Virus record (IMG/VR): IMGVR_UViG_3300007735_000786
Coordinates: 1-64,000 of that record
Source: a virus
Strand: one strand, 5' to 3'
Length of the DNA: 64,000 bases
Position 1 is the stretch's first letter; every line of letters starts with the position of its first letter. Below the pieces are notes generated by a model that saw nothing but the letters and a program-made list of their open reading frames with translations, was not told where the DNA came from and ran no database searches. Positions 1 through 64,000 of this stretch are shown piece by piece. Position numbers and translations under genes: made by a program.

Positions 1-37
1 AGAAGAACGACAGTACGGTATCTACAAGTAAACTAAT

Positions 38-59
38 CGTCCTGAGCATGACGTTAAAC
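38..59 (+). promoter_or_regulatory. Leader hairpin element, copy 1
   Basis: A CGTC/GACG stem (38-41 with 50-53, 8-base loop) is followed directly by TTAAAC (54-59), 33 bases before the chosen ATG of the PcfJ-like gene. The stretch ATGACGTTAAACTGCTC is repeated almost unchanged in non-coding DNA before the SSB gene at 6627, so it is read here as leader rather than coding sequence. Its role (RNA leader or part of a promoter) is inferred. Confidence 0.6.
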
Positions 60-86
60 TGCTCACATCCCAACGCAACTCAACTC

Positions 87-1709
87 ATGCAATTCCAACT
101 CCCATCAAACCTCCAACAACATCTCGTTAAGTACGACCCAGAACTTAAGAAGATCATCCCACCTAGTAAACCTAAGGTGTCACGCAACACTCTTGGGTTA
201 CCTGATGACATAATCCCTGCTCACATTATCAAGAAAGAAGTTCTATCACAGATACTTATTAACATCAACGCTGAACCAGTAGAAGAAAGATACTACATAT
301 TCAGAAAGGATACTACTGGGACCAAAGCTGTGATTTACCATGTAGAAAACTTGTGGGTAGCAGCTTGGCTGCCTAACCCTGGAGAAGATTATGTTTACGG
401 AATATCATTTGCTTGTAAAGCTAGTGCTTTTAACAAGATCAATATACCATTTGGATATAAAGGTGAGCGTCTATTCAATATAGATACTGTCACACCTAAG
501 AAGTATGGACGTACTGATTTCTATACCTGGACGGACTACATAACAATAGATCACATTAAGAATGGATTAACTAATCCGTACTGGCTACATAATACAACTT
601 CATACAAGCAGAAGTTACAAGAGATCAAGCGGAACTTAACTTCGTTTACTACACAGCTCAAACAGTCTATTCCTCATTGGAAAGATACTAGTGCACATTA
701 CATATTCGAGAGACTTCATCCAGTAAAGAATAGTTATACTCATATCTTACGTATACCACAAGAGTATCCCTCAGTGCCAGGAGTAGAACTATATAAGATG
801 TATCTAGATGAAAACAATAGCCACGTACTTGATACACCCTGGTTCAAGCGTTACATCAATACAGAAGCACAAAAGATAATCTCTGCCTTCCATGATCCAA
901 CTACTACATCTCCTGACGTACTAGTGAAGATGCATGATGAAGTAAAGCATACGCTTGCATGGATTAACAGGATACTTAAGATCTGGCCTGACTGTCCTAT
1001 TGATTACTTACAAACAGCAATAGCTAACAATACATTTGCATTACTTACACAGCATAGTTTTTACTGGGCAGTAGATTCATTTGACGCATTAAAGACTTGG
1101 CTTAATACTTATTTACCTATAGAGTCATTCTTTAAAATCCTTACTAAATATACAGATGAATTAAAGACTAGACCTACAGGAAGAAGTACTAAACATACAT
1201 TCCACTTGTTGGTTGACACAATAACTATGCTTGATCAGATACTTACAGCAGGTGAGACTATTAATCCACCTAAACGTTGGCGCATAGAAGAATTCCATGA
1301 TCACATCCAAGTAAAAGCTTGGACAATAAAGAATCCTAATCAATGCTTACCACAGGATTTATTTCCTACTCCTATTAAAGTATTAGATAAAGATCAGACA
1401 TGGACCTTTATACAACCAATAGATACGCATCAACTGTCCCTATGGGGACAAGCTGTACGTAACTGTGTTGGTGCAGCATCATCATATGCTAATGCTGTTA
1501 AGACTAAGAAGGCATTCATTGTCTTGTGTCTATGTAACAATAGACCTCAGTTCACTGTCATGCTTAAAGTGTCCAATGGTGTCATGCACGTAGACCAGAT
1601 TGTTGGCCTATCCAATGCCAGGCTTAACGATGTTGAAAGAAATATTTATGAAGATAAGTTTAGCAGGGCGTTGCAGCTACGAGAAGAAGAACTAAGATTA
1701 GGTAACTGA
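87..1709 (+). CDS. PcfJ-like protein
   Basis: A 540-residue soluble protein. Near its C-terminus it has the pattern of PcfJ-like proteins: an RNCVG motif, then a basic stretch, a short beta-hairpin and a GLSNARL motif (roughly the last 80 residues). PcfJ-like proteins occur on conjugative plasmids and phages, and their biochemical role is not settled. The reading frame is also open from an ATG at 48, but that ATG lies in a repeated leader motif, so the ATG at 87 is preferred; it has no clear Shine-Dalgarno sequence. The N-terminal 430 residues are not recognised. It is the first of a plus-strand series of early genes. Confidence 0.65.
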   Translation: MQFQLPSNLQQHLVKYDPELKKIIPPSKPKVSRNTLGLPDDIIPAHIIKKEVLSQILININAEPVEERYYIFRKDTTGTKAVIYHVENLWVAAWLPNPGEDYVYGISFACKASAFNKINIPFGYKGERLFNIDTVTPKKYGRTDFYTWTDYITIDHIKNGLTNPYWLHNTTSYKQKLQEIKRNLTSFTTQLKQSIPHWKDTSAHYIFERLHPVKNSYTHILRIPQEYPSVPGVELYKMYLDENNSHVLDTPWFKRYINTEAQKIISAFHDPTTTSPDVLVKMHDEVKHTLAWINRILKIWPDCPIDYLQTAIANNTFALLTQHSFYWAVDSFDALKTWLNTYLPIESFFKILTKYTDELKTRPTGRSTKHTFHLLVDTITMLDQILTAGETINPPKRWRIEEFHDHIQVKAWTIKNPNQCLPQDLFPTPIKVLDKDQTWTFIQPIDTHQLSLWGQAVRNCVGAASSYANAVKTKKAFIVLCLCNNRPQFTVMLKVSNGVMHVDQIVGLSNARLNDVERNIYEDKFSRALQLREEELRLGN

Positions 1710-1715
1710 TCTACC

Positions 1716-1763
1716 GATAGGTCAGTTACTTAATCCTTATTAAGTAATCAACCTATCTTAAAC
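1716..1763 (+). promoter_or_regulatory. Long leader hairpin, copy 6 of the element
   Basis: A long imperfect hairpin: GATAGGT (1716-1722) pairs with ACCTATC (1751-1757), and inside it TTACTTAAT (1726-1734) pairs perfectly with ATTAAGTAA (1739-1747). TTAAAC follows at once (1758-1763), 37 bases before the next start codon. This gives it the same arrangement as the shorter hairpin-TTAAAC leaders elsewhere. There is no U-run, so it is not a typical terminator. Confidence 0.5.
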
Positions 1764-1794
1764 AGTCAGTAGTACCAGACTACGTTTGTATCTC

Positions 1795-2034
1795 ATGACA
1801 CAAAACTACACCGATGATCAACTACTAGCTATGGCTATGGGAAACCTTGGTACTTTTATTGAAACAAATACAAGACATTACATTCTTATAGAAGATGACC
1901 CGCGTAATGAAGAAGACTACGACACATGGTCTTATGGTACTGAACCAGTACCTGGTGATCAGACCTGGAAAATAGGTGCTATTGAAGTTGAATCAATTAC
2001 AATTGATGACACACTAATACTTGGCAGTGCTTAG
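1795..2034 (+). CDS. Small acidic hypothetical protein
   Basis: 79 residues, rich in Asp and Glu, with no membrane segment or recognised motif. An in-frame TTG lies three codons upstream, but ATG at 1795 is preferred because it keeps the normal spacing to the leader hairpin. It lies between the PcfJ-like gene and another unknown in the early block. Function unknown. Confidence 0.5.
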   Translation: MTQNYTDDQLLAMAMGNLGTFIETNTRHYILIEDDPRNEEDYDTWSYGTEPVPGDQTWKIGAIEVESITIDDTLILGSA

Positions 2035-2048
2035 CACGTAAGCCCAAG
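2020..2048 (+). promoter_or_regulatory. Hairpin before the 2076 gene
   Basis: CTTGG (2020-2024) pairs with CCAAG (2044-2048) around an inner GTGC-TTA-GCAC hairpin. It overlaps the stop codon of the previous gene and ends 27 bases before the next ATG. It resembles the other intergenic hairpins of this block but lacks TTAAAC. Confidence 0.4.
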
Positions 2049-2075
2049 ATATACGTTCACTTACTACACAACCAC

Positions 2076-2438
2076 ATGCAAATTCTTGCTGCCTTCAAAC
2101 ATCTCATTCCTGAACTACATGCTTACTCCGATGATGACAAACGTTACAACCTTGGCGCTACATGGACAGCGCCTGATGGGCTACAAGACTTCCACAATTT
2201 GGAGCTACGATACGTTCATAACTCTGAACGTCTTGCGCTCCAAGGGGATCCGCAACTTGATGGTAGCTGGCGATACATTGAACCCAATGGTTCCGTGCAT
2301 ACCATCTCAGCTGAACGTGCAGCTAAATTTATGGATGACACCAATCGCCATGCCAATATCATGTGCGATATGTTAGACAAGTTAAAAGAACATGGTTTAA
2401 GTTCTACCATGGTAACTACCAACGCTACAGCAGCGTAA
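2076..2438 (+). CDS. Hypothetical protein
   Basis: 120 residues, mixed alpha/beta by appearance, with an aromatic and charged central part (residues 30-75) and a helical Met-rich end. No family recognised. A second open frame (2086-2376) overlaps it, but this frame has the better codon use and fits the start spacing. Part of the early plus-strand block. Confidence 0.5.
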   Translation: MQILAAFKHLIPELHAYSDDDKRYNLGATWTAPDGLQDFHNLELRYVHNSERLALQGDPQLDGSWRYIEPNGSVHTISAERAAKFMDDTNRHANIMCDMLDKLKEHGLSSTMVTTNATAA

Positions 2439-2456
2439 CTTCTTTGTACACTTCAC

Positions 2457-2479
2457 GCCCCTGCTTTAGCGGGGGCTTT
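2457..2479 (+). terminator. GC-rich hairpin between early genes
   Basis: GCCCCTGC (2457-2464) pairs with GCGGGGGC (2469-2476) around a TTTA loop, with one G-U pair. Only a short TTT follows, and the next ATG is 8 bases on. It could be a weak terminator, a processing site, or a structure that hides the next ribosome-binding site. Confidence 0.45.
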
Positions 2480-2483
2480 ACCT

Positions 2484-2876
2484 ATGACTGATGCCACTAG
2501 CCCTGAGTTCATTGATCTCAATCTTGTAGATCAAATTATGGAAGTTATTCCACCATTAACCTGGCCCACAGTTCTTAATGGTGTAATCAACCAGATTATT
2601 GATGCTATGCCTAGTGATGTTCTGTTAAGGCTCACTGGAGATCCAATAGGTTTTGAAGAAGCTGAAAAGCTTTTATTTGCGTACTATGCAGAACCTGAAA
2701 GGGAGAAAAAGGATCTTATCCTTGATGCCTTTAGGTGTATAGGAGAAGAACAACTTTGTTACTTCTTGGATTCATTGGATCTTGAGAAGTTAAACAAACG
2801 TTTAGAACAACGTGCAGATACTGCGCCATGTTCTGTAGAAAAAACAAAAGAGTTCAATGACTTTTGGTTTGATTAA
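2484..2876 (+). CDS. Hypothetical protein
   Basis: 130 residues, acidic and mostly helical, with a Leu-rich middle (residues 20-100). No motif recognised. Its ATG sits 8 bases after a strong GC hairpin, so its translation may depend on that structure. Early-region context only. Confidence 0.5.
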   Translation: MTDATSPEFIDLNLVDQIMEVIPPLTWPTVLNGVINQIIDAMPSDVLLRLTGDPIGFEEAEKLLFAYYAEPEREKKDLILDAFRCIGEEQLCYFLDSLDLEKLNKRLEQRADTAPCSVEKTKEFNDFWFD

Positions 2877-2883
2877 TTTTGAT

Positions 2884-2904
2884 GGACCTAGGATGTCCTT
2901 AAAC
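2884..2904 (+). promoter_or_regulatory. Leader hairpin element, copy 5 (compensatory stem)
   Basis: GGAC (2884-2887) pairs with GTCC (2895-2898) and is followed by TTAAAC (2899-2904), 35 bases before the ATG of the GP88-like gene. The stem sequence differs from the CGTC/GACG of other copies on both sides, so pairing is kept by paired changes. That supports a structured RNA. Confidence 0.55.
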
Positions 2905-2933
2905 TCAACTGCATTCCATTACTACACAACACC

Positions 2934-3695
2934 ATGCAACTCCTTAAATTCAGCACAGGCAACGGCAAACTTTCTAATCGTTTGATCTTTAATATTCCAG
3001 CAGGGTACACGTGCCCACATGCTGGTGTATGTAAGACATTTGCTGACAAGACTACGGGTAAGATCACTGATCTACCGCAACTCACAGGTACAACTGCACT
3101 TGAGTTTAGATGCTTTGCCGCCATGGCAGAGACTAGGCCTACTGTACGTGACTCACGTTGGTACAACTGGGATCTATTAAGAAAAGCTTTATATTCAGGA
3201 GAGAATCAAATCAACCAATTAAGTGCATTAATTAAATTGTCTTTGATTGCACAAACCGATATGAATCTTATACGTATACATGAGAGTGGTGACTTCTGGA
3301 CAGAGAATTATATGGCAGCTTGGATTAAAGTTGCACAAGAAGATCCTGATAATACCTACTATGCTTACACTAAATCACTAGGTATGTGGCTTAGCTTGCA
3401 AGATAGTATACCTAATAACTTTATGTTGACCGCATCTGTAGGTGGCACACTTGACTACTTACTTCCTAAGTATCCGGATGTGTTTAAACGTATAGCCTAT
3501 GTTGTATACACAGAAGAGGAGGCGGCTACACGTGGACTAGAGATAGACCATGACGATAGTCATTGCTTAGGAGATAAACCGTTTGCACTATTGGTGCATG
3601 GGTCCCAACGAGCAGGGTCTGACGCAAGTAAAGCGCTTGCCAAACGAAAGAAGGATGGTGGTTTTATTGGTTACAACAAAAAGAAAGTAGCGTAA
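2934..3695 (+). CDS. GP88-like phage protein
   Basis: 253 residues. The opening FNIPAGYTCPHAGVCKTF, a later conserved Cys, and an IRIHESGDFW block in the middle match the layout of the phage Gene 88 (GP88) family known from mycobacteriophages and cyanophages, whose function is unknown. The paired cysteines near the N-terminus suggest a metal or Fe-S site, but this is inference. It follows its own leader hairpin and precedes the polymerase gene. Confidence 0.6.
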   Translation: MQLLKFSTGNGKLSNRLIFNIPAGYTCPHAGVCKTFADKTTGKITDLPQLTGTTALEFRCFAAMAETRPTVRDSRWYNWDLLRKALYSGENQINQLSALIKLSLIAQTDMNLIRIHESGDFWTENYMAAWIKVAQEDPDNTYYAYTKSLGMWLSLQDSIPNNFMLTASVGGTLDYLLPKYPDVFKRIAYVVYTEEEAATRGLEIDHDDSHCLGDKPFALLVHGSQRAGSDASKALAKRKKDGGFIGYNKKKVA

Positions 3696-3710
3696 AGGTT
3701 GCGTTTTATC

Positions 3711-3743
3711 TGAGGGTGTGTACTATGCTGGTGCACATCCTCA
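3711..3743 (+). promoter_or_regulatory. Long hairpin before the 3752 gene
   Basis: TGAGGGTGTGTAC (3711-3723) pairs with GTGCACATCCTCA (3731-3743), a 13-base-pair stem with two G-U pairs and a 7-base loop. It ends 8 bases before the next ATG. It may end or attenuate upstream transcription, or control translation of the next gene. Confidence 0.5.
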
Positions 3744-3751
3744 TTTAAATC

Positions 3752-3985
3752 ATGTCCTACGTTATCGCAACATGGAAAGACAACAAACCATACGTCATCC
3801 ATTCCAATATAGAAGCTATGAAATTCGAGCTGATACCACTAGACTCACAAGGCGCAATCAATAGAATGTATTCCAACCCACATCGGGCTGGTGCACAACA
3901 AATTTTGACATGGATCAAAAGCAATGACACAAAACTTAACAGTGAAGACCTCAAGATTTGTGATGAGTCCCAGTTCCGTAAATGA
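3752..3985 (+). CDS. Hypothetical protein
   Basis: 77 residues with no recognised domain. It sits directly before the DNA polymerase and overlaps its start by 23 bases (or 62 if the polymerase begins at 3924), which implies coupled translation. Confidence 0.45.
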   Translation: MSYVIATWKDNKPYVIHSNIEAMKFELIPLDSQGAINRMYSNPHRAGAQQILTWIKSNDTKLNSEDLKICDESQFRK

Positions 3986-6569
3986 ATGTTGGCTTATCTT
4001 TGATATAGAAACTGACGGACTTTATGATCAAGCTACTAAAACATTCTGCATTGTCATCTATGATGTCACACGAGCAGAAACTTTTGCTTATGGGCCTGAT
4101 CGCATTGCTGATGCTATTGCTCATCTGGCAACCGCTGATGTTCTTATAGGACACAATATAATCTTTTATGATCTCCCTGTTCTCCAAAAACTACATTCGT
4201 TTGTCGCCAAAGCACGCATCATTGATACGCTCATCTGTACACGCATCATCTGGCCTAAAGAAAAACTCTATGACCTTGACATAGAACAGTATCCAAATGT
4301 ACCAGTAAAGATAAGAGGTAATGCATCACTTAAAGCTTGGGGTTGGCGTCTTGCTGATAACAAAATTGACTTTAAAGACTTCTCTGAATACTCAGAGGAG
4401 ATGCTTACATACTGTAAACAAGATGTCCAAGTAACACTAAAGTTATATAAGCATATTGTGAAGGAGAAGTATCCTGAATCAGCGCTTAGGCTTGAGCACG
4501 ACTTCGCACTTGCAATTAATAAACAGATTAGAGCCGGTGTTCCATTTGATGTAGATGCCTGTCTTGATCTAGTAGATAACCTTAGAAAAAAGAAAGTAGA
4601 ACTAGAAGAACAACTAAAACAAATCTTTCCACCTATTAAACATAAGACTTGGTTCACACCTAAGGTGAATAATGCTGCCCGTGGTTATGTGAAAGACGTA
4701 CCATTTGAAAAAACAATAACAGAAGAATTTAACCCTGGTTCACGTAAACAAATTATTGAGCGACTCAAAAGTAAGTATGGGTGGGAACCAGAGAAGACAA
4801 CAGAGAAAGGTAATCCAATTCTTGATGATGAAGTAATTGAAAAGTTACCATACTCAGAAGCTAAACCATTAGCTGAATACATGTTAATTAAAAAACGTTT
4901 AGGACAAATAGAAGATGGAAACAACGCTTGGCTCAAGCTTGTTAATAACAACACTGGTCGTATGCACGGTGATGTTATTACTAACGGTTGTATTACTGGT
5001 CGTGCAAGTCATCGTCATCCCAACATGGGTCAAGTCCCTGCTAGTTATTCACCATATGGTAAAGAATGTCGTGCGTTATTTCATGCGCCCCAAGGATGGG
5101 ACATGATTGGTATAGATGCCAAAGCTTTAGAGCTGCGTTGTCTTGCTGGTTACTTAGCTTATTGGGATCAAGGTGAATATGCCAAGCTTGTTATTAATCC
5201 TGAATCAGATATACATACCATTAACCAAAAGTTATTTGGTGTAGAGACTAGGGATATAGCTAAGCGTTTACTCTATGCCTGTGTTCCTACTGATATAACA
5301 ACAGTGCTTACAAAAGAAGGATGGAAAACATATGATGAATTAAAAGTTGGTCAATTAGTTTTAACTTACAACGAAGAAAAAGAAATAAAAGAATGGAAAC
5401 CTATTCTTGAAATCATACCTGAACATGAAGATGATGTTTGGCAAATGCAACATAATCACTCATTCAAAATACAAGCTACCGCTGACCATCGGTGGTATGT
5501 AAAGAAACGTAAACGTAATAAAAATGTATCTTGTGGTTGGAGCACAGGTAAAAATTATATGGCGCCTAAAGTTGAAACAACAACAGAAATAAATACTGAA
5601 TCTAATATTATTGTTAATGCTTTATTAGTTGAACCTGAGTCTTTGCCAATTGACATTGATTGGAAGTGGCGAAAATACGGTACAGATTGGACTAAAGTTA
5701 TTTTACAAATGAACCAAGCTCAACGTAAAGCTTGGCTATCTGGATTCATAATTGCTGATGGATTTCAATCATGTAAACCAAATCAAAAAGAGAAATGGCA
5801 TTGGACACAAATACGCAATGAACATTATGAAGCAGCTTTAGTTGCTTCTTATTTGGAATTTCCAGGGGTAATCCATGTTGCTAAGCCATCACTCAATGCT
5901 AGTGGTACTACACAAATGCATGTGAGCATTGCAAATAAAGGTCATGTTACTGGACAAAAATTACAAAAGACTTACGCAGGAAAAAAGAAAGTGTTTTGTA
6001 TACGTACCGAAAATAAATCTTTTGTTATGCGCCAAGGGGATTGTATTACCATTACAGGAAATTGTTTGTATGGTGCAGGCTCTTTGAAAATGGGAGGAAT
6101 TATTAATCCACATGAAAAAGATGAAGCAGTTCTGCGTAATCTAGGAAAAACTGCAATGAATTTATTCCTTAAAGGTGTACCTGCATTGGCTGAACTTAAG
6201 GCAAAGATTGAGAGTTACATCTTAACTCGTCAACATTTAATTGGTCTTGACAAACGTGTCTTGTATTGTCGTTCACCTTTTAAAGGTTTGAATGTGTTGT
6301 TACAATCAGCAGGTGCAATCCTAATGAAACAAGTTGTAATAACAATACATAAGAACATTGAGACAAACTTGTCCTTGCCCCATGGTCAAGAGTGGGAACA
6401 AGTTTTAATGGTACATGATGAAGTTCAATTGGTTTGTAACCCTAAATACACAGAACAGATTAGAGAACAAGCTATGCTTGCCTTCCCTCAAGCACAGGAA
6501 TTCTTTGAGTTCCTTTGTCTTATAGAAGGAGATTCTCGTGTAGGATCTGACTGGTCAGCGACACACTGA
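3963..6569 (+). CDS. Family-A DNA polymerase with intein
   Basis: 868 residues as translated, about 607 after removal of the intein. The N-terminal 3'-5' exonuclease has DIETDG (Exo I), GHNIIFYD (Exo II) and YCKQD (Exo III). The polymerase domain has GIDAKALELRCLA (motif A), RDIAKRLLYA...LYGAG (motif B, split by the intein) and MVHDEVQ (motif C), as in T7-like and other phage polymerases. It would copy the phage genome, probably with the primase-helicase at 19575 and the SSB at 6627. An alternative ATG at 3924 adds 13 residues; 3963 overlaps the previous gene less. Neither start has a clear Shine-Dalgarno sequence. Confidence 0.93.
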   Translation: MSPSSVNECWLIFDIETDGLYDQATKTFCIVIYDVTRAETFAYGPDRIADAIAHLATADVLIGHNIIFYDLPVLQKLHSFVAKARIIDTLICTRIIWPKEKLYDLDIEQYPNVPVKIRGNASLKAWGWRLADNKIDFKDFSEYSEEMLTYCKQDVQVTLKLYKHIVKEKYPESALRLEHDFALAINKQIRAGVPFDVDACLDLVDNLRKKKVELEEQLKQIFPPIKHKTWFTPKVNNAARGYVKDVPFEKTITEEFNPGSRKQIIERLKSKYGWEPEKTTEKGNPILDDEVIEKLPYSEAKPLAEYMLIKKRLGQIEDGNNAWLKLVNNNTGRMHGDVITNGCITGRASHRHPNMGQVPASYSPYGKECRALFHAPQGWDMIGIDAKALELRCLAGYLAYWDQGEYAKLVINPESDIHTINQKLFGVETRDIAKRLLYACVPTDITTVLTKEGWKTYDELKVGQLVLTYNEEKEIKEWKPILEIIPEHEDDVWQMQHNHSFKIQATADHRWYVKKRKRNKNVSCGWSTGKNYMAPKVETTTEINTESNIIVNALLVEPESLPIDIDWKWRKYGTDWTKVILQMNQAQRKAWLSGFIIADGFQSCKPNQKEKWHWTQIRNEHYEAALVASYLEFPGVIHVAKPSLNASGTTQMHVSIANKGHVTGQKLQKTYAGKKKVFCIRTENKSFVMRQGDCITITGNCLYGAGSLKMGGIINPHEKDEAVLRNLGKTAMNLFLKGVPALAELKAKIESYILTRQHLIGLDKRVLYCRSPFKGLNVLLQSAGAILMKQVVITIHKNIETNLSLPHGQEWEQVLMVHDEVQLVCNPKYTEQIREQAMLAFPQAQEFFEFLCLIEGDSRVGSDWSATH
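5280..6062 (+). other. Intein inside DNA polymerase motif B
   Basis: 261 residues from Cys (codon 5280) to Asn (codon 6060), followed by Cys+1 in LYGAG. Removal restores KRLLYACLYGAG, close to the T7 motif. Visible parts: block A with GWKTYDELKVGQ, block B ATADHRW, one LAGLIDADG-like piece (LSGFIIADG), block F VFCI and block G ITITGN. The usual penultimate His is Gly. The Trp, Cys and Thr positions match the WCT signature of class 3 inteins, although a Cys is also present at position 1. The endonuclease looks degenerate because only one DADG-like motif is clear. Confidence 0.85.
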
Positions 6570-6574
6570 TCGAC

Positions 6575-6598
6575 CGTCCTCCGAGTATGACGTTAAAC
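6575..6598 (+). promoter_or_regulatory. Leader hairpin element, copy 2
   Basis: CGTC (6575-6578) pairs with GACG (6589-6592) across a 10-base loop, and TTAAAC follows (6593-6598), 34 bases before the SSB start. The surrounding ATGACGTTAAACTGCTC equals the copy before the first gene. Confidence 0.6.
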
Positions 6599-6626
6599 TG
6601 CTCTACCACCTAACCCCTGACATCAA

Positions 6627-7430
6627 ATGAATTATGTTGACGCATGCGCTGTACTGAACGAGACTCCTCGTGAGGTATTCACCAGTGCTACTTCATCCAA
6701 TCTGTGTGCAGAAGTTATCCTTCCACCTGCAGGAAACAAATCCCCAACTCACATCAAACTTCATGTTTACGGAAAAGCTTGCGACAAGTTTAAAGACCTA
6801 CTCAAGGGAACACGGATCTACATACATGGCTCGAAGCTACGGCATGATCTGGAGACCCGTACGCACTCACTGCATGGTGGAGTTATCGCTGCGGTTACTG
6901 AATCATTTCCAATCTTTAACGACGTCATCCTTACCGGACGATGTGTAAAAGACATTGATGAAAAAGATCCACGTTCATTTAGAACTACGCCAGAAGGTTT
7001 GATGATTTGTAATCAAACACTTGCTGTTAACACAGGACGTAATCAGTCTGATCTGTTTAACTTCTCTGCTATTAATAGCGCACAAGATAAGTTAAATCAA
7101 GCTGAACTACTTGCAAACTTCACGCGTAAAGGAACAGGACTTACAATTCGTGGTCGTTTAGTAACCGACTCGTGGATTGATAAAGACACCAAAGAAAAAC
7201 GTGCGTACGTAAAAATTCAATTAGTACAAATGACCCTTGCACCTAAGGTGACTTCTAGTTCAACAGAACCAGGGGCACCTAAACCTCAAGCACAAGTAAC
7301 TAGCACAGGTCCGACCTTGTCAGATCCAGTGGAAACTGCTAGTCTTTGGGGCACAACCAGTGTTGGATTACCTGATCTACCTGGTGTGTATTCAGCTCCT
7401 ACCTTCAACGAATCTGAACCTCCATTCTGA
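6627..7430 (+). CDS. Single-stranded DNA-binding protein, two OB folds
   Basis: 267 residues. Two OB-fold-like halves can be seen: residues about 1-90, and a canonical SSB core at about 95-205 (LTGRCVKDID... CNQTLAVNTG ... FTRKGTGLTIRGRL). After a Pro/Ser/Thr-rich linker the protein ends in ESEPPF, like the acidic tip by which bacterial SSBs recruit partners. It should coat single strands at the phage fork. It lies directly after DNA polymerase with its own leader hairpin and overlaps the next gene by one base. Confidence 0.8.
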   Translation: MNYVDACAVLNETPREVFTSATSSNLCAEVILPPAGNKSPTHIKLHVYGKACDKFKDLLKGTRIYIHGSKLRHDLETRTHSLHGGVIAAVTESFPIFNDVILTGRCVKDIDEKDPRSFRTTPEGLMICNQTLAVNTGRNQSDLFNFSAINSAQDKLNQAELLANFTRKGTGLTIRGRLVTDSWIDKDTKEKRAYVKIQLVQMTLAPKVTSSSTEPGAPKPQAQVTSTGPTLSDPVETASLWGTTSVGLPDLPGVYSAPTFNESEPPF

Positions 7431-7654
7431 TGACTACTACACACAACCAGTTCACTTTCTTACATGAAGACGGTGAAGACCGCATCTTGTACGAATTTAA
7501 AGCAGTAACTACTGATGAAATTATGCGTAGGTTTACAGACTTCTTGAAAGGTTGTGGACACTATGACAGTTGCATCGTAAGCGCCATGCAAGAAATTATT
7601 GAAGAGCATCGAACATCTAAATCTCCTTTAGATATTCTTTTTGATTCTGTTTAA
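7430..7654 (+). CDS. Hypothetical protein
   Basis: 74 residues, acidic, mostly helical. The start shares bases with the SSB stop (TGATG), so it is very likely translated by coupling and may act with SSB. No motif recognised. Confidence 0.5.
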   Translation: MTTTHNQFTFLHEDGEDRILYEFKAVTTDEIMRRFTDFLKGCGHYDSCIVSAMQEIIEEHRTSKSPLDILFDSV

Positions 7655-7660
7655 AATTGA

Positions 7661-7680
7661 CGTCGAGCTGGACGTTAAAC
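7661..7680 (+). promoter_or_regulatory. Leader hairpin element, copy 3
   Basis: CGTC (7661-7664) pairs with GACG (7671-7674) around GAGCTG, then TTAAAC (7675-7680), 33 bases before the ATG at 7708. The fixed spacing decides that start against the longer open frame from 7657. Confidence 0.6.
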
Positions 7681-7707
7681 GTAGCATTCCTGTCCTCTGA
7701 ACTTACT

Positions 7708-8751
7708 ATGATTGCTCTCATGGCCACTAAGAAAACCACCTCAAGCGGGAGTGATAACTCCTCATCCCTGGTATCTAAGAGGAGTCTTGACTCCTTTCGG
7801 ATGTTCCAGTCCAAAGAATTTGTTTCTGGCTACCAGAATCTAGTTACCATTCAACCATTAAACAAATCTAAAACACGTGGTTGGTTTGTTCGCAAGTCCG
7901 ACTTGGACACCTGTGGATGGACTGCTACTGAAGATCAGTTTGCGAATGGTTCTGTTATTTGGGACTATAAACAAACGTTTGGTATGGCACCAAATACTTC
8001 CATTGAGGAAGGGTTGAACTTTACTGAGCCTCGTCTGCAAATACTCTTGCGTTCTCCACTTATGGTGGAAGAAACCAGCGGTATGCGTCAAACGATTGGT
8101 ACCTTTGAAGATCCAGAAGTAAAGCAGATGTTCGATAACGATCGTCTTGCTGCTGAACTAGAGAACAGCAAAGGTAACATGTACAAACGTAAGTACAGTG
8201 TACGTACAAAATACCTTGTGTTTGTCTTAACGCAAGACAACAAAAGAGCACATAAGATCCCAATGGTCCTTACTCTTAAGGGCTTGAATGGAACTGATGT
8301 CAGCGACAAGGTTAAGCTTTATGAAAAGGAGATGTCTAAATGCCTTAGCAAAGCATTGGACTCTGAAATTCCCTTGGCATTCAATGAAAAGTTCTATGCC
8401 ACTACAGTGTTTACTCCCCTCTTGGCTAACGAGATGCGTGGTGCAAACAATGTAGAGATCTGTGCTATTGAAAGCTTTGAGATTCCTGATTACAGTTCGC
8501 AAGAAGCTGCAATCGAATCTTTAAGTAACATGTCGATTCCTGATGAAGATCGTGAATCTACATGGAAAATGCAAGGGATGTTTGAAGACTACATCAACCA
8601 ACATGCTCGTCAGGATGCCAAGAAACTTGGTGGTGCCTACGGTATTGCAGAAGGTGTAGAAATCTTACCTATCTCACGTTCTAGTAACACAGTTGACGTA
8701 AAGGTTCTGCCTGCACGCAATGAAATTACTGGCGAAGACGACAGCCTTTAA
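7708..8751 (+). CDS. Conserved protein, possibly DUF5895-like
   Basis: 347 residues. A Ser/Lys-rich N-terminus precedes a mixed alpha/beta body. The pieces RLQILLRSPLMVEE and LVFVLTQDN...HKIPMVLTLKG resemble cyanobacterial and cyanophage proteins of the DUF5895 type, whose function is unknown. It sits among replication genes and is closed by an intrinsic terminator. A second ATG at 7720 is also possible. The family assignment is from memory and is tentative. Confidence 0.55.
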   Translation: MIALMATKKTTSSGSDNSSSLVSKRSLDSFRMFQSKEFVSGYQNLVTIQPLNKSKTRGWFVRKSDLDTCGWTATEDQFANGSVIWDYKQTFGMAPNTSIEEGLNFTEPRLQILLRSPLMVEETSGMRQTIGTFEDPEVKQMFDNDRLAAELENSKGNMYKRKYSVRTKYLVFVLTQDNKRAHKIPMVLTLKGLNGTDVSDKVKLYEKEMSKCLSKALDSEIPLAFNEKFYATTVFTPLLANEMRGANNVEICAIESFEIPDYSSQEAAIESLSNMSIPDEDRESTWKMQGMFEDYINQHARQDAKKLGGAYGIAEGVEILPISRSSNTVDVKVLPARNEITGEDDSL

Positions 8752-8765
8752 TTAAACCAAACTTA

Positions 8766-8792
8766 GGGTCAGCATTTATGCTGGCCCTTTTT
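8766..8792 (+). terminator. Intrinsic terminator
   Basis: GGGTCAGCA (8766-8774) pairs with TGCTGGCCC (8779-8787) around TTTA and is followed by TTTTT. This is a standard rho-independent terminator closing the transcript that covers the SSB and 7708 genes. Confidence 0.85.
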
Positions 8793-8806
8793 CACATGTA
8801 TTTACA

Positions 8807-9187
8807 ATGACCCAACAATTTTCTCAATCACAACTCAATCACATGAAAGAACTAAGGGAATCAGGTAGTAGTCAACGTGTTGTTGCATCAATGTACAATT
8901 GTCATCGAAAGACAATTTACTATTGGGAGTCACGTGCTTTTGTACTAACTAACAATTCAATAATGTTCCAGGCTCAAGGACGTTATCGTTCCAACTCAAA
9001 GTACTTTGTTAAGCAAGAGGAGCTTAACAGAATGAAAAAGTTAAGAGAGCAAGGTTTGTCCCAAGAAACGGTGGCTGGTTTGCTAGGACGTTCAAGAGTT
9101 ACAGTTCGTCATTGGGAACGTCGTTCATTCCTTTTGGATGATAAGCTTCCTGCATCAGGTCCAGTGCATCCTTCACTAGTCCCTTGA
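8807..9187 (+). CDS. Tandem helix-turn-helix protein
   Basis: 126 residues with two copies of one motif: LNHMKELRESGSSQRVVAS...TIYYWESRAF and LNRMKKLREQGLSQETVAGL...TVRHWERRSF, each a homeodomain-like helix-turn-helix as in Hin or IS-element transposase N-termini. It probably binds DNA as a regulator; no catalytic domain is present. Its 3' end overlaps the minus-strand gene at 9099-9329 by 89 bases. Confidence 0.65.
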   Translation: MTQQFSQSQLNHMKELRESGSSQRVVASMYNCHRKTIYYWESRAFVLTNNSIMFQAQGRYRSNSKYFVKQEELNRMKKLREQGLSQETVAGLLGRSRVTVRHWERRSFLLDDKLPASGPVHPSLVP

Positions 9188-9329
9188 TCACCACTTGTCT
9201 TGTTGTTGCAATCTTGGTAAGTAACACTGCCATCTCTCGTAACTCAGCGATAGATGAGCAGTCGTTAATTTGTCGAGTCATCTTCTCTTGCCAGAACATA
9301 TCTTCTGGCGACAGTATGAATTGCAACAT
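9099..9329 (-). CDS. Small helical cyanophage-type protein, antisense
   Basis: 76 residues with a repeated-looking helical core (SIAELREMAVLLTKIATTRQ). Proteins of this look are common near the early genes of cyanophages, with no known role. It is the only minus-strand gene in the first 13 kb and its end overlaps the helix-turn-helix gene, so its transcript would be antisense to that mRNA. The plus-strand open frame over the same DNA (9184-9396) looks like a shadow. Confidence 0.5.
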   Translation of the reverse strand: MLQFILSPEDMFWQEKMTRQINDCSSIAELREMAVLLTKIATTRQVVIKGLVKDALDLMQEAYHPKGMNDVPNDEL

Positions 9330-9373
9330 TAGCCACTACTCAATTACTAATCCTCATTGTAACCTCTCGAACC

Positions 9374-10354
9374 ATGACTACTACAGCAACACATGATGAA
9401 TTTAATTCGTCTTCTCAAGCAACACATACTGAACTTAATGCAGCACAAGCAACCATCTACACGCGCACAAATATATCGCGTGCGTTTCCAGACTTCGATG
9501 ACTCTGGCGTGGTTGGTATTTATCTGCGAGGTGACTCTTGTCTTGTTGTGTATCGCGATGGTACTGAACGTTTGTATCCAAGGGAGGCAATCAAAGCAAC
9601 CTTTACTTCCTATACGCACAGACTCAAGGACTTCTTCTCATACCTTGGACCTAATTACAGGGGACCAAGTATCTGGCACGATAACTCTTACATCTTATTC
9701 AAAGGCTGGAACTACAGTCACACACTTGGACACTTAAATGACAATGCAAAACTACAAGGCCAATGGGCAGATAAGTTCATTCGTCTTACTGATCCAACAA
9801 AACTTAAAGCGTTGCTTCAGTCAGAGCACACAGACCTTGGGCATCTGGTTGCACCGGACGGGTTGCGGCTTCCAGATCGGCTCCCTGATTTGGACTCTGA
9901 GTTGGAGACAGTGCAAGAAGAACGGCCCATGTTTGGCGAACCTCACTGCTCATGTGGGTCCTTTCAACGTCAGCTCAACAACCTACCTTTGTTCCAACAA
10001 GAGATCGAAGGATTCAAACAACATTGCATCCATCTAACTTGGATTGCTAAATACAGAAGCCTGCTATCCAAACGCACTGAGGCACGTGATGCGTGTCCTG
10101 CTGGTGTCCCACACACTTGTGTTGCTTGGTGGTACCAGCCTCCTATGGATCACGCCAGTGATGGTCGTTTCCTTTTACTGCACACTAAGTCTGGAGTGCA
10201 AGCGCCCCTTAGCCATTGGCGTACCTACAAACCTAAGGAATCATTTACTCAGCGTCATGCTTGGGATCTATTCTTTAGTATGCTTGATGCAGGCTATGTA
10301 CCATTCCCTGGTACCTCACTACCTCAACTAAGAACGGCTTTCAAACATGACTAA
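9374..10354 (+). CDS. Protein with SWIM-like zinc finger
   Basis: 326 residues. Around residue 195-230 there is CSC, then 20-odd residues, then CIH, the C-x-C...C-x-H pattern of SWIM zinc fingers, which bind DNA or proteins. The N-terminal half (GIYLRGDSCLVVYRDGTERL) looks like a KTSC-style beta domain. No enzyme domain recognised. It overlaps the next gene by 8 bases. Confidence 0.5.
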   Translation: MTTTATHDEFNSSSQATHTELNAAQATIYTRTNISRAFPDFDDSGVVGIYLRGDSCLVVYRDGTERLYPREAIKATFTSYTHRLKDFFSYLGPNYRGPSIWHDNSYILFKGWNYSHTLGHLNDNAKLQGQWADKFIRLTDPTKLKALLQSEHTDLGHLVAPDGLRLPDRLPDLDSELETVQEERPMFGEPHCSCGSFQRQLNNLPLFQQEIEGFKQHCIHLTWIAKYRSLLSKRTEARDACPAGVPHTCVAWWYQPPMDHASDGRFLLLHTKSGVQAPLSHWRTYKPKESFTQRHAWDLFFSMLDAGYVPFPGTSLPQLRTAFKHD

Positions 10355-10541
10355 TCCAAATGCATGGCTTACCAAACTAGCCATTAAAGTTACAGAAGAT
10401 AACGATAGTCCCTGTCTAATTCAAATTGACTGGGACGAAACTGATCCAGAGCTTGACTACTGGAGTAACCTAGACCAAGAGGGTAAAGAAACCCTTATCC
10501 ACAACCTCCTCAACCCTGACGGTATTCACCATGACCATTGA
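10347..10541 (+). CDS. Small acidic hypothetical protein
   Basis: 64 residues, strongly acidic (many Asp and Glu around residues 15-45). It overlaps both neighbours by 8 and 11 bases, which implies a translationally coupled set. No motif recognised. Confidence 0.45.
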   Translation: MTNPNAWLTKLAIKVTEDNDSPCLIQIDWDETDPELDYWSNLDQEGKETLIHNLLNPDGIHHDH

Positions 10542-10932
10542 TGCATACGGACTTCCATTTGAACAGTACGAAGATTTCTTTTCAAGTAATGCAACTAATC
10601 TAGTTGAACTATATATTTCAACACATAAGTATTTTGTAGACATAGTACAAGAAGCATATGGAGAAACTGCTTCCTGTGTTCTAGTGGATTCTCCTGTTTT
10701 CTTGGAATTATTTAATGGACTTATTTATGCAACAAATGATGAGTGTCATCGTTACCAAAAGAGAAACAATCCTGAAGCTATGGAAGACGTTAGGTTAAGT
10801 GGTAATTTATTTGGTGATGATGACCTTCTTAAACAAATAAAAGAAGTTAATAAAAAGTTAAATGATTTGCTTGCAGTTTTTATTGCAATACAAAAGGTAC
10901 CTACTGGTATCACAGGAGACACAGAGGAGTAA
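10531..10932 (+). CDS. Hypothetical protein
   Basis: 133 residues, helical, acidic, ending in a Lys/Asn/Leu-rich helix. No recognised domain. Last gene of a three-gene overlapping set. Confidence 0.5.
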   Translation: MTIDAYGLPFEQYEDFFSSNATNLVELYISTHKYFVDIVQEAYGETASCVLVDSPVFLELFNGLIYATNDECHRYQKRNNPEAMEDVRLSGNLFGDDDLLKQIKEVNKKLNDLLAVFIAIQKVPTGITGDTEE

Positions 10933-10960
10933 GTAGACTCCTGTTGTTCGTGTGAGGAAC

Positions 10961-10982
10961 CGTCCTGGTGATGACGTAAAAA
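10961..10982 (+). promoter_or_regulatory. Leader hairpin element, copy 4
   Basis: CGTC (10961-10964) pairs with GACG (10973-10976) across 8 bases and is followed by TAAAAA instead of TTAAAC, 35 bases before the ATG at 11011. Its presence marks a gene start that would otherwise be missed because the product is only 37 residues long. Confidence 0.5.
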
Positions 10983-11010
10983 GCACCACCAAACCTACCT
11001 ATTCAATCTA

Positions 11011-11124
11011 ATGTTTGAAACTATTCTTGCTTACGTTCTTCCCTTTGCCAAAGATTTACTTTGGACAGCATGCGCAGCTATGCTGGCCTTAGTACTCACC
11101 AAAATCAAATCTCAATTCATCTGA
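11011..11124 (+). CDS. 37-residue membrane peptide
   Basis: The peptide has one hydrophobic span (about residues 4-30, with LLWTACAAMLALVL) and a short basic end. It lies at the fixed distance from a leader hairpin and stops 3 bases before the Gp157-like gene, so the two are probably co-translated. A small inner-membrane protein; function unknown. Confidence 0.5.
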   Translation: MFETILAYVLPFAKDLLWTACAAMLALVLTKIKSQFI

Positions 11125-11127
11125 ACC

Positions 11128-11841
11128 ATGGCTCAAATTACTAGCACCAAACTCAAAGAACTTTCTGTTATCAAACTCTATGAACACTATGCTGCCCTTG
11201 AGAAGTCTCTTCCTTTACTCACTCCTGAGTCCCAAGACCTGGCAAAAGCTGAACTGGAATCTTGTATTGACTTACGCTCAGAGAAAGTTGATCGTATCTA
11301 TTATGCAATGGCCGCGCATGAAGATGCGTTGGAACGTATCAAGAAAGAAGGTGACTTAGTTGCAACAGCTAAGCTTCACCACACGTCACAACTTAAATCT
11401 CTTAAAGGTTTGTTAAGTTACTTACGTCGGGTCCTACCATTAGATACGAATAAGATTACTGGTCGCAACTATCAATTCACCCTAATTAAAAAGAAGGAGC
11501 TTACTGTTGAAATCAACTCGGACCCGGAGCTTTGGGACACTGAAGAAAAGTCAACCTATTGTATGGAAGAAGAAACAACCACAACCAAAAGAGTTGTGCT
11601 ACGTTCATTCTCAGGAGAAGTTCTATCCGATAGAACAGAACCTAAAACAACCACTAAAGTCCTCCCTAATCTCGATGTCATACGCTACGCCTATCAAAAC
11701 GGACAACAACTCCCGACCGGTGTCAAAGTTGTCCAAGACTATAGTGTCAGATCCAAACGAATCTTTAATGAGCCAAAAGTGGACTTGGTTGCATCCGAGT
11801 ATCCAAGAGAGCTTTTACCTGAAGATACCAGCGCCGACTGA
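11128..11841 (+). CDS. Siphovirus Gp157-like protein
   Basis: 237 residues. A long helical N-terminal half (1-110) is followed by a YQFTLIKKKELTVEI strand and a LPNLDVIRYAYQNGQQLPTGVKVVQ block, the order seen in the Gp157 family of siphoviruses and temperate phages. Gp157 has been linked to phage resistance in Streptococcus thermophilus phage work, but its biochemical role is unclear; it often lies beside recombination or SSB genes, as here. The C-terminal 24 codons overlap the next gene. Confidence 0.6.
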   Translation: MAQITSTKLKELSVIKLYEHYAALEKSLPLLTPESQDLAKAELESCIDLRSEKVDRIYYAMAAHEDALERIKKEGDLVATAKLHHTSQLKSLKGLLSYLRRVLPLDTNKITGRNYQFTLIKKKELTVEINSDPELWDTEEKSTYCMEEETTTTKRVVLRSFSGEVLSDRTEPKTTTKVLPNLDVIRYAYQNGQQLPTGVKVVQDYSVRSKRIFNEPKVDLVASEYPRELLPEDTSAD

Positions 11842-12100
11842 TGTAGATGATGCTCGCATTAAGATGAGTTGTCATGACCATGCTCTTAAAGACTTTGATC
11901 TCCAGCTGGAGATGAATGACTTACAAACGGGTATGTTAAAAGATGGAGATGAGATTATACCGTACCATGGGGATGAGCATGATGACCTGGAAGCAAAAAG
12001 ATTAAAACTTCTTTTTGGTAAACGGTTTCATCAGAATGCTAGTAATGCTTATTGGTATTGGTTGCAAAAAGAAAAACCATGTAGTAATAAAGTAAATTGA
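11768..12100 (+). CDS. Hypothetical protein overlapping the Gp157-like gene
   Basis: 110 residues from the ATG at 11768, with an acidic His-rich middle and a KLLFGKRFHQNASNAYWYWL end. The open frame extends back to 11507, but that part lies inside the Gp157-like gene and reads like a shadow. The 74-base overlap is longer than elsewhere in the window. Function unknown. Confidence 0.5.
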   Translation: MSQKWTWLHPSIQESFYLKIPAPTDVDDARIKMSCHDHALKDFDLQLEMNDLQTGMLKDGDEIIPYHGDEHDDLEAKRLKLLFGKRFHQNASNAYWYWLQKEKPCSNKVN

Positions 12101-12129
12101 ACTACAATTAAAGAAAGATAAGGAGTCTC

Positions 12130-12393
12130 ATGGACGTAGATCCCACATTAGTTAATCTTATATCTGGGTTTACATCAGAAGGGACTCCTCTTTCTGCTAC
12201 CATTGGTTCAAAGATTGAACATGCTGTCGTTATCTTAACGGCAGCAATGTTAGCTAATGAAAACTTAGCTGCTTCTATGGATGCACCTGAGATGGTAGAT
12301 GCAGCAATTAACTATTACCACATCATTCAAGAACGTCTTGGTTACTACCAACAAAATCAAAGTCAGTCATTGGAACGGCTACTAAATAACTAA
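12130..12393 (+). CDS. Hypothetical helical protein
   Basis: 87 residues, helical and Ala-rich. It has one of the best ribosome-binding sites in the block: AAGGAG, 6 bases before the ATG. It shares its stop with the start of the next gene (TAATG). No family recognised. Confidence 0.55.
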   Translation: MDVDPTLVNLISGFTSEGTPLSATIGSKIEHAVVILTAAMLANENLAASMDAPEMVDAAINYYHIIQERLGYYQQNQSQSLERLLNN

Positions 12394-12587
12394 TGGAACT
12401 TGCAGGTAAGTATTCAGCATTGGCATCTGAAGCTTTTAATTCAGGAGCTGGTAACCCACGTAAAGGATTCATAGAAGGACAGAAGGGTCTTTCCTTGGGA
12501 AGGTATGCAGGTAACGCAGCTCTTATGGATGCACACCCACAAGTTGCTTTTGGTTCTCAAAGTTTAGGTTTTAGTCCAGCTTCTTAA
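12393..12587 (+). CDS. Small Gly/Ala-rich hypothetical protein
   Basis: 64 residues, rich in Gly, Ala and Ser, with no hydrophobic span. It is coupled to the gene before it through TAATG. Function unknown; the composition would suit a small structural or flexible protein. Confidence 0.45.
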   Translation: MELAGKYSALASEAFNSGAGNPRKGFIEGQKGLSLGRYAGNAALMDAHPQVAFGSQSLGFSPAS

Positions 12588-12630
12588 ATTCAATTTTTCT
12601 GCTAACCTAGACTAACGTTTACTTCGATTG

Positions 12631-12822
12631 ATGGAACCCGATCCAAAGCTAAAGCTCACCGTGTCACTATCGGTGGATGTCGAACTCATCTATAAACCTT
12701 TTGCAGGTAAAACTCCTGACGAAGTCGTGGAGTTTTTACAAGATGAGCTTCACACTTTACTTTTTGAAATAGATGAAGTTGTTGGTGTCTCTTCTAATTG
12801 CACATCCTTTCATGAACACTGA
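12631..12822 (+). CDS. Small beta-rich hypothetical protein
   Basis: 63 residues that begin with alternating hydrophobic strands (KLKLTVSLSVDVELIY) followed by a helix. A TTG three bases upstream is an alternative start. Similar small proteins are common in cyanophages, role unknown. It overlaps the next gene by 11 bases. Confidence 0.45.
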   Translation: MEPDPKLKLTVSLSVDVELIYKPFAGKTPDEVVEFLQDELHTLLFEIDEVVGVSSNCTSFHEH

Positions 12823-13051
12823 TTATCTTTACGCCTGGGATGTTGTAGAACAACAGAAACGCGTGGACTTTATGGAGCGTATGTACCAGTGTTCTGGTAG
12901 AGCAGTTGCTGGACATCCCATGGAAGGACTGTATACTGGGTTATGGCAAGACTTTTGTATCCGTGAAGCTGGCCTTGCCATGCGTGAACGGTACTTTGAA
13001 ATGCTTGAAGCTATTCAACTTTACAATGACAACCTCCTCCAACCTGCCTAA
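12812..13051 (+). CDS. Hypothetical protein
   Basis: 79 residues, helical, with many aromatic residues and Met. The frame is open from 12773, but the ATG at 12812 gives the small overlap usual here. No motif recognised. Confidence 0.45.
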   Translation: MNTDYLYAWDVVEQQKRVDFMERMYQCSGRAVAGHPMEGLYTGLWQDFCIREAGLAMRERYFEMLEAIQLYNDNLLQPA

Positions 13052-13055
13052 CACA

Positions 13056-13430
13056 ATGTACACATCTGAAGAGTCTAAAGCTTGGTCCAACTGGTCCTCC
13101 AAAGAGTTAAAGGAACTTGTTAAGTCTTTCAAACAAAACATTGTAGCTGAATTAGATGAGCCTTTGGTGACTAAAGACTCTAGAGAAAAACTGCATGACA
13201 CTACTACGAGCACAGCACAATCTATTAAACATGCTGAATGTTTAAAAAGAACAAAAGAATACTTTGCAGATACTATCTGTGAAGCTATTGATGAACTAAC
13301 AGGAGAAGAAGTGTATCAAGCTTTTTATAAAGCGTGTAAAACATTAAGAGATATTACTAAAAAAGAATATGATAATGCTGATGCTTTATTTAAATGTTTA
13401 GATAGTGAGCCTGATGTCACTGTATTTTAA
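13056..13430 (+). CDS. Hypothetical helical protein
   Basis: 124 residues of charged helix, rich in Lys and Glu. The frame is open from 12906, and an ATG at 13026 is also possible; 13056 is just after the previous stop. The stop overlaps the next ATG (TAATG). Function unknown. Confidence 0.45.
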   Translation: MYTSEESKAWSNWSSKELKELVKSFKQNIVAELDEPLVTKDSREKLHDTTTSTAQSIKHAECLKRTKEYFADTICEAIDELTGEEVYQAFYKACKTLRDITKKEYDNADALFKCLDSEPDVTVF

Positions 13431-13669
13431 TGGGACGTACTAAAGAATTAAATTATCCTGTGTGGATCTGCCAGAATTGTGGTGAAGCTTATGGTGACTG
13501 GTATAAGAAAGGTAACTATATTGGTCCACCTAATTTTCTTTCTACTTTTCACAGGGGTACATGTGATATCTGTGGTACAACAGAAGCTATTGTCACTGAA
13601 CCACGGGACTATGGTCACCTTAGGCCTATGTGGAAAGAAGAATATGCAAGAAGTATAGAGTCGCAGTAG
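13430..13669 (+). CDS. Zinc-ribbon protein
   Basis: 79 residues with two CxxC pairs, CQNCG (residue 14 on) and CDICG (residue 45 on), which should hold one zinc ion. Small zinc-ribbon proteins of this kind are common in cyanophages; their targets are unknown. Last gene of the plus-strand early block, followed by a change of strand. Confidence 0.55.
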   Translation: MGRTKELNYPVWICQNCGEAYGDWYKKGNYIGPPNFLSTFHRGTCDICGTTEAIVTEPRDYGHLRPMWKEEYARSIESQ

Positions 13670-13681
13670 ATGCGATATTAC

Positions 13682-14017
13682 TTAGTTGGCGCCTACACTA
13701 AACAATACAGTAGCTGCCGTACCACCTGATTCTGATACAAAGACAGGCTGTACGTATTTAACTGGGTGGTTAGCAACATTGTAATGTGTTGTACCATTAG
13801 CTGTAATAGTTTGGTTGCTAATTATTTTTGAGTAATTTGTGCCATCAATAGAACCTTCTAATGCAACAACAACGTTAGTGTTGATGCTTGCAACAGTAGT
13901 AAACAAGGTATAGTTCCTTGTATTAATTTCTTCTCCTAATTGAACTGTAGTTGACACACCAGAAGCAGGTGCTGTCAACGTATCATATGTAACAAAAAAA
14001 GCTTCTGAAGAATCCAT
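13682..14017 (-). CDS. Probable small virion protein
   Basis: 111 residues, beta-rich, Thr/Asn/Val-rich. The VVVALEGSIDGTNYSKI segment looks like the small jelly-roll or head-decoration type proteins of phages. It is on the minus strand, converging on the early block and diverging from the Dps-like gene. The structural role is inferred from composition only. Confidence 0.45.
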   Translation of the reverse strand: MDSSEAFFVTYDTLTAPASGVSTTVQLGEEINTRNYTLFTTVASINTNVVVALEGSIDGTNYSKIISNQTITANGTTHYNVANHPVKYVQPVFVSESGGTAATVLFSVGAN

Positions 14018-14107
14018 GGCTATTGTTTTTTACTATTCTAAATTATGTATCCTATTAACGCCACTTAAGACACGTCACTGATAAAATAAAAGTACTGAAT
14101 AAAAACT
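14018..14107. promoter_or_regulatory. Divergent promoter region
   Basis: 90 AT-rich bases lie between the minus-strand virion-like gene and the plus-strand Dps-like gene, and must hold start signals for both. TAAAAT-like boxes are visible at about 14082-14090, but no clear -35/-10 pair can be called by eye. Confidence 0.3.
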
Positions 14108-14659
14108 ATGTATACCCCCGGTCCTCAAGCTGTACCACAGGTTCAAACCCCTCCTGTTCAAGAGGTAACGCAACCACAAGCTAAGATCAAAGCACCTAGT
14201 AAATCTAAGGGTGGGGATGTTGGTTCTTTTATTCAGCAGTTAATTTCATTAATGGCTTATGTGCACCAGCTTCAGGTGCAAAGTCACTTGATTCATCTGA
14301 ATATAGAAGGGTCAAATTTTTTTGGCGTACACAAGTTCCTGAAACATCAGTACGAAGCACACATCGAACAGTTTGATAAACTTGGGGAATTTATTCGCAG
14401 CATGGACTATCTGCTCCCTTCCTGCCACAACGGTTTGATGGAAGCAAGCCCAGAGTTCAAGCACTGCACCAGCTATAAAGCAACTGAGATGCTAGGTGTG
14501 TACTACAAAAATCTTGAGGAGTTGGGCATGAAGACTAAAAAACTAGAGCCTATTGCTGCCAAGGTAGGTGCCATTGATATCCAGAATTACATGGCTGAGC
14601 TGTGTGGGGAAGCGTTTAAAGCGGCATGGATGATTAAAGCTACTCTTCGAAACTCTTAA
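14108..14659 (+). CDS. Dps-like ferritin (DNA protection protein)
   Basis: 183 residues. After a Pro/Gln/Lys-rich tail of about 38 residues comes a four-helix ferritin-like body. H63, H75, D90 and E94 reproduce the exact spacing of the Dps ferroxidase ligands (12, 15 and 4 residues, as E. coli H51, H63, D78, E82), inside IEGSNFFGVHKF, which mirrors the family's VKGPNFF-LH motif. The family Asp four residues after the second His is Lys here. Dps proteins oxidise Fe(II) with peroxide and shield DNA. The basic Pro-rich tail could bind DNA. An active iron role is likely but unproven. Confidence 0.7.
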   Translation: MYTPGPQAVPQVQTPPVQEVTQPQAKIKAPSKSKGGDVGSFIQQLISLMAYVHQLQVQSHLIHLNIEGSNFFGVHKFLKHQYEAHIEQFDKLGEFIRSMDYLLPSCHNGLMEASPEFKHCTSYKATEMLGVYYKNLEELGMKTKKLEPIAAKVGAIDIQNYMAELCGEAFKAAWMIKATLRNS

Positions 14660-15095
14660 GATACTTAATAGCTGAGTAAAATAAACTTACATCATCATTA
14701 AGCATTCCTAAAGAAGTATTACATTTTATACACAATAACCCTCTTACTTTTCCTGTTTTGTGGCAATGATCTACGGATAAAGTTTGTTTACTTGAACATT
14801 TTTTGTTGCAGATTTTACATACTTCTTTTTGTTTTTCAAGCATTTTGTAATATTCTTTAGCTGATAACCCATAACGTTTTATCCATTTTTCTTGTTTTTC
14901 CTTTTGATTTAGACCATGCCAATGCTTTAAACTTGCTTTGCGATATATTTCAGGATTTTTTTTGCGATATTCATTTGTTATTTTTGTATGACAAAGCTTG
15001 CAACGTCTTGCTCGTCCATCTTTTACCCTTGATTCTTTGTAAAAATCTTCAAGTAGTTTTAGTTCATTGCAGACACCGCAAACTTTTTTTGACAT
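14640..15095 (-). CDS. Endonuclease VII-like HNH homing endonuclease
   Basis: 151 residues. CGVCNELKLLEDF and CKLCH form an N-terminal zinc site; then YGLSAKEYYKMLEKQKEVCKIC and LSVDHCHKTGKVRGLLCIKCN form the recombination endonuclease VII fold with its catalytic DHCH motif. Stand-alone copies in phages act as mobile homing endonucleases. It converges with the Dps-like gene, overlapping its last 20 bases. Confidence 0.85.
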   Translation of the reverse strand: MSKKVCGVCNELKLLEDFYKESRVKDGRARRCKLCHTKITNEYRKKNPEIYRKASLKHWHGLNQKEKQEKWIKRYGLSAKEYYKMLEKQKEVCKICNKKCSSKQTLSVDHCHKTGKVRGLLCIKCNTSLGMLNDDVSLFYSAIKYLKSFEE

Positions 15096-15124
15096 TACGA
15101 AAAATTTTAACTACGAATATTTTA

Positions 15125-15370
15125 TCATTGCCAGTGCTCAAGCCTATGACAGTTAGCACATAAAGGAATACATTTATCAATTTCTTTTTGGATGCGCTGC
15201 CAGGCGTATCCTCCATGTAAAAGAGCTGATACTTTGTTATCCTTTTCTTTTTCGTGATGAAAATCTAACAATCGATAATCATCTGTTCCACAGCGCCTGC
15301 AACACAACGTCTTTTTGTACTCCAGCATTTTTTCTTTATTTTTTTGAAGTGTGCTTTTGGTGGATGGCAC
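15125..15370 (-). CDS. HNH endonuclease
   Basis: 81 residues. CRRCG, LLDFHHEKE and CIPLCANCHRLEH form a compact HNH site with two CxxC pairs. Next to a second endonuclease of another type, so this spot looks like a hot spot for homing genes. Both are AT-rich compared with their neighbours. Catalytic residues look intact. Confidence 0.8.
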   Translation of the reverse strand: MPSTKSTLQKNKEKMLEYKKTLCCRRCGTDDYRLLDFHHEKEKDNKVSALLHGGYAWQRIQKEIDKCIPLCANCHRLEHWQ

Positions 15371-15414
15371 AAACTTCTTAAAACAAGTACACTGAGTATA
15401 GCTACTTTATTCAC

Positions 15415-15750
15415 ATGGAATCTGAAGACACCTACTTACTATTTCTGCGTATTGATCCAGGGGCAGATTATGGGAAGATTAAACTTGGACAATTAGAGTT
15501 AACTTGGTTTAATCCAGATGGGTGTGATGATGGATCCTTTTATTTGGGTTGGGGTAAATACTGGGAATTACGGATGGCATACTATAGATCATATGATATG
15601 TTTACTGGTAAGTTTGATAATGACTACAACTTTCCTGACTGGGAAATTATCTGTTACCAACCAGAGTTAGGTAGTTGGAAGCGTAGCGTCAATATTACAG
15701 GACGCGTAATGGATGCTATTAATTGCGTTAAGCGATTGTTTGGTAAATAA
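15415..15750 (+). CDS. Hypothetical protein
   Basis: 111 residues, rich in Trp, Tyr and Asp, apparently beta-rich with a short amphipathic helix at the end (MDAINCVKRLFGK). No family recognised. It is divergent from the HNH gene and converges on the tRNA-like RNA just beyond its stop. Confidence 0.45.
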   Translation: MESEDTYLLFLRIDPGADYGKIKLGQLELTWFNPDGCDDGSFYLGWGKYWELRMAYYRSYDMFTGKFDNDYNFPDWEIICYQPELGSWKRSVNITGRVMDAINCVKRLFGK

Positions 15751-15751
15751 T

Positions 15752-15823
15752 CGACCGTGCATGGAATCGAACCAGCTATCCAACTCCCTTGTCGGGGTGT
15801 CCTTACCAATGGACTAACGGTCG
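15752..15823 (-). tRNA. tRNA-like RNA, possibly degenerate
   Basis: Read on the minus strand: a perfect 7-base-pair acceptor stem (CGACCGT with ACGGTCG), TA at positions 8-9, a D-arm GTCC-ATTGGTAA-GGAC, and the T-loop core GGTTCGATTCC. The anticodon arm does not fold into 5 pairs with a 7-base loop, U33 is missing, and the outer T-stem pairs are poor. GAC would be the best guess for an anticodon but is not secure. It could be a decayed tRNA, a tRNA mimic, or part of the longer structured transcript that starts near 16041. No CCA is encoded. Confidence 0.5.
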
Positions 15824-15839
15824 GTGCGCCCCCAGGTTT

Positions 15840-16041
15840 GTGCATCGTTGAGAGGCATAGGGGGTCAGCGAGCAGGAGACGATCAACTCCCCTGGCCTAC
15901 CAAAGTAGGACTTAGTACGCAAACCAAGTGTTAGAGGACTTGGCTGCACCCTACCGGCAGAGCAGTAGGGGTGGTAGATGGACCAGGTGTGTCGCCTTCT
16001 GAGCTATGTGCTCAACGCGCACAGTGACCTGGCCTCTATCA
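15840..16041 (-). ncRNA. Structured non-coding RNA region
   Basis: About 200 bases without a gene but full of stems: CCTAC/GTAGG (15896-15900 with 15905-15909), CCAAGT/ACTTGG (15924-15929 with 15938-15943), CACCCTAC/GTAGGGGTG (15947-15954 with 15965-15973, one bulge), CCAGGT/ACCTGG (15983-15988 with 16027-16032) enclosing TGAGC/GCTCA (16000-16004 with 16010-16014). A good promoter on the minus strand sits just before it, so the minus strand is taken as the RNA, running on into the tRNA-like part. No known RNA family is recognised. It could also be a decayed tRNA cluster. Confidence 0.5.
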
Positions 16042-16047
16042 ATTAAT

Positions 16048-16076
16048 AGTATAACAAAAAAATCCCGGTTGCTCAA
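16048..16076 (-). promoter_or_regulatory. Sigma-70-type promoter for the structured RNA
   Basis: On the minus strand: TTGAGC (16076-16071) as -35, a 17-base spacer, TATACT (16053-16048) as -10; a start near 16041 is expected, right before the first stem of the structured RNA. The -35 box falls in the loop of the terminator of the upstream gene, so the two signals are interlocked. Confidence 0.55.
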
Positions 16077-16083
16077 GCCGGGA
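16056..16083 (-). terminator. Intrinsic terminator
   Basis: On the minus strand TCCCGG (16083-16078) pairs with CCGGGA (16068-16063) and is followed by TTTTTTT. It closes the run of small lysine-rich genes. Confidence 0.8.
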
Positions 16084-16133
16084 CATCAACTTTCGGAATC
16101 CCTCCTTAGGATTTTGAGCGGGTTAAGTATACC

Positions 16134-16304
16134 TTATTTTTTCTTGGCTGCAGCTTCTTTCTTCTTGGCAATCATTTCTTTAAACTTGTCGCGTGCTTCC
16201 ATTTGACCTTTAGATGCACCACCCTTACCCTTGGGTGCAGCAGCTTCTTTACCCTTAGCAGGCATTGCTTTACCCTTAGGAGCAACAGCTTTTTTCTTTT
16301 CCAT
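16134..16304 (-). CDS. Small Lys/Ala-rich protein
   Basis: 56 residues, very basic, with a repeated (A/P)KGK pattern in the first half and a helical Lys/Ala end. It could bind nucleic acid in the manner of histone-like tails, but that is inference. It is the last gene of a minus-strand run of small basic proteins and is followed by a terminator. Confidence 0.55.
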   Translation of the reverse strand: MEKKKAVAPKGKAMPAKGKEAAAPKGKGGASKGQMEARDKFKEMIAKKKEAAAKKK

Positions 16305-16333
16305 TGGAATATTTATTCTCTTTTAATTATAGG

Positions 16334-16543
16334 TTACTTCTTCTTTGTTGGTTTAGATTGTCTTGCTTTTTTACCAGCTTCTTTGGCGGCTTTTGTGTTA
16401 GGTACAAATTGCTTGCCGGACTTACTAGCTTCTCTCTTCTTGCGATCAGTTTTTTCACGTTCTTCTTTTGATAAAGAAGCCCATGCTTTTTCTGGTAAAT
16501 ACCGTTTGGTATATCCAGGTTGGATAGCTTTGTCAGCAGCCAT
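16334..16543 (-). CDS. Small basic conserved-looking protein
   Basis: 69 residues. The LPEKAWASLSKEEREKTDRKKREASKSGKQFVPNT stretch is of a type seen in phage small basic proteins with a GKQFVPNT signature. Function unknown. Its ATG overlaps the stop of the interrupted gene upstream (TAATG), so it is probably translated by ribosomes that finish that frame. Confidence 0.6.
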   Translation of the reverse strand: MAADKAIQPGYTKRYLPEKAWASLSKEEREKTDRKKREASKSGKQFVPNTKAAKEAGKKARQSKPTKKK

Positions 16544-16728
16544 TACTTTGACTCCTTATATTTTTTAGCCGCAGACTTAGCTTTACTACGTTTTTCATAT
16601 TCATCTTTCGTGCCCCACTTCTCTTTTCCCCACCTCTCTAAATCTTTTTGCTTCTCACCTTTCCCCCCTTGGTATCCACCACCAGCTTTTTCATATTCTT
16701 GTGCAACAAGTTGAGCCTTACGTGCCGA
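16543..16728 (-). CDS. Second part of interrupted small gene
   Basis: From the Ser codon TCG (16728-16726) this frame reads SARKAQLVAQEYEKAGGGYQ and on to a stop that overlaps the next ATG. It has no start codon of its own. Joined to the frame at 16747-16851 it gives one 94-residue basic protein, in which KPGEWS runs straight into ARKAQ, a junction familiar from cyanophage and DUF5872-type proteins (GKPG-WSARKAQL). So this is one gene split by 21 bases. Confidence 0.65.
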   Translation of the reverse strand, partial: SARKAQLVAQEYEKAGGGYQGGKGEKQKDLERWGKEKWGTKDEYEKRSKAKSAAKKYKESK

Positions 16729-16749
16729 AATTATTTAGCCTCACGGCTA
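16729..16749 (-). other. 21-base coding gap, possible bypass element
   Basis: On the minus strand the gap begins with the stop TAG directly after a TCG codon, forms a TAGCC-GTGA-GGCTA hairpin with a GNRA-type loop, carries three in-frame stops (TAG, TGA, TAA), and is followed by a second TCG codon from which the frame resumes. A GAGG ribosome-binding-like sequence lies 10 bases before that second TCG. These are the marks of translational bypassing as in T4 gene 60. A plain 21- or 24-base insertion that breaks the gene is the alternative. Confidence 0.5.
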
Positions 16750-16851
16750 CGACCATTCCCCTGGTTTACCACCACGACCTTCACGCATTACACGGTTTTT
16801 AATGCGTTCACGAAGATCGGGTTTGGTGTACTTGCTTTTGTCTTCAGTCAT
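16747..16851 (-). CDS. First part of interrupted small gene
   Basis: 34 residues, with a good ribosome-binding site (GAGG before the ATG). It begins SKYTKPDLRERIKNR and ends in GGKPGEWS at a UAG stop. The C-terminal continuation lies in the same frame after 21 bases. Related sequence (NKYTKPELRD) starts the remnant at 16897-16977, so the locus seems to have duplicated. Confidence 0.65.
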   Translation of the reverse strand: MTEDKSKYTKPDLRERIKNRVMREGRGGKPGEWS

Positions 16852-16896
16852 AACTTCCTCGCTCTTTAAGATAAGTAACTGCGTTTGTCAATACAT

Positions 16897-16977
16897 CTAT
16901 ATTATCACCAAACAAACCCAGGGCCCTGTTGCATCACGTAATTCCGGCTTAGTATATTTGTTATCTTCTTGAGCCAT
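16897..16977 (-). pseudogene. Truncated paralogue of the interrupted gene
   Basis: 26 codons that open with NKYTKPELRD, closely like SKYTKPDLRE of the adjacent interrupted gene, then drift into unrelated residues and stop. It is taken as a remnant left by duplication and deletion at this locus. Confidence 0.5.
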
Positions 16978-17128
16978 TACGTTCTTGTTTTTGTTCCTTT
17001 AATATTTTATCCCACTTACACGGACGCAAGAACTTATCCCAGTCTTTTCCTGGGTCTGGGATTTTTTCTTCTAGTTCTAAAAAGAACTTTTCAAATCTTT
17101 CCGATTCGGAAGGCAACTGTATCGTCAT
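16961..17128 (-). CDS. Small hypothetical protein
   Basis: 55 residues from an ATG that overlaps the end of the gene before it; charged and helical, with a basic end. It overlaps the start of the remnant by 17 bases. Function unknown. An in-frame ATG at 17158 would add 10 residues. Confidence 0.45.
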   Translation of the reverse strand: MTIQLPSESERFEKFFLELEEKIPDPGKDWDKFLRPCKWDKILKEQKQERNGSRR

Positions 17129-17309
17129 CTTTATCTTTAAGTTTTTGCATAATGTCATTCATCTGATCCAGGGTGTCGATTCGACAGATGAGTTCAGAGA
17201 TAGCACTGACAATTATGGGATGTTCGGTGCGTGCAGCAAAGGCTAGTGCCTCACGTAAATGAGAGACTGATTCATCTAGTGAACCTTTGACTTGACTGGA
17301 GAGTGCCAT
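17091..17309 (-). CDS. Hypothetical helical protein
   Basis: 72 residues, amphipathic helices with a SHLREALAFAAR core and an ISELICRIDTLDQMNDIMQKL segment that could form a coiled coil. It reads like a small partner protein. Function unknown. It overlaps the next gene by 38 bases. Confidence 0.5.
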   Translation of the reverse strand: MALSSQVKGSLDESVSHLREALAFAARTEHPIIVSAISELICRIDTLDQMNDIMQKLKDKDDDTVAFRIGKI

Positions 17310-17340
17310 GATTGGAATTTATGGTATTTCTAGTATAGGT

Positions 17341-17931
17341 CTAACACCAAATCCAACCAACTTGATAGGAATCAAAGTACGGATCTACGCCTAGTGCTTC
17401 CATTAATTCATGTACCAAGCGTCCTTTCCCATGGCGTTTACTGTCGGCTGCTCTAATATTGTCATCAACAACAATTAAAGTACCTGGACCCAAGAGGTTG
17501 TAGCCTGCAAACAGTTCCTTTAGATGATGGGATGCTGGTGCCCAATCGTTATTCCAGTCGGTAATGTTGTAGGAATCTAGGTATAGGAGGTCTATTGGAC
17601 CAAAGAGGGTGTCTAGTGTTTCAACGGAATCACCTTCTATTACCTTGGCATGTTTGGTGTTCTTACGAGCCAAGGCGCAAGCCGCTGGATCGTTATCAAT
17701 TGAAATTAATTTTCCAGTGCCACGGATGTCGATGTAGTTGTCAAAGAGAAGGGTGGAGCACCCATCGCCTGTGTAGTTGTTTTCTTCTCTGTAGGTACCG
17801 GTCTCTACGATTAGTGGTTCTTTAGAGGCATCTAGGTATTGAAAGATTTTTTCAAAGGTTGATTGCCTGGCACCAAGACGTGTTTTAATGGGATCGAAGT
17901 AGTCATTCCAAGTGGTTTGAGTTGATTTCAT
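17341..17931 (-). CDS. Class I SAM-dependent methyltransferase
   Basis: 196 residues. IVETGTY (motif I, SAM-binding loop), LISIDNDPAACALA (motif II with the acidic ribose contact), GDSVETL, and IDLLYLDSYN (motif IV) are in the order of a Rossmann-fold methyltransferase of the kind linked to sugar or cell-surface modification. No DNA-methyltransferase DPPY is seen, so DNA is not the likely target. It follows a 54-residue gene with a 2-base gap. Confidence 0.7.
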   Translation of the reverse strand: MKSTQTTWNDYFDPIKTRLGARQSTFEKIFQYLDASKEPLIVETGTYREENNYTGDGCSTLLFDNYIDIRGTGKLISIDNDPAACALARKNTKHAKVIEGDSVETLDTLFGPIDLLYLDSYNITDWNNDWAPASHHLKELFAGYNLLGPGTLIVVDDNIRAADSKRHGKGRLVHELMEALGVDPYFDSYQVGWIWC

Positions 17932-17933
17932 GG

Positions 17934-18098
17934 CTAAAGTTCTATGCGCGTGTAGGGGATCTCTAAAGATTGTAGCTCCTGTTCGTACGTATCTGCATCT
18001 GTTTTACTTACGTCTTGACACGCAAAGCCAAGTAGACATTCGGATGTAGGGCGATCTTCATCAAGATCAAAATAAAAACGTGTCAAATCAATTGTCAT
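17934..18098 (-). CDS. 54-residue hypothetical protein
   Basis: An acidic protein with a YFDLDEDRPTSECL stretch and no recognised domain. Its stop is 2 bases from the methyltransferase start, so both are in one operon. It is divergent from the exonuclease gene at 18159; the 60 bases between must hold promoters for both sides. Confidence 0.55.
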   Translation of the reverse strand: MTIDLTRFYFDLDEDRPTSECLLGFACQDVSKTDADTYEQELQSLEIPYTRIEL

Positions 18099-18158
18099 GT
18101 AAGGTGGGCATTAGTGTAAAAAATCTGTTACAGTTTTATTAATACATTTGCTCTTGCG

Positions 18159-19010
18159 ATGGTTGCTTTAAGCATAGTAGACGAGCTTACAGGTAAGTAC
18201 CAAGGGGATGTTGAGCTGCTGGAGAAGTTAAACCAGAAGCCTGCACGAGTCACCATAAATGGTAAGAGACATTATCACACTCCTTTTGTAACAGGACCGG
18301 CACCATCGGTAACTACTATTTTAAGTGAGACTGCATCTGAGGCCAACAAACAAAAGTTGGAGATGTGGTCTAAGAATAATCCAGGTGTGAAGGAAGCTGC
18401 TGCTGAAAGGGGTACCAGTATTCACTATGGGATGGAACAATATTTAAAAGGGAATAAGACTCCGGATATACCCAAAGATTATTCTCCGTTCTGGGATGGT
18501 ATGCCAAAGGTTCTTGATCAGTTTGAAGAGGTGTTATGGGCAGAGACTCCTATGTTGGAACACCATCAGTTCACACTTTCAAATGATGGTATTGGCCGGG
18601 TGTGGGGCCAAGATGAGGAGGGGCGTGCTTGGTGTGGTAGTCCAGATATTATTGGTGTAGCAAACGGAAAACTTACGTTGGCTGACTTGAAGACTAGTGT
18701 TAAACCGTACTCACGGAACTGGCCAAAGAATGTAGAGAAGGGATCTCAGGAGTGGCGCGACCTGCTAGGGGGCAACCTCAAGTTTAAGAAGACGTTAAAA
18801 CAATTAGCTGCATATGATTTAGGTGTACAGCAAACGTTAGGTATGAAGGTACAACAAGCAGCAATACTGGTATCTACACCAGAAAGAACTCAGGTCTTTA
18901 AGATTTCTCGTAACTTCTTGAATAAGATTCACGATGATTGGTATGCTGTAGTAAATGAGTACTACACACAGCTCGGTAACTGTAATGTGTATGATCCAGA
19001 TTTGATTTAG
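18159..19010 (+). CDS. PD-(D/E)XK exonuclease
   Basis: 283 residues. GSPDIIGV...LTLADLKTS carries the catalytic D...DxK of PD-(D/E)XK nucleases, preceded by a helical AAERGTSIHYGMEQYL part with the conserved upstream His, and followed by a QLAAYDLG helix. This is the pattern of phage RecB-like or lambda-exonuclease-like enzymes of cyanophages, used for recombination or host DNA breakdown. First gene of the second replication block. Confidence 0.8.
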   Translation: MVALSIVDELTGKYQGDVELLEKLNQKPARVTINGKRHYHTPFVTGPAPSVTTILSETASEANKQKLEMWSKNNPGVKEAAAERGTSIHYGMEQYLKGNKTPDIPKDYSPFWDGMPKVLDQFEEVLWAETPMLEHHQFTLSNDGIGRVWGQDEEGRAWCGSPDIIGVANGKLTLADLKTSVKPYSRNWPKNVEKGSQEWRDLLGGNLKFKKTLKQLAAYDLGVQQTLGMKVQQAAILVSTPERTQVFKISRNFLNKIHDDWYAVVNEYYTQLGNCNVYDPDLI

Positions 19011-19031
19011 ATTGGGTGGGTAGATGAGGTA

Positions 19032-19316
19032 ATGCCCGTGTTGTTAAGTTTTGTAAGGATGAACATAGAGGTCATTATCAAATGGTTAAACAAAGTTTGG
19101 TTTGAGGCAAAGCTTAAGGCGCGACTAGACATGATTGAATTTGAAAATCAGATTGAGGCTGAACAAGAACGTAAACAACAAGCTGAGCCTATCTATAGGG
19201 AGTACGCTCTTGATCCAGAAAAACAGACTGGTGAGTCCTTGAAGTTAGGTGGAGAGATGCGTCTGTCTGCACCATGGGTTGTTAAGGACGCTGGTGAGGA
19301 ACATAAGGGTTACTGA
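19032..19316 (+). CDS. Hypothetical protein with hydrophobic N-terminus
   Basis: 94 residues. The first 25 are hydrophobic (VLLSFVRMNIEVIIKWL) and could insert in a membrane; the rest is a charged helix. An ATG at 19059 is an alternative start. Function unknown; it lies between exonuclease and primase-helicase. Confidence 0.45.
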   Translation: MPVLLSFVRMNIEVIIKWLNKVWFEAKLKARLDMIEFENQIEAEQERKQQAEPIYREYALDPEKQTGESLKLGGEMRLSAPWVVKDAGEEHKGY

Positions 19317-19386
19317 TCTATAGAATTCCACTGGTTTTCTTTGGGTATGCCAGCCGTAAGATTGTAAGACACCGAAAAAAAGAACC

Positions 19387-19578
19387 ATGAACACCCACGT
19401 GATTAGCGTGGGCGAGTGGTCACAATCTCTACTTAACCGCATGAATAGTGCGGTGGAAGGGGATGTGTTTTGCTTGCCAACACCCATGCACCTACATATG
19501 TATGAATTAATAAAAGAACAGTATTTCGACCAGAAGCAGTTTAAAGTAGAAGTCATTCAAACTAAGGCAGTAGCATGA
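19387..19578 (+). CDS. Small conserved-looking protein
   Basis: 63 residues, VISVGEWSQSLLNRM...MHLHMYELIKEQYF. A type common in cyanophages beside replication genes, role unknown. Its end overlaps the primase-helicase start (ATGA). A hairpin CCCACG/CGTGGG lies just inside its coding start. Confidence 0.5.
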   Translation: MNTHVISVGEWSQSLLNRMNSAVEGDVFCLPTPMHLHMYELIKEQYFDQKQFKVEVIQTKAVA

Positions 19579-22238
19579 CCAGCACAAGTCAAAAGGCAGT
19601 AAGGCCAGGGGAGATTAAGATTAGTTTAATACCGATTGATTGGCCTCTTACTCCGTTAGGACCAAATAAAGATCCGTATACACATGGGTGGCAACTGAAA
19701 CCCTTTACTATCACAGAGATTGAAGATGAACTTGCTTCGGGAAAATGTAAAGCTATCGGACTGTTGGGCGGTCCTTTCTACAATCATCCTTATGGGTTGT
19801 GCTGGGTTGATGTTGACGGACCGAGCGTATTCGATCTCATTGAAAAAACAGCAGAGCTCCCATACGCTCAAGCATTGCCACCAACCTTAACTATATGTAG
19901 TGGAAAACAAGGTCGTGAACGACGTCTATACAAAGTAAGTCGTGATCACCAGAAGCACTTCATACGAAATAAATACACCTGGCACTCAGAAACCAACAAA
20001 GAAAAACTTGAGATCCTTTGGTCTAAGCACCAAGGGGTGTTGATGGGTATGCACCCAGAGACTGAGGGTTACTTTACGAAAGAAGGGTTGGGATTCGAGT
20101 GGGTACATAACTTGCCTGAGTTGCCTGAATGGATCTTGTCTGGCATCATCACTAAGAATGCAAGACAAGGTAAACCGTCTGTCGAAACTTCTCGCGTCAT
20201 AGGCCCAGGGTTTGTTATTGAAGCTGAGATGGGTCTCGAACGAGATATCCAATTGGCGAAAGAAGCTACCTGGGGTATGCCACCAGAAGCTGCCGATGAC
20301 TATGACATTTGGTTAACGGTAGGTCAGACATTACATTCCTTAGACGAATCTCTGCTTGATGAATGGGATGAATGGTCTAAACAGTCACCTAAATATAAGG
20401 AAGGTGTATGTCACAATCGTTGGCTTGGTTTTAATAAACAGGGTGGACGTGGTGTCGGATCTCTTATTTTTATGGCAAAAGAACAAGGGTGGTCACCGTC
20501 TCAAGAACACCGCGCTATGAGCGTAGACGATTCAACCTTAGAACACATAGCAAAACAACTTGCGGAAATGCAAAGCACATTTGAGTATACACAGCAGCAA
20601 CAGGTGGAAGATCAACTAATAACAGTTGTTCCTATGTCAAACAAGGAGGAAAAAAAGAAAAGGACTAGACGCACAAAAGAAGGTGATGGTGATAAACCAC
20701 CTAGGAATAGGGCTGCTAATGAAATTGCCGATAACATAATGGCACTTTATGGTGAGCACCTTAAGTACAGCGAACAACATGGCTGCTTCTATTTATATGA
20801 ATATCGTTCTAAAGGCGTGTGGTGTAGCTTGTCAGATAACGAAATGAAAGGTTCAGTAAAAGATAAGATTGAATATGTGAAAAATGAGTTGCTGCCTAAT
20901 GGTTACAGTATGTCCATGATTACAGATGTTGTAGAACAACTACGCATCTCACTTCTGGACGATGATTGGTATGAAGGTTCAGATTACCTGTTATTTACTA
21001 ATGGCATCTTAGATGTACAGACGCGAGAACTATTGCCTTTTAATTGGAAATTACATATGACACAACAATTACCATATGAATATGATCCAGGGGCAGATTG
21101 TGAACAAATCATTAAATGGTTGAAGGGTACACAAGCTAATGATTGGGGTCGCGTTCAAGTGTTAAGGGCGTGGCTTCGTGCTGTACTACTTAGTCACTCA
21201 GAAATACAGAAGTTTGTTGAGGTTGTAGGTCCAGGTAAATCTGGTAAATCGACGTATGCAAACTTAGCACATGCACTGGTGGGACAAGATAATGCCATGA
21301 CGTCTAGCTTGGAGCACATTGAGAAGAATAGGTTTGAGACAGCAAACTTATATAAGAAAAAGTTGGTATTGTTTAATGATGTTGAACGATATGGCGGTTC
21401 AGTAGCCATGTTAAAAGGCTTGACTGGTGGTGACTTAATACGTAAGGAACGCAAGTTTCAATCTGGGTCTCAGAATCCGTTTAAATTTTCTGGTGTCGTT
21501 ATGATTACAGCTAATGAACCTATACAGACAACAGACCCTACTTCTGGTTTAGCTCGTAGACGTCTGACGATACCATTTGATAAACCATTTAAAGGTACTT
21601 CAGCAGAGCAACGTATCCTTATTGATATGAACGATAAGGGTAAACCGTACGGAGATTTTGCTTCTTTGCTTCCAGGGTTGGTTAACTGGTTGCTTGATAT
21701 GTCGGAAGTAGAGATGCGTGAATACCTTATGGAAACAACAACGAAAGTACCGTTCTTTGCTAAGCATAATAAAGAACAGATCTTAAAATCAAATTCGTTA
21801 TTAGATTGGATGGAACATTGTATTGTTTTTGATGTAGGTGCTGTTTCCCAGATAGGGCAAAAGAAACTTGCACCGCGAGAAAGCAGTACAGTATATGTTA
21901 ACGCTGGTTGGCATTTATATCCAAACTATTGTGAGTTCTCTACTGGATCTGGTAACAATATAATGTCTCGTTCTAGGTTTGAGAATAATTTTTTGGATGC
22001 ATGTAAGCATCAGTTGGGATTAAATGTTTATAAATTCAAACGTGGTAATACTTGGTTGTTTGGTAATGTTGCTTGTCGCGCCGAGGCTTCTCAGAAACAT
22101 TCAGACTATCCTTCTATTATTGAAGTGGGTTTGAATAAAGCTAAATGGTTGGAATATTATGGAGAAACACTGATTAAGGAAACTGATGAGACAATAGAAG
22201 TTGGTGAGGAACAAACGTGGGACATGGTAAACATATGA
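19575..22238 (+). CDS. Primase-helicase (Prim-Pol plus SF3 helicase)
   Basis: 887 residues. N-terminal primase-polymerase-like part with DxD at D79/D81 (CWVDVDG), a PriCT-like middle (about 230-300, DIWLTVGQTLHSL...GVGSLIFMA), a Lys/Arg-rich linker, and a C-terminal superfamily 3 helicase with Walker A GPGKSGKST (about 552-560), LFNDVERYGG and sensor ITANEPI. This is the P4/D5 type of replicative enzyme that opens and primes the phage origin. Its stop overlaps the speD start by 22 bases. Confidence 0.85.
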   Translation: MTSTSQKAVRPGEIKISLIPIDWPLTPLGPNKDPYTHGWQLKPFTITEIEDELASGKCKAIGLLGGPFYNHPYGLCWVDVDGPSVFDLIEKTAELPYAQALPPTLTICSGKQGRERRLYKVSRDHQKHFIRNKYTWHSETNKEKLEILWSKHQGVLMGMHPETEGYFTKEGLGFEWVHNLPELPEWILSGIITKNARQGKPSVETSRVIGPGFVIEAEMGLERDIQLAKEATWGMPPEAADDYDIWLTVGQTLHSLDESLLDEWDEWSKQSPKYKEGVCHNRWLGFNKQGGRGVGSLIFMAKEQGWSPSQEHRAMSVDDSTLEHIAKQLAEMQSTFEYTQQQQVEDQLITVVPMSNKEEKKKRTRRTKEGDGDKPPRNRAANEIADNIMALYGEHLKYSEQHGCFYLYEYRSKGVWCSLSDNEMKGSVKDKIEYVKNELLPNGYSMSMITDVVEQLRISLLDDDWYEGSDYLLFTNGILDVQTRELLPFNWKLHMTQQLPYEYDPGADCEQIIKWLKGTQANDWGRVQVLRAWLRAVLLSHSEIQKFVEVVGPGKSGKSTYANLAHALVGQDNAMTSSLEHIEKNRFETANLYKKKLVLFNDVERYGGSVAMLKGLTGGDLIRKERKFQSGSQNPFKFSGVVMITANEPIQTTDPTSGLARRRLTIPFDKPFKGTSAEQRILIDMNDKGKPYGDFASLLPGLVNWLLDMSEVEMREYLMETTTKVPFFAKHNKEQILKSNSLLDWMEHCIVFDVGAVSQIGQKKLAPRESSTVYVNAGWHLYPNYCEFSTGSGNNIMSRSRFENNFLDACKHQLGLNVYKFKRGNTWLFGNVACRAEASQKHSDYPSIIEVGLNKAKWLEYYGETLIKETDETIEVGEEQTWDMVNI

Positions 22239-22567
22239 TTCTCGATCTGTACGGTTGCCCCCGTGAGATTCTGGATGACTACGACTATCTGCAGGAGGTG
22301 ATGGAGACAGCTATAAGCATGTCTGGTGCTACCTTATTGCGTATTTTTGGAGAGAAGTTTAGTCCGCAAGGCGTCACACTATTGGCATTACTTGCGGAAT
22401 CACATGCTTCTATTCATACATGGCCGGAGCAAGGCTATGCTGCTGTTGACTTATATACTTGTAATCCAGAAGGTGTAACTCCACATAAGGCAGTGGAATA
22501 CATAAAAGAAAAACTGGGTGCAACAGATGTAAAAGAAGAAGAGATAGATCGTCAAACTACTCTATAA
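22217..22567 (+). CDS. speD: S-adenosylmethionine decarboxylase
   Basis: 116 residues, the normal length of the short bacterial type. GKHMILDLYGC starts the protein and LLAESHASIHTWPE holds the Ser that self-cleaves to form the pyruvoyl cofactor. The enzyme makes decarboxylated SAM for spermidine synthesis. speD is a known auxiliary gene of cyanophages, where polyamines may help DNA packing or host physiology. An ATG at 22235 is an alternative start but would lose the usual GKH. Confidence 0.9.
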   Translation: MGHGKHMILDLYGCPREILDDYDYLQEVMETAISMSGATLLRIFGEKFSPQGVTLLALLAESHASIHTWPEQGYAAVDLYTCNPEGVTPHKAVEYIKEKLGATDVKEEEIDRQTTL

Positions 22568-22603
22568 ATACGATATATTACATACAGTTAAACACATTTG
22601 AAC

Positions 22604-23896
22604 ATGAGTAAAAAGAAAACTAAGGTCCTTTGGTGCGCCGATCTGGTGGCAATGACCGGTTTTGCCAGGGTAAGTGGTGGAATATTACCGCGTCTACGCG
22701 ATGATTTTGAGATTGTTTGCATGGCTTCTAACTGGTGGGGTGACCCATGTGATGAGCAAGCTTTGTATCGCATGTACCCAGCCTCCAACAGGCATCAGAC
22801 GGCTCCTTTTGGCGAGCAAAGGATTCGTGAGATTGTCGAAAAAGAACAACCTGACATCGTATTTAGTTTGAATGATCCGTGGATTGTGAGTGAACAATAC
22901 AAACAGATTCAAGATTTACATAAGGCTGGGAAATTTAAGTTCGTTGGGTACCTCACCATGGACTCAATGAATTGGGTGGGTGGAATCGATCCACATATCA
23001 ATGATTGGGATGCGTTAGTTGCGTTTACAGAATTTGGTGCGCACGAATTTGTGAAGGGTGGTGTGACCAAGCCTATTGCTGTTATTCCCCATGGGTTGGA
23101 TACCAAGGATTTTTATCCTATGGATCAGGGGGAAGCAAGGAAAAAGTTGGGATTAAAAGAAGATATCTTTATTTGTTTAAATGGGAATCGCAATCAATTT
23201 AGGAAGAGGCAAGATATTACGATTGCTGCATTTGCCAAGTTTGCGGTAGGTAGACCTAATGCACAGTTGTATATGCACATGGGGTTAAAAGACCAAGGTT
23301 GGGATTTAATGTCGTTATTTGGTAGGGAGATGGTCAAGAATGGCTTAGATCCAAATGGGAGGATCATTATGACAGCTAATAATCCTAATCCTCCTAACGT
23401 ACCTGTGGACATGCTGCGGTCAATTTATAACTGTGCTGACGTTGGTGTTAATACGTGTAAAGGTGGGGGCTGGGAACTCGTTAACTTTGAGCATGCGGCG
23501 TGTCGTGTAGCTCAAGTGGTACCGAACCATACGGCAACCAAAGAGATCTTTGAAGGTTACGGTAAGTTGATTGACTGTAATCACATTGATGTAGATACGA
23601 ACTACTGCCGTGAGATGCCGTGCCCTAGCACGGAACACCTGACTGAGATTTTGTGTGAACTGTATGAGTCACCAGTGTTGCTGGAGAAAACAGCACAGGA
23701 TTGTTACAACCGTGTAACAGATGCACAGTTCAGTTGGGACACAATAGCGTCTCAGTTTGGCGGCATCTTTGAGGATGTAATGAATGGAGTAGGTCATGAG
23801 GTTGCACCAGGGGGGCAGCAGATGGAGAAGGAGGAGAAGAAGAAGAGAAAGAGTAGGAAGGAACGTGAGCGAAAAGAGGTGTGTAGCCTAAAGTAG
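22604..23896 (+). CDS. Glycosyltransferase, GT4-like
   Basis: 430 residues with two Rossmann halves. VIPHGLDTKDFYPM at the domain hinge, FICLNGNRNQFRKRQDI, and GGGWELVNFEHAACRVAQVVPNH (the donor-binding GxxE-like region) are typical of GT4 enzymes. The last 30 residues are Lys/Arg/Glu-rich. It may modify phage DNA, virion protein or host surface; the target cannot be told from sequence. An ATG two codons upstream is an alternative start. A strong terminator follows. Confidence 0.75.
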   Translation: MSKKKTKVLWCADLVAMTGFARVSGGILPRLRDDFEIVCMASNWWGDPCDEQALYRMYPASNRHQTAPFGEQRIREIVEKEQPDIVFSLNDPWIVSEQYKQIQDLHKAGKFKFVGYLTMDSMNWVGGIDPHINDWDALVAFTEFGAHEFVKGGVTKPIAVIPHGLDTKDFYPMDQGEARKKLGLKEDIFICLNGNRNQFRKRQDITIAAFAKFAVGRPNAQLYMHMGLKDQGWDLMSLFGREMVKNGLDPNGRIIMTANNPNPPNVPVDMLRSIYNCADVGVNTCKGGGWELVNFEHAACRVAQVVPNHTATKEIFEGYGKLIDCNHIDVDTNYCREMPCPSTEHLTEILCELYESPVLLEKTAQDCYNRVTDAQFSWDTIASQFGGIFEDVMNGVGHEVAPGGQQMEKEEKKKRKSRKERERKEVCSLK

Positions 23897-23915
23897 ATAG
23901 TACATAAGTATTGAT

Positions 23916-23941
23916 TCCTCCCGCAAGGGGGGATTTTTTTT
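23916..23941 (+). terminator. Intrinsic terminator
   Basis: TCCTCCC (23916-23922) pairs with GGGGGGA (23927-23933) around a GCAA tetraloop and is followed by eight Ts. It closes the exonuclease to glycosyltransferase transcript. Confidence 0.9.
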
Positions 23942-23959
23942 GGCCTGAAACTTGTTGAA

Positions 23960-24154
23960 AACTCCAAACTATAGGTATAGCACGTTTTTCATTAGGTTCA
24001 TGGAGTTTCCGACATTTCTGCATCAAAATGTCGTTCGCTATACCGATTCTCATGAGACTCACTTAAATGCGTATACAAACCGACATTTCTGCATCGAATT
24101 GTCGGAAACCCTATAGAACTAATAAAAACATGGCTATACCTATAGTTTGGAGTT
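23960..24154. repeat. 195-base inverted duplication
   Basis: A perfect 22-base inverted repeat (23960-23981 with 24133-24154) bounds the region; its core is CCAAACTATAGGTATAGC. Inside, GTTTCCGACA (24006-24015) mirrors TGTCGGAAAC (24101-24110), and GACATTTCTGCATC occurs twice, each in a small hairpin. Read outward, the two arms match over about 90 bases, so one segment is present in opposite orientations. The region between the terminator and the 24204 gene (over 300 bases) holds no gene. It may be a small mobile element, a replication or recombination site, or a duplicated regulatory leader. Confidence 0.65.
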
Positions 24155-24203
24155 CCCCTGGTTTCGGACAACGCTATACTTATTTTGTACCTACGCTTCT
24201 CCC

Positions 24204-24539
24204 ATGGGACGCAACTACAAACCAATGCCTCCTCTTTGGAGAATCCAAGAGTTAGTTGAGTTAACTGACGATCATCCCAGTGGCCTCTACTACCCCCGTA
24301 AAAAGAAGTTCGTCACACATAAGCACAAGCACTCTGGTCACTACCTAGTGTCTCTTGACGCCGACGTATACCTTGCGCACAGGGTCGTCTACTACTTACG
24401 TACAGGTCAAAGTCCCGATCTTCGTTCCATCACTCACCATCCCTACAACAAAGATAAAGACAATCGTCAGGAGCTCCGTAGCACCGCACCTAAACGCACA
24501 ACAAAAAAACCTAATCCCCCTTGGATGCAAGACGTCTAA
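24204..24539 (+). CDS. HNH endonuclease-like protein
   Basis: 111 residues. GLYYPRKKKFVTHKHKHSGHYLVSL resembles the N-terminal strand region of phage HNH proteins, then AHRVVYYLRTGQSP, a His pair, and NKDKDNRQELR, which match the H-N-H order. Probably a homing-type nuclease. The frame is open from 24147 but that part lies in the inverted repeat. The stop overlaps the next ATG (TAATGA). Confidence 0.6.
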   Translation: MGRNYKPMPPLWRIQELVELTDDHPSGLYYPRKKKFVTHKHKHSGHYLVSLDADVYLAHRVVYYLRTGQSPDLRSITHHPYNKDKDNRQELRSTAPKRTTKKPNPPWMQDV

Positions 24540-25210
24540 TGACAAACGTTCTTAAGAAAGTATTAAAGACTAACTTTCGTTATGTCCCAGGTATCGACAG
24601 CCTCGACGAAGGACAGCTTGACGAACACGGGTACTACAAAGGTTACCCTTGTCCGCATCACCATCACATCAGGGACAAACAAAATCACTGGTGTTACCAC
24701 TGTGTCGTAAAGATCCTGTCTAATACCTGTGGTTTCAATACAAACTTCCTTCATCCGTACTACAACCACAAGTACGAACAACTATGGAAAAACATTGAAG
24801 TGGGTGATCTTGATGAGTGTTGGGAGATAGACTTACCTGGAAGTAAAAGTCCTAAACGCATTGGTTTTCCTTCTTATCGCTCACGATTCACTGGACGTGC
24901 CATAGAGAATGTCACACCACACAAGGTGATCTATCAGTGTGCCTGGGGGGATATAGGGGCAATGACAGTGTCTAGGGCTTGTGGTAACCCTTGGTGTGCT
25001 AATCCATTACATCTGGTCTCAAGTTGGAATATTGGCTTACCACCTTCATCTATCACACCGTTTATACGTACGTTTGAACCTACACATGTAATGGCACTCA
25101 TCAAAGCAAAGAAAGTAGGACGAGAACAAGAATTAATTCAACGATACTACAAGCAAGTAATACGTAATCCCTTATGTGCAAAAGATGCACCTTACTACGA
25201 TGAAGGTTGA
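24539..25210 (+). CDS. His-Me finger (HNH-like) protein
   Basis: 223 residues. A Cys/His cluster PCPHHHHIRDKQNHWCYHC (about 38-56) suggests one zinc site; THKVIYQ-type PHKVIYQCAWG...CGNPWCANPLHL (about 125-165) is the zinc-backed His-Me finger seen in phage HNH endonucleases. It is coupled to the HNH-like gene before it, which is unusual for lone homing genes. It may bind DNA without cutting; the metal-site residues look present. Confidence 0.6.
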   Translation: MTNVLKKVLKTNFRYVPGIDSLDEGQLDEHGYYKGYPCPHHHHIRDKQNHWCYHCVVKILSNTCGFNTNFLHPYYNHKYEQLWKNIEVGDLDECWEIDLPGSKSPKRIGFPSYRSRFTGRAIENVTPHKVIYQCAWGDIGAMTVSRACGNPWCANPLHLVSSWNIGLPPSSITPFIRTFEPTHVMALIKAKKVGREQELIQRYYKQVIRNPLCAKDAPYYDEG

Positions 25211-25252
25211 GTTTTCAGAATTAGAATATACAAACGGAACATTGATAAAATA

Positions 25253-26200
25253 ATGGCACGCACTTCTGTTGTAGCTCAAGATCGTCGTAGTTTAAACAAT
25301 CCATTAAACCTTGGCACCTTTTCTTCTACTTCTTTACGTTATCTAAAAGGTTCTTTAGGTCCTAAGAATAGACTTGTTGGTTACGCTGATACCAACCAAC
25401 TTTCTAACGGTGGTTTTGGTGGAGGTGCTTATACTAACTGGTTTTCAATTACAATTACTAATCCCGCTTGGATTATTATTGCTAAAGGTAATCCTCGACC
25501 ACAGTACATTCAAACATCAACGTATGATTTAAATAGAAATCCAATTCAAGGAGAAGCAATTTTTGATGCTGATTCAGTTACTGACGGTTTCAAAACAAAC
25601 GGAGAAGTATATATTCCATATTTAGACACTATGATGAGTGCTCAGTCAGATTTATATAACACATTTGCAAAGGCACGTTTAGATCGAGGAGATGAACGTT
25701 ATTATCCACTGGAAGTAGGTAGTTATTTAATATGTATCTCAACAACACGTAATGAACCACTTGATTATGAAGTAGGCATTGTTGTTGAGTTTCCTGTTAC
25801 AGAAATGTTTATTTCTGTTGAAGATACAGATGAGATTGTATTTTTTCTTCAGGAAACATCAATAGATTATTCTCGAACAATTAATATTGATTCTCCAATT
25901 ATTACTGATACAACTATATCTTCTGATGTAGATAGACCTAATGGTTTTACTGAGACTGAGTGTACAATAAATGCAACTTTTACTGTGACTGTATTATTAA
26001 ATTCTACTTGGTTTATTGGTGAGCCAATACCTTCTTCTCAAGAGGATGATTTTAAAGTTATCATAGAGCCAGGGGGAGAATCTTCTTTTGCTGGTTTTCA
26101 TGATCATTCTTTAACTGAATGGAGAAACGCGTGGGAAAGTCAACATCAAAATACAGATGTGTTTCCTGAATTATTTGCTTCTTTAACAAACAGACTATGA
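25253..26200 (+). CDS. Probable virion structural protein
   Basis: 315 residues, beta-rich, with no long helices until the end (WESQHQNTDVFPELFASLTNRL). Composition and the repeated Thr/Ser/Ile strands suit a tail or neck protein; similar proteins of unknown role are found in cyanophages. It overlaps the next gene by 4 bases. Confidence 0.5.
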   Translation: MARTSVVAQDRRSLNNPLNLGTFSSTSLRYLKGSLGPKNRLVGYADTNQLSNGGFGGGAYTNWFSITITNPAWIIIAKGNPRPQYIQTSTYDLNRNPIQGEAIFDADSVTDGFKTNGEVYIPYLDTMMSAQSDLYNTFAKARLDRGDERYYPLEVGSYLICISTTRNEPLDYEVGIVVEFPVTEMFISVEDTDEIVFFLQETSIDYSRTINIDSPIITDTTISSDVDRPNGFTETECTINATFTVTVLLNSTWFIGEPIPSSQEDDFKVIIEPGGESSFAGFHDHSLTEWRNAWESQHQNTDVFPELFASLTNRL

Positions 26201-26619
26201 CTTCAAGAAAAAAGAAAACAAAAACAGTTGTATTACCAGACGGTCAATTACTTAAGATGCGTTTGCTTCCTTGGATACGTACAGAGAAAGGTTGTGTATG
26301 GCTCGCAAGCTTAGCTATTGGTCGTTCCAAACGGCAGATAAATGACTGGATGGATCGTAGAAAAAAGAAATCAGTAGCTAAATTAGATAAAAGTTTAAAT
26401 GGTACCCTTGGTCCTGGGACGCAAGCAGTTGCCATACGTCAAATACGTCAGTGGGTAGATGAACTGCCAAAGGGAGAATCAATTACTTTACGTTGTGAGT
26501 CAACTGTTCCTGATAAACAGTTTCGTGTGTGGAAGAAATGGTTTACAAAACATGAAGATATGAGGTGGGAAATATCAGAAGAACACAAATCTTTTTTCTT
26601 TTACAAATCAATACTGTAA
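26197..26619 (+). CDS. Basic hypothetical protein
   Basis: 140 residues, very basic at the start (RKKKTKTVVL), with a possible helix-turn-helix-like part (LASLAIGRSKRQINDWMDRRKKK). Trp-rich second half. DNA binding is plausible, not shown. Translationally coupled to the upstream gene through ATGA. Confidence 0.5.
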   Translation: MTSRKKKTKTVVLPDGQLLKMRLLPWIRTEKGCVWLASLAIGRSKRQINDWMDRRKKKSVAKLDKSLNGTLGPGTQAVAIRQIRQWVDELPKGESITLRCESTVPDKQFRVWKKWFTKHEDMRWEISEEHKSFFFYKSIL

Positions 26620-26643
26620 AATAAAAGTAATTAAATAAATCTC

Positions 26644-26805
26644 ATGAACCTTTCCAAGTATCTCGAAGTAGCTCTTGCTATCCATGCAACAGCTAGTGTT
26701 ATCACAGCTTTGACTCCAACACCAAAAGATGACGGCTTTGTTCGCCAGCTTTACAAGGTAATTGAAATCTTAGCCTTAGTTGTAGGTAAAGCTAAACAAC
26801 GCTGA
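26644..26805 (+). CDS. 53-residue holin-like membrane peptide
   Basis: Two hydrophobic stretches (YLEVALAIHATASVITAL and VIEILALVVGKA) around a TPTPKDD turn. Small phage proteins of this form are found near lysis genes. Its stop is 3 bases from the end of the endolysin gene on the other strand, so lysis is a fair guess. It could also be another small membrane protein. Confidence 0.5.
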   Translation: MNLSKYLEVALAIHATASVITALTPTPKDDGFVRQLYKVIEILALVVGKAKQR

Positions 26806-26807
26806 GT

Positions 26808-27899
26808 TTAGGTAAGAACACACCAACCGGAACCTGGCCCTTCGACTAGCCATCTAGGGTTAAAATTTTTGTAACTATACTTGCGTTTAGCACCATTGGT
26901 ACTTATATATTCACCAGACAATAAATCTATTTCGCCCCAAGGGTCATTGACAATATAACCAGTGTCGTCGTAACCAATAATACAAAGCCAATGCCCACCT
27001 CCTCGTGGTGCATTTACAGGTCCATGGTGCAGAAAACCAACAGGAACAGGTTTGTTATTGTTAATTTGTTTTTTAATTAACTCAACTGTACCTTTAACAC
27101 TAAAGCGTGCTTCTACGTCATACTTAAATAGAGCTTTAATTTGCGCCGTGCTATCAGTGCTATCACCATACATAAACACAGTTTTAATATAATCATCATC
27201 ACTTGTTATTGCTTTGGGTTTTAGATATTTCAACATCATGGCACAACTAGAACTAAAACATGTTCTACCTGCGTCTCTATAGTTATCCCTTTGACTCATA
27301 TAAAGAACAGGCAGGGGATTTACTTTTGGTACATCACCTCCTGGTGCTTCAATTTTTTGATCCATAATCTGAATCAATTTTGTAGGGTATCCAGGGTCTG
27401 TTGCGTAGCCTTGTTCTTTAAGCTGTTCTGCTGCTGCATTGCGATTTGGTGCGTTGTTAACACCTTGGTATCCTTCGTAATCTTTGTACCATCGGTCAAC
27501 GAGATAGGAAACACAAGTGCGTAAGTCAGGAAAATCAAGGAACCCATCAGTAATTGTGATCCAGTTGCCGTTAATAAATTCCTGCGTAGGTTGATTAGTT
27601 CCTGATCCTTTAAGTCCAAAGTAATTGTTCTTACCCGAGACATGTTTTCCCCAATTTGATTCTAGTGCCCATTGTGCTGCTACTAATTCTGGATATTTAG
27701 CACCAGAAACTTTAGCTACTGCTATAACACGATCCCAATCATTGGTATAAGTGTCTTGAGCAGGAGCATTAGTACGGTACTTAACAAAAAATTCTTTTAG
27801 TTTATCGGCTGGAATGGTAGTCTCCAGCCAATTAAAAGCATCTGTTTGTTCTTTAAGTCCTTTATAGAACTTAGCTGCATCGATAAGCTTGTCTGCCAT
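26808..27899 (-). CDS. Two-domain endolysin: glucosaminidase plus C39-like peptidase
   Basis: 363 residues. Residues about 50-180 form a GH73-type glucosaminidase (AAQWALESNWGKH with catalytic E80, then NNYFGLKG). Residues about 195-363 form a papain-like C39 peptidase domain with Cys214 (GRTCFSSSCAMML), a GGGHWLCIIGYDD His and a VNDPWG Asp. The fusion would cut both glycan and peptide bonds of peptidoglycan. No signal peptide. It stands beside the holin-like gene. Confidence 0.8.
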   Translation of the reverse strand: MADKLIDAAKFYKGLKEQTDAFNWLETTIPADKLKEFFVKYRTNAPAQDTYTNDWDRVIAVAKVSGAKYPELVAAQWALESNWGKHVSGKNNYFGLKGSGTNQPTQEFINGNWITITDGFLDFPDLRTCVSYLVDRWYKDYEGYQGVNNAPNRNAAAEQLKEQGYATDPGYPTKLIQIMDQKIEAPGGDVPKVNPLPVLYMSQRDNYRDAGRTCFSSSCAMMLKYLKPKAITSDDDYIKTVFMYGDSTDSTAQIKALFKYDVEARFSVKGTVELIKKQINNNKPVPVGFLHHGPVNAPRGGGHWLCIIGYDDTGYIVNDPWGEIDLLSGEYISTNGAKRKYSYKNFNPRWLVEGPGSGWCVLT

Positions 27900-27906
27900 G
27901 ATTTAA

Positions 27907-28086
27907 TCAATCAGTAACATTAGTTTCATTTGCTTCAACAGGATCTACTTCTGGAGCAAACTCAAGAGTTTCTACTAGTTGACCAATAAGATTAACAGCA
28001 AAACCAATCAGGTTATGATCTCCGGTGGCACGAGCAGAACCAAAGGAATTGATGGCACTAACCAACTCAGATTTTTTGCAAGCCAT
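27907..28086 (-). CDS. 59-residue hypothetical protein
   Basis: KKSELVSAINSFGSARATGD starts a helical protein of a kind common in cyanophages; role unknown. It lies between the endolysin and the 28120 gene, all on the minus strand. Confidence 0.55.
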   Translation of the reverse strand: MACKKSELVSAINSFGSARATGDHNLIGFAVNLIGQLVETLEFAPEVDPVEANETNVTD

Positions 28087-28119
28087 GATGTGTAGGTAAC
28101 TGTTTAAAATATAGCAGAA

Positions 28120-28446
28120 TTAGTTGTTCCAGGGTATCCCCTGTGCGTTTGTTGGATGTAGTTTTTGTTCAATTTGAGTCTCTAATGCTGTGGCAATACT
28201 CGCAACTTGTTCCTCTCCTAAGGCATCTTTTACCCAACCAATTACTTGTTCTTTGGTTAATTGGTCATATGGCGTAAAATTAGTAGGGTCTGGATCGCTA
28301 AACCCAACGCTGCCATAAGCACCCGCACTTTCACCTTGGTCTTGTAAATTTACTGTCCAGTGTGCGGTGTATACGGCACCATCGCTTAGATGACGTTCGA
28401 GTTGAGCAATATTCCATTCAGATGTAGCAGGAGTAACGTCAGTCAT
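28120..28446 (-). CDS. Conserved-looking phage protein
   Basis: 108 residues. A WNIAQLERHLSDGAVYTAHWTV strand region, a YGSVGF turn and a C-terminal helix ending in PWNN are the marks of a small protein found next to tail genes in many phages, with no known function. No catalytic motif. Confidence 0.5.
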   Translation of the reverse strand: MTDVTPATSEWNIAQLERHLSDGAVYTAHWTVNLQDQGESAGAYGSVGFSDPDPTNFTPYDQLTKEQVIGWVKDALGEEQVASIATALETQIEQKLHPTNAQGIPWNN

Positions 28447-28477
28447 AAAACTCTTTTTTCTTATTATAGATCAATTT

Positions 28478-29332
28478 TCATAACTCTGGCATCTCATATT
28501 CTTTTGTGCTGTTGCAATAGTGTTTAAATATAATCTCACTTGTATTTCCAGCCCATGATGCTACTTGTGGTACAGGAATACCGGCCTCTATCCAACAACT
28601 GATTGCAGTATGGCGACAATCATAGGGGCGATATAGGTGGGAGATTAATCCTGTGTCATGTAAAGGTTTTAATTTTTTACGAAAGTAACTTTGAAAAGCT
28701 ACTCGATCCCAAGGAAAAATAAAATCATTTTCCTTTGGTACTTTTTCAAGAAGCTCTTGGCATTTGTTATTGAGTGGAACCCAGCGTTTCTTGTTGGTTT
28801 TAGTACTGTTCTTTAAACCGTGCGTAAGGGTGTAGTTTTGATGCACAAGAATTTTATTTTCTTTAATGTCATCCCAGCGTAAAGCTCGAACTTCTCCTGT
28901 GCGCATCGCTGTTTGAAGCATAAATTCTGTGTACCAAGACCAATTAACATTTCTATATGTACGCTTTGCCGCTAATGCGGCTAACACTATACCTATTTCA
29001 TTTCTAGGAATAACAATAATTTCTTCATCCTTCTGTGGTGCTTTAGGCATTTTAAAGCTAGCCAAGGGATTTTTATCCATATGTCCTACATCTTCTTGTG
29101 CTGCCCATTTGTACATTGTTTTTGCGTACATTGCTACACGTCTAGAAGCAAGCACAGGCTTTTCTCCCAGTATCCAGATCATGACCTTCCGTGCTTCGCT
29201 AATGTCTTGTACTGGACAACGAGATAACCATTTTGTGGTTTGCCTGTAATCTGATGTAAGGCTAGTGGGGCACAAAGAAATTGAACGTTCCTCCAAGAAA
29301 GCATTCCATAATTCTTTAAGCTCTAGTGCCAT
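28478..29332 (-). CDS. int: Tyrosine recombinase (phage integrase)
   Basis: 284 residues, short for an integrase but complete. Catalytic set: Arg in LQTAMRTGEVRALRW, the YDCRHTAISC box (Arg-His, with Tyr where His is usual), a WAG motif, and Tyr in FKHYCNS. The N-terminal SAM-like core-binding domain is present. It should recombine phage and host att sites, or resolve multimers. An integrase beside psbA-type genes is notable because most psbA cyanophages are lytic. No attP is identified. Confidence 0.85.
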   Translation of the reverse strand: MALELKELWNAFLEERSISLCPTSLTSDYRQTTKWLSRCPVQDISEARKVMIWILGEKPVLASRRVAMYAKTMYKWAAQEDVGHMDKNPLASFKMPKAPQKDEEIIVIPRNEIGIVLAALAAKRTYRNVNWSWYTEFMLQTAMRTGEVRALRWDDIKENKILVHQNYTLTHGLKNSTKTNKKRWVPLNNKCQELLEKVPKENDFIFPWDRVAFQSYFRKKLKPLHDTGLISHLYRPYDCRHTAISCWIEAGIPVPQVASWAGNTSEIIFKHYCNSTKEYEMPEL

Positions 29333-29358
29333 GGGATTGAGTGGTGTAAAGGGTTACA

Positions 29359-29523
29359 CTACTCTGCTTCAACCTGCTTGTCAATCTCCTCAGCGTCTGG
29401 TGGAATTGTGTTCACAACGTATTGGGCAATAACTCGGTAACAGCCTAATGCTTCTTCCGTGTCCATTCCACCGTTAATTAGATCAACAGCAGCTTGCAGG
29501 ACGTCGTTTTGTTGTGGTGTCAT
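29359..29523 (-). CDS. 54-residue hypothetical protein
   Basis: Helical and acidic, with a GGMDTEEALGCYRVIAQYVV core. No known motif. Upstream of the integrase gene on the same strand. Confidence 0.5.
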   Translation of the reverse strand: MTPQQNDVLQAAVDLINGGMDTEEALGCYRVIAQYVVNTIPPDAEEIDKQVEAE

Positions 29524-29578
29524 TTAATGTTCCTTTTCGGGAAGAAAATCGGAATTTATCCGTTTATAGGTGTAAAAT

Positions 29579-29854
29579 TTACCGTTCGGTAATACTATGG
29601 TTGCCATCGTCAAAAGAAAATAGTGTTTTTTGAGCAAGAAGCTTTTTAGCTTCTTTGAATACCAACTCTAGCTCATCAGCGTCGATGCGTACGCAGTGTT
29701 CAGAGTCATCGCCTAATTCACAAATCTTTACATATCCTCCTGCACCTTCGTCGTCAACAGAGACTTGTAAAGCACCACGTCCATAAACAGGGTTACTGTC
29801 TGGTCGATGTATGGCTACTGTAAGAATAGTTGCTACTGGAGCAGGGTCAGTCAT
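29579..29854 (-). CDS. Hypothetical protein
   Basis: 91 residues, beta-rich, acidic, with no recognised domain. It may be a small beta-barrel or regulatory protein. Minus-strand gene among small unknowns between integrase and tail fibres. Confidence 0.5.
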   Translation of the reverse strand: MTDPAPVATILTVAIHRPDSNPVYGRGALQVSVDDEGAGGYVKICELGDDSEHCVRIDADELELVFKEAKKLLAQKTLFSFDDGNHSITER

Positions 29855-29883
29855 TGTTAAAAAGAATGTGTGCTTATCCTACC

Positions 29884-30231
29884 TTACGTTAGATTGGGTA
29901 CAAAAAATGTAAACCAAGTTCTTATGGCATCGCCTGTAGCTGTACCCGGTGCTGCACGTATTGCTTTTAATAATTGTTTAGGGTTAGTAAACAAGTGTGA
30001 GCCAGTGTCCTGGTACAACGTAAACCACACACCTTCGGTATTATGTGTGCCAGGGGGAACGTTTGCAAACACTCGAAAGCTGCCACCGTCAAATGTACGA
30101 CTTACTCCAGCAGTAGGTGGTACCACACCACAGGCTTTGAGTACGGATGCCTTGAGTACCGACTCAGGAATAACAGCTAGTTGGCGCCAGGAGGGTTGGA
30201 TTCCTGTAGCTGGGGTGTCATCAATAGACAT
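29884..30231 (-). CDS. Hypothetical protein
   Basis: 115 residues from the ATG at 30231, with a GGSFRVFANVPPGTHNTEGVWF strand region. Frame open from 30273. A long plus-strand open frame covers the same DNA, but neighbours and protein composition favour this strand. Function unknown. Confidence 0.45.
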   Translation of the reverse strand: MSIDDTPATGIQPSWRQLAVIPESVLKASVLKACGVVPPTAGVSRTFDGGSFRVFANVPPGTHNTEGVWFTLYQDTGSHLFTNPKQLLKAIRAAPGTATGDAIRTWFTFFVPNLT

Positions 30232-30362
30232 TCCGGAATTTCCAGAGAGTTGCAATGTGCAGTATATGCACAAGCTGGAAGCTCGTTGTCGCCAACATCA
30301 TCCTGATTGCTCAGGTCAAGACTTGCTTCGCAGTATTCGTCCCAAGGGGTAGTATCAGACAT
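30177..30362 (-). CDS. Small acidic hypothetical protein
   Basis: 61 residues, acidic, Cys-containing (four Cys). It overlaps the following gene by 55 bases, which lowers confidence. No motif recognised. Confidence 0.35.
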   Translation of the reverse strand: MSDTTPWDEYCEASLDLSNQDDVGDNELPACAYTAHCNSLEIPECLLMTPQLQESNPPGAN

Positions 30363-30376
30363 AGTAGTGTCAAAGT

Positions 30377-30682
30377 CTAGTTGGCTTCAGCAGTGTAGAT
30401 TTTCCAGGTGGGACGGCAACGCCCACGAGCTTGATCAAAATAGCCGTCTTTTGTCCAATTTTTCAAACGTGCTGCTTTTAGTGCATCAAGATAAGGTTTA
30501 GCTTCTGCTTTAGTTTTAAATTTTTTTGGCGGGGTTGCCGTACTAAACTTCTGGATATCTTCTGAATCAAGAGGTAATGCCGTTGTCCAAGAGTCTGCAA
30601 TAGAAGTGGTTGTTTCTGTGACGTAATGAACCCATCCTGGTTCATATGCGTAGTCACGGATCTCGTACAGTTGGGTAGTCAT
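30377..30682 (-). CDS. Hypothetical protein
   Basis: 101 residues from the ATG at 30682 (TTQLYEIRDYAYEPGW). It ends in a basic stretch with KKFKTKAEAKPYLDAL. The frame is open from 30736 in the non-coding GC-rich leader. Function unknown. Confidence 0.5.
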   Translation of the reverse strand: MTTQLYEIRDYAYEPGWVHYVTETTTSIADSWTTALPLDSEDIQKFSTATPPKKFKTKAEAKPYLDALKAARLKNWTKDGYFDQARGRCRPTWKIYTAEAN

Positions 30683-30751
30683 GATCTCTAGGGGATTGTG
30701 GCCGTGGGCAGGAGGTTGTACTCGCTGCCCTACCACATTACACGGCGCCAG

Positions 30752-30779
30752 ACCATTTTCGTGATGTCAGGAAAATGGT
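30752..30779. other. Inverted repeat
   Basis: ACCATTTTC (30752-30760) pairs perfectly with GAAAATGGT (30771-30779) around 10 bases. It lies between the HNH-AP2 gene and the next minus-strand gene. No T-run follows on either strand, so terminator function is unsure; it may be a recognition site of the nearby homing endonuclease or an operator. Confidence 0.4.
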
Positions 30780-30814
30780 TCAGCTAGGCACAGTAAAGAA
30801 GGGGGAGACTGGGC

Positions 30815-31297
30815 TTAGCTTCGTGCAAACTCGCCGTGCAATTCTTCGCGCAACTTGTCAAGAGCGACGATAGCTTCCTCCTTGTTATCAAAAGAGCCAG
30901 CGGAATGCCGCTTGTAATCCAGAATAACGCAGGTGTACCACTTGTTCTTTTTCCATGTGACGCCCTTTACGCCCGACTTGCTGTCAAACCGCACACGGCG
31001 GTTCATGCAGTTCTGGGAATGAGTGGCTGCTCGCAGGTTTTCAATGCGGTTGTCCAACACCTCGCCGTTGATGTGATCAACAAACGGGACAGGATCATTG
31101 CCGTGCATGACCCAGACCAAGCGATGAACGGCGTAAAGCTTGTAGTTGATCTTGATGCGGCGGTAACCGTCACGATTGACTGAGCCCGCTGGCATCCCGA
31201 TGCGCCGTCCATTGCCGCTGACTCTCCACAACAGTTCGCCATCCCGATACTCAAAGAGTTCGTGGAGAAGGTCTGCTGGTAGTTCGTTGGTTTTCAT
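30815..31297 (-). CDS. HNH endonuclease with AP2 DNA-binding domain
   Basis: 160 residues. VHRLVWVMHG...VDHINGEVLDNRIENLR is the HNH core, followed by SKSGVKGVTWKKNKW...AIVALDKLREELHG, an AP2/ERF-like DNA-binding domain. This domain order is typical of phage homing endonucleases. GC content is higher than that of the neighbours, which suggests a recent arrival. It abuts the tail fibre gene (3-base gap). Confidence 0.85.
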   Translation of the reverse strand: MKTNELPADLLHELFEYRDGELLWRVSGNGRRIGMPAGSVNRDGYRRIKINYKLYAVHRLVWVMHGNDPVPFVDHINGEVLDNRIENLRAATHSQNCMNRRVRFDSKSGVKGVTWKKNKWYTCVILDYKRHSAGSFDNKEEAIVALDKLREELHGEFARS

Positions 31298-31299
31298 GG

Positions 31300-33489
31300 C
31301 TACGCGCTCTCAAGAGCAGCAACTTTGGCCTCAAGGGTTTCGATGCGCTCCATTGCTTCCTGCAGCGCCTTGACTGCCTTCATGTAAAGCACCGAGTAGT
31401 TGACGCTCTTGGTGACGGTGCCAAGGTCGTTACCTTCAGTGTCGCGGTCAGGTGATTCATTAACTAAACCAGGGGACACAAGTTCGACTTCTTGTGCGAC
31501 AAGACCGATTTGGGTGTGGGTGTTGTAACCAGTTTCTTCTTTAAAGTTGTATCTGCGAACTTGCAGAGCTTTAATGTCAACCCACTGAGAAGAAGCATCA
31601 ACAATGTTTTCTTTTAACTTTTGGTCAGAAATTGCTCCATAGGAGTTGTTTGTGTTCTTTAAGTCGCCGTCACCTTCAATGTACGCCTCACCAGCGTTGC
31701 CGCCAATAATTGCAGTTTGCGAATTATTGCCAACGTTTCTATAACACTCAAGTAAGCCTTGGCTACCTGTTCTGTTAATTGAAAAACCAAACGAAGCGGC
31801 ACCTGGAGCAGATGTCGTGCCGGTGGAAATTCGACCATCATTATGAATCCTCATCCGCTCCACCGGACCCGTAACTGGACTTTGATTATCCGGCGTAGTG
31901 GAGAACACTAAACGCCCCGGCATGTCATTAGCGCCGGGGGTGCCGTCTACTTGTGCTGAGATTGCGGCTGCAGCTACAAATTCAGTGCCATCTGATCCTT
32001 GGAAACTGATTTCGCCAACTTCATCTTGACTTTGGACAGCTGTAATTCCGCCGATAGAATTGGAGCGATGTTTTGCAAAAATTGTAACGGGACCATTTGT
32101 ATTGCTTGCACCATAGATCTGCGCCGTCATCCGTTGGTCCGTATTATTGGCACCTTCTGCTTGAACCAAGGCGGAAATAGTAGTGTTAAAGAAAGTGGCA
32201 CGCGCACTAGACGTGCCCACTAAGAGCCTGCCGGAGCTGTCGATGCGGGCGCGTTCGGTATCTGACGTATAAAAAGTAATAGGAAGAAAAGAGCCTGATC
32301 CAGTCTTGCTGGAACTCAAACGTACATCCGTAGTTCCAATTACCGCTAAGTCAAAAGCTTGATAATCACTTGCGTTTGGATCGGAATTATTAATACCATT
32401 AATTGCGGCAATGTTTCCCGTGCCGTTTGGGTACAGGAAGAATCGAGTATTACCGTTTGTTGTTGAGTTTTGAATTGCAAATCTTGAGCTTTGCGTTCCA
32501 CTCATGTTTGCTAGCAAACGAGGAATTGATCCGCTAATTTGTATATTTCCGTTTACATCCAATGCCTGCGCAGGGCTCGTAGTGCCAATCCCTACGTTGC
32601 CTCCCCTTGGTTGCAAATGCAGACCATACGGAGCCGCTAGGTTATTATCCGATGCTTGTATATATGCACCATAATTACCAGTGGCTGTGTGCAGTCCAAT
32701 GTTGACCTCGTTGCTAAGGGATTGATCTTTTAACTGCAGTAGTGAATTTGCAGTTGTGCCACTTGATGGAGGCTCAGCGGCAGTTCCTGTAACTGAGAGT
32801 TTAACTTCAGGCGAACTAGTCCCTATGCCTACAAGCCCTTCCGTGCTGATTGTCATCCGCTCAGCTTGCGCTCCACTTGAGTTAGCGCCTTGCGTATAGA
32901 ACTTCAGACCGCCGTAGTTACCGCCAGCGCGGCAAGCTCTGATCTCAGAAAACGGACTACTGAAATTAAATACAAGACCATTAACGGCGTAAGAAGAGAC
33001 TCCTCCGCTAAATACACCACCACCGGGAGTAACAATTCCGTATGAGTCAATTAGGAGCCGCTGAGACCCACCAGTGCTGATGGCTAATTGGTCTGCGCCG
33101 GGGCTGTAGATGCCGGTATTTGAGTCCGATAGTATCGCTAAGGATGGAAGTGCGGCTGTACCACTAGCAATAATGCCAGATGTGATGGTGGCAGTAGTTC
33201 CCGTCAAGGAAGTAAAGTTACCGGTTGTAGTAGAGACCGTAGTACCTGTTATTGTTACGCCTGAAATCTGTGTAGTAAATACACCTGATGCAAAGTTTGC
33301 AGTTGTACCAGTTACAGTAAGACCTGAAACAGTTGTGCCACCTCGGATAATATTGCCTGATATGGTACCAGTAACAGTAATATTTCCTGTGAAGGTTGGA
33401 TTCTGTACTAAGCCGGAGACAGGAACACTTTTATCTACACCACCATCAGTAAAGGTGATTGTATCAATTTTGATAGTACCGTAAGGCAT
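31300..33489 (-). CDS. Tail fibre with S74 self-cleaving chaperone
   Basis: 729 residues. N-terminal Gly/Thr/Ser-rich repeats (residues 1-110) resemble those of the neighbouring fibre. The middle has many LLVGT and IGTSSP beta turns as in phage fibres with cyanobacterial relatives. The end (from about 605) has SDQKLKENI and a C-terminal coiled coil, the peptidase S74 domain that folds the trimer and then cuts itself off. It should sit at the virion tip and contact the host surface. Confidence 0.85.
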   Translation of the reverse strand: MPYGTIKIDTITFTDGGVDKSVPVSGLVQNPTFTGNITVTGTISGNIIRGGTTVSGLTVTGTTANFASGVFTTQISGVTITGTTVSTTTGNFTSLTGTTATITSGIIASGTAALPSLAILSDSNTGIYSPGADQLAISTGGSQRLLIDSYGIVTPGGGVFSGGVSSYAVNGLVFNFSSPFSEIRACRAGGNYGGLKFYTQGANSSGAQAERMTISTEGLVGIGTSSPEVKLSVTGTAAEPPSSGTTANSLLQLKDQSLSNEVNIGLHTATGNYGAYIQASDNNLAAPYGLHLQPRGGNVGIGTTSPAQALDVNGNIQISGSIPRLLANMSGTQSSRFAIQNSTTNGNTRFFLYPNGTGNIAAINGINNSDPNASDYQAFDLAVIGTTDVRLSSSKTGSGSFLPITFYTSDTERARIDSSGRLLVGTSSARATFFNTTISALVQAEGANNTDQRMTAQIYGASNTNGPVTIFAKHRSNSIGGITAVQSQDEVGEISFQGSDGTEFVAAAAISAQVDGTPGANDMPGRLVFSTTPDNQSPVTGPVERMRIHNDGRISTGTTSAPGAASFGFSINRTGSQGLLECYRNVGNNSQTAIIGGNAGEAYIEGDGDLKNTNNSYGAISDQKLKENIVDASSQWVDIKALQVRRYNFKEETGYNTHTQIGLVAQEVELVSPGLVNESPDRDTEGNDLGTVTKSVNYSVLYMKAVKALQEAMERIETLEAKVAALESA

Positions 33490-33528
33490 TGTTTTGTTAG
33501 TCGGTTTTTCTTATTTTAACCGGAAAAC

Positions 33529-36426
33529 TTAAGGCAGGATGATTAATGGGCCTTGAATAACAAAACCAGCAGTGCTGCCTGATACAACACCAGAACAAAT
33601 CAAAGCGGGAGAAGCGCCTGATGCTGTGGTTACATGAAGAGTATTACCAGTCATGGTTGTAAATAAGCCAATATTACCAGTTACTGTGGCACCAGAAACT
33701 CTTGTAGTAAATACACCAGACGTAAAGTTTGCAGTAGTACCAGTAGTTGTAGTTCCTGTTAAGGAGGTAAAGTTACCTGTTGTAGCAGCAACTGTAGTAC
33801 CTGTAAATGTGGTTCCGGATAATGTTCCTGTAACGGTAACGCCAGAAGCAAATACACCAGAACCTAAAACATTAAGATTACCTGATACAGTTAAACTGTT
33901 TTGAACAACATGTCCACTAGTCACAAGTGTTCCAAAAGTTCCACTGGTTGCACTTATCTGGTTACCGGTTATTGTAGTGCCAGAGAGTTGTGTGCTAAAT
34001 ACACCTGATACAAAATTAACAGTAATACCTGTAACTGTAGTACCTGTTAAAGAAGTAAATGTTCCAGTGGGTGCAGCAACTGTTGTACCTGTTATTGTTA
34101 CACCTGAAATCTGTGTACTAAACACACCTGATACAAAGTTTGCAGTAGTACCAGTAGTTGTGGTTCCTGTTAACGTAGTAAAATCACCAGTGCTTGCCGT
34201 TAGTGTACTTCCTGTAAGGTAAGTAAATGTACCTGTTGTAGCTAAAACAGTATTACCTGTTAGGTAAGAAAACGTACCGGTAGTAGCTGTAACATTAGTA
34301 CCTGTTATTGTTACACCTGAAATCTGTGTACTAAACACACCTGATACAAAGTTTGCAGTTGTACCAGTAGTAGTGGTTCCTGTTAGAGAGGTAAAGTTAC
34401 CGGTTGTTGCAATGACAGTAGCACCTGTTATTGTTACACCTGAAATCTGTGTACTAAACACACCTGATACAAAGTTTGCAGTTGTACCAGTAGTAGTGGT
34501 TCCTGTTAAGGAGGTAAAGTTACCTGTTGTAGCAGTTATTGTTGCGCCTGTAAGAGATACAAAAGTACCAGTTGTAGCTGCAACTGTGGTTCCGGTTATT
34601 GTTGCGCCAGAAATGCTTGTAGTAAATACACCGCTAACACCAGTGATATTTGTAAATTGCCCAGTATCACCCGTGATAGTGCTACCACTTACAGAAGAAG
34701 TAAAAACAGCGGATACATAATTACCAGATGTAAAATTTGATGTTGTTCCCGTAATAGTTGTTCCGCTTAATGTGCCGGTTACTGTGACACCAGAAGCAAA
34801 ACTACCTGAACCAAGGATATTAAGATTTCCTGATACAGTCAGATTATTTTGAACGGTGTGCCCACTGGCAATTAAAGTTCCAAATGTTCCTGTTGTAGCT
34901 GATACATTTGTACCTGTTATTGTAATTCCACTAACGGTACCTGTAACACTGATGCCTGAACTAAAGAAACCTGAGCCTAATGTAGAGGTATCTCCCGAGA
35001 AAACTAAACCACCTGAATAACTTAAGTTGACAGCATTTATAGTAGTAAAATTACCAGTATCTGCAATAAATGTCGTACCTGTAAGGTTTACAAAAGCACC
35101 AGACGTGCCTTGTACAATGTTGCCTGTAATTGTCGCACCAGAAAGACTGGTAGTAAATACTGCAGCAATACCGGTTACATGCGTAAAAGAACCTGTGTCT
35201 CCTGTAACAAGCGTTCCAGATACTTTTGTTGTAAATGTTCCGGTAGCTCCTGTAACAGAAGAGAACGCTGCTACGTCACCAGTGACAATTGCACCTGAAA
35301 CTTTAGTTGTAAAATTACCTGAAACTCCATTAACTATTGAAAATAAACCAGATGTTCCAGTGATAGTTACGCCTGAAATGTTACTTGTGAATACTCCAGA
35401 AACACCTGAGACAAAAGTAGCTGCAACTGTATTGCCTGTTACAAGTAAGCCTGATACACGATCTGTAAACGTACCCGATACACCTGTTAGTTGTGTAACA
35501 TTTCCTGTATCTCCAATGATAGATGCCCCTGATAAAACTTGTGTAAAAACACCTGAAACACCTGTAACATTACCAAACGAACTATTATTCCCTGTAATTG
35601 TTGCACCAGATAACCTGGTTGTAAATACACCAGATACTCCAGTGATATTACTCACTAAAGCAGTATCTCCTGTAATCGTTGCACCTGAAAGTTGACTAGT
35701 AAAAACACCTGAAACACCAGTAACTGTACTAAATTTAGCTGTAGTTCCGGTTACCGTAGTGCCAGATAATGTTCCTGTGACTTGTACGCCGGAGGCAAAT
35801 TGGGCAAGTCCAGTAACTGTTAGACCACTTGCTACGGAGAGATTTCCGGTTACGGCTAAAATAGGTATATTTAAAGTTTGAAAAGTACCTGTTGTAGCTT
35901 CTACTGTTGTTCCTGTAATTGTTGTTCCGCTTAAATTAATAAATGTCCCCGAGGTTGCAAGAAGCTGCCCACCTGTTATTGTTGTTCCTGAAAGATTTTG
36001 AAATCTTCCACTTGTAAATAAACTAGATGTTCCCGTAGTTGTTGTAGTTGTAGCAGTAACGGCATTTACAAAAGTACCTTGTAAATATGTACCTGTTACT
36101 GTTGTTCCACTTATAACACCACTAACAGTAGCATCATTTTGTACTAGGAGTCCACTAACGGTAGTTAAACCAGAAGACGTAATTGTAGAAAAAGTACTAG
36201 TACCGTTTACAGAAAGATTTCCAGTGACTGTAATATTTCCACTAAAAGTAGCACCACTAGTGGAAGGATAGTAATCATCAAGATAATCTTTAAACTGTGT
36301 AAATGTAATTTTTTTATTACGTAGCGTTGGGTCCACTTCAAAAACGTGGACAAGCGTTAGCAAGTCTTCGTCGTCAATTTGGTTTCCGTCAATAGATGGA
36401 AACTCACTTATTCTACGGTTTGCCAC
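33529..36426 (-). CDS. Repeat-rich tail fibre protein
   Basis: 965 residues. A unique N-terminal domain (1-75, with RRISEFPSIDGNQIDDEDLL, a virion-attachment type motif) is followed by about 30 degenerate repeats of 25-41 residues built on GVFTTQISGVTITGTT and TGTFTSLTG. At the DNA level some units are nearly identical, for example at 34088, 34301 and 34424. Long Thr/Gly/Ser/Val repeats should form a beta-helical shaft. The C-terminus is short, so the tip may be supplied by the 31300 fibre. Confidence 0.75.
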   Translation of the reverse strand: MANRRISEFPSIDGNQIDDEDLLTLVHVFEVDPTLRNKKITFTQFKDYLDDYYPSTSGATFSGNITVTGNLSVNGTSTFSTITSSGLTTVSGLLVQNDATVSGVISGTTVTGTYLQGTFVNAVTATTTTTTGTSSLFTSGRFQNLSGTTITGGQLLATSGTFINLSGTTITGTTVEATTGTFQTLNIPILAVTGNLSVASGLTVTGLAQFASGVQVTGTLSGTTVTGTTAKFSTVTGVSGVFTSQLSGATITGDTALVSNITGVSGVFTTRLSGATITGNNSSFGNVTGVSGVFTQVLSGASIIGDTGNVTQLTGVSGTFTDRVSGLLVTGNTVAATFVSGVSGVFTSNISGVTITGTSGLFSIVNGVSGNFTTKVSGAIVTGDVAAFSSVTGATGTFTTKVSGTLVTGDTGSFTHVTGIAAVFTTSLSGATITGNIVQGTSGAFVNLTGTTFIADTGNFTTINAVNLSYSGGLVFSGDTSTLGSGFFSSGISVTGTVSGITITGTNVSATTGTFGTLIASGHTVQNNLTVSGNLNILGSGSFASGVTVTGTLSGTTITGTTSNFTSGNYVSAVFTSSVSGSTITGDTGQFTNITGVSGVFTTSISGATITGTTVAATTGTFVSLTGATITATTGNFTSLTGTTTTGTTANFVSGVFSTQISGVTITGATVIATTGNFTSLTGTTTTGTTANFVSGVFSTQISGVTITGTNVTATTGTFSYLTGNTVLATTGTFTYLTGSTLTASTGDFTTLTGTTTTGTTANFVSGVFSTQISGVTITGTTVAAPTGTFTSLTGTTVTGITVNFVSGVFSTQLSGTTITGNQISATSGTFGTLVTSGHVVQNSLTVSGNLNVLGSGVFASGVTVTGTLSGTTFTGTTVAATTGNFTSLTGTTTTGTTANFTSGVFTTRVSGATVTGNIGLFTTMTGNTLHVTTASGASPALICSGVVSGSTAGFVIQGPLIILP
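34088..34520. repeat. Near-identical repeat units in the fibre gene
   Basis: Units that begin CCTGTTATTG at 34088, 34301 and 34424 share more than 60 bases almost without change. The last two are 123 bases apart. A related unit at about 33247 lies in the other fibre gene. Such repeats can recombine and change fibre length. Confidence 0.7.
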
Positions 36427-36471
36427 CTACTTCTCAATATATGTTCTTACTTTAATTATAAAGCGTTTTCC

Positions 36472-36783
36472 TTACTTTACTCTGATTTCTATTCGAGGTA
36501 AAACATTTGTGCCATAGTTCCAAATCTGTTGTATTCCTGTTACAATTCCACAAGCTACAGCAAATAACAAAAGTAATTCTGCAACAGTCCAGTTGCGACG
36601 CACATAAACAACCCTTGGGCCTTGTTGTGTTTGTACTGTTTGCTGTTGAATTCCTTGTTGAATTCCCTGTTGTATTGCCATCTCCATGGCACGAGCTTTC
36701 ATTTCTGCAAGTTGTGCAGGGGAGATTGATCCCTCTGGTATCTGTGGGACTGAAGGTTGGCTAGGCGGAATCTGTTCTTCCAT
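36472..36783 (-). CDS. Membrane-anchored Gln-rich protein
   Basis: 103 residues: Pro/Gln-rich start, a Q-repeat (QQGIQQGIQQQTVQTQQ), a basic RRN, then one membrane span (AELLLLFAVACGIVTGI). Topology suggests a small inner-membrane protein. Similar short Q-rich membrane proteins lie near tail genes in cyanophages; role unknown. Confidence 0.5.
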   Translation of the reverse strand: MEEQIPPSQPSVPQIPEGSISPAQLAEMKARAMEMAIQQGIQQGIQQQTVQTQQGPRVVYVRRNWTVAELLLLFAVACGIVTGIQQIWNYGTNVLPRIEIRVK

Positions 36784-36836
36784 AATGGTTGTTTTATCTT
36801 TAAAAACGTTAGCATGTTCTCGACCTATTTGTCGTT
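36784..36836. promoter_or_regulatory. Divergent promoter region
   Basis: 53 bases between the minus-strand membrane protein and the plus-strand helix-turn-helix gene must serve both. No clear -35/-10 pair is seen by eye. Confidence 0.25.
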
Positions 36837-37271
36837 ATGTACACCGGAATCCCTAAAGGACTACAGGATATTGTTGCTGAACTCAAAGGCATCAAGCATA
36901 TACTGGCCTCAATGTGGCACAGTCGCTACCAAGAAGGCGAGACGGATCAGTTAAATCCTGAAGCATATACTGACGAATACATTTCTACCGAAGAATGTGG
37001 TAGACGTCTAGGTATATCAGACCAGACAGTGAGGAATTGGATTTCTATCGGTAAAAACAACCCAAGTAAAGGCTGGGTAGAAGGTCTTCATTACGTCAAC
37101 GCATCTCCTAATCCTGGTAAAAAAGCACTTCTTCGTATCCCCTGGAACACCTTGGTTCGTTCTTTTGCTAAAAACAAGAAGGTAGATCAGGCAGATTTAC
37201 GTGACAATCTTCCTTCTATGTATTGCACAACCACAGCTGAAAAGGTTATGGAAAATGGCGCACCGCTTTAA
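36837..37271 (+). CDS. Helix-turn-helix regulator or excisionase-like
   Basis: 144 residues. DEYISTEECGRRLGISDQTVRNWISIG is a MerR/excisionase-type winged helix motif. The rest has a basic C-terminal part. It may control the switch between phases, or help the integrase. First of a five-gene plus-strand operon with tight overlaps. Excisionase is a suggestion, not shown. Confidence 0.6.
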   Translation: MYTGIPKGLQDIVAELKGIKHILASMWHSRYQEGETDQLNPEAYTDEYISTEECGRRLGISDQTVRNWISIGKNNPSKGWVEGLHYVNASPNPGKKALLRIPWNTLVRSFAKNKKVDQADLRDNLPSMYCTTTAEKVMENGAPL

Positions 37272-37713
37272 AAATGTAGATATTGCAGCGGTCACTCTTG
37301 ACAATGTCAATGATGTGCTTCCAGAATCCCTTTTCTTACAGTTGGAATTTTTTCTTCCGCCTGAAGGTTCTTTTGATGACGGTTGCTTACAAAGATACCT
37401 GACAATCTTAAAACAATATGAAGAAGAGGATGAGAATTCTCACATGACGTTAGCAAATCGTTTACGTCTTGCGTTCCAAGAACCTACACCAGCTACGATA
37501 TGCGGTAAATTCCCACAAGCAGAACTTCCCTTGAAAAGACGGCTGCGTTGTGTAGCGGAGTATTTGATTCGTTCAGGTGAATTAGATAAGGTTAAAGACG
37601 AAAACGGAAAACTTGTAAAGAAACGTGGCATCTTAGGTAAGATGGTAGTGCTGTACAGACCTACTGGTAAGCTGCTAGAGTCTTTAGTACGTCAAGGGTT
37701 AATAGAAAAATGA
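37255..37713 (+). CDS. Hypothetical protein
   Basis: 152 residues from the ATG at 37255, with a helical RLRLAFQEP and a possible winged-helix end (RLRCVAEYLIRSGELDKVK...LLESLVRQGLIEK). DNA binding is plausible. It overlaps the previous gene by 17 bases and the next by 4 (ATGA). Confidence 0.5.
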   Translation: MAHRFKNVDIAAVTLDNVNDVLPESLFLQLEFFLPPEGSFDDGCLQRYLTILKQYEEEDENSHMTLANRLRLAFQEPTPATICGKFPQAELPLKRRLRCVAEYLIRSGELDKVKDENGKLVKKRGILGKMVVLYRPTGKLLESLVRQGLIEK

Positions 37714-38096
37714 ACCGCAGAGAAAATTTAATCGCTTCTGTTATCGGTCCGGAGTTGGATGAAACAAAAGCTAAGATGCTCGACGCAACACTTAAGTTGA
37801 TTCTTGGTGATATGGGAGAACAATATTGTAAACACTGGGAGCTTTCTGGTCCAGGTGTAATGGTATTTCAACCAGAACACAAAGATCGCACAATGTTCTA
37901 TTGGTTACTTTCTGAAATACATAAGGCACAAGAGAAGTCTGAAAGAGAAAATAACGGAGATCTAGCAGAAACATTTAGACGTATTCTTGAGTCTGCGCAA
38001 AAAATAAACCCAGTAGAAAATGCTGGTTATGTGATTAATGACAATGAGGGCATTCGCTATTTTCAAATAGACTATAACAAAACAGCCGAGTCTTAA
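37710..38096 (+). CDS. Hypothetical protein
   Basis: 128 residues, acidic, helical, with no recognised motif. It sits in the operon between a DNA-binding-type protein and the Dam-like gene and is coupled on both sides (ATGA before, TAATG after). Confidence 0.45.
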   Translation: MNRRENLIASVIGPELDETKAKMLDATLKLILGDMGEQYCKHWELSGPGVMVFQPEHKDRTMFYWLLSEIHKAQEKSERENNGDLAETFRRILESAQKINPVENAGYVINDNEGIRYFQIDYNKTAES

Positions 38097-38683
38097 TGGG
38101 AATACAGAATATACATAGTCACACTGAAGACCGGGAATTCATTACCAACCAAGATCTTGTTACCGCAGCACATGGTTTGCTTGGAGGAATTGACCTTGAT
38201 CCCGCAAGTTCTGAGTTTGCAAACACTCATGTATGTGCAGATGAAATTTATACACCATCAGACGACGGTTTAAACTGTCAGCCATGGTACGGAAAGGTAT
38301 ATCTTTTTCCTCCAGCGGGGGCATACTTTTGGGATAAAAAACGTCAACGTTGGAAGATGACTAGAACATCTTCTCCATCTTTAATGTCATCTCATGCCGT
38401 TTGGTTTAATCGTCTTTATAAGGAGTGGTTGGCAGGAGAAGTTACAGAAGGTTTGTTCTTTACTAATGTCCCAGATATGATTCGGTATGATCCAAGGATC
38501 TTTAAGTTCCCTTTGTGTATCTTAAAGACACCGCCAACACTTCTAAAAAGAACCAGTGAGGGTCTCGCTAAACACAAGACGTGTACTTCTTTGATTGTTT
38601 ACCTGCCGCCAAAGAATGACACAGCAGACTTTATAGAAAAATTCATTAGTATTTATGAAGAGAAGGGGCACATCCTAAGTTGA
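38096..38683 (+). CDS. Dam-like protein with changed catalytic motif
   Basis: 195 residues. GGIDLDPASSEFANT, TPSDDGLNCQPWYGKVYLF-PP and the AVWFNRLYKEWLAGEV...GLFFTNVPDM region follow the order of the phage Dam N6-adenine methyltransferase family. However, the NPPY/DPPY box is FPPAG, so the Asn/Asp and the aromatic residue that hold the target base are missing. The SAM-site DPA is kept. It may be inactive, use another target, or be a conserved cyanophage variant with its own role. Confidence 0.6.
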   Translation: MGIQNIHSHTEDREFITNQDLVTAAHGLLGGIDLDPASSEFANTHVCADEIYTPSDDGLNCQPWYGKVYLFPPAGAYFWDKKRQRWKMTRTSSPSLMSSHAVWFNRLYKEWLAGEVTEGLFFTNVPDMIRYDPRIFKFPLCILKTPPTLLKRTSEGLAKHKTCTSLIVYLPPKNDTADFIEKFISIYEEKGHILS

Positions 38684-38716
38684 TCCTGTAAGCTAGTCCA
38701 GGACCTACCAACGAGT

Positions 38717-39304
38717 ATGAGCATTTTAGCTGACTGGGAAATTAAAAAACTTGCGGAAGAAGAACAGATGATCGAACCTTTTGCTGACCATCTTGTCAGC
38801 AAAGAACATAAACGCAAAATTCTCAGCTATGGCCTTGGTTCCTATGGTTATGATATTCGGTTATCACCTGAACAGTGTTTGATTTTTGGTAATGTTCAAT
38901 CAGGTGATTGTGATCCAAAAAACTTTGATCCTGAAATCCTTAGGCCCACTGAACTACTTAAAGATAAACGCGGTGAATATTTCTTGTTGCCACCCTATGG
39001 TTATTGCTTAGGTGTAGCAATGGAGCGATTGAAACTACCTCGTGACATTACTGTTGTAGCTGTAGGCAAGTCAACCTATGCACGTTCAGGGATAATGGTA
39101 AACATAACTCCTGCAGAAGCAATGTGGGAAGGTTATTTAACATTGGAGATTAATAATTGCACTCCTTTGTTTAATCGTATTTATGCTAATGAAGGTATTA
39201 CGCAATTACTTTTTTATCGTGGTAATCCTTGCGAAGTAAGTTACCAAGACAGGAAAGGTAAGTACCAAGATCAACCACCAGAGATTGTTTTTTCTCATGT
39301 TTAA
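38717..39304 (+). CDS. dcd: dCTP deaminase
   Basis: 195 residues. GKSTYARSGIMVNITP and EGYLTLEINNC match the Dcd/dUTPase fold and the catalytic Glu; YGYDIRLS and the C-terminal Gln-rich end fit the trimer. It deaminates dCTP to dUTP, feeding dTTP synthesis for phage DNA. A short hairpin TCCTG/CAGGA lies just upstream. Its stop overlaps the end of the minus-strand gene by 4 bases. Confidence 0.85.
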   Translation: MSILADWEIKKLAEEEQMIEPFADHLVSKEHKRKILSYGLGSYGYDIRLSPEQCLIFGNVQSGDCDPKNFDPEILRPTELLKDKRGEYFLLPPYGYCLGVAMERLKLPRDITVVAVGKSTYARSGIMVNITPAEAMWEGYLTLEINNCTPLFNRIYANEGITQLLFYRGNPCEVSYQDRKGKYQDQPPEIVFSHV

Positions 39305-39735
39305 TAACTATAGGATCTACCTGAGAAGGACTTAGGTTTATCAGCGTAGTTACTACCACCACCACCATAACCATCTCCCATACTTGGTAGTTCAACTCCT
39401 TCAATTGACGCGGCACCCCTAGGAGTTTTTCCGCGAATTGCTGGTTCCGCAATGGCAGTACGTTTTTTGTATTCGCCAGCAGTCTTTGCTGCTTGCATGA
39501 ATTTAAAAAGGCGTTCTTGTGCGTCTTGCTGTGAGTTATCAATTTGTCTGTAACCTGTTCTTTCCGGGGAATAGGCAAAATCTCGCGCAACGTCTGAAAA
39601 TAAATCCCGCTCTTCTGGATCTAAACGACGTAGATCGACATCCCTAGCTTGTTCTGGTCGTAAATCGGTTACTTCAACACCTGAGGATCCAGTGTCCTTT
39701 AGTGGATCGTAAGTAGGATCATAAAAACTTGCCAT
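39301..39735 (-). CDS. Probable small virion protein
   Basis: 144 residues from the ATG at 39735; Tyr, Pro and Gly-rich ends (GDGYGGGGSNYADKP) and a charged helix in the middle. Frame open from 39771. It fits the many small Gly/Tyr-rich minor virion proteins of this module. Not recognised further. Confidence 0.45.
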   Translation of the reverse strand: MASFYDPTYDPLKDTGSSGVEVTDLRPEQARDVDLRRLDPEERDLFSDVARDFAYSPERTGYRQIDNSQQDAQERLFKFMQAAKTAGEYKKRTAIAEPAIRGKTPRGAASIEGVELPSMGDGYGGGGSNYADKPKSFSGRSYSY

Positions 39736-39776
39736 AGTAATATTGTAAGAGGAGATAATCAAGCTTTTCAAATATT

Positions 39777-40121
39777 ATGCATAACAATGCAGCTGGTTTT
39801 TTAGACGGGTTTATGGATGAGGTAATGTGTCGTTGTATTGACGAAGATGACTTTGGTCAACCACTAGCCAATCAAAATAACGATGTTCCTTTACAGGATA
39901 TGTACAACCGTGGCTTGGTAGCACCAATGCAAGGACTTGAACGTAATCCTTTACACATTGAAGGAATGAAACGGCCTGGTGTATCGGGACTCATTCCTTC
40001 CATGGAGGAGGGTGTAGCAATGGGTGCATCACCTAAGCCACATGCCTTGGTACTAGAGCTACCTGAGGCTGATGATGAAATGAAAATACAATCTGCTAAA
40101 CGTCGTGGCTTAATGCGTTAA
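39777..40121 (+). CDS. Hypothetical protein
   Basis: 114 residues with Asp/Glu-rich start and Met/Pro-rich middle. No motif recognised. Head-to-head with the 39301 gene; the short gap must hold promoters for both. Confidence 0.45.
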   Translation: MHNNAAGFLDGFMDEVMCRCIDEDDFGQPLANQNNDVPLQDMYNRGLVAPMQGLERNPLHIEGMKRPGVSGLIPSMEEGVAMGASPKPHALVLELPEADDEMKIQSAKRRGLMR

Positions 40122-40148
40122 GCTGACATTTGAATTACCTTTTGGTTT

Positions 40149-40376
40149 GTGAATCTAGATCTTGTTGACCATCCTCCGCACTACACGGCGAGTGATAGGG
40201 TTGAGTGCATTGAAGCACTAGAGGCACAACTAAATACAGATGAATATCGTGGCTACTTACGTGGCTGCTGTATCAAATATCTTTGGCGCTGTATGCTCAA
40301 AGGTAAACCTTTAGAAGATCTTAAGAAATGTCAGTGGTACCTTGACAGGTTGATTGACACCTTTCAGAACGGCTGA
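40149..40376 (+). CDS. DUF3310 family protein
   Basis: 75 residues from a GTG. VDHPPHYT, VECIEALEA, GYLRGCCIKYLWR and DLKKCQWYLDRL are the ordered motifs of DUF3310, common in phages and sometimes named as nucleotide kinase-like without proof. The KYLWR helix end is well kept. It converges with the NblA-like gene, overlapping its end by 13 bases. Confidence 0.75.
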   Translation: MNLDLVDHPPHYTASDRVECIEALEAQLNTDEYRGYLRGCCIKYLWRCMLKGKPLEDLKKCQWYLDRLIDTFQNG

Positions 40377-40672
40377 AGCAAGTAATCGTCTTCATCGTCG
40401 TCGTCATCGTCATCAGATACACAAGCTGCCGCGAGCTCTGCCAGGTCAACATCAGTTGGTTGGCCCCATGTGATCTCGATATTTTCGCCTGCCATAATAT
40501 CTTTGACTGCTGTCCACTCCATCATCCGAGTGTAATAAAGGTTTAAAAGGGCCGCCTGAAGCTCATCCCAAGTCATTTCTGCGCTTTGGAGTTCAGCTTT
40601 CTTCATTGCAAACTGAAGCTCCAAAGGGAGATCAAACTCCCGATGCTCACACGGTTCGACTGAGTGCTCCAT
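40364..40672 (-). CDS. NblA-like phycobilisome degradation protein
   Basis: 102 residues. FDLPLELQFAMKKAELQSAEM and TWDELQAALLNLYYTRMM match the two-helix NblA layout, L-lE-qF... then (S/T)-eeLq--L-.-Y-.-MM. NblA guides the Clp protease to phycobilisomes; cyanophage copies are known. Here the core is followed by about 45 residues ending in an Asp-run (DDDDDDDEDD). The usual NblA is about 60 residues, so this tail is extra. Assignment is by pattern and not certain. Confidence 0.55.
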   Translation of the reverse strand: MEHSVEPCEHREFDLPLELQFAMKKAELQSAEMTWDELQAALLNLYYTRMMEWTAVKDIMAGENIEITWGQPTDVDLAELAAACVSDDDDDDDEDDYLLQPF

Positions 40673-40701
40673 TTTCTCTGCGTGTCTTATGTAATTCTAT
40701 T

Positions 40702-41367
40702 CTAAGGGTAAGAGTCAAACACACTGCTTAAGACACTGTCCGTAGCACCAAGCCATGGATCATCTGATACCCTAAATCTGTTTGCAAACTCCGATAAAAC
40801 GTATGGATTAAGTTGTTCTTCCAGATGGCGGATGGCTTCTACTTGATGAGGTGCAGCACTGTAGACTCTAAATGCTGTTAATAAGATGTCTGGGGACGAA
40901 CGAAAGGGTGTGTTGAGTTGTAGTAGGAATAGATCAACTTCTTCTCTCCTGCGGTCCAGGAGACCACCAATGACCTTATAGTCGGCATCAAAGATCCAGT
41001 GACCAATATCTTCAATAGCACCATGAAAATCATCAGCCTCCAAGCAGTCAATGATTCCGCTGTACAGAAAAGAATCCCAGCCAACCGAATGAATAAAGGA
41101 GACTAACGCCTGGCGCATACAACCATCTAGATTTAAGTTTAATTTGTCTAGACGTCCTTCAATAATCCCAAGTTCGTGAAATAAATATTCTAATGCTTTT
41201 TCTTGACTGCAATACTGACCTTTTTTGACGGGAGCACCGTCTGGATAAAATTGAGTTCCGTAGCCAATAGTGTATGGTTCTTTGCCAGTGTGTTGATCGG
41301 GATATGCTTTTTCACTAAAGCCCTCATATTTACGGATCAAATTAACAGCGCAAGATAGATCCGACAT
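40702..41367 (-). CDS. GH24 lysozyme-like endolysin
   Basis: 221 residues. KYEGFSEKAYPD...PYTIGYGTQF has E15, D24 and T33, the catalytic trio of T4-lysozyme type GH24 enzymes. The C-terminal 100 residues are helical and may be a binding domain. It cuts the glycan of peptidoglycan. This is the second endolysin of the genome. A virion role cannot be excluded. Confidence 0.75.
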   Translation of the reverse strand: MSDLSCAVNLIRKYEGFSEKAYPDQHTGKEPYTIGYGTQFYPDGAPVKKGQYCSQEKALEYLFHELGIIEGRLDKLNLNLDGCMRQALVSFIHSVGWDSFLYSGIIDCLEADDFHGAIEDIGHWIFDADYKVIGGLLDRRREEVDLFLLQLNTPFRSSPDILLTAFRVYSAAPHQVEAIRHLEEQLNPYVLSEFANRFRVSDDPWLGATDSVLSSVFDSYP

Positions 41368-41418
41368 AAGAACAATAATTATTACTTCTAATATACACAG
41401 AAATTTTTTATTTTGACT

Positions 41419-41835
41419 TTACTTTTTTGTTTTTCTTCTATTATTACATTGTTCCACATGTGTAGCCCAGCGTACGTTGCCAACTTCATAATTTCCCCAA
41501 GGATCAATTCTATCTATTGTTTTACCTTCTGGTCTGGGGCCTACTTCATCATAAAATTCTTGAAAGCATGTAAATTTAAATTGAACGTGACCATACGCTC
41601 CGTGATGGTTTTCCCTGACTCTTTTTTTTGCTCGCCAATAACTTTTATAAGCGCCTACTTTTAAAATATCGTGTTTTGCTGAAGGGTTTTTAACCTTAAG
41701 TTTTCGTCCAGCAAAAGCACAAGAACGACAAATCCATTGTTTATTCTTTCTGTTGTATTGGTCAATTCTTATTGTTCCTTTTTCAGCGCAGGTCAAACAG
41801 TTTACGTCAACATAGTTCCAACGTGATGAAGGCAT
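41419..41835 (-). CDS. Phage HNH-like homing protein
   Basis: 138 residues. Two CxxC pairs (CLTC and CRSC) near the start and the ending GKTIDRIDPWGNYEVGNVRWA are the marks of a frequent phage HNH-like endonuclease type (DRId-GYe-gNvRWA). It follows the 41802 gene and overlaps its end, which seems to have altered that gene's C-terminus. Confidence 0.65.
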   Translation of the reverse strand: MPSSRWNYVDVNCLTCAEKGTIRIDQYNRKNKQWICRSCAFAGRKLKVKNPSAKHDILKVGAYKSYWRAKKRVRENHHGAYGHVQFKFTCFQEFYDEVGPRPEGKTIDRIDPWGNYEVGNVRWATHVEQCNNRRKTKK

Positions 41836-42173
41836 AGCTCGATAAAATCAGATCCAAGTATACCACTTAGGATCATCCACTTGACCTTGTGCGACCACCA
41901 TCTAGCACTCATCTTGTCAGGATTAGGATCTTGCGCATTATGTCTAGCGTAATAAGATTTCTTTCGTGCCTTGTCTTTTTCTGTGGTTGGGTTTTTACCA
42001 GCGCCTTCTACGCCTTGTTGACCAAAGCGGATGATACGTTCTTCTCCTTTATCACAAGCTTTAACTACATGGCTTTTGGTTGGATGACCAGGAGTCTTAC
42101 GTGGCTTATTACAAGCCATTTTATCTTTTGCTAATTTGGCTGCACTTGCTGCCTTTTGGTGCTTTTTAGTCAT
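41802..42173 (-). CDS. Small basic protein with altered C-terminus (DUF6321-like)
   Basis: 123 residues. KMACNKPRKTPGHPTKSHVVKAC, IRFGQQGVEGAGKNP, KARKKSYYARHN and MSARWWSHKVKW follow the order of a basic phage protein family (DUF6321-type; function unknown). In relatives the protein ends near SARWW...KW; here about 24 extra residues continue into the upstream end of the homing-type gene. This suggests that insertion of that gene removed the old stop codon. Confidence 0.55.
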   Translation of the reverse strand: MTKKHQKAASAAKLAKDKMACNKPRKTPGHPTKSHVVKACDKGEERIIRFGQQGVEGAGKNPTTEKDKARKKSYYARHNAQDPNPDKMSARWWSHKVKWMILSGILGSDFIELCLHHVGTMLT

Positions 42174-42178
42174 GTTAG

Positions 42179-44833
42179 TTATTTAAAGTTTTTGGTAAAC
42201 TCACCTAAAATATCTGATCCAGACTTTGATTTGTAATCATAGTCTTCATCTTCTTCATCATCTTCTTCATCATCTTCTAATCCTAATCGAAAAAATTGTG
42301 AAGGAGGTTTTATTTTATTGTCATCTTTCTTCTTGTCCTCTTCTTCTTCTGGGAACATACCTTGAATTGTATTAAGGTTTTCAAAAGGATCATTACTTGT
42401 TGTTAGTCCTGTTATTTTAAAGTCTGCTCCTGTTAAAGCTTTGGTTAAGTATTCTTGTTCAGAGCGGTCAGTGTCAGGGAAAAACTTTTCGTAAAATTCA
42501 TCTTCTGTTCCTTTGTATCCGGCTTTTTGAAATGTTGTGTATAGTGCTGTATCTGATTTAGGATCACCTGTTTTGTAATCTTCTGGTCGTTCAATATAAG
42601 TTATGCCAAGCTCTTTTTGTGTTGGACGTTTGCGTTTTTCGTTTAAGTATTTAATATTCTCTCGTATTGTTTGAGCGGAGCCTGTGCGTAACGTTTCTTT
42701 AATGGCTTCTTTAAGTTCGTCTATTGTTCCCTTGAAGTCTTCTAGTCCATTTGCTTTAAGTACTTTATTCCAGGCTTCTTTGTCTGTTGGATCTACACCT
42801 TCAAGTACGTCATCAGCAAATTCTTCTGGTGTAGTGAAAATACCAAAAACAGATCCTAGATCTTTAGCTTCTTTACTTAAAGCTGGAAGAATATTCTTAT
42901 AAATTTCATCTTGGATTTTACTGGCATTAACAATATCATCAGCACCATCAAACCCTTGGCCTTGTCCTTTTACTTGAAAATGTATACGTGCAAAAGCATC
43001 TTTATCGTTAACGTCAATACCAAAACGATAAGCTTGTTGCGCCCAGTATTCATCTCCTTTTTTAGCAGCTTCCCAATCTTGTGTTACTGTGTCCATTTGT
43101 TTTTTATAGGCTTCATCTCTAGCCTTGTCTCCAGTAGGATTAAAGTAAAATGTAGAATCAAACTCACGTGCTGCTGTGTTTTGAATTTTATCTAAATAGT
43201 CTTTCGTTCTTTTGTCCGCAACAACTTTTACAGCGTTAACAATGTCTTGTGTTTGAAAAGGATTTTGTTCTTCTTGTCTAACATCAATGTATTCACGAAA
43301 TTCATCCATTGAACGAGAAGTGTTAAACCTTGGGGTTAAATAATTATCAACAAATTTTTTGGCAAAGGCACCGTCAATTTTTAATTGTTCCTCACTATCT
43401 TCTGTTTTATAACCTAATTCAATATCTTTTTGATAGCGTTCTTTAAGTGTTGTATCAAACCATTTCTGCCAGTTATATACTACGTTGTTTCGTACACCTG
43501 TAATGTTCTCTAGTTTTTTTTCTAAATCTTCTTCTGTTTTTGTTGTACTTCCCATTTGGGACAATATGCCACCAACACCACTATCTCCTAATATTGAATC
43601 ACTTAATTGTTTATTGACATCCATAATTTCACTGAATCCACCGAGTCCTTTATATAAACCAAGCATTTGTTCTTGTCCTTTAGCTTTTTTCATTTCAGCA
43701 ATTGTTTCCCTTAAAACATCTTGAGCCAAAGCACCGAACTTCTTTGTTTCTACTAAGGCTTCTGCTCCAACGGCTTGGTTAAATGCGTCTTCTAATTCAG
43801 TGATTCCACTTTTGGTACCTACTACACCTTTAAGTATTTCTTTATCTTCTGGTCGTTCTGAAAGACGGAATAACGTTAGAAACTCATCTTGTTTATCAAT
43901 GTCAAGATATTTTTCTTTGGCTTGTTTTGACCAATAGGGATCACCTTTTTTTGCTTTGTCCCACTCAGCTGCTATTGCACTTCCTTCCCCCATCAAACGA
44001 GAAGCTTGTGTATCTGTATCTAACCCTAACTGCTGATCACGAATAGCTTGAATCTCAGCGTCTGTTTTCTTAGCTTCCGTATATTTCTTAGTTTCTTCTG
44101 CTACTTCAACTGCATTAGCACGACGTTTTTCATTTTTACCATAATTAGTGTAATGGTTAGCATAAAAACCCGTCTCCCCATAACGTTCAATAACATCTAC
44201 GTCATCGTTTTTTACATAACTATCCCATGCATTTTTTACGTCTGGATAATTTTCTTTATAATACTTTGGATCAAAATCACCATAAGGAGGTTTTGAACTA
44301 AGTGCTGGATCCCATTTATTTTTAGCTATATGTTTTTCAACGTAAGCTCCTCTAAAAGCATCTTCTATTTCTTTTTTTACTGTATCATTTAAATCTGGTA
44401 TTTTTTTAAGTAGTTCTCTTTGTGTAATATATTCTCCTGGTTGAGATGTGTTTAAAGTAGCTACCGTTTTATCGTAAGCTGCATTTATAGGTACATTTGC
44501 TTTATGTTCATCTATTTCTTTATTAGCATCTCTTGCTCGCAAGTTGGCTAATGCGCCTTCTTTGTTTGCTATTTTATTAGCTTCAGCTACTTTATTGTAA
44601 TTTTCCATTGCCCCATCTTTGCTTGCTCCTGCGTTGTATACAATATTTCCATTTGAATCTTTAATTACCTGCCCTGTTACCCACTTTCCACCTATTGCTG
44701 CTGAATATGTATCCCAATAAAAACTTTCCGGTCTACTAGTGTCATTCTCCTCACTATGATAAGCTTCGTTTGCACGTGAGTCTGGTAGCTTATTTACAAC
44801 TAAACCTTTATCTGGACTGTAATAAATACTCAT
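42179..44833 (-). CDS. Large helical virion protein (possible internal or tape-measure-like)
   Basis: 884 residues, charged and mostly helical, with at least two copies of a unit like DW(E/D)KAKKGDPYWSKQA...(I/L)D(I/V)(D/N)KQDEF (around 290 and 590) and a KYYKENYPDVKNAWDSY... repeat-like motif near 190. The end is very acidic (EDDEEDDEEDEDYDY). Size and place suit an internal virion or tape-measure-like protein. No enzyme domain seen. Confidence 0.55.
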   Translation of the reverse strand: MSIYYSPDKGLVVNKLPDSRANEAYHSEENDTSRPESFYWDTYSAAIGGKWVTGQVIKDSNGNIVYNAGASKDGAMENYNKVAEANKIANKEGALANLRARDANKEIDEHKANVPINAAYDKTVATLNTSQPGEYITQRELLKKIPDLNDTVKKEIEDAFRGAYVEKHIAKNKWDPALSSKPPYGDFDPKYYKENYPDVKNAWDSYVKNDDVDVIERYGETGFYANHYTNYGKNEKRRANAVEVAEETKKYTEAKKTDAEIQAIRDQQLGLDTDTQASRLMGEGSAIAAEWDKAKKGDPYWSKQAKEKYLDIDKQDEFLTLFRLSERPEDKEILKGVVGTKSGITELEDAFNQAVGAEALVETKKFGALAQDVLRETIAEMKKAKGQEQMLGLYKGLGGFSEIMDVNKQLSDSILGDSGVGGILSQMGSTTKTEEDLEKKLENITGVRNNVVYNWQKWFDTTLKERYQKDIELGYKTEDSEEQLKIDGAFAKKFVDNYLTPRFNTSRSMDEFREYIDVRQEEQNPFQTQDIVNAVKVVADKRTKDYLDKIQNTAAREFDSTFYFNPTGDKARDEAYKKQMDTVTQDWEAAKKGDEYWAQQAYRFGIDVNDKDAFARIHFQVKGQGQGFDGADDIVNASKIQDEIYKNILPALSKEAKDLGSVFGIFTTPEEFADDVLEGVDPTDKEAWNKVLKANGLEDFKGTIDELKEAIKETLRTGSAQTIRENIKYLNEKRKRPTQKELGITYIERPEDYKTGDPKSDTALYTTFQKAGYKGTEDEFYEKFFPDTDRSEQEYLTKALTGADFKITGLTTSNDPFENLNTIQGMFPEEEEDKKKDDNKIKPPSQFFRLGLEDDEEDDEEDEDYDYKSKSGSDILGEFTKNFK

Positions 44834-44834
44834 A

Positions 44835-45203
44835 TTAAACAGCGTAACTTAAAGTGGTAGGACAAGCTGTAAAGAAGTCAATAGCTTCTTGATTCATCCA
44901 AGACTGTATCATATCCATCTTAGCTTGAGTGAAAAATTCTTGTTGTTGATACCATTCTTCCATCTTATCGCTGCCTTTGTGATTATTGCAACGTTGGCAC
45001 GCAGGAAGCAGGTTATTACGGTTGTTAGAACCAGAACGAAACCTTGGTATTATGTGATCTAAAGACGTAGCTTCCCTGCCGCAATAACCACATTTGTGGT
45101 CCCAGGATTCGTAGATAGATTGTCGATAACGGCGCTTAGCTAATTTAGGAGTTAATTCAAGGAGAAGGGAAAGGGGATCCTGCTCACAATTGAACATACT
45201 CAA
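44835..45203 (-). CDS. HNH endonuclease
   Basis: 122 residues. CGYCGREATSLDHIIPRF and LLPACQRCNNHKG form a standard HNH with zinc-binding CxxC pairs. Of the type found in cyanobacteria and their phages. It stands between two large structural genes as a stand-alone homing or packaging nuclease. Confidence 0.8.
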   Translation of the reverse strand: MSMFNCEQDPLSLLLELTPKLAKRRYRQSIYESWDHKCGYCGREATSLDHIIPRFRSGSNNRNNLLPACQRCNNHKGSDKMEEWYQQQEFFTQAKMDMIQSWMNQEAIDFFTACPTTLSYAV

Positions 45204-45287
45204 TTTGCTGTTATCTTATTTTAATTTCTCTAAACGCGGGGGAAAGAGTATAGATACAGAAGCTTTCTTGAAGACAGCGACAAGTAT

Positions 45288-46847
45288 TCAAGGCGTATAT
45301 GCTATGCCGTCTTTATCATACATAGTAAAGTTAGAAATAAGAATACGGTCTGTTGTAATGTTAAATAGTTTTTGTAACATCGGATATATCATTGGTGACT
45401 GGGAATTGTAAGGTGGCACGTCCATCATTGCCAATGATCTTCTGGTTGCATAGTATGATCTTGCTGCTTGTTGTTCTTTTTCTGTTTTAGCAACTAGCTT
45501 TTGTTCCCAGTTGACCATACTTTCTGGTCCCACTGGAAAGTCAGATGGTTCGGGTGGGAACACACGATCTTTAAATCTAAGTGCATAGATGTGTTTGCAA
45601 TAACGTAACTCATCTAGAAGAGGTGTCCAGTTATCTGTAATAGATGTAATTACATCTTGTGGAATGGAATTTGCATCAGTACTTGTAACACTTGTAGCGT
45701 AATCTTCGTAACCAGGTAAGCCTTCTGCAGCAGAGCCTGGGAGCGCTATATCAGATGTACTACGGGTGTACAAGAAACCAAACTCACGATAGACCCCAGG
45801 GTTGTCTCTGGTGGCTCCTACTTCGGTTGTAGAGCTATCTGAGACTGTGTAATCAAGTCCGAAAGTATCTGGTGCATATACCTCAATGTTTCTATCTACA
45901 GATGCTGTAGTCATTGCACTGTTATCTAAAATACCATCACGTTTTGTTATTTCAAAACGACCTGGTTTTATTGATGCTATGTTGTTGCGAGGTATTGATT
46001 GTTTGTTGTTACTAGAAGTAAGGAAGGAGTAGTCCCGATGCGTAAAGTCCTGGCAGGTACAACAGTATCGTGCTCCTGTTATAAGATACCTACCTACTGT
46101 AAAGCTTTGTGGAGATGGGCTTATATACACAGCGTCCGGTGTTACGTACACAGAACCAGCTTTCTTAAACGTAAGTATTCCTGTAAAAGGATCTATGTTT
46201 GTAACTACAGCTTGAACATAACCATAACGTTTTTGTGTTGCTGGATTAAACGTGTCTTTTGTAATTATGTCTCCACCGGCAGTAATAACACGATCTTCAA
46301 AAATCTCTGTAGTCGCTGGACGTAAACCATTAGGTTGTCCTGTAACAGGAATATAGAATGGTGCGGGAAGTGGGTTGCCTGCGCTCCAGGTTCCAGCAAG
46401 CGTTACATACCAATTTGTTGCATCTTCTGTGACGCTACTGATATAAAGTCTGTCGGTACTAACGGGATCAATAAAATCATCACAACGTAATGATCCAGCG
46501 TATCGCCATATCGCCCAGTGCATTCCAAGTTCTTTATTTGTAGTTGGAAAGCCTACAAAGGCACCTGAGATTACAGGCGTTGGATTACCACTTGTTGTAG
46601 TAGCTGGTATCTCGTAGGAAAATTCATATCTGTAATCAGTGTTATGTGTAGATGCGGTCGCAAGTTCATAACCTTTTCTCCAACGTGTCCAAGCAGATTC
46701 TCTATTTATTGTGTAAATAGAGTCTGGAATTGAACCACGGGAAAACTCCGTAGTTATTGGCTTCACACCCGCTGGTGGAATTATGGGTGCAGTTGATAGA
46801 CCACCAAAGGAACTTGCGCCAAAAGAGTTTCCACTCTTCTTTGCCAT
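45288..46847 (-). CDS. Virion structural protein
   Basis: 519 residues, beta-rich with aromatic residues, resembling no enzyme. N-terminus is Gly/Ser/Pro-rich, C-terminus helical. Its place beside other structural genes suggests a tail or adsorption part. Function not recognised. Confidence 0.55.
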   Translation of the reverse strand: MAKKSGNSFGASSFGGLSTAPIIPPAGVKPITTEFSRGSIPDSIYTINRESAWTRWRKGYELATASTHNTDYRYEFSYEIPATTTSGNPTPVISGAFVGFPTTNKELGMHWAIWRYAGSLRCDDFIDPVSTDRLYISSVTEDATNWYVTLAGTWSAGNPLPAPFYIPVTGQPNGLRPATTEIFEDRVITAGGDIITKDTFNPATQKRYGYVQAVVTNIDPFTGILTFKKAGSVYVTPDAVYISPSPQSFTVGRYLITGARYCCTCQDFTHRDYSFLTSSNNKQSIPRNNIASIKPGRFEITKRDGILDNSAMTTASVDRNIEVYAPDTFGLDYTVSDSSTTEVGATRDNPGVYREFGFLYTRSTSDIALPGSAAEGLPGYEDYATSVTSTDANSIPQDVITSITDNWTPLLDELRYCKHIYALRFKDRVFPPEPSDFPVGPESMVNWEQKLVAKTEKEQQAARSYYATRRSLAMMDVPPYNSQSPMIYPMLQKLFNITTDRILISNFTMYDKDGIAYTP

Positions 46848-46849
46848 GA

Positions 46850-47632
46850 CTAGAAGAAACCGCCTTCTGCTATGACGTGAGCACCTGGAATATAACCACT
46901 TGAGTTAGGGCCGTCTGGGAATACACCTACGTAAATTCTGTCGCCACGTTCCAAGTAAATACCTTTGTTACGTAAAGGTGCGGTCGAACCCAAACCAGTG
47001 GTATTGCCTGCTTGCACAACAGGTGTTGCAAGTTGAGGCATCACATCAGAACAATCAACTACACCACTATCAGCCGGAACTGTCTTAGCAAACAACAATC
47101 TATAATCACCAGAACCAGGGATTGGTATTGTTGTACCACGAGTGTGATAAAACGCAAAGGTAACTGCAGGTTTGTATCCGTAGTTAACGCCGTTGTATAA
47201 GAAGCCTGTAGTTGTACCGCCAGAGTATAAAAGGGCGGTGTTAACACCTGTCAATGTAGATGCCCCTGTATAGGTGTAATAACCAACGCCACTAGCAGGA
47301 GCTGTACCTATACCTGTAACTGCTGTGATCTGTATTATCTGACCACTTACAAAGGAAACAACTTGACCAGAACTTGCAATTCCTGTGTAAGTGTAGTCTG
47401 GAGCACGATAGAAATCATTACGTACAATCGTAATGGAATCAACAACACCGCCATTGTTGGTGTCTTCACTAAGGGCTGCATCCATGTCCACCAAAATTGA
47501 TGGCCCTTGTCCGCCTTGTACAAAGAGAGTGTTGGAGGATGCACTACCTACAGTCTGTGTAGTTACACGGACGGAATCAAATAATGGTCTATCAACCAAT
47601 AAGGGTTGTTTATTTGTGGCTGTAGAAGACAA
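46850..47632 (-). CDS. Virion structural protein
   Basis: 260 residues, Thr/Gly/Ser/Val-rich beta protein, with GYYTYTGASTLTGVNTALLYSGG-type strands. Starts 217 bases after... the 519-residue protein end lies 3 bases from its stop, so both are probably co-transcribed. Likely a tail or head decoration protein; no family recognised. Confidence 0.5.
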   Translation of the reverse strand: MSSTATNKQPLLVDRPLFDSVRVTTQTVGSASSNTLFVQGGQGPSILVDMDAALSEDTNNGGVVDSITIVRNDFYRAPDYTYTGIASSGQVVSFVSGQIIQITAVTGIGTAPASGVGYYTYTGASTLTGVNTALLYSGGTTTGFLYNGVNYGYKPAVTFAFYHTRGTTIPIPGSGDYRLLFAKTVPADSGVVDCSDVMPQLATPVVQAGNTTGLGSTAPLRNKGIYLERGDRIYVGVFPDGPNSSGYIPGAHVIAEGGFF

Positions 47633-47662
47633 TGTACTTACCGCTTTTTATTAATTATAGCG

Positions 47663-47959
47663 TTATGTTCCAAGGTTAGACAGAGCTTGAAACTCTTGAA
47701 ATTTCTGAGGAAGACGCATTTTACTTGTAAATAAAGACTCTGGATTATTTTGTAAATTTAAAAACCGTTCAAAAGAACTTCCTGGTTTTGCCAAGGAGTC
47801 TTGTATGCTACCTGTATTCGGGATATCAGCAAATTTAAATTTTTTCTTTGTTAAGTAATCAACAATAAATTGTGGATCTTCACGGTATTCTGATAGGCCG
47901 CTATTATACACTTCCCCTGGGAGGTAAGAGCTATCTACGTAGTCAGAAAATCTAGCCAT
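47663..47959 (-). CDS. Hypothetical virion-module protein
   Basis: 98 residues, no recognised domain; helical with Phe/Leu/Tyr. Its start shares a base with the stop of the transglycosylase-like gene, so they are coupled. Confidence 0.45.
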   Translation of the reverse strand: MARFSDYVDSSYLPGEVYNSGLSEYREDPQFIVDYLTKKKFKFADIPNTGSIQDSLAKPGSSFERFLNLQNNPESLFTSKMRLPQKFQEFQALSNLGT

Positions 47960-48639
47960 CAGTACAACGCAAAAGGATTAGTTGGTATCACTGGACTGGT
48001 TGTAGAAAGCACTCCAGGAAGTACGGATTGCATTACCATCTCTACTAATGTTTTTGCCTTATTATTCGTGTCTTCTAACTTTGGTTTTTCTGTGCCACTT
48101 AAGACTGACGATAAAATATCTTCCACAGAGCGTGTATTTGTATTAACAGAAGTTACCGCAGAGTTACTAAAAGAAGTATTAGGAACATCTCCCAAAACAC
48201 GTTGTGCATTTTCATATAGATCACCGCCTTGCTTAAAACGTTTTGATGCACCTGCAACAGAAGTACCAAAAGAATCTTTAGCGTTTAAAGAAACATTAGG
48301 ATTACCTCCTAATACCGTAGCGTAAGCTCGATCAATACCCATGCCTGGTTTATAGCCTCGATCAGTAAGAAACTGAACAGCTTTAGGCATCTGTTCTGCA
48401 CGGGTATATTTACCTATGCGAGATTGATCTAGGTATTTCTTTTGTTCGTCTGGTCCAAATTGAATCATGCCATAATAATTACCTCCTGCCCCACCACGGA
48501 TATTGGGATCCATGTTAGTACCAGATTCCAAAGAAAGGAATCCGCCTAATTCATAAGGATTAAGTTTTAACTTACGCGCAGCATCAAATATTGCTGCACG
48601 ATCAGCTTGAGGTAATGTTCCAACGCGAGGTGTAGACAT
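47959..48639 (-). CDS. Lytic transglycosylase-like virion protein
   Basis: 226 residues. GFLSLESGTNMDPNIRGGAG and YYGMIQFGPDEQKKY match the SLT/goose-type lysozyme pattern with catalytic Glu in LESG and a GMIQF motif. The second half is Ser/Asn-rich. In a virion module this would open the cell wall during infection. Confidence 0.65.
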   Translation of the reverse strand: MSTPRVGTLPQADRAAIFDAARKLKLNPYELGGFLSLESGTNMDPNIRGGAGGNYYGMIQFGPDEQKKYLDQSRIGKYTRAEQMPKAVQFLTDRGYKPGMGIDRAYATVLGGNPNVSLNAKDSFGTSVAGASKRFKQGGDLYENAQRVLGDVPNTSFSNSAVTSVNTNTRSVEDILSSVLSGTEKPKLEDTNNKAKTLVEMVMQSVLPGVLSTTSPVIPTNPFALY

Positions 48640-48652
48640 AAGTATTGAAGTT

Positions 48653-48766
48653 TCATCTAACCCAATTTGATTCGGCCTTGAGACCTGGTGTAAATACAGC
48701 TTGAACAGATGTAATCAAGCTAACAGTAACTGCAAGGCGTTTAACAAAATTAGGACAAAGAGTCAT
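48653..48766 (-). CDS. 37-residue peptide with signal-like N-terminus
   Basis: FVKRLAVTVSLITSVQAVF looks like a short signal or membrane segment, followed by a polar end. No Shine-Dalgarno sequence is obvious. It fills the only gap between the transglycosylase and the 48862 gene. A small exported or membrane peptide is possible; the gene is a weak call. Confidence 0.35.
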   Translation of the reverse strand: MTLCPNFVKRLAVTVSLITSVQAVFTPGLKAESNWVR

Positions 48767-48861
48767 CAGTTTAAAGCAACAACACTGGTCTCCGTGAATC
48801 AAAGATTCTTATCCAGTTGGGTTCTTGGGCTTACATGTTGTGCAATGCCAAGCATATAAAG

Positions 48862-49800
48862 TTAATTATATTGTTGTATTTGTTTCATTAACTCTTCGTC
48901 AAATACAGCATTTTTAAACAAGTCTGCAAGGTCTTGGGCTTGTACTTGTGCTCCAGTATTTACTTGTTGTGCTGTAGTTGCATTAAGTCCTGGTACAGAT
49001 GTGATGGGTGATTGCATCTGATAACCAACAGCAGGATTTTGGGGTTCGCCATAATCCCGGTAATCATATTCTGTGCCAGCCTTACCGTAGGCGCTAAGTC
49101 CTTGTAGTGCTGCACCAGGGTTTATGGTGTTTTGAATTACATCATATCCAGCTTGGCCAGGTTTTACTTTACTAGCTAAGCCACCTGGACCACCATATTT
49201 TTTAGCCCAGATTTGCATACCAATATCTTCTGCTGTCTTAACGCTTTCAGGTGTAGCACCTTGAGCAGCAGCAATTTTACGTGCGTTTTCGTAACGTTGA
49301 AGTTCAGGATCCTGTGCTGTTAATTGCGCAGTACGAGATACTTCCTGTTGGTAAGCACGGTCTGCTGGTGGTGCGTAAGTATCAATAGAAGGATCTTGTG
49401 ATCTGCCTCGTGGTAAAAGGTTGCCAAATTGACCGCCTACTTTACCAGCTTCTCGTGTATAAACTAAATCGTTTCCGAGTTTAGCAGGGAAGAAACGTTG
49501 TCCTCCGACATTAATTTCACCTAACGCAGCAGCCTCCGGTGTATAACCTCCTCTCCCAAGCAAAACTTCTCTGCCATTTAAACGTGCAGAACCTAAATTA
49601 GGAAGTTTTGTTTCGCTAGTTCCAAGATTTAAGAAGGCTCCTATTCTTGCGAAAGGATTTGCAGGCTCTGCCCCACGGATAACACCACCTTGTCTTAATT
49701 TATTAAGAACAGCTTGTTGTTCTCTAGCTCTTTGCGTTTGACCTGGATCAGGACTTTGCTTGCTGTTTCGTTGTCCACCTTGATAAGCCATTAGCGCCAA
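48862..49800 (-). CDS. Virion structural protein
   Basis: 312 residues, Gly/Gln/Ala-rich with a basic start, disordered-looking first third and a helical end. No known domain. Its start overlaps the end of the 49791 gene by 10 bases. Confidence 0.5.
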   Translation of the reverse strand: MALMAYQGGQRNSKQSPDPGQTQRAREQQAVLNKLRQGGVIRGAEPANPFARIGAFLNLGTSETKLPNLGSARLNGREVLLGRGGYTPEAAALGEINVGGQRFFPAKLGNDLVYTREAGKVGGQFGNLLPRGRSQDPSIDTYAPPADRAYQQEVSRTAQLTAQDPELQRYENARKIAAAQGATPESVKTAEDIGMQIWAKKYGGPGGLASKVKPGQAGYDVIQNTINPGAALQGLSAYGKAGTEYDYRDYGEPQNPAVGYQMQSPITSVPGLNATTAQQVNTGAQVQAQDLADLFKNAVFDEELMKQIQQYN

Positions 49801-50252
49801 ACCTCATGAAGATAAATACGAGAACCGACTGAAGTATCGGCAGGGCCAGGTAAAGCCTGGATAAATTCAGCACCAGAGCGTTCGTAGCGGTATCTGGCTT
49901 GGAAAGGATCTTTGTAGTTTGGAACGTAAAGAATACCAGCTAAACGATTAGTTTCGTAAAGGTAAACTTCATCCCAAACTTTCAAGGCTTCCTTGGTATT
50001 ACTAGAGCGGATCGTGCGATCCACATCACCTGCAATACTTTCTAAACGTGTGGAAGGAGAAGAGGCGACTTCTGTTTTCTTTTCAGCCGTATCACAACGA
50101 CCAATTTGAATAGCAATTTTGTCGTAGAAGTAAGAATCAGGAACAGTGTTCAAAGATTCTTCTAAACGAGCATAATCTCCCGCTGGAACAGAAACCACAT
50201 AGTATCCTAAATGGTATCTAACTCTGCTTTTGTCGAAGTCAGAGAGTTGCAC
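49791..50252 (-). CDS. Probable connector or head-tail protein
   Basis: 153 residues. LSDFDKSRVRYHLGYYVVSVPAGDYARLEESLN starts an alpha/beta protein of the size and place of a head completion or neck protein. Role inferred only from context between M23-like and structural genes. Confidence 0.45.
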   Translation of the reverse strand: MQLSDFDKSRVRYHLGYYVVSVPAGDYARLEESLNTVPDSYFYDKIAIQIGRCDTAEKKTEVASSPSTRLESIAGDVDRTIRSSNTKEALKVWDEVYLYETNRLAGILYVPNYKDPFQARYRYERSGAEFIQALPGPADTSVGSRIYLHEVWR

Positions 50253-50291
50253 TTCTATTCCTCCTTATCTATTTATTATAAAAGCATGTAA

Positions 50292-51020
50292 TCAACTAAA
50301 TACATTGTTAAGGAAATCACCTGTTGCTGCAGACTTACCTTGTATAAACGGATTACTTGCGGAGTAAGAAGACAGAAAGGATTGTGGGTTAAGTGCTTGA
50401 CTCAAAACATTACCTAATAACTGTTCCTTTAACTGTTGTTCAAATGTCTTTGGTGCTTCCTTTGGCTTATCTGTGTATCCTGCACCATACAAAAAAGCTT
50501 TAAGTATATCTTCTGTTCGTGCGTCAGTGGATGTTGTTGTTTGTGCAGGTGCTGTTACAGCCGGTGCGGCTGATGCAACTGTACTACTTCCCGCTGGTTT
50601 CGTATGTAGGAACTGAATATCATAAGGTTGTCCTTTTGAATCTGTAGTTGATAAAGTACCATAGCCTTTATTTGGTGTAAAGGTACCATAACCCTTATAC
50701 GCTAATTGAGTTCCAGCACCAATGCCTAAATCAATTCCCTCATGGTACGTGGATGCTCCTGCGGTAGGTGCAGAACGTGGCCCAAAACGCGATGTGATTG
50801 GGTTGTTCCAATTCCACTGGCCATCTTTGCCTTGTTGTACGATAGGCTTCCCTGCAGCTTGTATATTTTGAAGTAAAGACCTTATTGTCTCTGGGTTAAT
50901 TTTCTTACCTTTATCTTTTCCAAATTGTGGAATTACACGTACATCAAGATGTGGTCCAGTAGTCGCAAAGACGTCTTCTCCGGGACTAGCAATTTTTCCT
51001 ATCGGTATTAAAGCTGCCAT
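50292..51020 (-). CDS. M23-like peptidase domain protein
   Basis: 242 residues. ITSRFGPRS...STYHEGIDLGIGAGTQL and QFLHTKP carry the LytM/M23 fold with an HxxxD-type metal site and a later His. The C-terminal half is Gln/Ser-rich, for attachment in the virion. It would cut peptide cross-links at infection. Whether all metal ligands are kept is not certain. Confidence 0.6.
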   Translation of the reverse strand: MAALIPIGKIASPGEDVFATTGPHLDVRVIPQFGKDKGKKINPETIRSLLQNIQAAGKPIVQQGKDGQWNWNNPITSRFGPRSAPTAGASTYHEGIDLGIGAGTQLAYKGYGTFTPNKGYGTLSTTDSKGQPYDIQFLHTKPAGSSTVASAAPAVTAPAQTTTSTDARTEDILKAFLYGAGYTDKPKEAPKTFEQQLKEQLLGNVLSQALNPQSFLSSYSASNPFIQGKSAATGDFLNNVFS

Positions 51021-51051
51021 TTGTATTTTATTTTTCTTTTATTCTAAAAGC

Positions 51052-51074
51052 AAAAACCCCCGGTTTCCCAGGGG
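51052..51074 (-). terminator. Intrinsic terminator
   Basis: On the minus strand CCCCTGG pairs with CCGGGGG around GAAA, followed by TTTTT. It closes the transcript of the capsid-side genes after the helix-hairpin-helix gene. Confidence 0.8.
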
Positions 51075-51091
51075 TAAGTAGGAGATGAGTA

Positions 51092-51502
51092 TTAGACACG
51101 TATTAAATCAGCAGAAAAAACAGACTCCCAATCAATTCGTTTAATCTGTCTCAGTTGTTCGAGATTGTTAAATCTTTCACCTGATAAGGACATTTGAAGA
51201 TCTTTGATCTCACGAGCGGTCTTAAGACCTATGCCCTTGATATGATCTGCGAGCATCTGAGCAGTTGCCGAATTTACATTCAAGCGATGATCAGGAGGAA
51301 AAGTACGTGGCTCTTCTTTTGCTGCTTTATCTTTTACCTGAAGAGTCTTTACCTTTTTAGTGGCATCTTCATCAGGCGATATTTCAGTTTTATAAGCTGT
51401 AAATAAACGTCCGTCTTGGTCTTCGACCATAAACCAGTCGCCGTTATCCCATTCGCTTATAACTTTGAGGCGTGCGCCTGTCTTTTTGTGCTGATAGAGC
51501 AT
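51092..51502 (-). CDS. Helix-hairpin-helix protein
   Basis: 136 residues. An SH3-like start (HKKTGARLKVISEWDNGDWF) and a C-terminal ComEA-like HhH part (LNVNSATAQMLADHIKGIGLKTAREIKDL) for non-specific DNA binding. It could take part in packaging or head assembly; it lies just before the capsid-associated gene. Confidence 0.6.
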   Translation of the reverse strand: MLYQHKKTGARLKVISEWDNGDWFMVEDQDGRLFTAYKTEISPDEDATKKVKTLQVKDKAAKEEPRTFPPDHRLNVNSATAQMLADHIKGIGLKTAREIKDLQMSLSGERFNNLEQLRQIKRIDWESVFSADLIRV

Positions 51503-51540
51503 AAGGACCAGAAGAATGTTCTGGTCCTAGTTTACCCTAA

Positions 51541-52344
51541 TTAGCTGACAGTGCGACCAATTAAGTAGCTATCGATATCTTCGTAGCCAGGAGCTTCATC
51601 AGGTTGGATGTAGCATATTTCAACTACAAAGTAACCTGCACGACCAGCAAGTGAATCACCACTGGAGATGTAGAAACCACCAGAAGTAGCTGTACTGTTA
51701 GCTGTTTCTTTTGCAAACACCTTCATGGTGGTGGATGCAGTGGCAGCGTAATTAACATTACCTGCTGTTACACCTGCTGCACCTGAAGCAATATGGAATG
51801 GGTTGGTGCCATAACCTGCAACACCTGCAGTGAAGAAAATTTCACCAGCTTGTGTGCCAGAGGTAGTAGAGGTGAGGTTAGCTTGGATAACACCTTCGCC
51901 AACACCAGAAGCAGCTACTGGGCTACCAGAGTTACTGCGACCAAATGATAGTACGTTACCTGTTGCGGCATAAATTCCAGAAGCAACGCGACCATCACCC
52001 CAACCAGAGGCTACGGAAATCGCAGTGCGGTATACGTAAGCAGGTAGGGTAGCTGAACCAGAGATCACCATACCAGTGATGTTGGTACGTGTGTCGTCAT
52101 TCTGATAAGGAGAAGGAACGATCACATCAGCAGCAGCTACTGCACCAGCACCAGATGTTGCGGTTACAGCGACATAACCACGTTGTTGAAAATAACGGTA
52201 ACCGGGGAGAGCCAATACGGAAGTAGGGCCACCTTTAGTTGCGTCATTAGAGCCGTTGTCGTTGGTATCAATGTTTTTGTACCAACCATTCAGGGGTTCT
52301 GCCCAGTTGCCTGGGTAGATTTTCTTAGCGGACAAATAAGTCAT
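51541..52344 (-). CDS. Virion structural protein next to capsid
   Basis: 267 residues, Ala/Gly/Thr/Ser-rich beta protein. Immediately downstream of the capsid gene, so a decoration, minor capsid or tail protein is likely. No family recognised. Confidence 0.55.
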   Translation of the reverse strand: MTYLSAKKIYPGNWAEPLNGWYKNIDTNDNGSNDATKGGPTSVLALPGYRYFQQRGYVAVTATSGAGAVAAADVIVPSPYQNDDTRTNITGMVISGSATLPAYVYRTAISVASGWGDGRVASGIYAATGNVLSFGRSNSGSPVAASGVGEGVIQANLTSTTSGTQAGEIFFTAGVAGYGTNPFHIASGAAGVTAGNVNYAATASTTMKVFAKETANSTATSGGFYISSGDSLAGRAGYFVVEICYIQPDEAPGYEDIDSYLIGRTVS

Positions 52345-52380
52345 TTATTTTTTCCTTGGAGATTATTACAGTGATTATGT

Positions 52381-53547
52381 TTAAACAGTGCCGTCATCAG
52401 AGACGTAGCTGAATGCAGTGGTAACGAAGTCCTTGTTCAAGGCTTCAAAACCAGCATACAGTTGCCAAATCAAGATGATGAAACGACTGAAGTCATCGTT
52501 GTTGTTGATGAGTACTTGAGCGTTAGGACCGCCAATACCAACACCAATTGCTTGAGGGCCAAAGAAGTAACCTTGTGCAACTTCCTGAGAAGCGTAGGTA
52601 CCAGATACGCCGTTAAAGGCTGTGGTAACGTTCTTGGTTGGGAAGTTCGTTGACTCATAGAACTTCACACCTTCAAACTGAACGCCAGTAGGCATTACAG
52701 GTTCACCAGCCAAGAAGTAAGCTTGACCAGCTTGGGGACCCATGAAGAAGCTGGCGTTGTTAGGCATCATGGGATTAGCCATGTACATGCCTTGACCGGG
52801 GTTACCGGCATAACGTGCAATCTCACGGAAGTCAGGGTCACGACGCAAGTGCATCATGAATGTAGGGTCGCAAATGCAACGATACAAACCATCAGCAAAA
52901 CTTGGTACGTTACGCTTACGTAAATCTTTAACTACAGTTAACAGGTCAGTAGATACATGGAACTGTTGAAGATCAGCTGTGTATTCAGCTGACTCATAAG
53001 AAATACGGCCAGAGGAATCTTTGGTTTTGTTACCAGCAAAGTAGTAACCACCTTGTGTTCCAGAAGCTTTACCATTAGCTTCAGTTTTAGCTAGTTCGTC
53101 AAGGAAGACGCGATCACGCCAACGACGATAGTCATCTAGCAGTGTGAGGCTACCGATAGATTGGTGGAACATATTCAAGTTACCTGTGTCCAGCAACATG
53201 CGCTGAGCGGTAACTAGAGTTTCACGAGCAATCTTAAAGGTTGAAGGTTGGGTAGGATCACCAGGGTCCGCAGGACCGGTGTACTCCTTAAGCACCACAA
53301 GGACTTTCTCCTTGGTGATGTTACGGCTATTAGCGGTACCAATGGTTTGGTCGGCAATACGCTCGCGGCTATCCTTAGTACCAGGGGTTCCCCAGAACTT
53401 GTAGCGGTCGAGTTGTACAGTTTGACCAGGTTGGCGTGTGAAGTCGTGGACGACCACGGGCTCAACAGCCATTTCCGCAATATAAGCAGGGTGGGGACGG
53501 TAAAGTTCCGCACCTAGAATCTTTGGAAAATCGTTATCAATGAACAC
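52381..53547 (-). CDS. Major capsid protein
   Basis: 388 residues from a GTG, with GGAGGA about 10 bases upstream. The body has the HK97-type layout; GQTVQLDRYKFWGTPGTKDSRERIADQTIG and FADGLYRCICDPTFMMHLRRDPDFREIARYAG resemble N4 gp56-type and related capsid proteins. Order scaffold, capsid, decoration supports the call. It has its own promoter and hairpin upstream. Confidence 0.8.
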   Translation of the reverse strand: MFIDNDFPKILGAELYRPHPAYIAEMAVEPVVVHDFTRQPGQTVQLDRYKFWGTPGTKDSRERIADQTIGTANSRNITKEKVLVVLKEYTGPADPGDPTQPSTFKIARETLVTAQRMLLDTGNLNMFHQSIGSLTLLDDYRRWRDRVFLDELAKTEANGKASGTQGGYYFAGNKTKDSSGRISYESAEYTADLQQFHVSTDLLTVVKDLRKRNVPSFADGLYRCICDPTFMMHLRRDPDFREIARYAGNPGQGMYMANPMMPNNASFFMGPQAGQAYFLAGEPVMPTGVQFEGVKFYESTNFPTKNVTTAFNGVSGTYASQEVAQGYFFGPQAIGVGIGGPNAQVLINNNDDFSRFIILIWQLYAGFEALNKDFVTTAFSYVSDDGTV

Positions 53548-53602
53548 TTTGTTTTATCCTCCAGTTCTCGGGGAATGTTTTTACAGGGTGAAAGATTCAG
53601 AC

Positions 53603-53631
53603 ATTATATGTCTTATCTAACATGATTTTAA
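53603..53631 (-). promoter_or_regulatory. Capsid promoter
   Basis: On the minus strand TTAAAA (53631-53626), a 17-base spacer, and a perfect TATAAT (53608-53603), about 55 bases before the capsid GTG. This would give the capsid extra transcription apart from the scaffold and portal mRNA. Confidence 0.6.
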
Positions 53632-53659
53632 CAGCTTGTAATTTATTCATTACAAGCTG
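53632..53659 (-). other. Perfect hairpin between scaffold and capsid genes
   Basis: CAGCTTGTAAT (53659-53649 on the minus strand) pairs with ATTACAAGCTG (53642-53632), 11 pairs with a 6-base loop. It lies right before the capsid promoter's -35. There is no T-run; it may be an RNA processing site, attenuator or transcript end. Confidence 0.55.
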
Positions 53660-53664
53660 ATGTA

Positions 53665-54660
53665 TTACTCCATTACAAACAATTTGTTTGCAACAGTTTG
53701 AGGTTGTGCTTGATTCAAAATGCGCCAAGCATTTTGTGGATCACGTGTCATTGTGTCGTTAAATTCACCCCAGAAATTACCAGGGGCTTGAGGAGCAGCA
53801 GCAGCAGGAGGTGCAGGGAACTGACCTACTTGTGAATAACCAGCAGGCTGAGTGGGATAACCACGAGTAGCTAGTTGCTCTTCATTTTCGTACACAGGAT
53901 AAGGACCTTCAGGACCGAAGAACTTAAGCGTGTAGTCGCTGAGTACATCAGGGTTAGTCAGAATCTCGTTATAGGCGAGGTTCTCCTGGTGCTCATTAAC
54001 GGCAAAGTTGGCGTAACCAGTAATACAGTTAGCTGCGCGGTTTCCCCATGCGACGGCGCTGTCCACCATTGCTTCCAGGTTTAGCGCGTAGTTGTTCAGG
54101 ACTGCCGGAGCTTCCATCCCGAACACGTCCAGAACCTGACGCGTTTCGTTGCTCAGATTGTAATAATCTGCTACCGCCGTATTTATCGCCTGCTGATCCT
54201 GAACCGCCGATGATGCCGTCGAGGAGGTTGGGGAAGAGTTGGGCAAGTAAGCCTGGTTGGCTTGCCAGGTCTGCGGAGCCGATTGTTGCGTAGCTTGGCT
54301 GTACGGAATTCCGTAATTGGCCGGGGTATACTGAGGTGCCGCTTGAGAGGGTTGACCCTGGAACGGGGATTGGACTGGTGCGCTCAGTAGCCCCACTACC
54401 TTGTTGAACGCCGACTCCCATGGGTTGCCCTGAGGTGCCGCCGGTTGGGATTGGGGGGCGTATTGAGTAGGGCTTGATTGGTAACTGGGGTTCGCCTGAG
54501 GTACCGCTTGGGGGTAACTCGTACCCACTTGATAAGCCTGAGGTGCTGCCTGGTAGCTGACCGGAGCTGCTTGAGGTGCTGCCACCACGTAGTTGCTCGG
54601 AGCGACGGCTGCTGGTACTTGGCTCATCTGTGGGATCGATTGGACGGTAGCGTCCTGCAT
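53665..54660 (-). CDS. Scaffold-like protein, starts inside portal gene
   Basis: 331 residues. Gln/Ala/Pro-rich N-terminal half (1-155), then a helical part with NLSNETRQVLDVFG and a coil-like end. A scaffold next to capsid is normal. AAGGAG lies 7 bases before its ATG, which sits inside the portal frame, so the first 632 bases are also portal codons in another frame. Low-complexity coding on both sides fits overprinting. Confidence 0.65.
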   Translation of the reverse strand: MQDATVQSIPQMSQVPAAVAPSNYVVAAPQAAPVSYQAAPQAYQVGTSYPQAVPQANPSYQSSPTQYAPQSQPAAPQGNPWESAFNKVVGLLSAPVQSPFQGQPSQAAPQYTPANYGIPYSQATQQSAPQTWQANQAYLPNSSPTSSTASSAVQDQQAINTAVADYYNLSNETRQVLDVFGMEAPAVLNNYALNLEAMVDSAVAWGNRAANCITGYANFAVNEHQENLAYNEILTNPDVLSDYTLKFFGPEGPYPVYENEEQLATRGYPTQPAGYSQVGQFPAPPAAAAPQAPGNFWGEFNDTMTRDPQNAWRILNQAQPQTVANKLFVME

Positions 54661-56407
54661 AACTCATCTCCTTTTGTAATGCTTCTAATGTACGATACAG
54701 ATATGGAGTTAGATCCAATCTTGGATCCGCAGCCATCGGTAAGTCCGGTGATTGCGGGTGAGGAGTCTGCATCATACCCCCCACCAGGCGAGAGAATTGA
54801 GAGTATGCACTCTGTAATTCATTCACCATCCTGAACGGGAACCCAGATAACATCTCGGCCCGCTCCTCTTCCGTTTTTGAGGGGAAGAGGTATTTCAGTG
54901 CTTCAATGCTATCAACACCTAATTCCTGTAGGTTCCTAACAACAATTGAGTTGTTAAGAATATCTTGTGTTGAGTCTTCGTAAACAGGACCCATCCAACG
55001 CCATTGGAGCGTTACATCTCCATCTGGTATTAGTCCTAATACACCAGGTGGTATTTGTTGAGTCTTAAGACAAGCCATCATTATCTTCTTGACTTGATCT
55101 TCAAACATACGCATAGCTTCGTTATATGCTGCTGTGTCTTCATCCGTAGCTTGCTCGGGAAGTTCCAAAGGTCTTTCAATTCCTGCAGCCGCTGCTAATG
55201 TGTTACGGAATAAAGTTTCCTCTTGGAATAAGATAAGCTCTAAACAACGACATATCCCATATGTGTAAATAGCTGTTGCTTTTTTCTTTGCAGTGGCAGA
55301 TACCCTGCCAAATAATGATTTGTATTCTGTTGCAGTTACACCTGCAGATATAGATAGTTCATCTACACCACCGAGAGATGTACGTATTTCTTCTCGGTAT
55401 TGACGTGCAAAAGAATTTTGATCTCCTGTGATTGCATCTGGAACAATGTAACCAACACGATCATTAGGTTCAAGGTTTGCAATGATGCGTGGTACTCGGA
55501 GTTGTCCATCAATACCGCGATATATAGGATCAGATTTAAACTGAGATCTACTTAAAGGTCCTGCACCACCAAAGCCTGAGTTCGCTGCAATAGAAGGACG
55601 TTGCACAGTAGCAGTATCGCTACTAGATTCCATTAGGTCCGTTTTAGGACGAGAAGAAAGTAGAGTTGGGCTACCAAAGAAGGTAACATTCTTCCGCATG
55701 GTACGCACCAAGTCGTCATGCGTGCATATATGGTTGGCTAAGGCGTCAAATTCACCAACACCTTCCATTGAGAAGCCTTTGGTATTATTAAAGATTTCAA
55801 CACAAGGAATAAAGCCAAGCGTATTTTTAAGTGTGGTGGTACGCCCAGAGTTCATTTGATAGTTAGTATCAAATGATAGTTCTGCTTCCGAGTGTGTCTC
55901 TTCTATTGTTTTACGTTTAATCGAAAGACGAATGTAACGTTTAACTCCGCCTTGCCCCATGGAAACAGAACCTGTTACATCAGAAGATACAATGTCTTGT
56001 TGGTAGCCGAAACCTTGACGTATCTTGTAACTATAGATAATTACAACTTCGTCTAACTCGCCGTCAATGTTGTAGAAACTCCTATACTCATTACGTCTAA
56101 AGAAGTAAAGGCGATAATTGTTTTCTGTAGGACGTATATAAAAAAGACCTTGTCCATCACACAGGAAATAGTCCCAGATAGAATCTAAGCGTGTGTCTAT
56201 TTGATTGAATTTGATTACACGGTCGATAAAGTCTTTGCGTTGATTACCAAAGTTATCTTGAGCTGGAAAGAATTCAACACCCTGGCGGATGCCAAATAAC
56301 TTCATCTGTGCTAAGTGGGACGCAACAATACCGGTATCAACGGAAGCTCCTCCATCCTTCTCGATGTAGGAATCAACAATCTCTTTAAGCCGGGCTTTAG
56401 CGTCCAT
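54029..56407 (-). CDS. Portal protein with overprinted C-terminal tail
   Basis: 792 residues. Residues about 1-590 have the portal build: long helices and RFFFFRRNEYRS-type strands, and a TEYKSLFGRVSATAKKKAT stem. From about residue 585 the protein turns into a Ser/Gly/Pro-rich tail (RRSEQLRGGSTSSSSGQLPGS) that lies on the scaffold gene in another frame. The tail may be translated, or the portal may end early in relatives. The N-terminus lacks signals of maturation. Confidence 0.75.
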   Translation of the reverse strand: MDAKARLKEIVDSYIEKDGGASVDTGIVASHLAQMKLFGIRQGVEFFPAQDNFGNQRKDFIDRVIKFNQIDTRLDSIWDYFLCDGQGLFYIRPTENNYRLYFFRRNEYRSFYNIDGELDEVVIIYSYKIRQGFGYQQDIVSSDVTGSVSMGQGGVKRYIRLSIKRKTIEETHSEAELSFDTNYQMNSGRTTTLKNTLGFIPCVEIFNNTKGFSMEGVGEFDALANHICTHDDLVRTMRKNVTFFGSPTLLSSRPKTDLMESSSDTATVQRPSIAANSGFGGAGPLSRSQFKSDPIYRGIDGQLRVPRIIANLEPNDRVGYIVPDAITGDQNSFARQYREEIRTSLGGVDELSISAGVTATEYKSLFGRVSATAKKKATAIYTYGICRCLELILFQEETLFRNTLAAAAGIERPLELPEQATDEDTAAYNEAMRMFEDQVKKIMMACLKTQQIPPGVLGLIPDGDVTLQWRWMGPVYEDSTQDILNNSIVVRNLQELGVDSIEALKYLFPSKTEEERAEMLSGFPFRMVNELQSAYSQFSRLVGGMMQTPHPQSPDLPMAADPRLDLTPYLYRTLEALQKEMSYAGRYRPIDPTDEPSTSSRRSEQLRGGSTSSSSGQLPGSTSGLSSGYELPPSGTSGEPQLPIKPYSIRPPIPTGGTSGQPMGVGVQQGSGATERTSPIPVPGSTLSSGTSVYPGQLRNSVQPSYATIGSADLASQPGLLAQLFPNLLDGIIGGSGSAGDKYGGSRLLQSEQRNASGSGRVRDGSSGSPEQLRAKPGSNGGQRRRMGKPRS

Positions 56408-56438
56408 TAATTATTACCTTTGTTAAATGCTAGCAGAT

Positions 56439-57254
56439 TTAAGAGACATATTTATTGATAAATCCGTTTGGTAAAGAAGATTGATTTTCGCGAAGCTGCG
56501 CTAACATTTGTTCCATGCCATCGGGATCTTCAGTAAGATCTTGAGCAAGAGGAACAGATCCCTTTGGACGCACATTACCAGGACCTGCTGCACCACGATT
56601 AGGTAAGATTCCCCCTTGTCCGCCAAACGCGTCAGGGTAGTATTTAACGGGTGTACTAGGACCTTGGTTCTGTGCAAGTAAAGCTTCAAAAGGGTTTATT
56701 TCACTAGATGAACTACCACCTCTCATCATTTTTATTGCTTCTTCAGTTGCTCTTTTTCTTTCCATCATTCTCTCCCCTGTTTTAGTTCCTAATTCATCCA
56801 TGGTAGGCTTTTCTCCTGGCTTAAGTGGTTTAGATTTTCTACCAAAAATACCATCAAGTATTCCTGCTACTTCACCAAAAGGAGCTTCAGCTTGTGTAAA
56901 AGTTGAATTTGCAAGACCTCCCATATTACCCATTGGAAACTGACCTCCCATATTAGTGACCGCATTGGGAAGATTGCTAGAACCAAAAGCTAACGGGTTT
57001 TGATTCCCAAATTGACCTTCTGCTTTCTTTACAAAGCCAGGGAGATCTTCTCCTCCCCCTGGATTATTAAGAAGACGTTGACGTAATTTCTCACGCATTA
57101 CAGGATCATTGGCATTAGGTATTCCCTGTACGTCACGACCTGGTATTTTAGGGTAACTTAGATCATGATTAAAGCCGCCTGCTATAGCTTCCATGCCTTC
57201 AACATTGCCTAGTTCCGTACCGTAAAAACCACCTGGTTGCGATTGATAATACAT
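56439..57254 (-). CDS. Virion protein beside the portal
   Basis: 271 residues, Gly/Pro/Asn-rich, with KPTMDELGTKTGERMMERKRATEEAIKMMRGG helical middle. Position before portal suggests a head or packaging protein. No family recognised. Confidence 0.5.
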   Translation of the reverse strand: MYYQSQPGGFYGTELGNVEGMEAIAGGFNHDLSYPKIPGRDVQGIPNANDPVMREKLRQRLLNNPGGGEDLPGFVKKAEGQFGNQNPLAFGSSNLPNAVTNMGGQFPMGNMGGLANSTFTQAEAPFGEVAGILDGIFGRKSKPLKPGEKPTMDELGTKTGERMMERKRATEEAIKMMRGGSSSSEINPFEALLAQNQGPSTPVKYYPDAFGGQGGILPNRGAAGPGNVRPKGSVPLAQDLTEDPDGMEQMLAQLRENQSSLPNGFINKYVS

Positions 57255-57280
57255 CTATTTACTGCTTTAATTTTTATATT

Positions 57281-57463
57281 CTACTCTTCTATAACCTCAT
57301 AACCGCTTGAGTCATTTACTTTACTTAGAATGATGCCGTTACTACGTACATCCCAACTAAGCACATCATCCTCCTTCCAGCCCAACTCATCGATTACTTC
57401 TTCTGGAAACGTGATAAAGCAATCACCGTTTTCATCTTCTTGGACTTCAAGTACGTAGCTCAT
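57281..57463 (-). CDS. AbrB/MazE-like swapped-hairpin regulator
   Basis: 60 residues: NGDCFITFPEEVIDELGWKEDDVLSW matches the AbrB/MazE DNA-binding fold (G-D-.-I-.-P-E-E-V-.-.-.-L-G-W-.-.-.-D). Such small proteins are frequent in cyanophages and may regulate transcription. It is coupled to the gene before it (ATGA). Confidence 0.7.
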   Translation of the reverse strand: MSYVLEVQEDENGDCFITFPEEVIDELGWKEDDVLSWDVRSNGIILSKVNDSSGYEVIEE

Positions 57464-57753
57464 TTTGCTAAAAGCTTTTCAATTAGCTTATCAAGCTTAT
57501 TGTTAATTTGTCTAAAATTACTATGCATTTCTGTAATCTCGTGTAAGAAATCAACCTTTAGTACGTAATCCATTGGTAAACGCTTTACTTCATCTTCTAG
57601 ATTATCGATCCTACGTCTCTGTGTGTTGATGTGTTCCACGCCTTGTTGGATCCTCTCCGTTTGACGGGACAACAGTTTGTTAGCCACCCAGGAACCACCT
57701 GTGATCGCTGAAATGACCGCAGTCAAAAAGATGGCAGCGTATTCCGGACCCAA
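57460..57753 (-). CDS. Membrane-anchored coiled-coil protein
   Basis: 97 residues: hydrophobic span AAIFLTAVISAITGGSWVANKLL, then a long Gln/Glu/Arg-rich coiled coil. The layout is like phage holin or spanin-type and XhlA-like proteins. It is followed by the AbrB-like gene in the same transcript. Its exact role is unknown. Confidence 0.5.
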   Translation of the reverse strand: MGPEYAAIFLTAVISAITGGSWVANKLLSRQTERIQQGVEHINTQRRRIDNLEDEVKRLPMDYVLKVDFLHEITEMHSNFRQINNKLDKLIEKLLAK

Positions 57754-57784
57754 GGTTTTAGATTTCTTTCCTTTAGTTTACAAT

Positions 57785-57812
57785 AAAAAACCCGACCGTG
57801 TTAGCAGTCGGG
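57785..57812 (-). terminator. Intrinsic terminator after psbA
   Basis: On the minus strand CCCGAC (57812-57807) pairs with GTCGGG (57796-57791), followed by TTTTTT. It closes the psbA transcript and separates it from the structural genes downstream. Confidence 0.85.
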
Positions 57813-57832
57813 TAGATAATTTTATTTTAAAT

Positions 57833-58912
57833 TTAACTTAAGGCCGGAGCCTTTAGTGCTACAAGAACAGACTCAGTTGTAGCAAGGTCAAGAGGAAAGT
57901 TATGTGCATTACGCTCATGCATAACCTCGAAGCCTAGGCCAGCTCTGTTAAGAATATCAGCCCAAGTAGGCACCACACGATTCTGGCTATCAACAATAGA
58001 TTGATTGAAGTTAAAACCATTTAAGTTAAATGCCATGGTTGATACACCAAGCGCAGCAAACCATATACCAATCACAGGCCAAGCGGCAAGAAAGAAATGA
58101 AGACTACGACTATTGTTAAAGCTGGCATACTGGAAAATAAGTCTTCCAAAATAGCCGTGTGCTGCAACGATGTTGTAGGTCTCTTCTTCTTGACCAAACT
58201 TGTAGCCATAGTTTTGAGATACGTCTTCAGTCGTCTCACGTACCAATGAGGATGTGACGAGAGAACCATGCATAGCACTGAATAACGATCCACCAAAAAT
58301 CCCAGCTACACCTAACATGTGAAAAGGGTGCATAAGGATGTTATGCTCAGCCTGGAATACAAACATGTAGTTAAAGGTTCCTGATATACCAAGAGGCATT
58401 GCATCAGAAAACGAACCTTGACCAAAGGGGTAAATCAGGAATACAGCAGTTGCTGCAGCTACTGGTGCGGAGTACGCAACACAGATCCAGGGACGCATCC
58501 CTAATCTATAGCTAAGTTCCCACTCTCGTCCCATGTAAGCAAAGATGCCAATGAGGAAGTGGAAGATGACGAGCTGAAAGGGACCCCCGTTGTAGAGCCA
58601 CTCGTCAAGCGAAGAAGCTTCCCAAATTGAATAGAAATGTAAGCCGATTGCATTGCTGCTGGGCACAACGGCTCCGCTGATGATGTTGTTTCCGTATAGG
58701 AGGGATCCAGCAACAGGTTCACGAATGCCATCGATATCAACGGGTGGAGCAGCAATAAAAGCAATGATAAAACAAATGGTGGCGGCCAGTAGGCAAGGGA
58801 TCATAAGTACACCAAACCAACCGACATAAAGACGATTTTCAGTGCCTGTAACCCACTTACAAAACTGATCCCACCCAGCCACGCTAGAACGTGGAGCAAG
58901 AGTAGAAACCAT
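57833..58912 (-). CDS. psbA: Photosystem II D1 protein
   Basis: 359 residues, full length with a normal start ([19 protein letters not shown]). Membrane helices, the QB and Mn-cluster ligand stretches, and the APALS processing tail are all present. Residue 130 is Glu ([10 protein letters not shown]), the form of high-light D1 in cyanobacteria. The phage copy replaces D1 lost to photodamage so that electron transport continues during infection. A 20-base perfect palindrome lies 25 bases before the start. The open frame extends upstream to 58954, but the D1 numbering fixes the start at 58912. Confidence 0.97.
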
Positions 58913-58936
58913 GAGGACGTTAAGAAACATGTAGAT

Positions 58937-58956
58937 ATGTGAGGAATTCCTCACAT
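58937..58956. promoter_or_regulatory. Perfect 20-base palindrome before psbA
   Basis: ATGTGAGGAATTCCTCACAT reads the same on both strands. On the minus strand it follows a TAGAAT-like -10 (with a weak TTACAG -35 17 bases further) and ends 24 bases before the psbA start. Placed near the likely transcription start, it could be an operator for a dimeric repressor or a zero-loop hairpin in the leader. Confidence 0.55.
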
Positions 58957-59021
58957 TTTTATTCTATATGTTAAGATCTACTGCTGTAACTAATTTTTAT
59001 AATTTTATAAAGTCTTTAGAA

Positions 59022-61685
59022 TTAAAAGTCTAGGTGTAATTGACCTTTCCGTGCTAGACCGTTAACTAACCACACAAGGGCATCCGCACAATCATCATGA
59101 CTACTTACGCCGAAGTTCGTGAGTTCCTCGAAGAGATTTGTGAAGTTCCTAAATCGATTAAAGATTATTTTTCTATCTTCAAACATGCCCATAATGCCGC
59201 GAAACCTTGCAAGCTTATCTGCACGGAAACCTTTGACAGGATGCCACAAGATGTTGTAGAGACCTTCTTGATTTAAACAAACTCTTTTAAAGTCTGCTTC
59301 CAAGGACGCCTGGTACTGTACAGCTTCAGACCATATGTCAACTGTTGCGAAAGTCGGGAAATAATTATTGTTTTCATCTTTACCGAGAATAGACCAGTCG
59401 TTAAGAAGTTCTTTAAGCACATCAAGTTTTTCCAGGTTTCCCATGACTCGTATTCGTCTGTAATCAATAATATGAATTTGATCGCCGATACGTCCACCTA
59501 GTACCATAACGGTGTAATCATTCTTTTCTTTAACACCAGCAGATAGATCAACACCCACACCAAGAGTATCAAACTCCGTTGCAATTTCTGCTTTAACTAT
59601 TAGTTCTGGTGCTAAGGAAAGTTCGTTTTGTCTAATAATTTGATTCATGTACTGAAAAGAAAAAGCGATAGGTGCCTGTCGTTTTTTTTCCTTTAGGTAT
59701 TCCAAAGACCACATTTCAGGCCAGTAGGATTCTTCTTCTCCTGTTATAAGATTGTTCCTAATTGCAGGAAGAACAATCTGCATCCAATTATTTTGTTCAT
59801 TAAAAGTTGTCGCATGAATGTCATCATGTCGGAAGCGTGTACCAAGACATATTGCTCGTGCGCCTTCAAACATCGTAGGTGCGATCACAGCATTCCAGTT
59901 CTCTTGCATTTGTTTTCTAATGTCTGGATTTGAGATATCTGCCGAACTTTTTATGGCGTCATCTATCATTACTAAATGAGATCGTTTGGAAGTAACTGAA
60001 CCTTTAAGTCCTGCAGCACAAAGTGTAAACTGTTCATCACCAGTTGTGTCAATACCTGCAAAACGATGATCTATTGACCAATACTCATTACTGGTTACAT
60101 TTTTCATTAGGCGTACAGTAGGGAAAACTTCTTGGTATCGCTTGCTTTCAATGATGCGTTTGATAGTAGCACTTTTGGATCGTGCAATATCAACTGTGTA
60201 TGACAAGTAAAGAATCTGTAGAGGACGTTTAGCTTTAGTATGAATACCAATAGCCCATGCCGTAAGCAAACCCAAGACTGTGCTTTTGGCCGAATTTTTA
60301 CTGACAATATAATCTTTTGTTAAGAATGTATGACACTCATCCTGAACTTCTATGCAACGTACCTTCTCTTCAAACGATGGTTTAATATCTACAATGCCAC
60401 GGCAAGGAAGGTATTTAGTACAGGGAGCATACCTCAGTGCTTTACGCTCCAGAAAGAAGGGTCTGATCTCAGGGTTTAATTTTATTCCTACTTTATAAGA
60501 AGGTGTTGTTGTACGGGTTTTTACTCCGTTAGGCAGCGTATAAGAATTAAACTGTGCACTATGTCTAGTTGCAATACCTCCTAATGATTGAACTAATTCA
60601 ATGATGTCCTCTACCAGTTGTTGAGATGTAGTACAAAAAGAAACAGAACCAGAACTAGATACCGTGCCGTCCGTATCGAGTAAACCTTGTAGCAACGCCT
60701 CACGATCAGCAACAGAAGAAAGTAAGTATTCTTTTGGGATAAATTTTGATACTGATGTTTTTCCATACAAGCCAAGCTTTTCAAGATTTCCTTTCACAGG
60801 ATTTGGTGTTCCAGAAAAAAGGCTGCCTTTAACATGTGAAATACGATAACCGTACTTAGAAGCTTTTTTGAACGTGTAGTCTTTAGGTAAAAGTTGAGCG
60901 CAACGTTCAATCAATTCTGAATCAGCGCTAGTTATTGTTAAGTTTCCACTGCTTAAGGAACCATCTCCAATTAAAACACCAAGTAAATATGGATCAATTA
61001 AAAGTTCTTTTTCTGGATACTGAACTGGTTCCGTCACGGGAATATAGTAACGAGCGTAGCCCCTGCTGTCCAACCAAGGTTTTTCTTCCTGTGAACAAGT
61101 TGTAGTAATACGTTGACTTGAAGAATCATCTTTACCGTCTCTTTTTATTCCACTTGTTTTTTGTGTACGTATTTCATTAAGAGACATAACACGCCATTCA
61201 CCTTTGGCATCAGAACTTACGCGCCGCACCTTCCATAGGTGTTGATCGTCACAACGTACGGATGAACCATCTGTATAGGATATTTCCCACGTTGGAGACA
61301 ATGCATAATCAGATATATTAATTACTTCTGTAACTTGCCCCTTCTCAGAAAAAACTAAATCACCTAATTGTAAATCACCAATTGGCACCCATCCGTTAGG
61401 AGTTGCTACTGGCATTGAAACAGCAAGTGGCCCCCTTGGTGCCAATAGGTCGACGTTTGGTCCAGCAATGTGTAAAAGGCAACTACTGTCTTCTTCTGTT
61501 ATGAAATGTTTATGCCATTCCAAGTGGTGTTCAGCAGGAGGCTTGTCGGCTACATATTCACAAAAGAAGCCAAAGTCTTCTTGCGCAAGCTTAAGAGCAT
61601 CTACATTCTTGGGTATACGTATTTGTTGATTTTTAGCAGCAGCTTTTGCATTACGTCGATAAGCAAGGTGTGTATAGCTAGGCAC
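59022..61685 (-). CDS. terL: Terminase large subunit with intein
   Basis: 887 residues as translated, about 508 after splicing. N-terminal ATPase: LLAPRG joined across the intein to SAKSTVLGLL gives the Walker A; LVMIDDA is Walker B; the C-terminal RNase H-like nuclease shows VGVDLSAG with Asp and later DDCADALVWLVNG. It drives headful or site-specific DNA packaging. A small-terminase candidate lies at the window end. The intein sits inside the P-loop, so the enzyme is inactive until spliced. Confidence 0.92.
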   Translation of the reverse strand: MPSYTHLAYRRNAKAAAKNQQIRIPKNVDALKLAQEDFGFFCEYVADKPPAEHHLEWHKHFITEEDSSCLLHIAGPNVDLLAPRGPLAVSMPVATPNGWVPIGDLQLGDLVFSEKGQVTEVINISDYALSPTWEISYTDGSSVRCDDQHLWKVRRVSSDAKGEWRVMSLNEIRTQKTSGIKRDGKDDSSSQRITTTCSQEEKPWLDSRGYARYYIPVTEPVQYPEKELLIDPYLLGVLIGDGSLSSGNLTITSADSELIERCAQLLPKDYTFKKASKYGYRISHVKGSLFSGTPNPVKGNLEKLGLYGKTSVSKFIPKEYLLSSVADREALLQGLLDTDGTVSSSGSVSFCTTSQQLVEDIIELVQSLGGIATRHSAQFNSYTLPNGVKTRTTTPSYKVGIKLNPEIRPFFLERKALRYAPCTKYLPCRGIVDIKPSFEEKVRCIEVQDECHTFLTKDYIVSKNSAKSTVLGLLTAWAIGIHTKAKRPLQILYLSYTVDIARSKSATIKRIIESKRYQEVFPTVRLMKNVTSNEYWSIDHRFAGIDTTGDEQFTLCAAGLKGSVTSKRSHLVMIDDAIKSSADISNPDIRKQMQENWNAVIAPTMFEGARAICLGTRFRHDDIHATTFNEQNNWMQIVLPAIRNNLITGEEESYWPEMWSLEYLKEKKRQAPIAFSFQYMNQIIRQNELSLAPELIVKAEIATEFDTLGVGVDLSAGVKEKNDYTVMVLGGRIGDQIHIIDYRRIRVMGNLEKLDVLKELLNDWSILGKDENNNYFPTFATVDIWSEAVQYQASLEADFKRVCLNQEGLYNILWHPVKGFRADKLARFRGIMGMFEDRKIIFNRFRNFTNLFEELTNFGVSSHDDCADALVWLVNGLARKGQLHLDF
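60294..61430 (-). other. Intein inside terminase P-loop, with LAGLIDADG endonuclease
   Basis: 379 residues from Pro (codon 61430) to Asn (codon 60296-60294), then Ser+1. TPNGWVPIGDLQLGDLVF is block A; CDDQHLWKV block B; LLGVLIGDGSL and LLQGLLDTDGTV are two LAGLIDADG motifs; VRCIEVQ is block F; DYIVSKN is block G. Pro at position 1 with Trp in block B and Cys in block F fits the class 3 (WCT) type that does not use an N-terminal nucleophile; the block G Thr is Ser here and the penultimate residue is Lys. Confidence 0.85.
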
Positions 61686-61763
61686 AAAAATGTTTCAGGT
61701 TTAATGCATACTAAACCAAAACACGTTTTAATTGCTGTCTAAAAGTAAAAATTTTTATTTTTA

Positions 61764-62765
61764 CTAGGCATATGCACCAAACGCATTCCATGACCCACGT
61801 CTAAATGGTTCTTCTTCTTGTGGCATATCTTCACCAAATGCATTTCTTGACCCACGTCTAGTTGGTTCTTCCTGTTGTAGCATATATTCACCAAATGCAT
61901 CCCCTAATCCACCTCCTCTTAGTTGTTCACTTGCGTCTGCTCCCATATGATCACCTAACCCAGTACCACGTCTATAGGGTATTCCTGTTGGTATTGGTTT
62001 GTCTTTATTACGTAAAGCATCTTTATCTAATTTTTCTATCCACGTTTCTACTGTAGGTGCACTTGGCTTATAGACAGCTGCTATATCTTCATTTTTGTTA
62101 TTGATTGCTTCTGTTTGTGCTTGATTCTTATAAGCTTCTAAAAACTCATTTGCTTTTGTTTGTGGTGTAGTGCGTACGTTTTCTTCTTCTTGTGGCATAT
62201 ATTCACCAAATGCATTCCCTGACCCACGTCTAAGTGGTTCTTCTTCTTGTGGCATATATTCACCAAATGCACTTCTTGACCCACGCATAGGTGGTTCTTC
62301 TTCTTGTGGCATATATTCACCAAATGCACTTCTTGACCCACGCATAGGTGGTTCTTCTACCCGAGACACCGTGTTATTTTTAGATATTTTATTCAGTAAT
62401 TCTTGAAATGCATCTTCCTTTTGAGGTTGTTTTTCTTTTTCAGGAAGTGTAGGTGTAATAGAAAAACCAGGGGTGAGTATTAATTCTGATCCATAATCAT
62501 TAACACCTTGACGAGCTAAATTGGCGGCATCGAAATCTGCTCTTTTTTTTGATGCCTGGGCCTTATCATCGGCTATTTGTAGAAGCTCTCTTTGCCTACG
62601 TAATTCAGGAGGTTCAGCGTTTAAAAAGTTTTGATAAGCGTTTTCTAGACCAACAGCTTCTAATGCCGCAGGATTACTCTCTTGAACAATAAATTTTTTT
62701 ACTAGTTCAGGCGACATTCCATATGTAGCATAGCCATAACCAGTACCTGTGCTCGGATTTCCCAT
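61764..62765 (-). CDS. Protein with RGS-AFGEYMPQ repeats
   Basis: 333 residues. Six copies of a 19-residue unit, EEPxxRGSRxAFGEYMPQE, in two groups (residues about 138-195 and 280-333), separated by a helical linker. The first 135 residues are helical and charged, with no enzyme domain. The repeated short motif could bind several copies of a partner or act as a virion linker. It lies directly before the terminase gene. Confidence 0.55.
   Translation of the reverse strand: MGNPSTGTGYGYATYGMSPELVKKFIVQESNPAALEAVGLENAYQNFLNAEPPELRRQRELLQIADDKAQASKKRADFDAANLARQGVNDYGSELILTPGFSITPTLPEKEKQPQKEDAFQELLNKISKNNTVSRVEEPPMRGSRSAFGEYMPQEEEPPMRGSRSAFGEYMPQEEEPLRRGSGNAFGEYMPQEEENVRTTPQTKANEFLEAYKNQAQTEAINNKNEDIAAVYKPSAPTVETWIEKLDKDALRNKDKPIPTGIPYRRGTGLGDHMGADASEQLRGGGLGDAFGEYMLQQEEPTRRGSRNAFGEDMPQEEEPFRRGSWNAFGAYA
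62150..62345. repeat. 57-base coding repeats
   Basis: Three adjacent 57-base units (starting near 62187, 62244 and 62301, minus strand coding), the last two nearly identical; three more, less alike, lie at about 61770-61905. They encode the 19-residue RGS-AFGEYMPQ motif. Confidence 0.65.
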
Positions 62766-62815
62766 TTACTTTATTTATTTATTTATTTATTCTAGTGTAA
62801 ATAACATTTAATTTG

Positions 62816-62947
62816 TTATCTTTTCTTAGGTGTCTTTGCTTTTTTACTAGCTCTCTTAGCTGCTTTTGTTTCAGGACTTTCATTAAGCAGATACTGAAAC
62901 AGTCCTGTTGAATTACCTGGTTTTTCTGAAGGATACGTATTAGCCAT
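62816..62947 (-). CDS. Small basic protein
   Basis: 43 residues: a polar start (TYPSEKPGNSTGLFQYLLN) and a Lys-rich end (AKRASKKAKTPKKR). It is one of several Lys-rich small proteins in this module. Too short for a family call. Confidence 0.45.
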   Translation of the reverse strand: MANTYPSEKPGNSTGLFQYLLNESPETKAAKRASKKAKTPKKR

Positions 62948-62952
62948 GATTT

Positions 62953-63111
62953 TTACTTTGTTGTTTTGTTTTTTTGGTTTTTATATTTCCTTGCCTTATC
63001 TAGAGCAGCCTTACGTTTTTCTTTGTCATTCATTTCTGTGCCATCTTCTTTCTTGGCGTCTTTCTTCTTGAGATACTCAAGAAATTGAGGTGGCATTTTA
63101 CTTTTAGGCAT
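62953..63111 (-). CDS. Small basic protein
   Basis: 52 residues, PPQFLEYLKKKDAKKEDGTEM followed by a KEKRKAALDKARKYKNQKNK end. Lys makes up about a third of residues. The QFLEYL start recalls the FQYLLN of its neighbour, so the two may be paralogues. Nucleic acid binding is plausible. Confidence 0.45.
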   Translation of the reverse strand: MPKSKMPPQFLEYLKKKDAKKEDGTEMNDKEKRKAALDKARKYKNQKNKTTK

Positions 63112-63118
63112 ATAATGT

Positions 63119-63421
63119 TTACATCAACATCCCACGTACTTTACGTCGGTTAATGCTTTCTTTTTTCCCTAAATCGCGTAGTAAAGTGCCAAACCTATCT
63201 GAACTAAACTTTTCTCTGTTAATTTGCCCAAGATCATTCTCCAGATATTCCATTAGCCCTGGTTGACTAGAATTCATTCTGTTAGCTCTTTCCCTGCTAG
63301 CTGCTGCAGACTCTCTTTCCCTGCTAGCTTCAGCAAATTTATCAAGACCAAAGTAGTCTGCTCTGTTATCTTGACCTGGTTGACTAGTATTACTTCTTGA
63401 GGGCAGTCTTCCGGCACCCAT
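63119..63421 (-). CDS. Hypothetical virion-module protein
   Basis: 100 residues, Arg/Ser/Glu-rich with two RERESAAASRERA-type helices. No domain recognised. It follows the probable small terminase gene. Confidence 0.45.
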   Translation of the reverse strand: MGAGRLPSRSNTSQPGQDNRADYFGLDKFAEASRERESAAASRERANRMNSSQPGLMEYLENDLGQINREKFSSDRFGTLLRDLGKKESINRRKVRGMLM

Positions 63422-63456
63422 GTTATTTATTCAATGTAAATATAATTATAACAGAA

Positions 63457-64000
63457 TCACTCTTCAAGTTGCATTCTAGACCATACGCTCATTGTTGCTT
63501 CTTCCAGGGGGATCTCAATTGGATCATCTTTGAAAATAAACATTAGTTCACGTATGGCCCTATCAGCACCTGCCATCAATAAACCTTTTCTATCTTTAAT
63601 GCTCGTAAACTTTTCTACTTGGTCAATATGACCACGGATTTCTTTTTGCATAGAAGCAATACGAGCTACTCCCGCATCACGTTTTACAACACCATTCTCT
63701 ACATCTTCTCGCAATTTACGTACGTCCTCTTGCATCTCGTCAATTTCATACAAGAGTTTCTTTCGGTGATCAGGTTTATCGTAATGTTGTTTAACCCATA
63801 GTTCGCACGCAGTTACGGTTCCTTTATAACCAAGGAATCGTGAGTATAGATATGCTTCTATTACAGAGTAATTTTCTTTGGCGAATGCACAAAATGATTC
63901 TTGGGTAGACGCATCTAAATTATCTACCCACCCATCAAATAACTCAATATCGATAAGCTCGTTGGGCCTGGCCGTAATCGCGTTCTTCGTCCCTTTCTTT
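63457..64000 (-). CDS. Probable terminase small subunit, 5' end cut off
   Basis: The frame is open from the window end to 63457, at least 180 residues and no start inside the window (a TTG at 63753 is internal). The DGWVDNLDASTQESFCAFAKENYSVIEAYLYSRFLGYKG start looks like a DNA-binding helical domain, then a long coiled coil (MQEDVRKLREDVENGVV), then an acidic end. Size and place upstream of the large terminase subunit suggest the small subunit. The assignment is tentative. Confidence 0.5.
   Translation of the reverse strand, partial: KKGTKNAITARPNELIDIELFDGWVDNLDASTQESFCAFAKENYSVIEAYLYSRFLGYKGTVTACELWVKQHYDKPDHRKKLLYEIDEMQEDVRKLREDVENGVVKRDAGVARIASMQKEIRGHIDQVEKFTSIKDRKGLLMAGADRAIRELMFIFKDDPIEIPLEEATMSVWSRMQLEE

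What the first reader, a model, noticed from the sequence alone, without database searches (positions are those of the whole stretch)
16543..16851. Gene split by 21 bases that carry the hallmarks of translational bypassing
The minus-strand frame 16851-16747 ends ...KPGEWS at TCG-TAG. Twenty-one bases later, at a second TCG, the same frame resumes with ARKAQLVAQEY, which is the natural continuation of a known basic phage protein. The gap starts with UAG right after the first TCG, folds as UAGCC-GUGA-GGCUA (GNRA-type loop), has three in-frame stops, and holds GAGG 10 bases before the second TCG. Matched take-off and landing codons, a stop next to take-off, a hairpin starting at that stop and a Shine-Dalgarno-like site before landing are the features of T4 gene 60 bypassing. 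Both halves look undamaged and the downstream frame overlaps the next ATG.
Basis: partly seen in the sequence, partly recalled or inferred. Interest (0 to 1): 0.85.

Follow-up and report, generated by a model that had tools for sequence, protein, structure and literature searches.

The report
Phage gene cassette with ribosome-skipped gap
A mobile piece of DNA in freshwater cyanophages repeatedly inserts into one small gene and leaves 20-30 non-coding bases in its middle, which ribosomes must apparently hop over by leaving one UCG serine codon and landing on the next, a trick so far firmly shown in only one phage gene, gene 60 of T4.

Summary
The window (an S-EIV1-like cyanophage) carries a DUF5872-type gene split by 21 nt: TCG | UAGCC-GUGA-GGCUA AAUAAUU | TCG. 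About 49 other IMG/VR contigs (40 distinct sequences with the window) have a gap at the same codon. Gap length varies (20, 21, 24, 25, 26, 30 nt), so all three frame offsets occur, yet the downstream frame always resumes at a Ser codon: TCG in 36 of 38 sequences analysed, against about 1 of 36 ungapped relatives. Both halves are under purifying selection, and the window's downstream half has no usable start codon. The UAG and the GNRA-looped hairpin persist (one exception), and its stem is identical to T4's take-off stem.

The gap is the 3' end of a mobile cassette: an Endonuclease_7 homing endonuclease, a duplicate N-terminal half, and the gap. It has inserted many times exactly at the W|S codon junction. 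This window has lost the endonuclease but kept the gap. The arrangement parallels T4 mobA/gene 60, with a different nuclease family, host gene, codon and gap length. No protein evidence exists; bypassing itself is inferred from comparative genomics.

The parts
16750..16851 (-). A': duplicate N-terminal half, MTEDKSKYTKPDLRERIKNRVMREGRGGKPGEWS
   Evidence: same half in 38 gapped sequences; pN/pS 0.075-0.21 within gap classes that have more than one pair
16750..16752 (-). take-off codon TCG
   Evidence: TCG in 38/38 gapped sequences, incl. the endonuclease-based search that does not use the gap; 5.2% of Ser codons in this phage
16729..16749 (-). 21-nt coding gap UAGCCGUGAGGCUAAAUAAUU, starting with UAG; 3' end of the mobile cassette
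   Evidence: occupied/empty alignments resume at the landing codon
16736..16749 (-). take-off hairpin UAGCC-GUGA-GGCUA (GNRA loop); stem identical to the T4 gene 60 take-off stem
   Evidence: loops GUGA, GUAA, GCAA, GGGA, GAAA in relatives
16726..16728 (-). landing codon TCG
   Evidence: TCG 36/38, TCT 2/38, against 1 TCG in about 36 ungapped relatives
16543..16728 (-). B: C-terminal half S-ARKAQ...YKESK plus TAA; no ATG/GTG/TTG in its first 45 codons or between them and the last in-frame stop
   Evidence: purifying selection
16844..16933 (-). remnant of the homing endonuclease C-terminus, CNRALGLFGDNIDVLTNAVTYLKERGSYD*, overlapping the ATG of A'
   Evidence: the full gene in relatives is PF02945 Endonuclease_7, 1.5e-22
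16934..16977 (-). relic of the original ungapped N-terminus, MAQEDNKYTKPELRD, cut by the deletion
   Evidence: in relatives the relic runs to KPGQ and stops at the insertion point

Best explanation
The gene is expressed by programmed translational bypassing. The ribosome translates A' to the TCG in the P site, meets UAG and the UAGCC-GNRA-GGCUA hairpin in the A site, the peptidyl-tRNA(Ser) leaves the first TCG, the mRNA slides 20-30 nt (21 here), the tRNA re-pairs with the next TCG, and decoding resumes at GCN. The product is then the normal W-S-A-R-K protein with one Ser. The gap is the 3' end of a mobile cassette [Endonuclease_7 homing endonuclease + duplicate 5' half-gene A' + gap] that inserts exactly before the Ser codon of the host gene; the gap presumably splits the endonuclease target so the cassette is not cut, while bypassing keeps the protein intact. 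Shown: anatomy, recurrence, precise boundaries, frame-independent resumption at Ser, selection on both halves, repeated insertion. Inferred: ribosome sliding itself, immunity as the reason for the gap, endonuclease activity.
For: (1) Gap lengths 20, 21, 24, 25, 26, 30 nt cover all frame offsets, yet B always starts at a Ser codon. (2) Take-off TCG 38/38, landing TCG 36/38 although the next codons vary freely (GCA/GCT/GCG/GCC; AGA/CGT/CGC/...); ungapped genes use TCG in about 1 of 36 (Fisher p 8e-18, which counted one truncated duplicate, 37/39, and is not corrected for relatedness). (3) Product equals the ungapped protein with exactly one Ser. (4) B-frame pN/pS 0.098-0.172 in gapped classes against 0.137 in ungapped genes; four closest pairs, three of identical gap and one of equal length (L084/L255, 24 of 25 nt), show 28 synonymous and 0 nonsynonymous changes in B. 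(5) No ATG/GTG/TTG for B in the window and eight others; TGA directly precedes the landing TCG in B frame in eight sequences. (6) UAG in 38/38 and hairpin with GNRA loops in 37/38; stem equals T4's UAGCC/GGCUA. (7) Occupied/empty pairs L217/L016, L233/L020, L215/L020, L214/L016, L273/L016, L210/L005 resume exactly at the landing codon. (8) Every endonuclease of this clade whose 3' side could be read is followed by A' and a gap. (9) On the B tree gap presence needs 12 changes, at least 7 forced, about as many as shuffled labels (13.4): repeated insertion.
Against: No protein or ribosome-profiling data and no cultured phage with the gap. One sequence (L263/L011, TAGCTATAATATTAAATAATT) has lost the hairpin (-1.4 kcal/mol). 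Two (L266, L275) land on TCT. T4's 5' and 3' stem-loops have no shared counterpart. SD-like site at variable distance. In the 20-nt class an ATG or GTG overlapping the end of A' opens the B frame, and in 13 sequences, among them all of the 25-, 26- and 30-nt gaps, B codon 7 is ATG, so separate initiation is not excluded there. The hairpin is not exceptional against shuffles in the window form (z -1.3).
Confidence: 0.88

Rival explanations
1. Split gene: A' ends at UAG and B is translated as a separate polypeptide by re-initiation at a non-AUG codon near the landing site or at an internal start; the two pieces act together.
For: Gaps often hold ATA or ATT before TCG; an SD-like AGG lies upstream; the 20-nt class has an ATG/GTG opening the B frame and 13 sequences have ATG at B codon 7. 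T4 genes 39/60 show that split proteins can work.
Against: No start codon is shared: B-frame codons before landing are ATA ACT, ATA ATA, CTA ATT ATT, AAT, TGA, CTA or TTA by class. The window and eight others have no ATG/GTG/TTG at all. It does not explain TCG at both ends, UAG next to TCG, or the hairpin.
Confidence: 0.07
2. Broken gene: the gap is a disabling scar of the endonuclease cassette and B decays.
For: Cassette insertions do interrupt the gene; the original N-terminal relic is broken in several loci (L206, L209, L215, L231, window).
Against: A' and B are open in all 38 sequences while the relic is not; B pN/pS 0.10-0.17; 28 synonymous to 0 nonsynonymous changes in four close pairs; UAG, hairpin and Ser codons stay nearly fixed.
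Confidence: 0.03
3. The gap is removed before translation: a very small RNA intron, or excision at DNA level.
For: The gap behaves like a translational intron; intron-like removal would also be frame-independent.
Against: 20-30 nt is far below known self-splicing introns (general knowledge); no Rfam intron hit in the window; the only direct repeat is a Ser codon, and two sequences lack even that (TCG/TCT).
Confidence: 0.02

Closest known systems
T4 gene 60 programmed bypassing with mobA (mobile cassette; PMC3014915, PMC5009743, PMC11194080)
   Same: Identical take-off and landing codons; UAG directly after take-off; take-off hairpin with the same stem UAGCC/GGCUA (T4 sequence read); gap beside a homing endonuclease inserted in the gene; relatives without the endonuclease lack the gap; gap survives with a defective or lost endonuclease.
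   Different: Ser UCG instead of Gly GGA; gap 20-30 nt and variable instead of 50; GNRA loop instead of UUCG; Endonuclease_7 type nuclease instead of MobA (H-N-H); DUF5872-type gene instead of topoisomerase; cassette duplicates the whole 5' half-gene; dozens of natural variants; no shared 5'SL/3'SL found.
Magnusiomyces capitatus mitochondrial byps (PMC5009743)
   Same: Short inserts in coding sequence that are skipped in translation.
   Different: 81 instances, largely context independent, imperfectly matched codons, mitochondrial ribosomes; no endonuclease cassette or conserved hairpin as here.
Streptomyces phage Hau3 terminase and Prevotella loescheii adhesin candidates (PMC5009743)
   Same: Proposed short bypasses in bacteria or phages.
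   Different: Hau3 rests on a UUA codon, Prevotella is a single 29-nt report without follow-up; neither has this family-wide evidence.
DUF5872 / phrog_17747 proteins, e.g. in Synechococcus phage S-EIV1 (KJ410740)
   Same: Same protein, ungapped, 72% identical over residues 1-75.
   Different: No gap and no endonuclease at the site.

Membership tests
[quoted passage not shown]
   TCG/TCG in 36 of 38, TCG/TCT in 2; ungapped proteins have a single Ser there
T4 gene 60-type programmed translational bypassing | Stop codon directly 3' of take-off | tested here: met
   UAG in 38/38
T4 gene 60-type programmed translational bypassing | Hairpin beginning at that stop | tested here: met
   UAGCC-GNRA-GGCUA in 37/38; lost in L263; T4 stem identical
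T4 gene 60-type programmed translational bypassing | Nascent-peptide signal (KKYK about 30 residues before take-off in T4) | tested here: inconclusive
   A' is basic and has KSKY or a similar motif 26-29 residues before take-off, but ungapped relatives share much of it
T4 gene 60-type programmed translational bypassing | 5' stem-loop and 3' stem-loop around the gap | tested here: not met
   No helix besides the 5-bp hairpin is shared by the 21-, 24- and 25-nt classes; these are stimulators in T4, not definition
T4 gene 60-type programmed translational bypassing | SD-like GAG near the landing site (modest effect in T4) | tested here: inconclusive
   RAGG present in 37/38 but 9-19 nt from landing and part of the hairpin
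T4 gene 60-type programmed translational bypassing | Single polypeptide from the two frames | not testable with these tools
   needs protein data; comparative evidence
Free-standing homing endonuclease cassette | Endonuclease gene at the insertion, precise occupied/empty sites, repeated horizontal insertion | tested here: met
   PF02945 with DHNH motif; occupied/empty pairs; at least 7 forced changes on the host-gene tree
Free-standing homing endonuclease cassette | Endonuclease cuts the empty site but not the gapped site | not testable with these tools
   inferred; no gapless copy of A' and no endonuclease at an empty site was seen
Pseudogene | Relaxed selection or further damage | tested here: not met

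The most novel reading that the evidence does not exclude
Bypass gaps are a general device of gene-invading homing endonucleases: the element ends in a short 'translational intron' (UAG + tetraloop hairpin) that blocks self-cutting while ribosomes hop to the host gene's own next matching codon in whichever frame it lies. T4 gene 60 would be one member of this class, its UAGCC/GGCUA take-off stem shared by descent or strong convergence.
Probability: 0.4. Interest if true: 0.95.

Novelty: new variant of a known kind. Interest (0 to 1): 0.9.

Why it matters
A 2020 paper states that translational bypassing had so far been observed only in coliphage T4 (PMC7576135). Here is a second, apparently independent phage system with about 40 natural variants in gap length, loop, frame offset and landing codon, plus matched empty sites. 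It makes testable which signals are really needed, whether the UAG-first UAGCC hairpin is the core of take-off, and why bypass gaps sit beside homing endonucleases.

Tried and rejected
A loose pattern TGGTCGTAGCN{6,34}TCGGC was swamped by chance hits. The pattern TCGTAGCCGNRAGGCTA in 84,980 bacterial and archaeal genomes gave 34 hits; by ORF context none looks like a bypass. A profile of diverse endonucleases found no copy in any other gene. Four distant Endonuclease_7 loci (L276, L277, L279, L280) have no gap beside them. AUU re-initiation looked plausible in the window but fails in relatives (ATA ACT, ATA ATA, TGA). Sequencing error is excluded by recurrence in about 50 contigs. A +1 reading through the gap stops at UAA. 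A 5' stem ACGCAUUA/UAAUGCGU about 35-60 nt upstream of the take-off codon exists in the window and weakly in the 21- and 24-nt classes but is largely dictated by the codons and is absent in the 25-nt class. Bonocora et al. 2011 (mobA/bypass cassette) is not in the library; its content is cited through PMC5009743 and PMC3014915.

Full report
WHAT IS THERE. On the minus strand the gene starts at 16851, reaches ...KPGEW-S at TCG 16752-16750, meets UAG at once, and after 21 nt (16749-16729) resumes at a second TCG (16728-16726) with ARKAQLVAQEY..., ending at 16543, where it overlaps the next ATG by one base. The joined 94 aa match phrog_17747 across the junction (8.4e-18) and DUF5872 weakly (24.2 bits against a cut-off of 27.5). 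The window is from a 72,751-base virus record; its primase is 57.5% identical to that of Synechococcus phage S-EIV1 over its whole length, the next hit far behind. S-EIV1's own copy has no gap.

THE GAP RECURS. tblastn relatives in IMG/VR include many ungapped genes (W-S-A-R-K contiguous) and some with an insert at exactly this codon. A pattern search found 37 contigs, all in this gene. A search with the upstream endonuclease, which does not use the gap, found 42 loci; every clade member whose 3' side could be read is followed by the same half-gene, TCG, UAG and a gap. A further pattern search added 11 contigs. In all about 50 contigs with the window, 40 distinct sequences; 38 complete ones were analysed.

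WHY BYPASSING. Gap lengths are 20 (2 sequences), 21 (12), 24 (13 complete), 25 (6), 26 (4) and 30 (1), so the downstream half lies in any of the three frames relative to the first, yet always resumes at a Ser codon followed by A-R-K-A-Q. Take-off is TCG in 38/38 and landing TCG in 36/38 (TCT in two), while the following codons vary freely. Ungapped relatives use TCG about once in 36, and TCG is the rarest Ser codon of this phage, 5.2%. The product would equal the ungapped protein with one Ser, as expected if peptidyl-tRNA re-pairs with the landing codon without re-decoding it. UAG follows take-off in all. The hairpin UAGCC-GNRA-GGCUA has loops GUGA, GUAA, GCAA, GGGA and GAAA, which fits selection on an RNA tetraloop; one sequence (L263) has lost it. 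T4's gap, read from NC_000866, begins UAGCC-UUCG-GGCUA: the stem is the same. UAG fixes three of those five pairs, so convergence is possible.

WHY NOT A BROKEN OR SPLIT GENE. pN/pS in the B half of gapped genes is 0.098-0.172 by gap class, against 0.137 in ungapped genes. The four closest pairs (three with identical gaps; L084/L255 with 25-nt gaps that differ at one base) show 28 synonymous and no nonsynonymous changes in B. The left-over original N-terminus upstream has lost its start or frame in several loci, an internal control for what decay looks like. For separate initiation of B there is no shared start codon: the window and eight others have no ATG/GTG/TTG from the last in-frame stop to codon 45 of B, and in eight sequences UGA directly precedes the landing codon in the B frame. 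The alternative is harder to exclude in the 20-nt class (ATG or GTG overlapping A') and in the 13 sequences with ATG at B codon 7.

THE CASSETTE. Upstream of A' in most loci is an ORF of about 200 aa with an Endonuclease_7 domain (1.5e-22) and DHNH motif, its TGA overlapping the ATG of A'. Before it lies the host gene's own N-terminus cut at KPGQ. Occupied/empty comparisons show precise ends: L217 against L016 aligns at 91-94% on both flanks, 763 nt replacing 1 nt, and the right flank resumes exactly at the landing codon; the same holds for L233/L020, L215/L020, L214/L016, L273/L016 and L210/L005. So the gap is the 3' end of the cassette and the landing codon is the host gene's Ser codon. On the tree of B, gap presence needs 12 changes (at least 7 forced), close to random labels (13.4; 94 of 500 shuffles as low), whereas on the tree of A' gap length needs only 7 changes for six states: endonuclease, A' and gap travel together and have entered the gene many times. 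The window is a deletion derivative: a 44-nt relic of the old N-terminus (16977-16934) is fused to the last 29 codons of the endonuclease (16933-16844). L204, L219, L213/L227 and L223 also lack the endonuclease but keep the gap.

MECHANISM AND PURPOSE. By analogy with T4 (PMC11194080: the stem-loop forms in the A site and drives take-off; PMC5009743: the gap may protect against the endonuclease), the likely sequence is stall at UCG-UAG, hairpin in the A site, tRNA release, slide, landing on the next UCG. The gap probably splits the endonuclease target while bypassing preserves the protein. Sliding, immunity and cutting are inferred, not shown. The T4 5' and 3' stem-loops have no shared counterpart here, and the nascent-peptide role is undecided.

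NOVELTY. A 2020 paper calls T4 the only observed case (PMC7576135), and full-text searches of the held library showed no report of this system. It works like T4 gene 60 but is not a descendant shown by sequence: codon, gap length, loop, nuclease and host gene differ. I class it as a new variant of a known kind.

Noticed in passing
window 15828-15864 (-): Rfam abiF RNA (RF03085), 49.7 bits against a cut-off of 37, about 700 nt downstream of the gapped gene.
   Followed up: no
window 14640-15095 (-) and 15125-15370 (-): An Endonuclease_7 gene (PF02945, 1.8e-24) and a small HNH-like ORF (below cut-off) about 1.2-1.9 kb downstream; possibly further homing endonucleases.
   Followed up: partly
left end of full cassettes, e.g. 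just before the endonuclease start in L217, L218 and L206: The left end of the cassette carries a hairpin TTTTGTGC...GCACAAA just before the endonuclease start (z -2.7), which may control its translation.
   Followed up: partly
L266 and L275, gap end: Landing codon TCT with take-off TCG: a natural test of how exact the codon match must be.
   Followed up: partly
L263 (same contig as L011): Gap TAGCTATAATATTAAATAATT without the hairpin, with intact endonuclease, A' and B; either the hairpin is dispensable or this copy bypasses poorly.
   Followed up: no
L213 and L227, upstream of A': 26-nt gap copies whose upstream neighbour is a different ORF (MRFAAVPGY...), with no endonuclease or relic seen: a rearranged or older derivative.
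   Followed up: no
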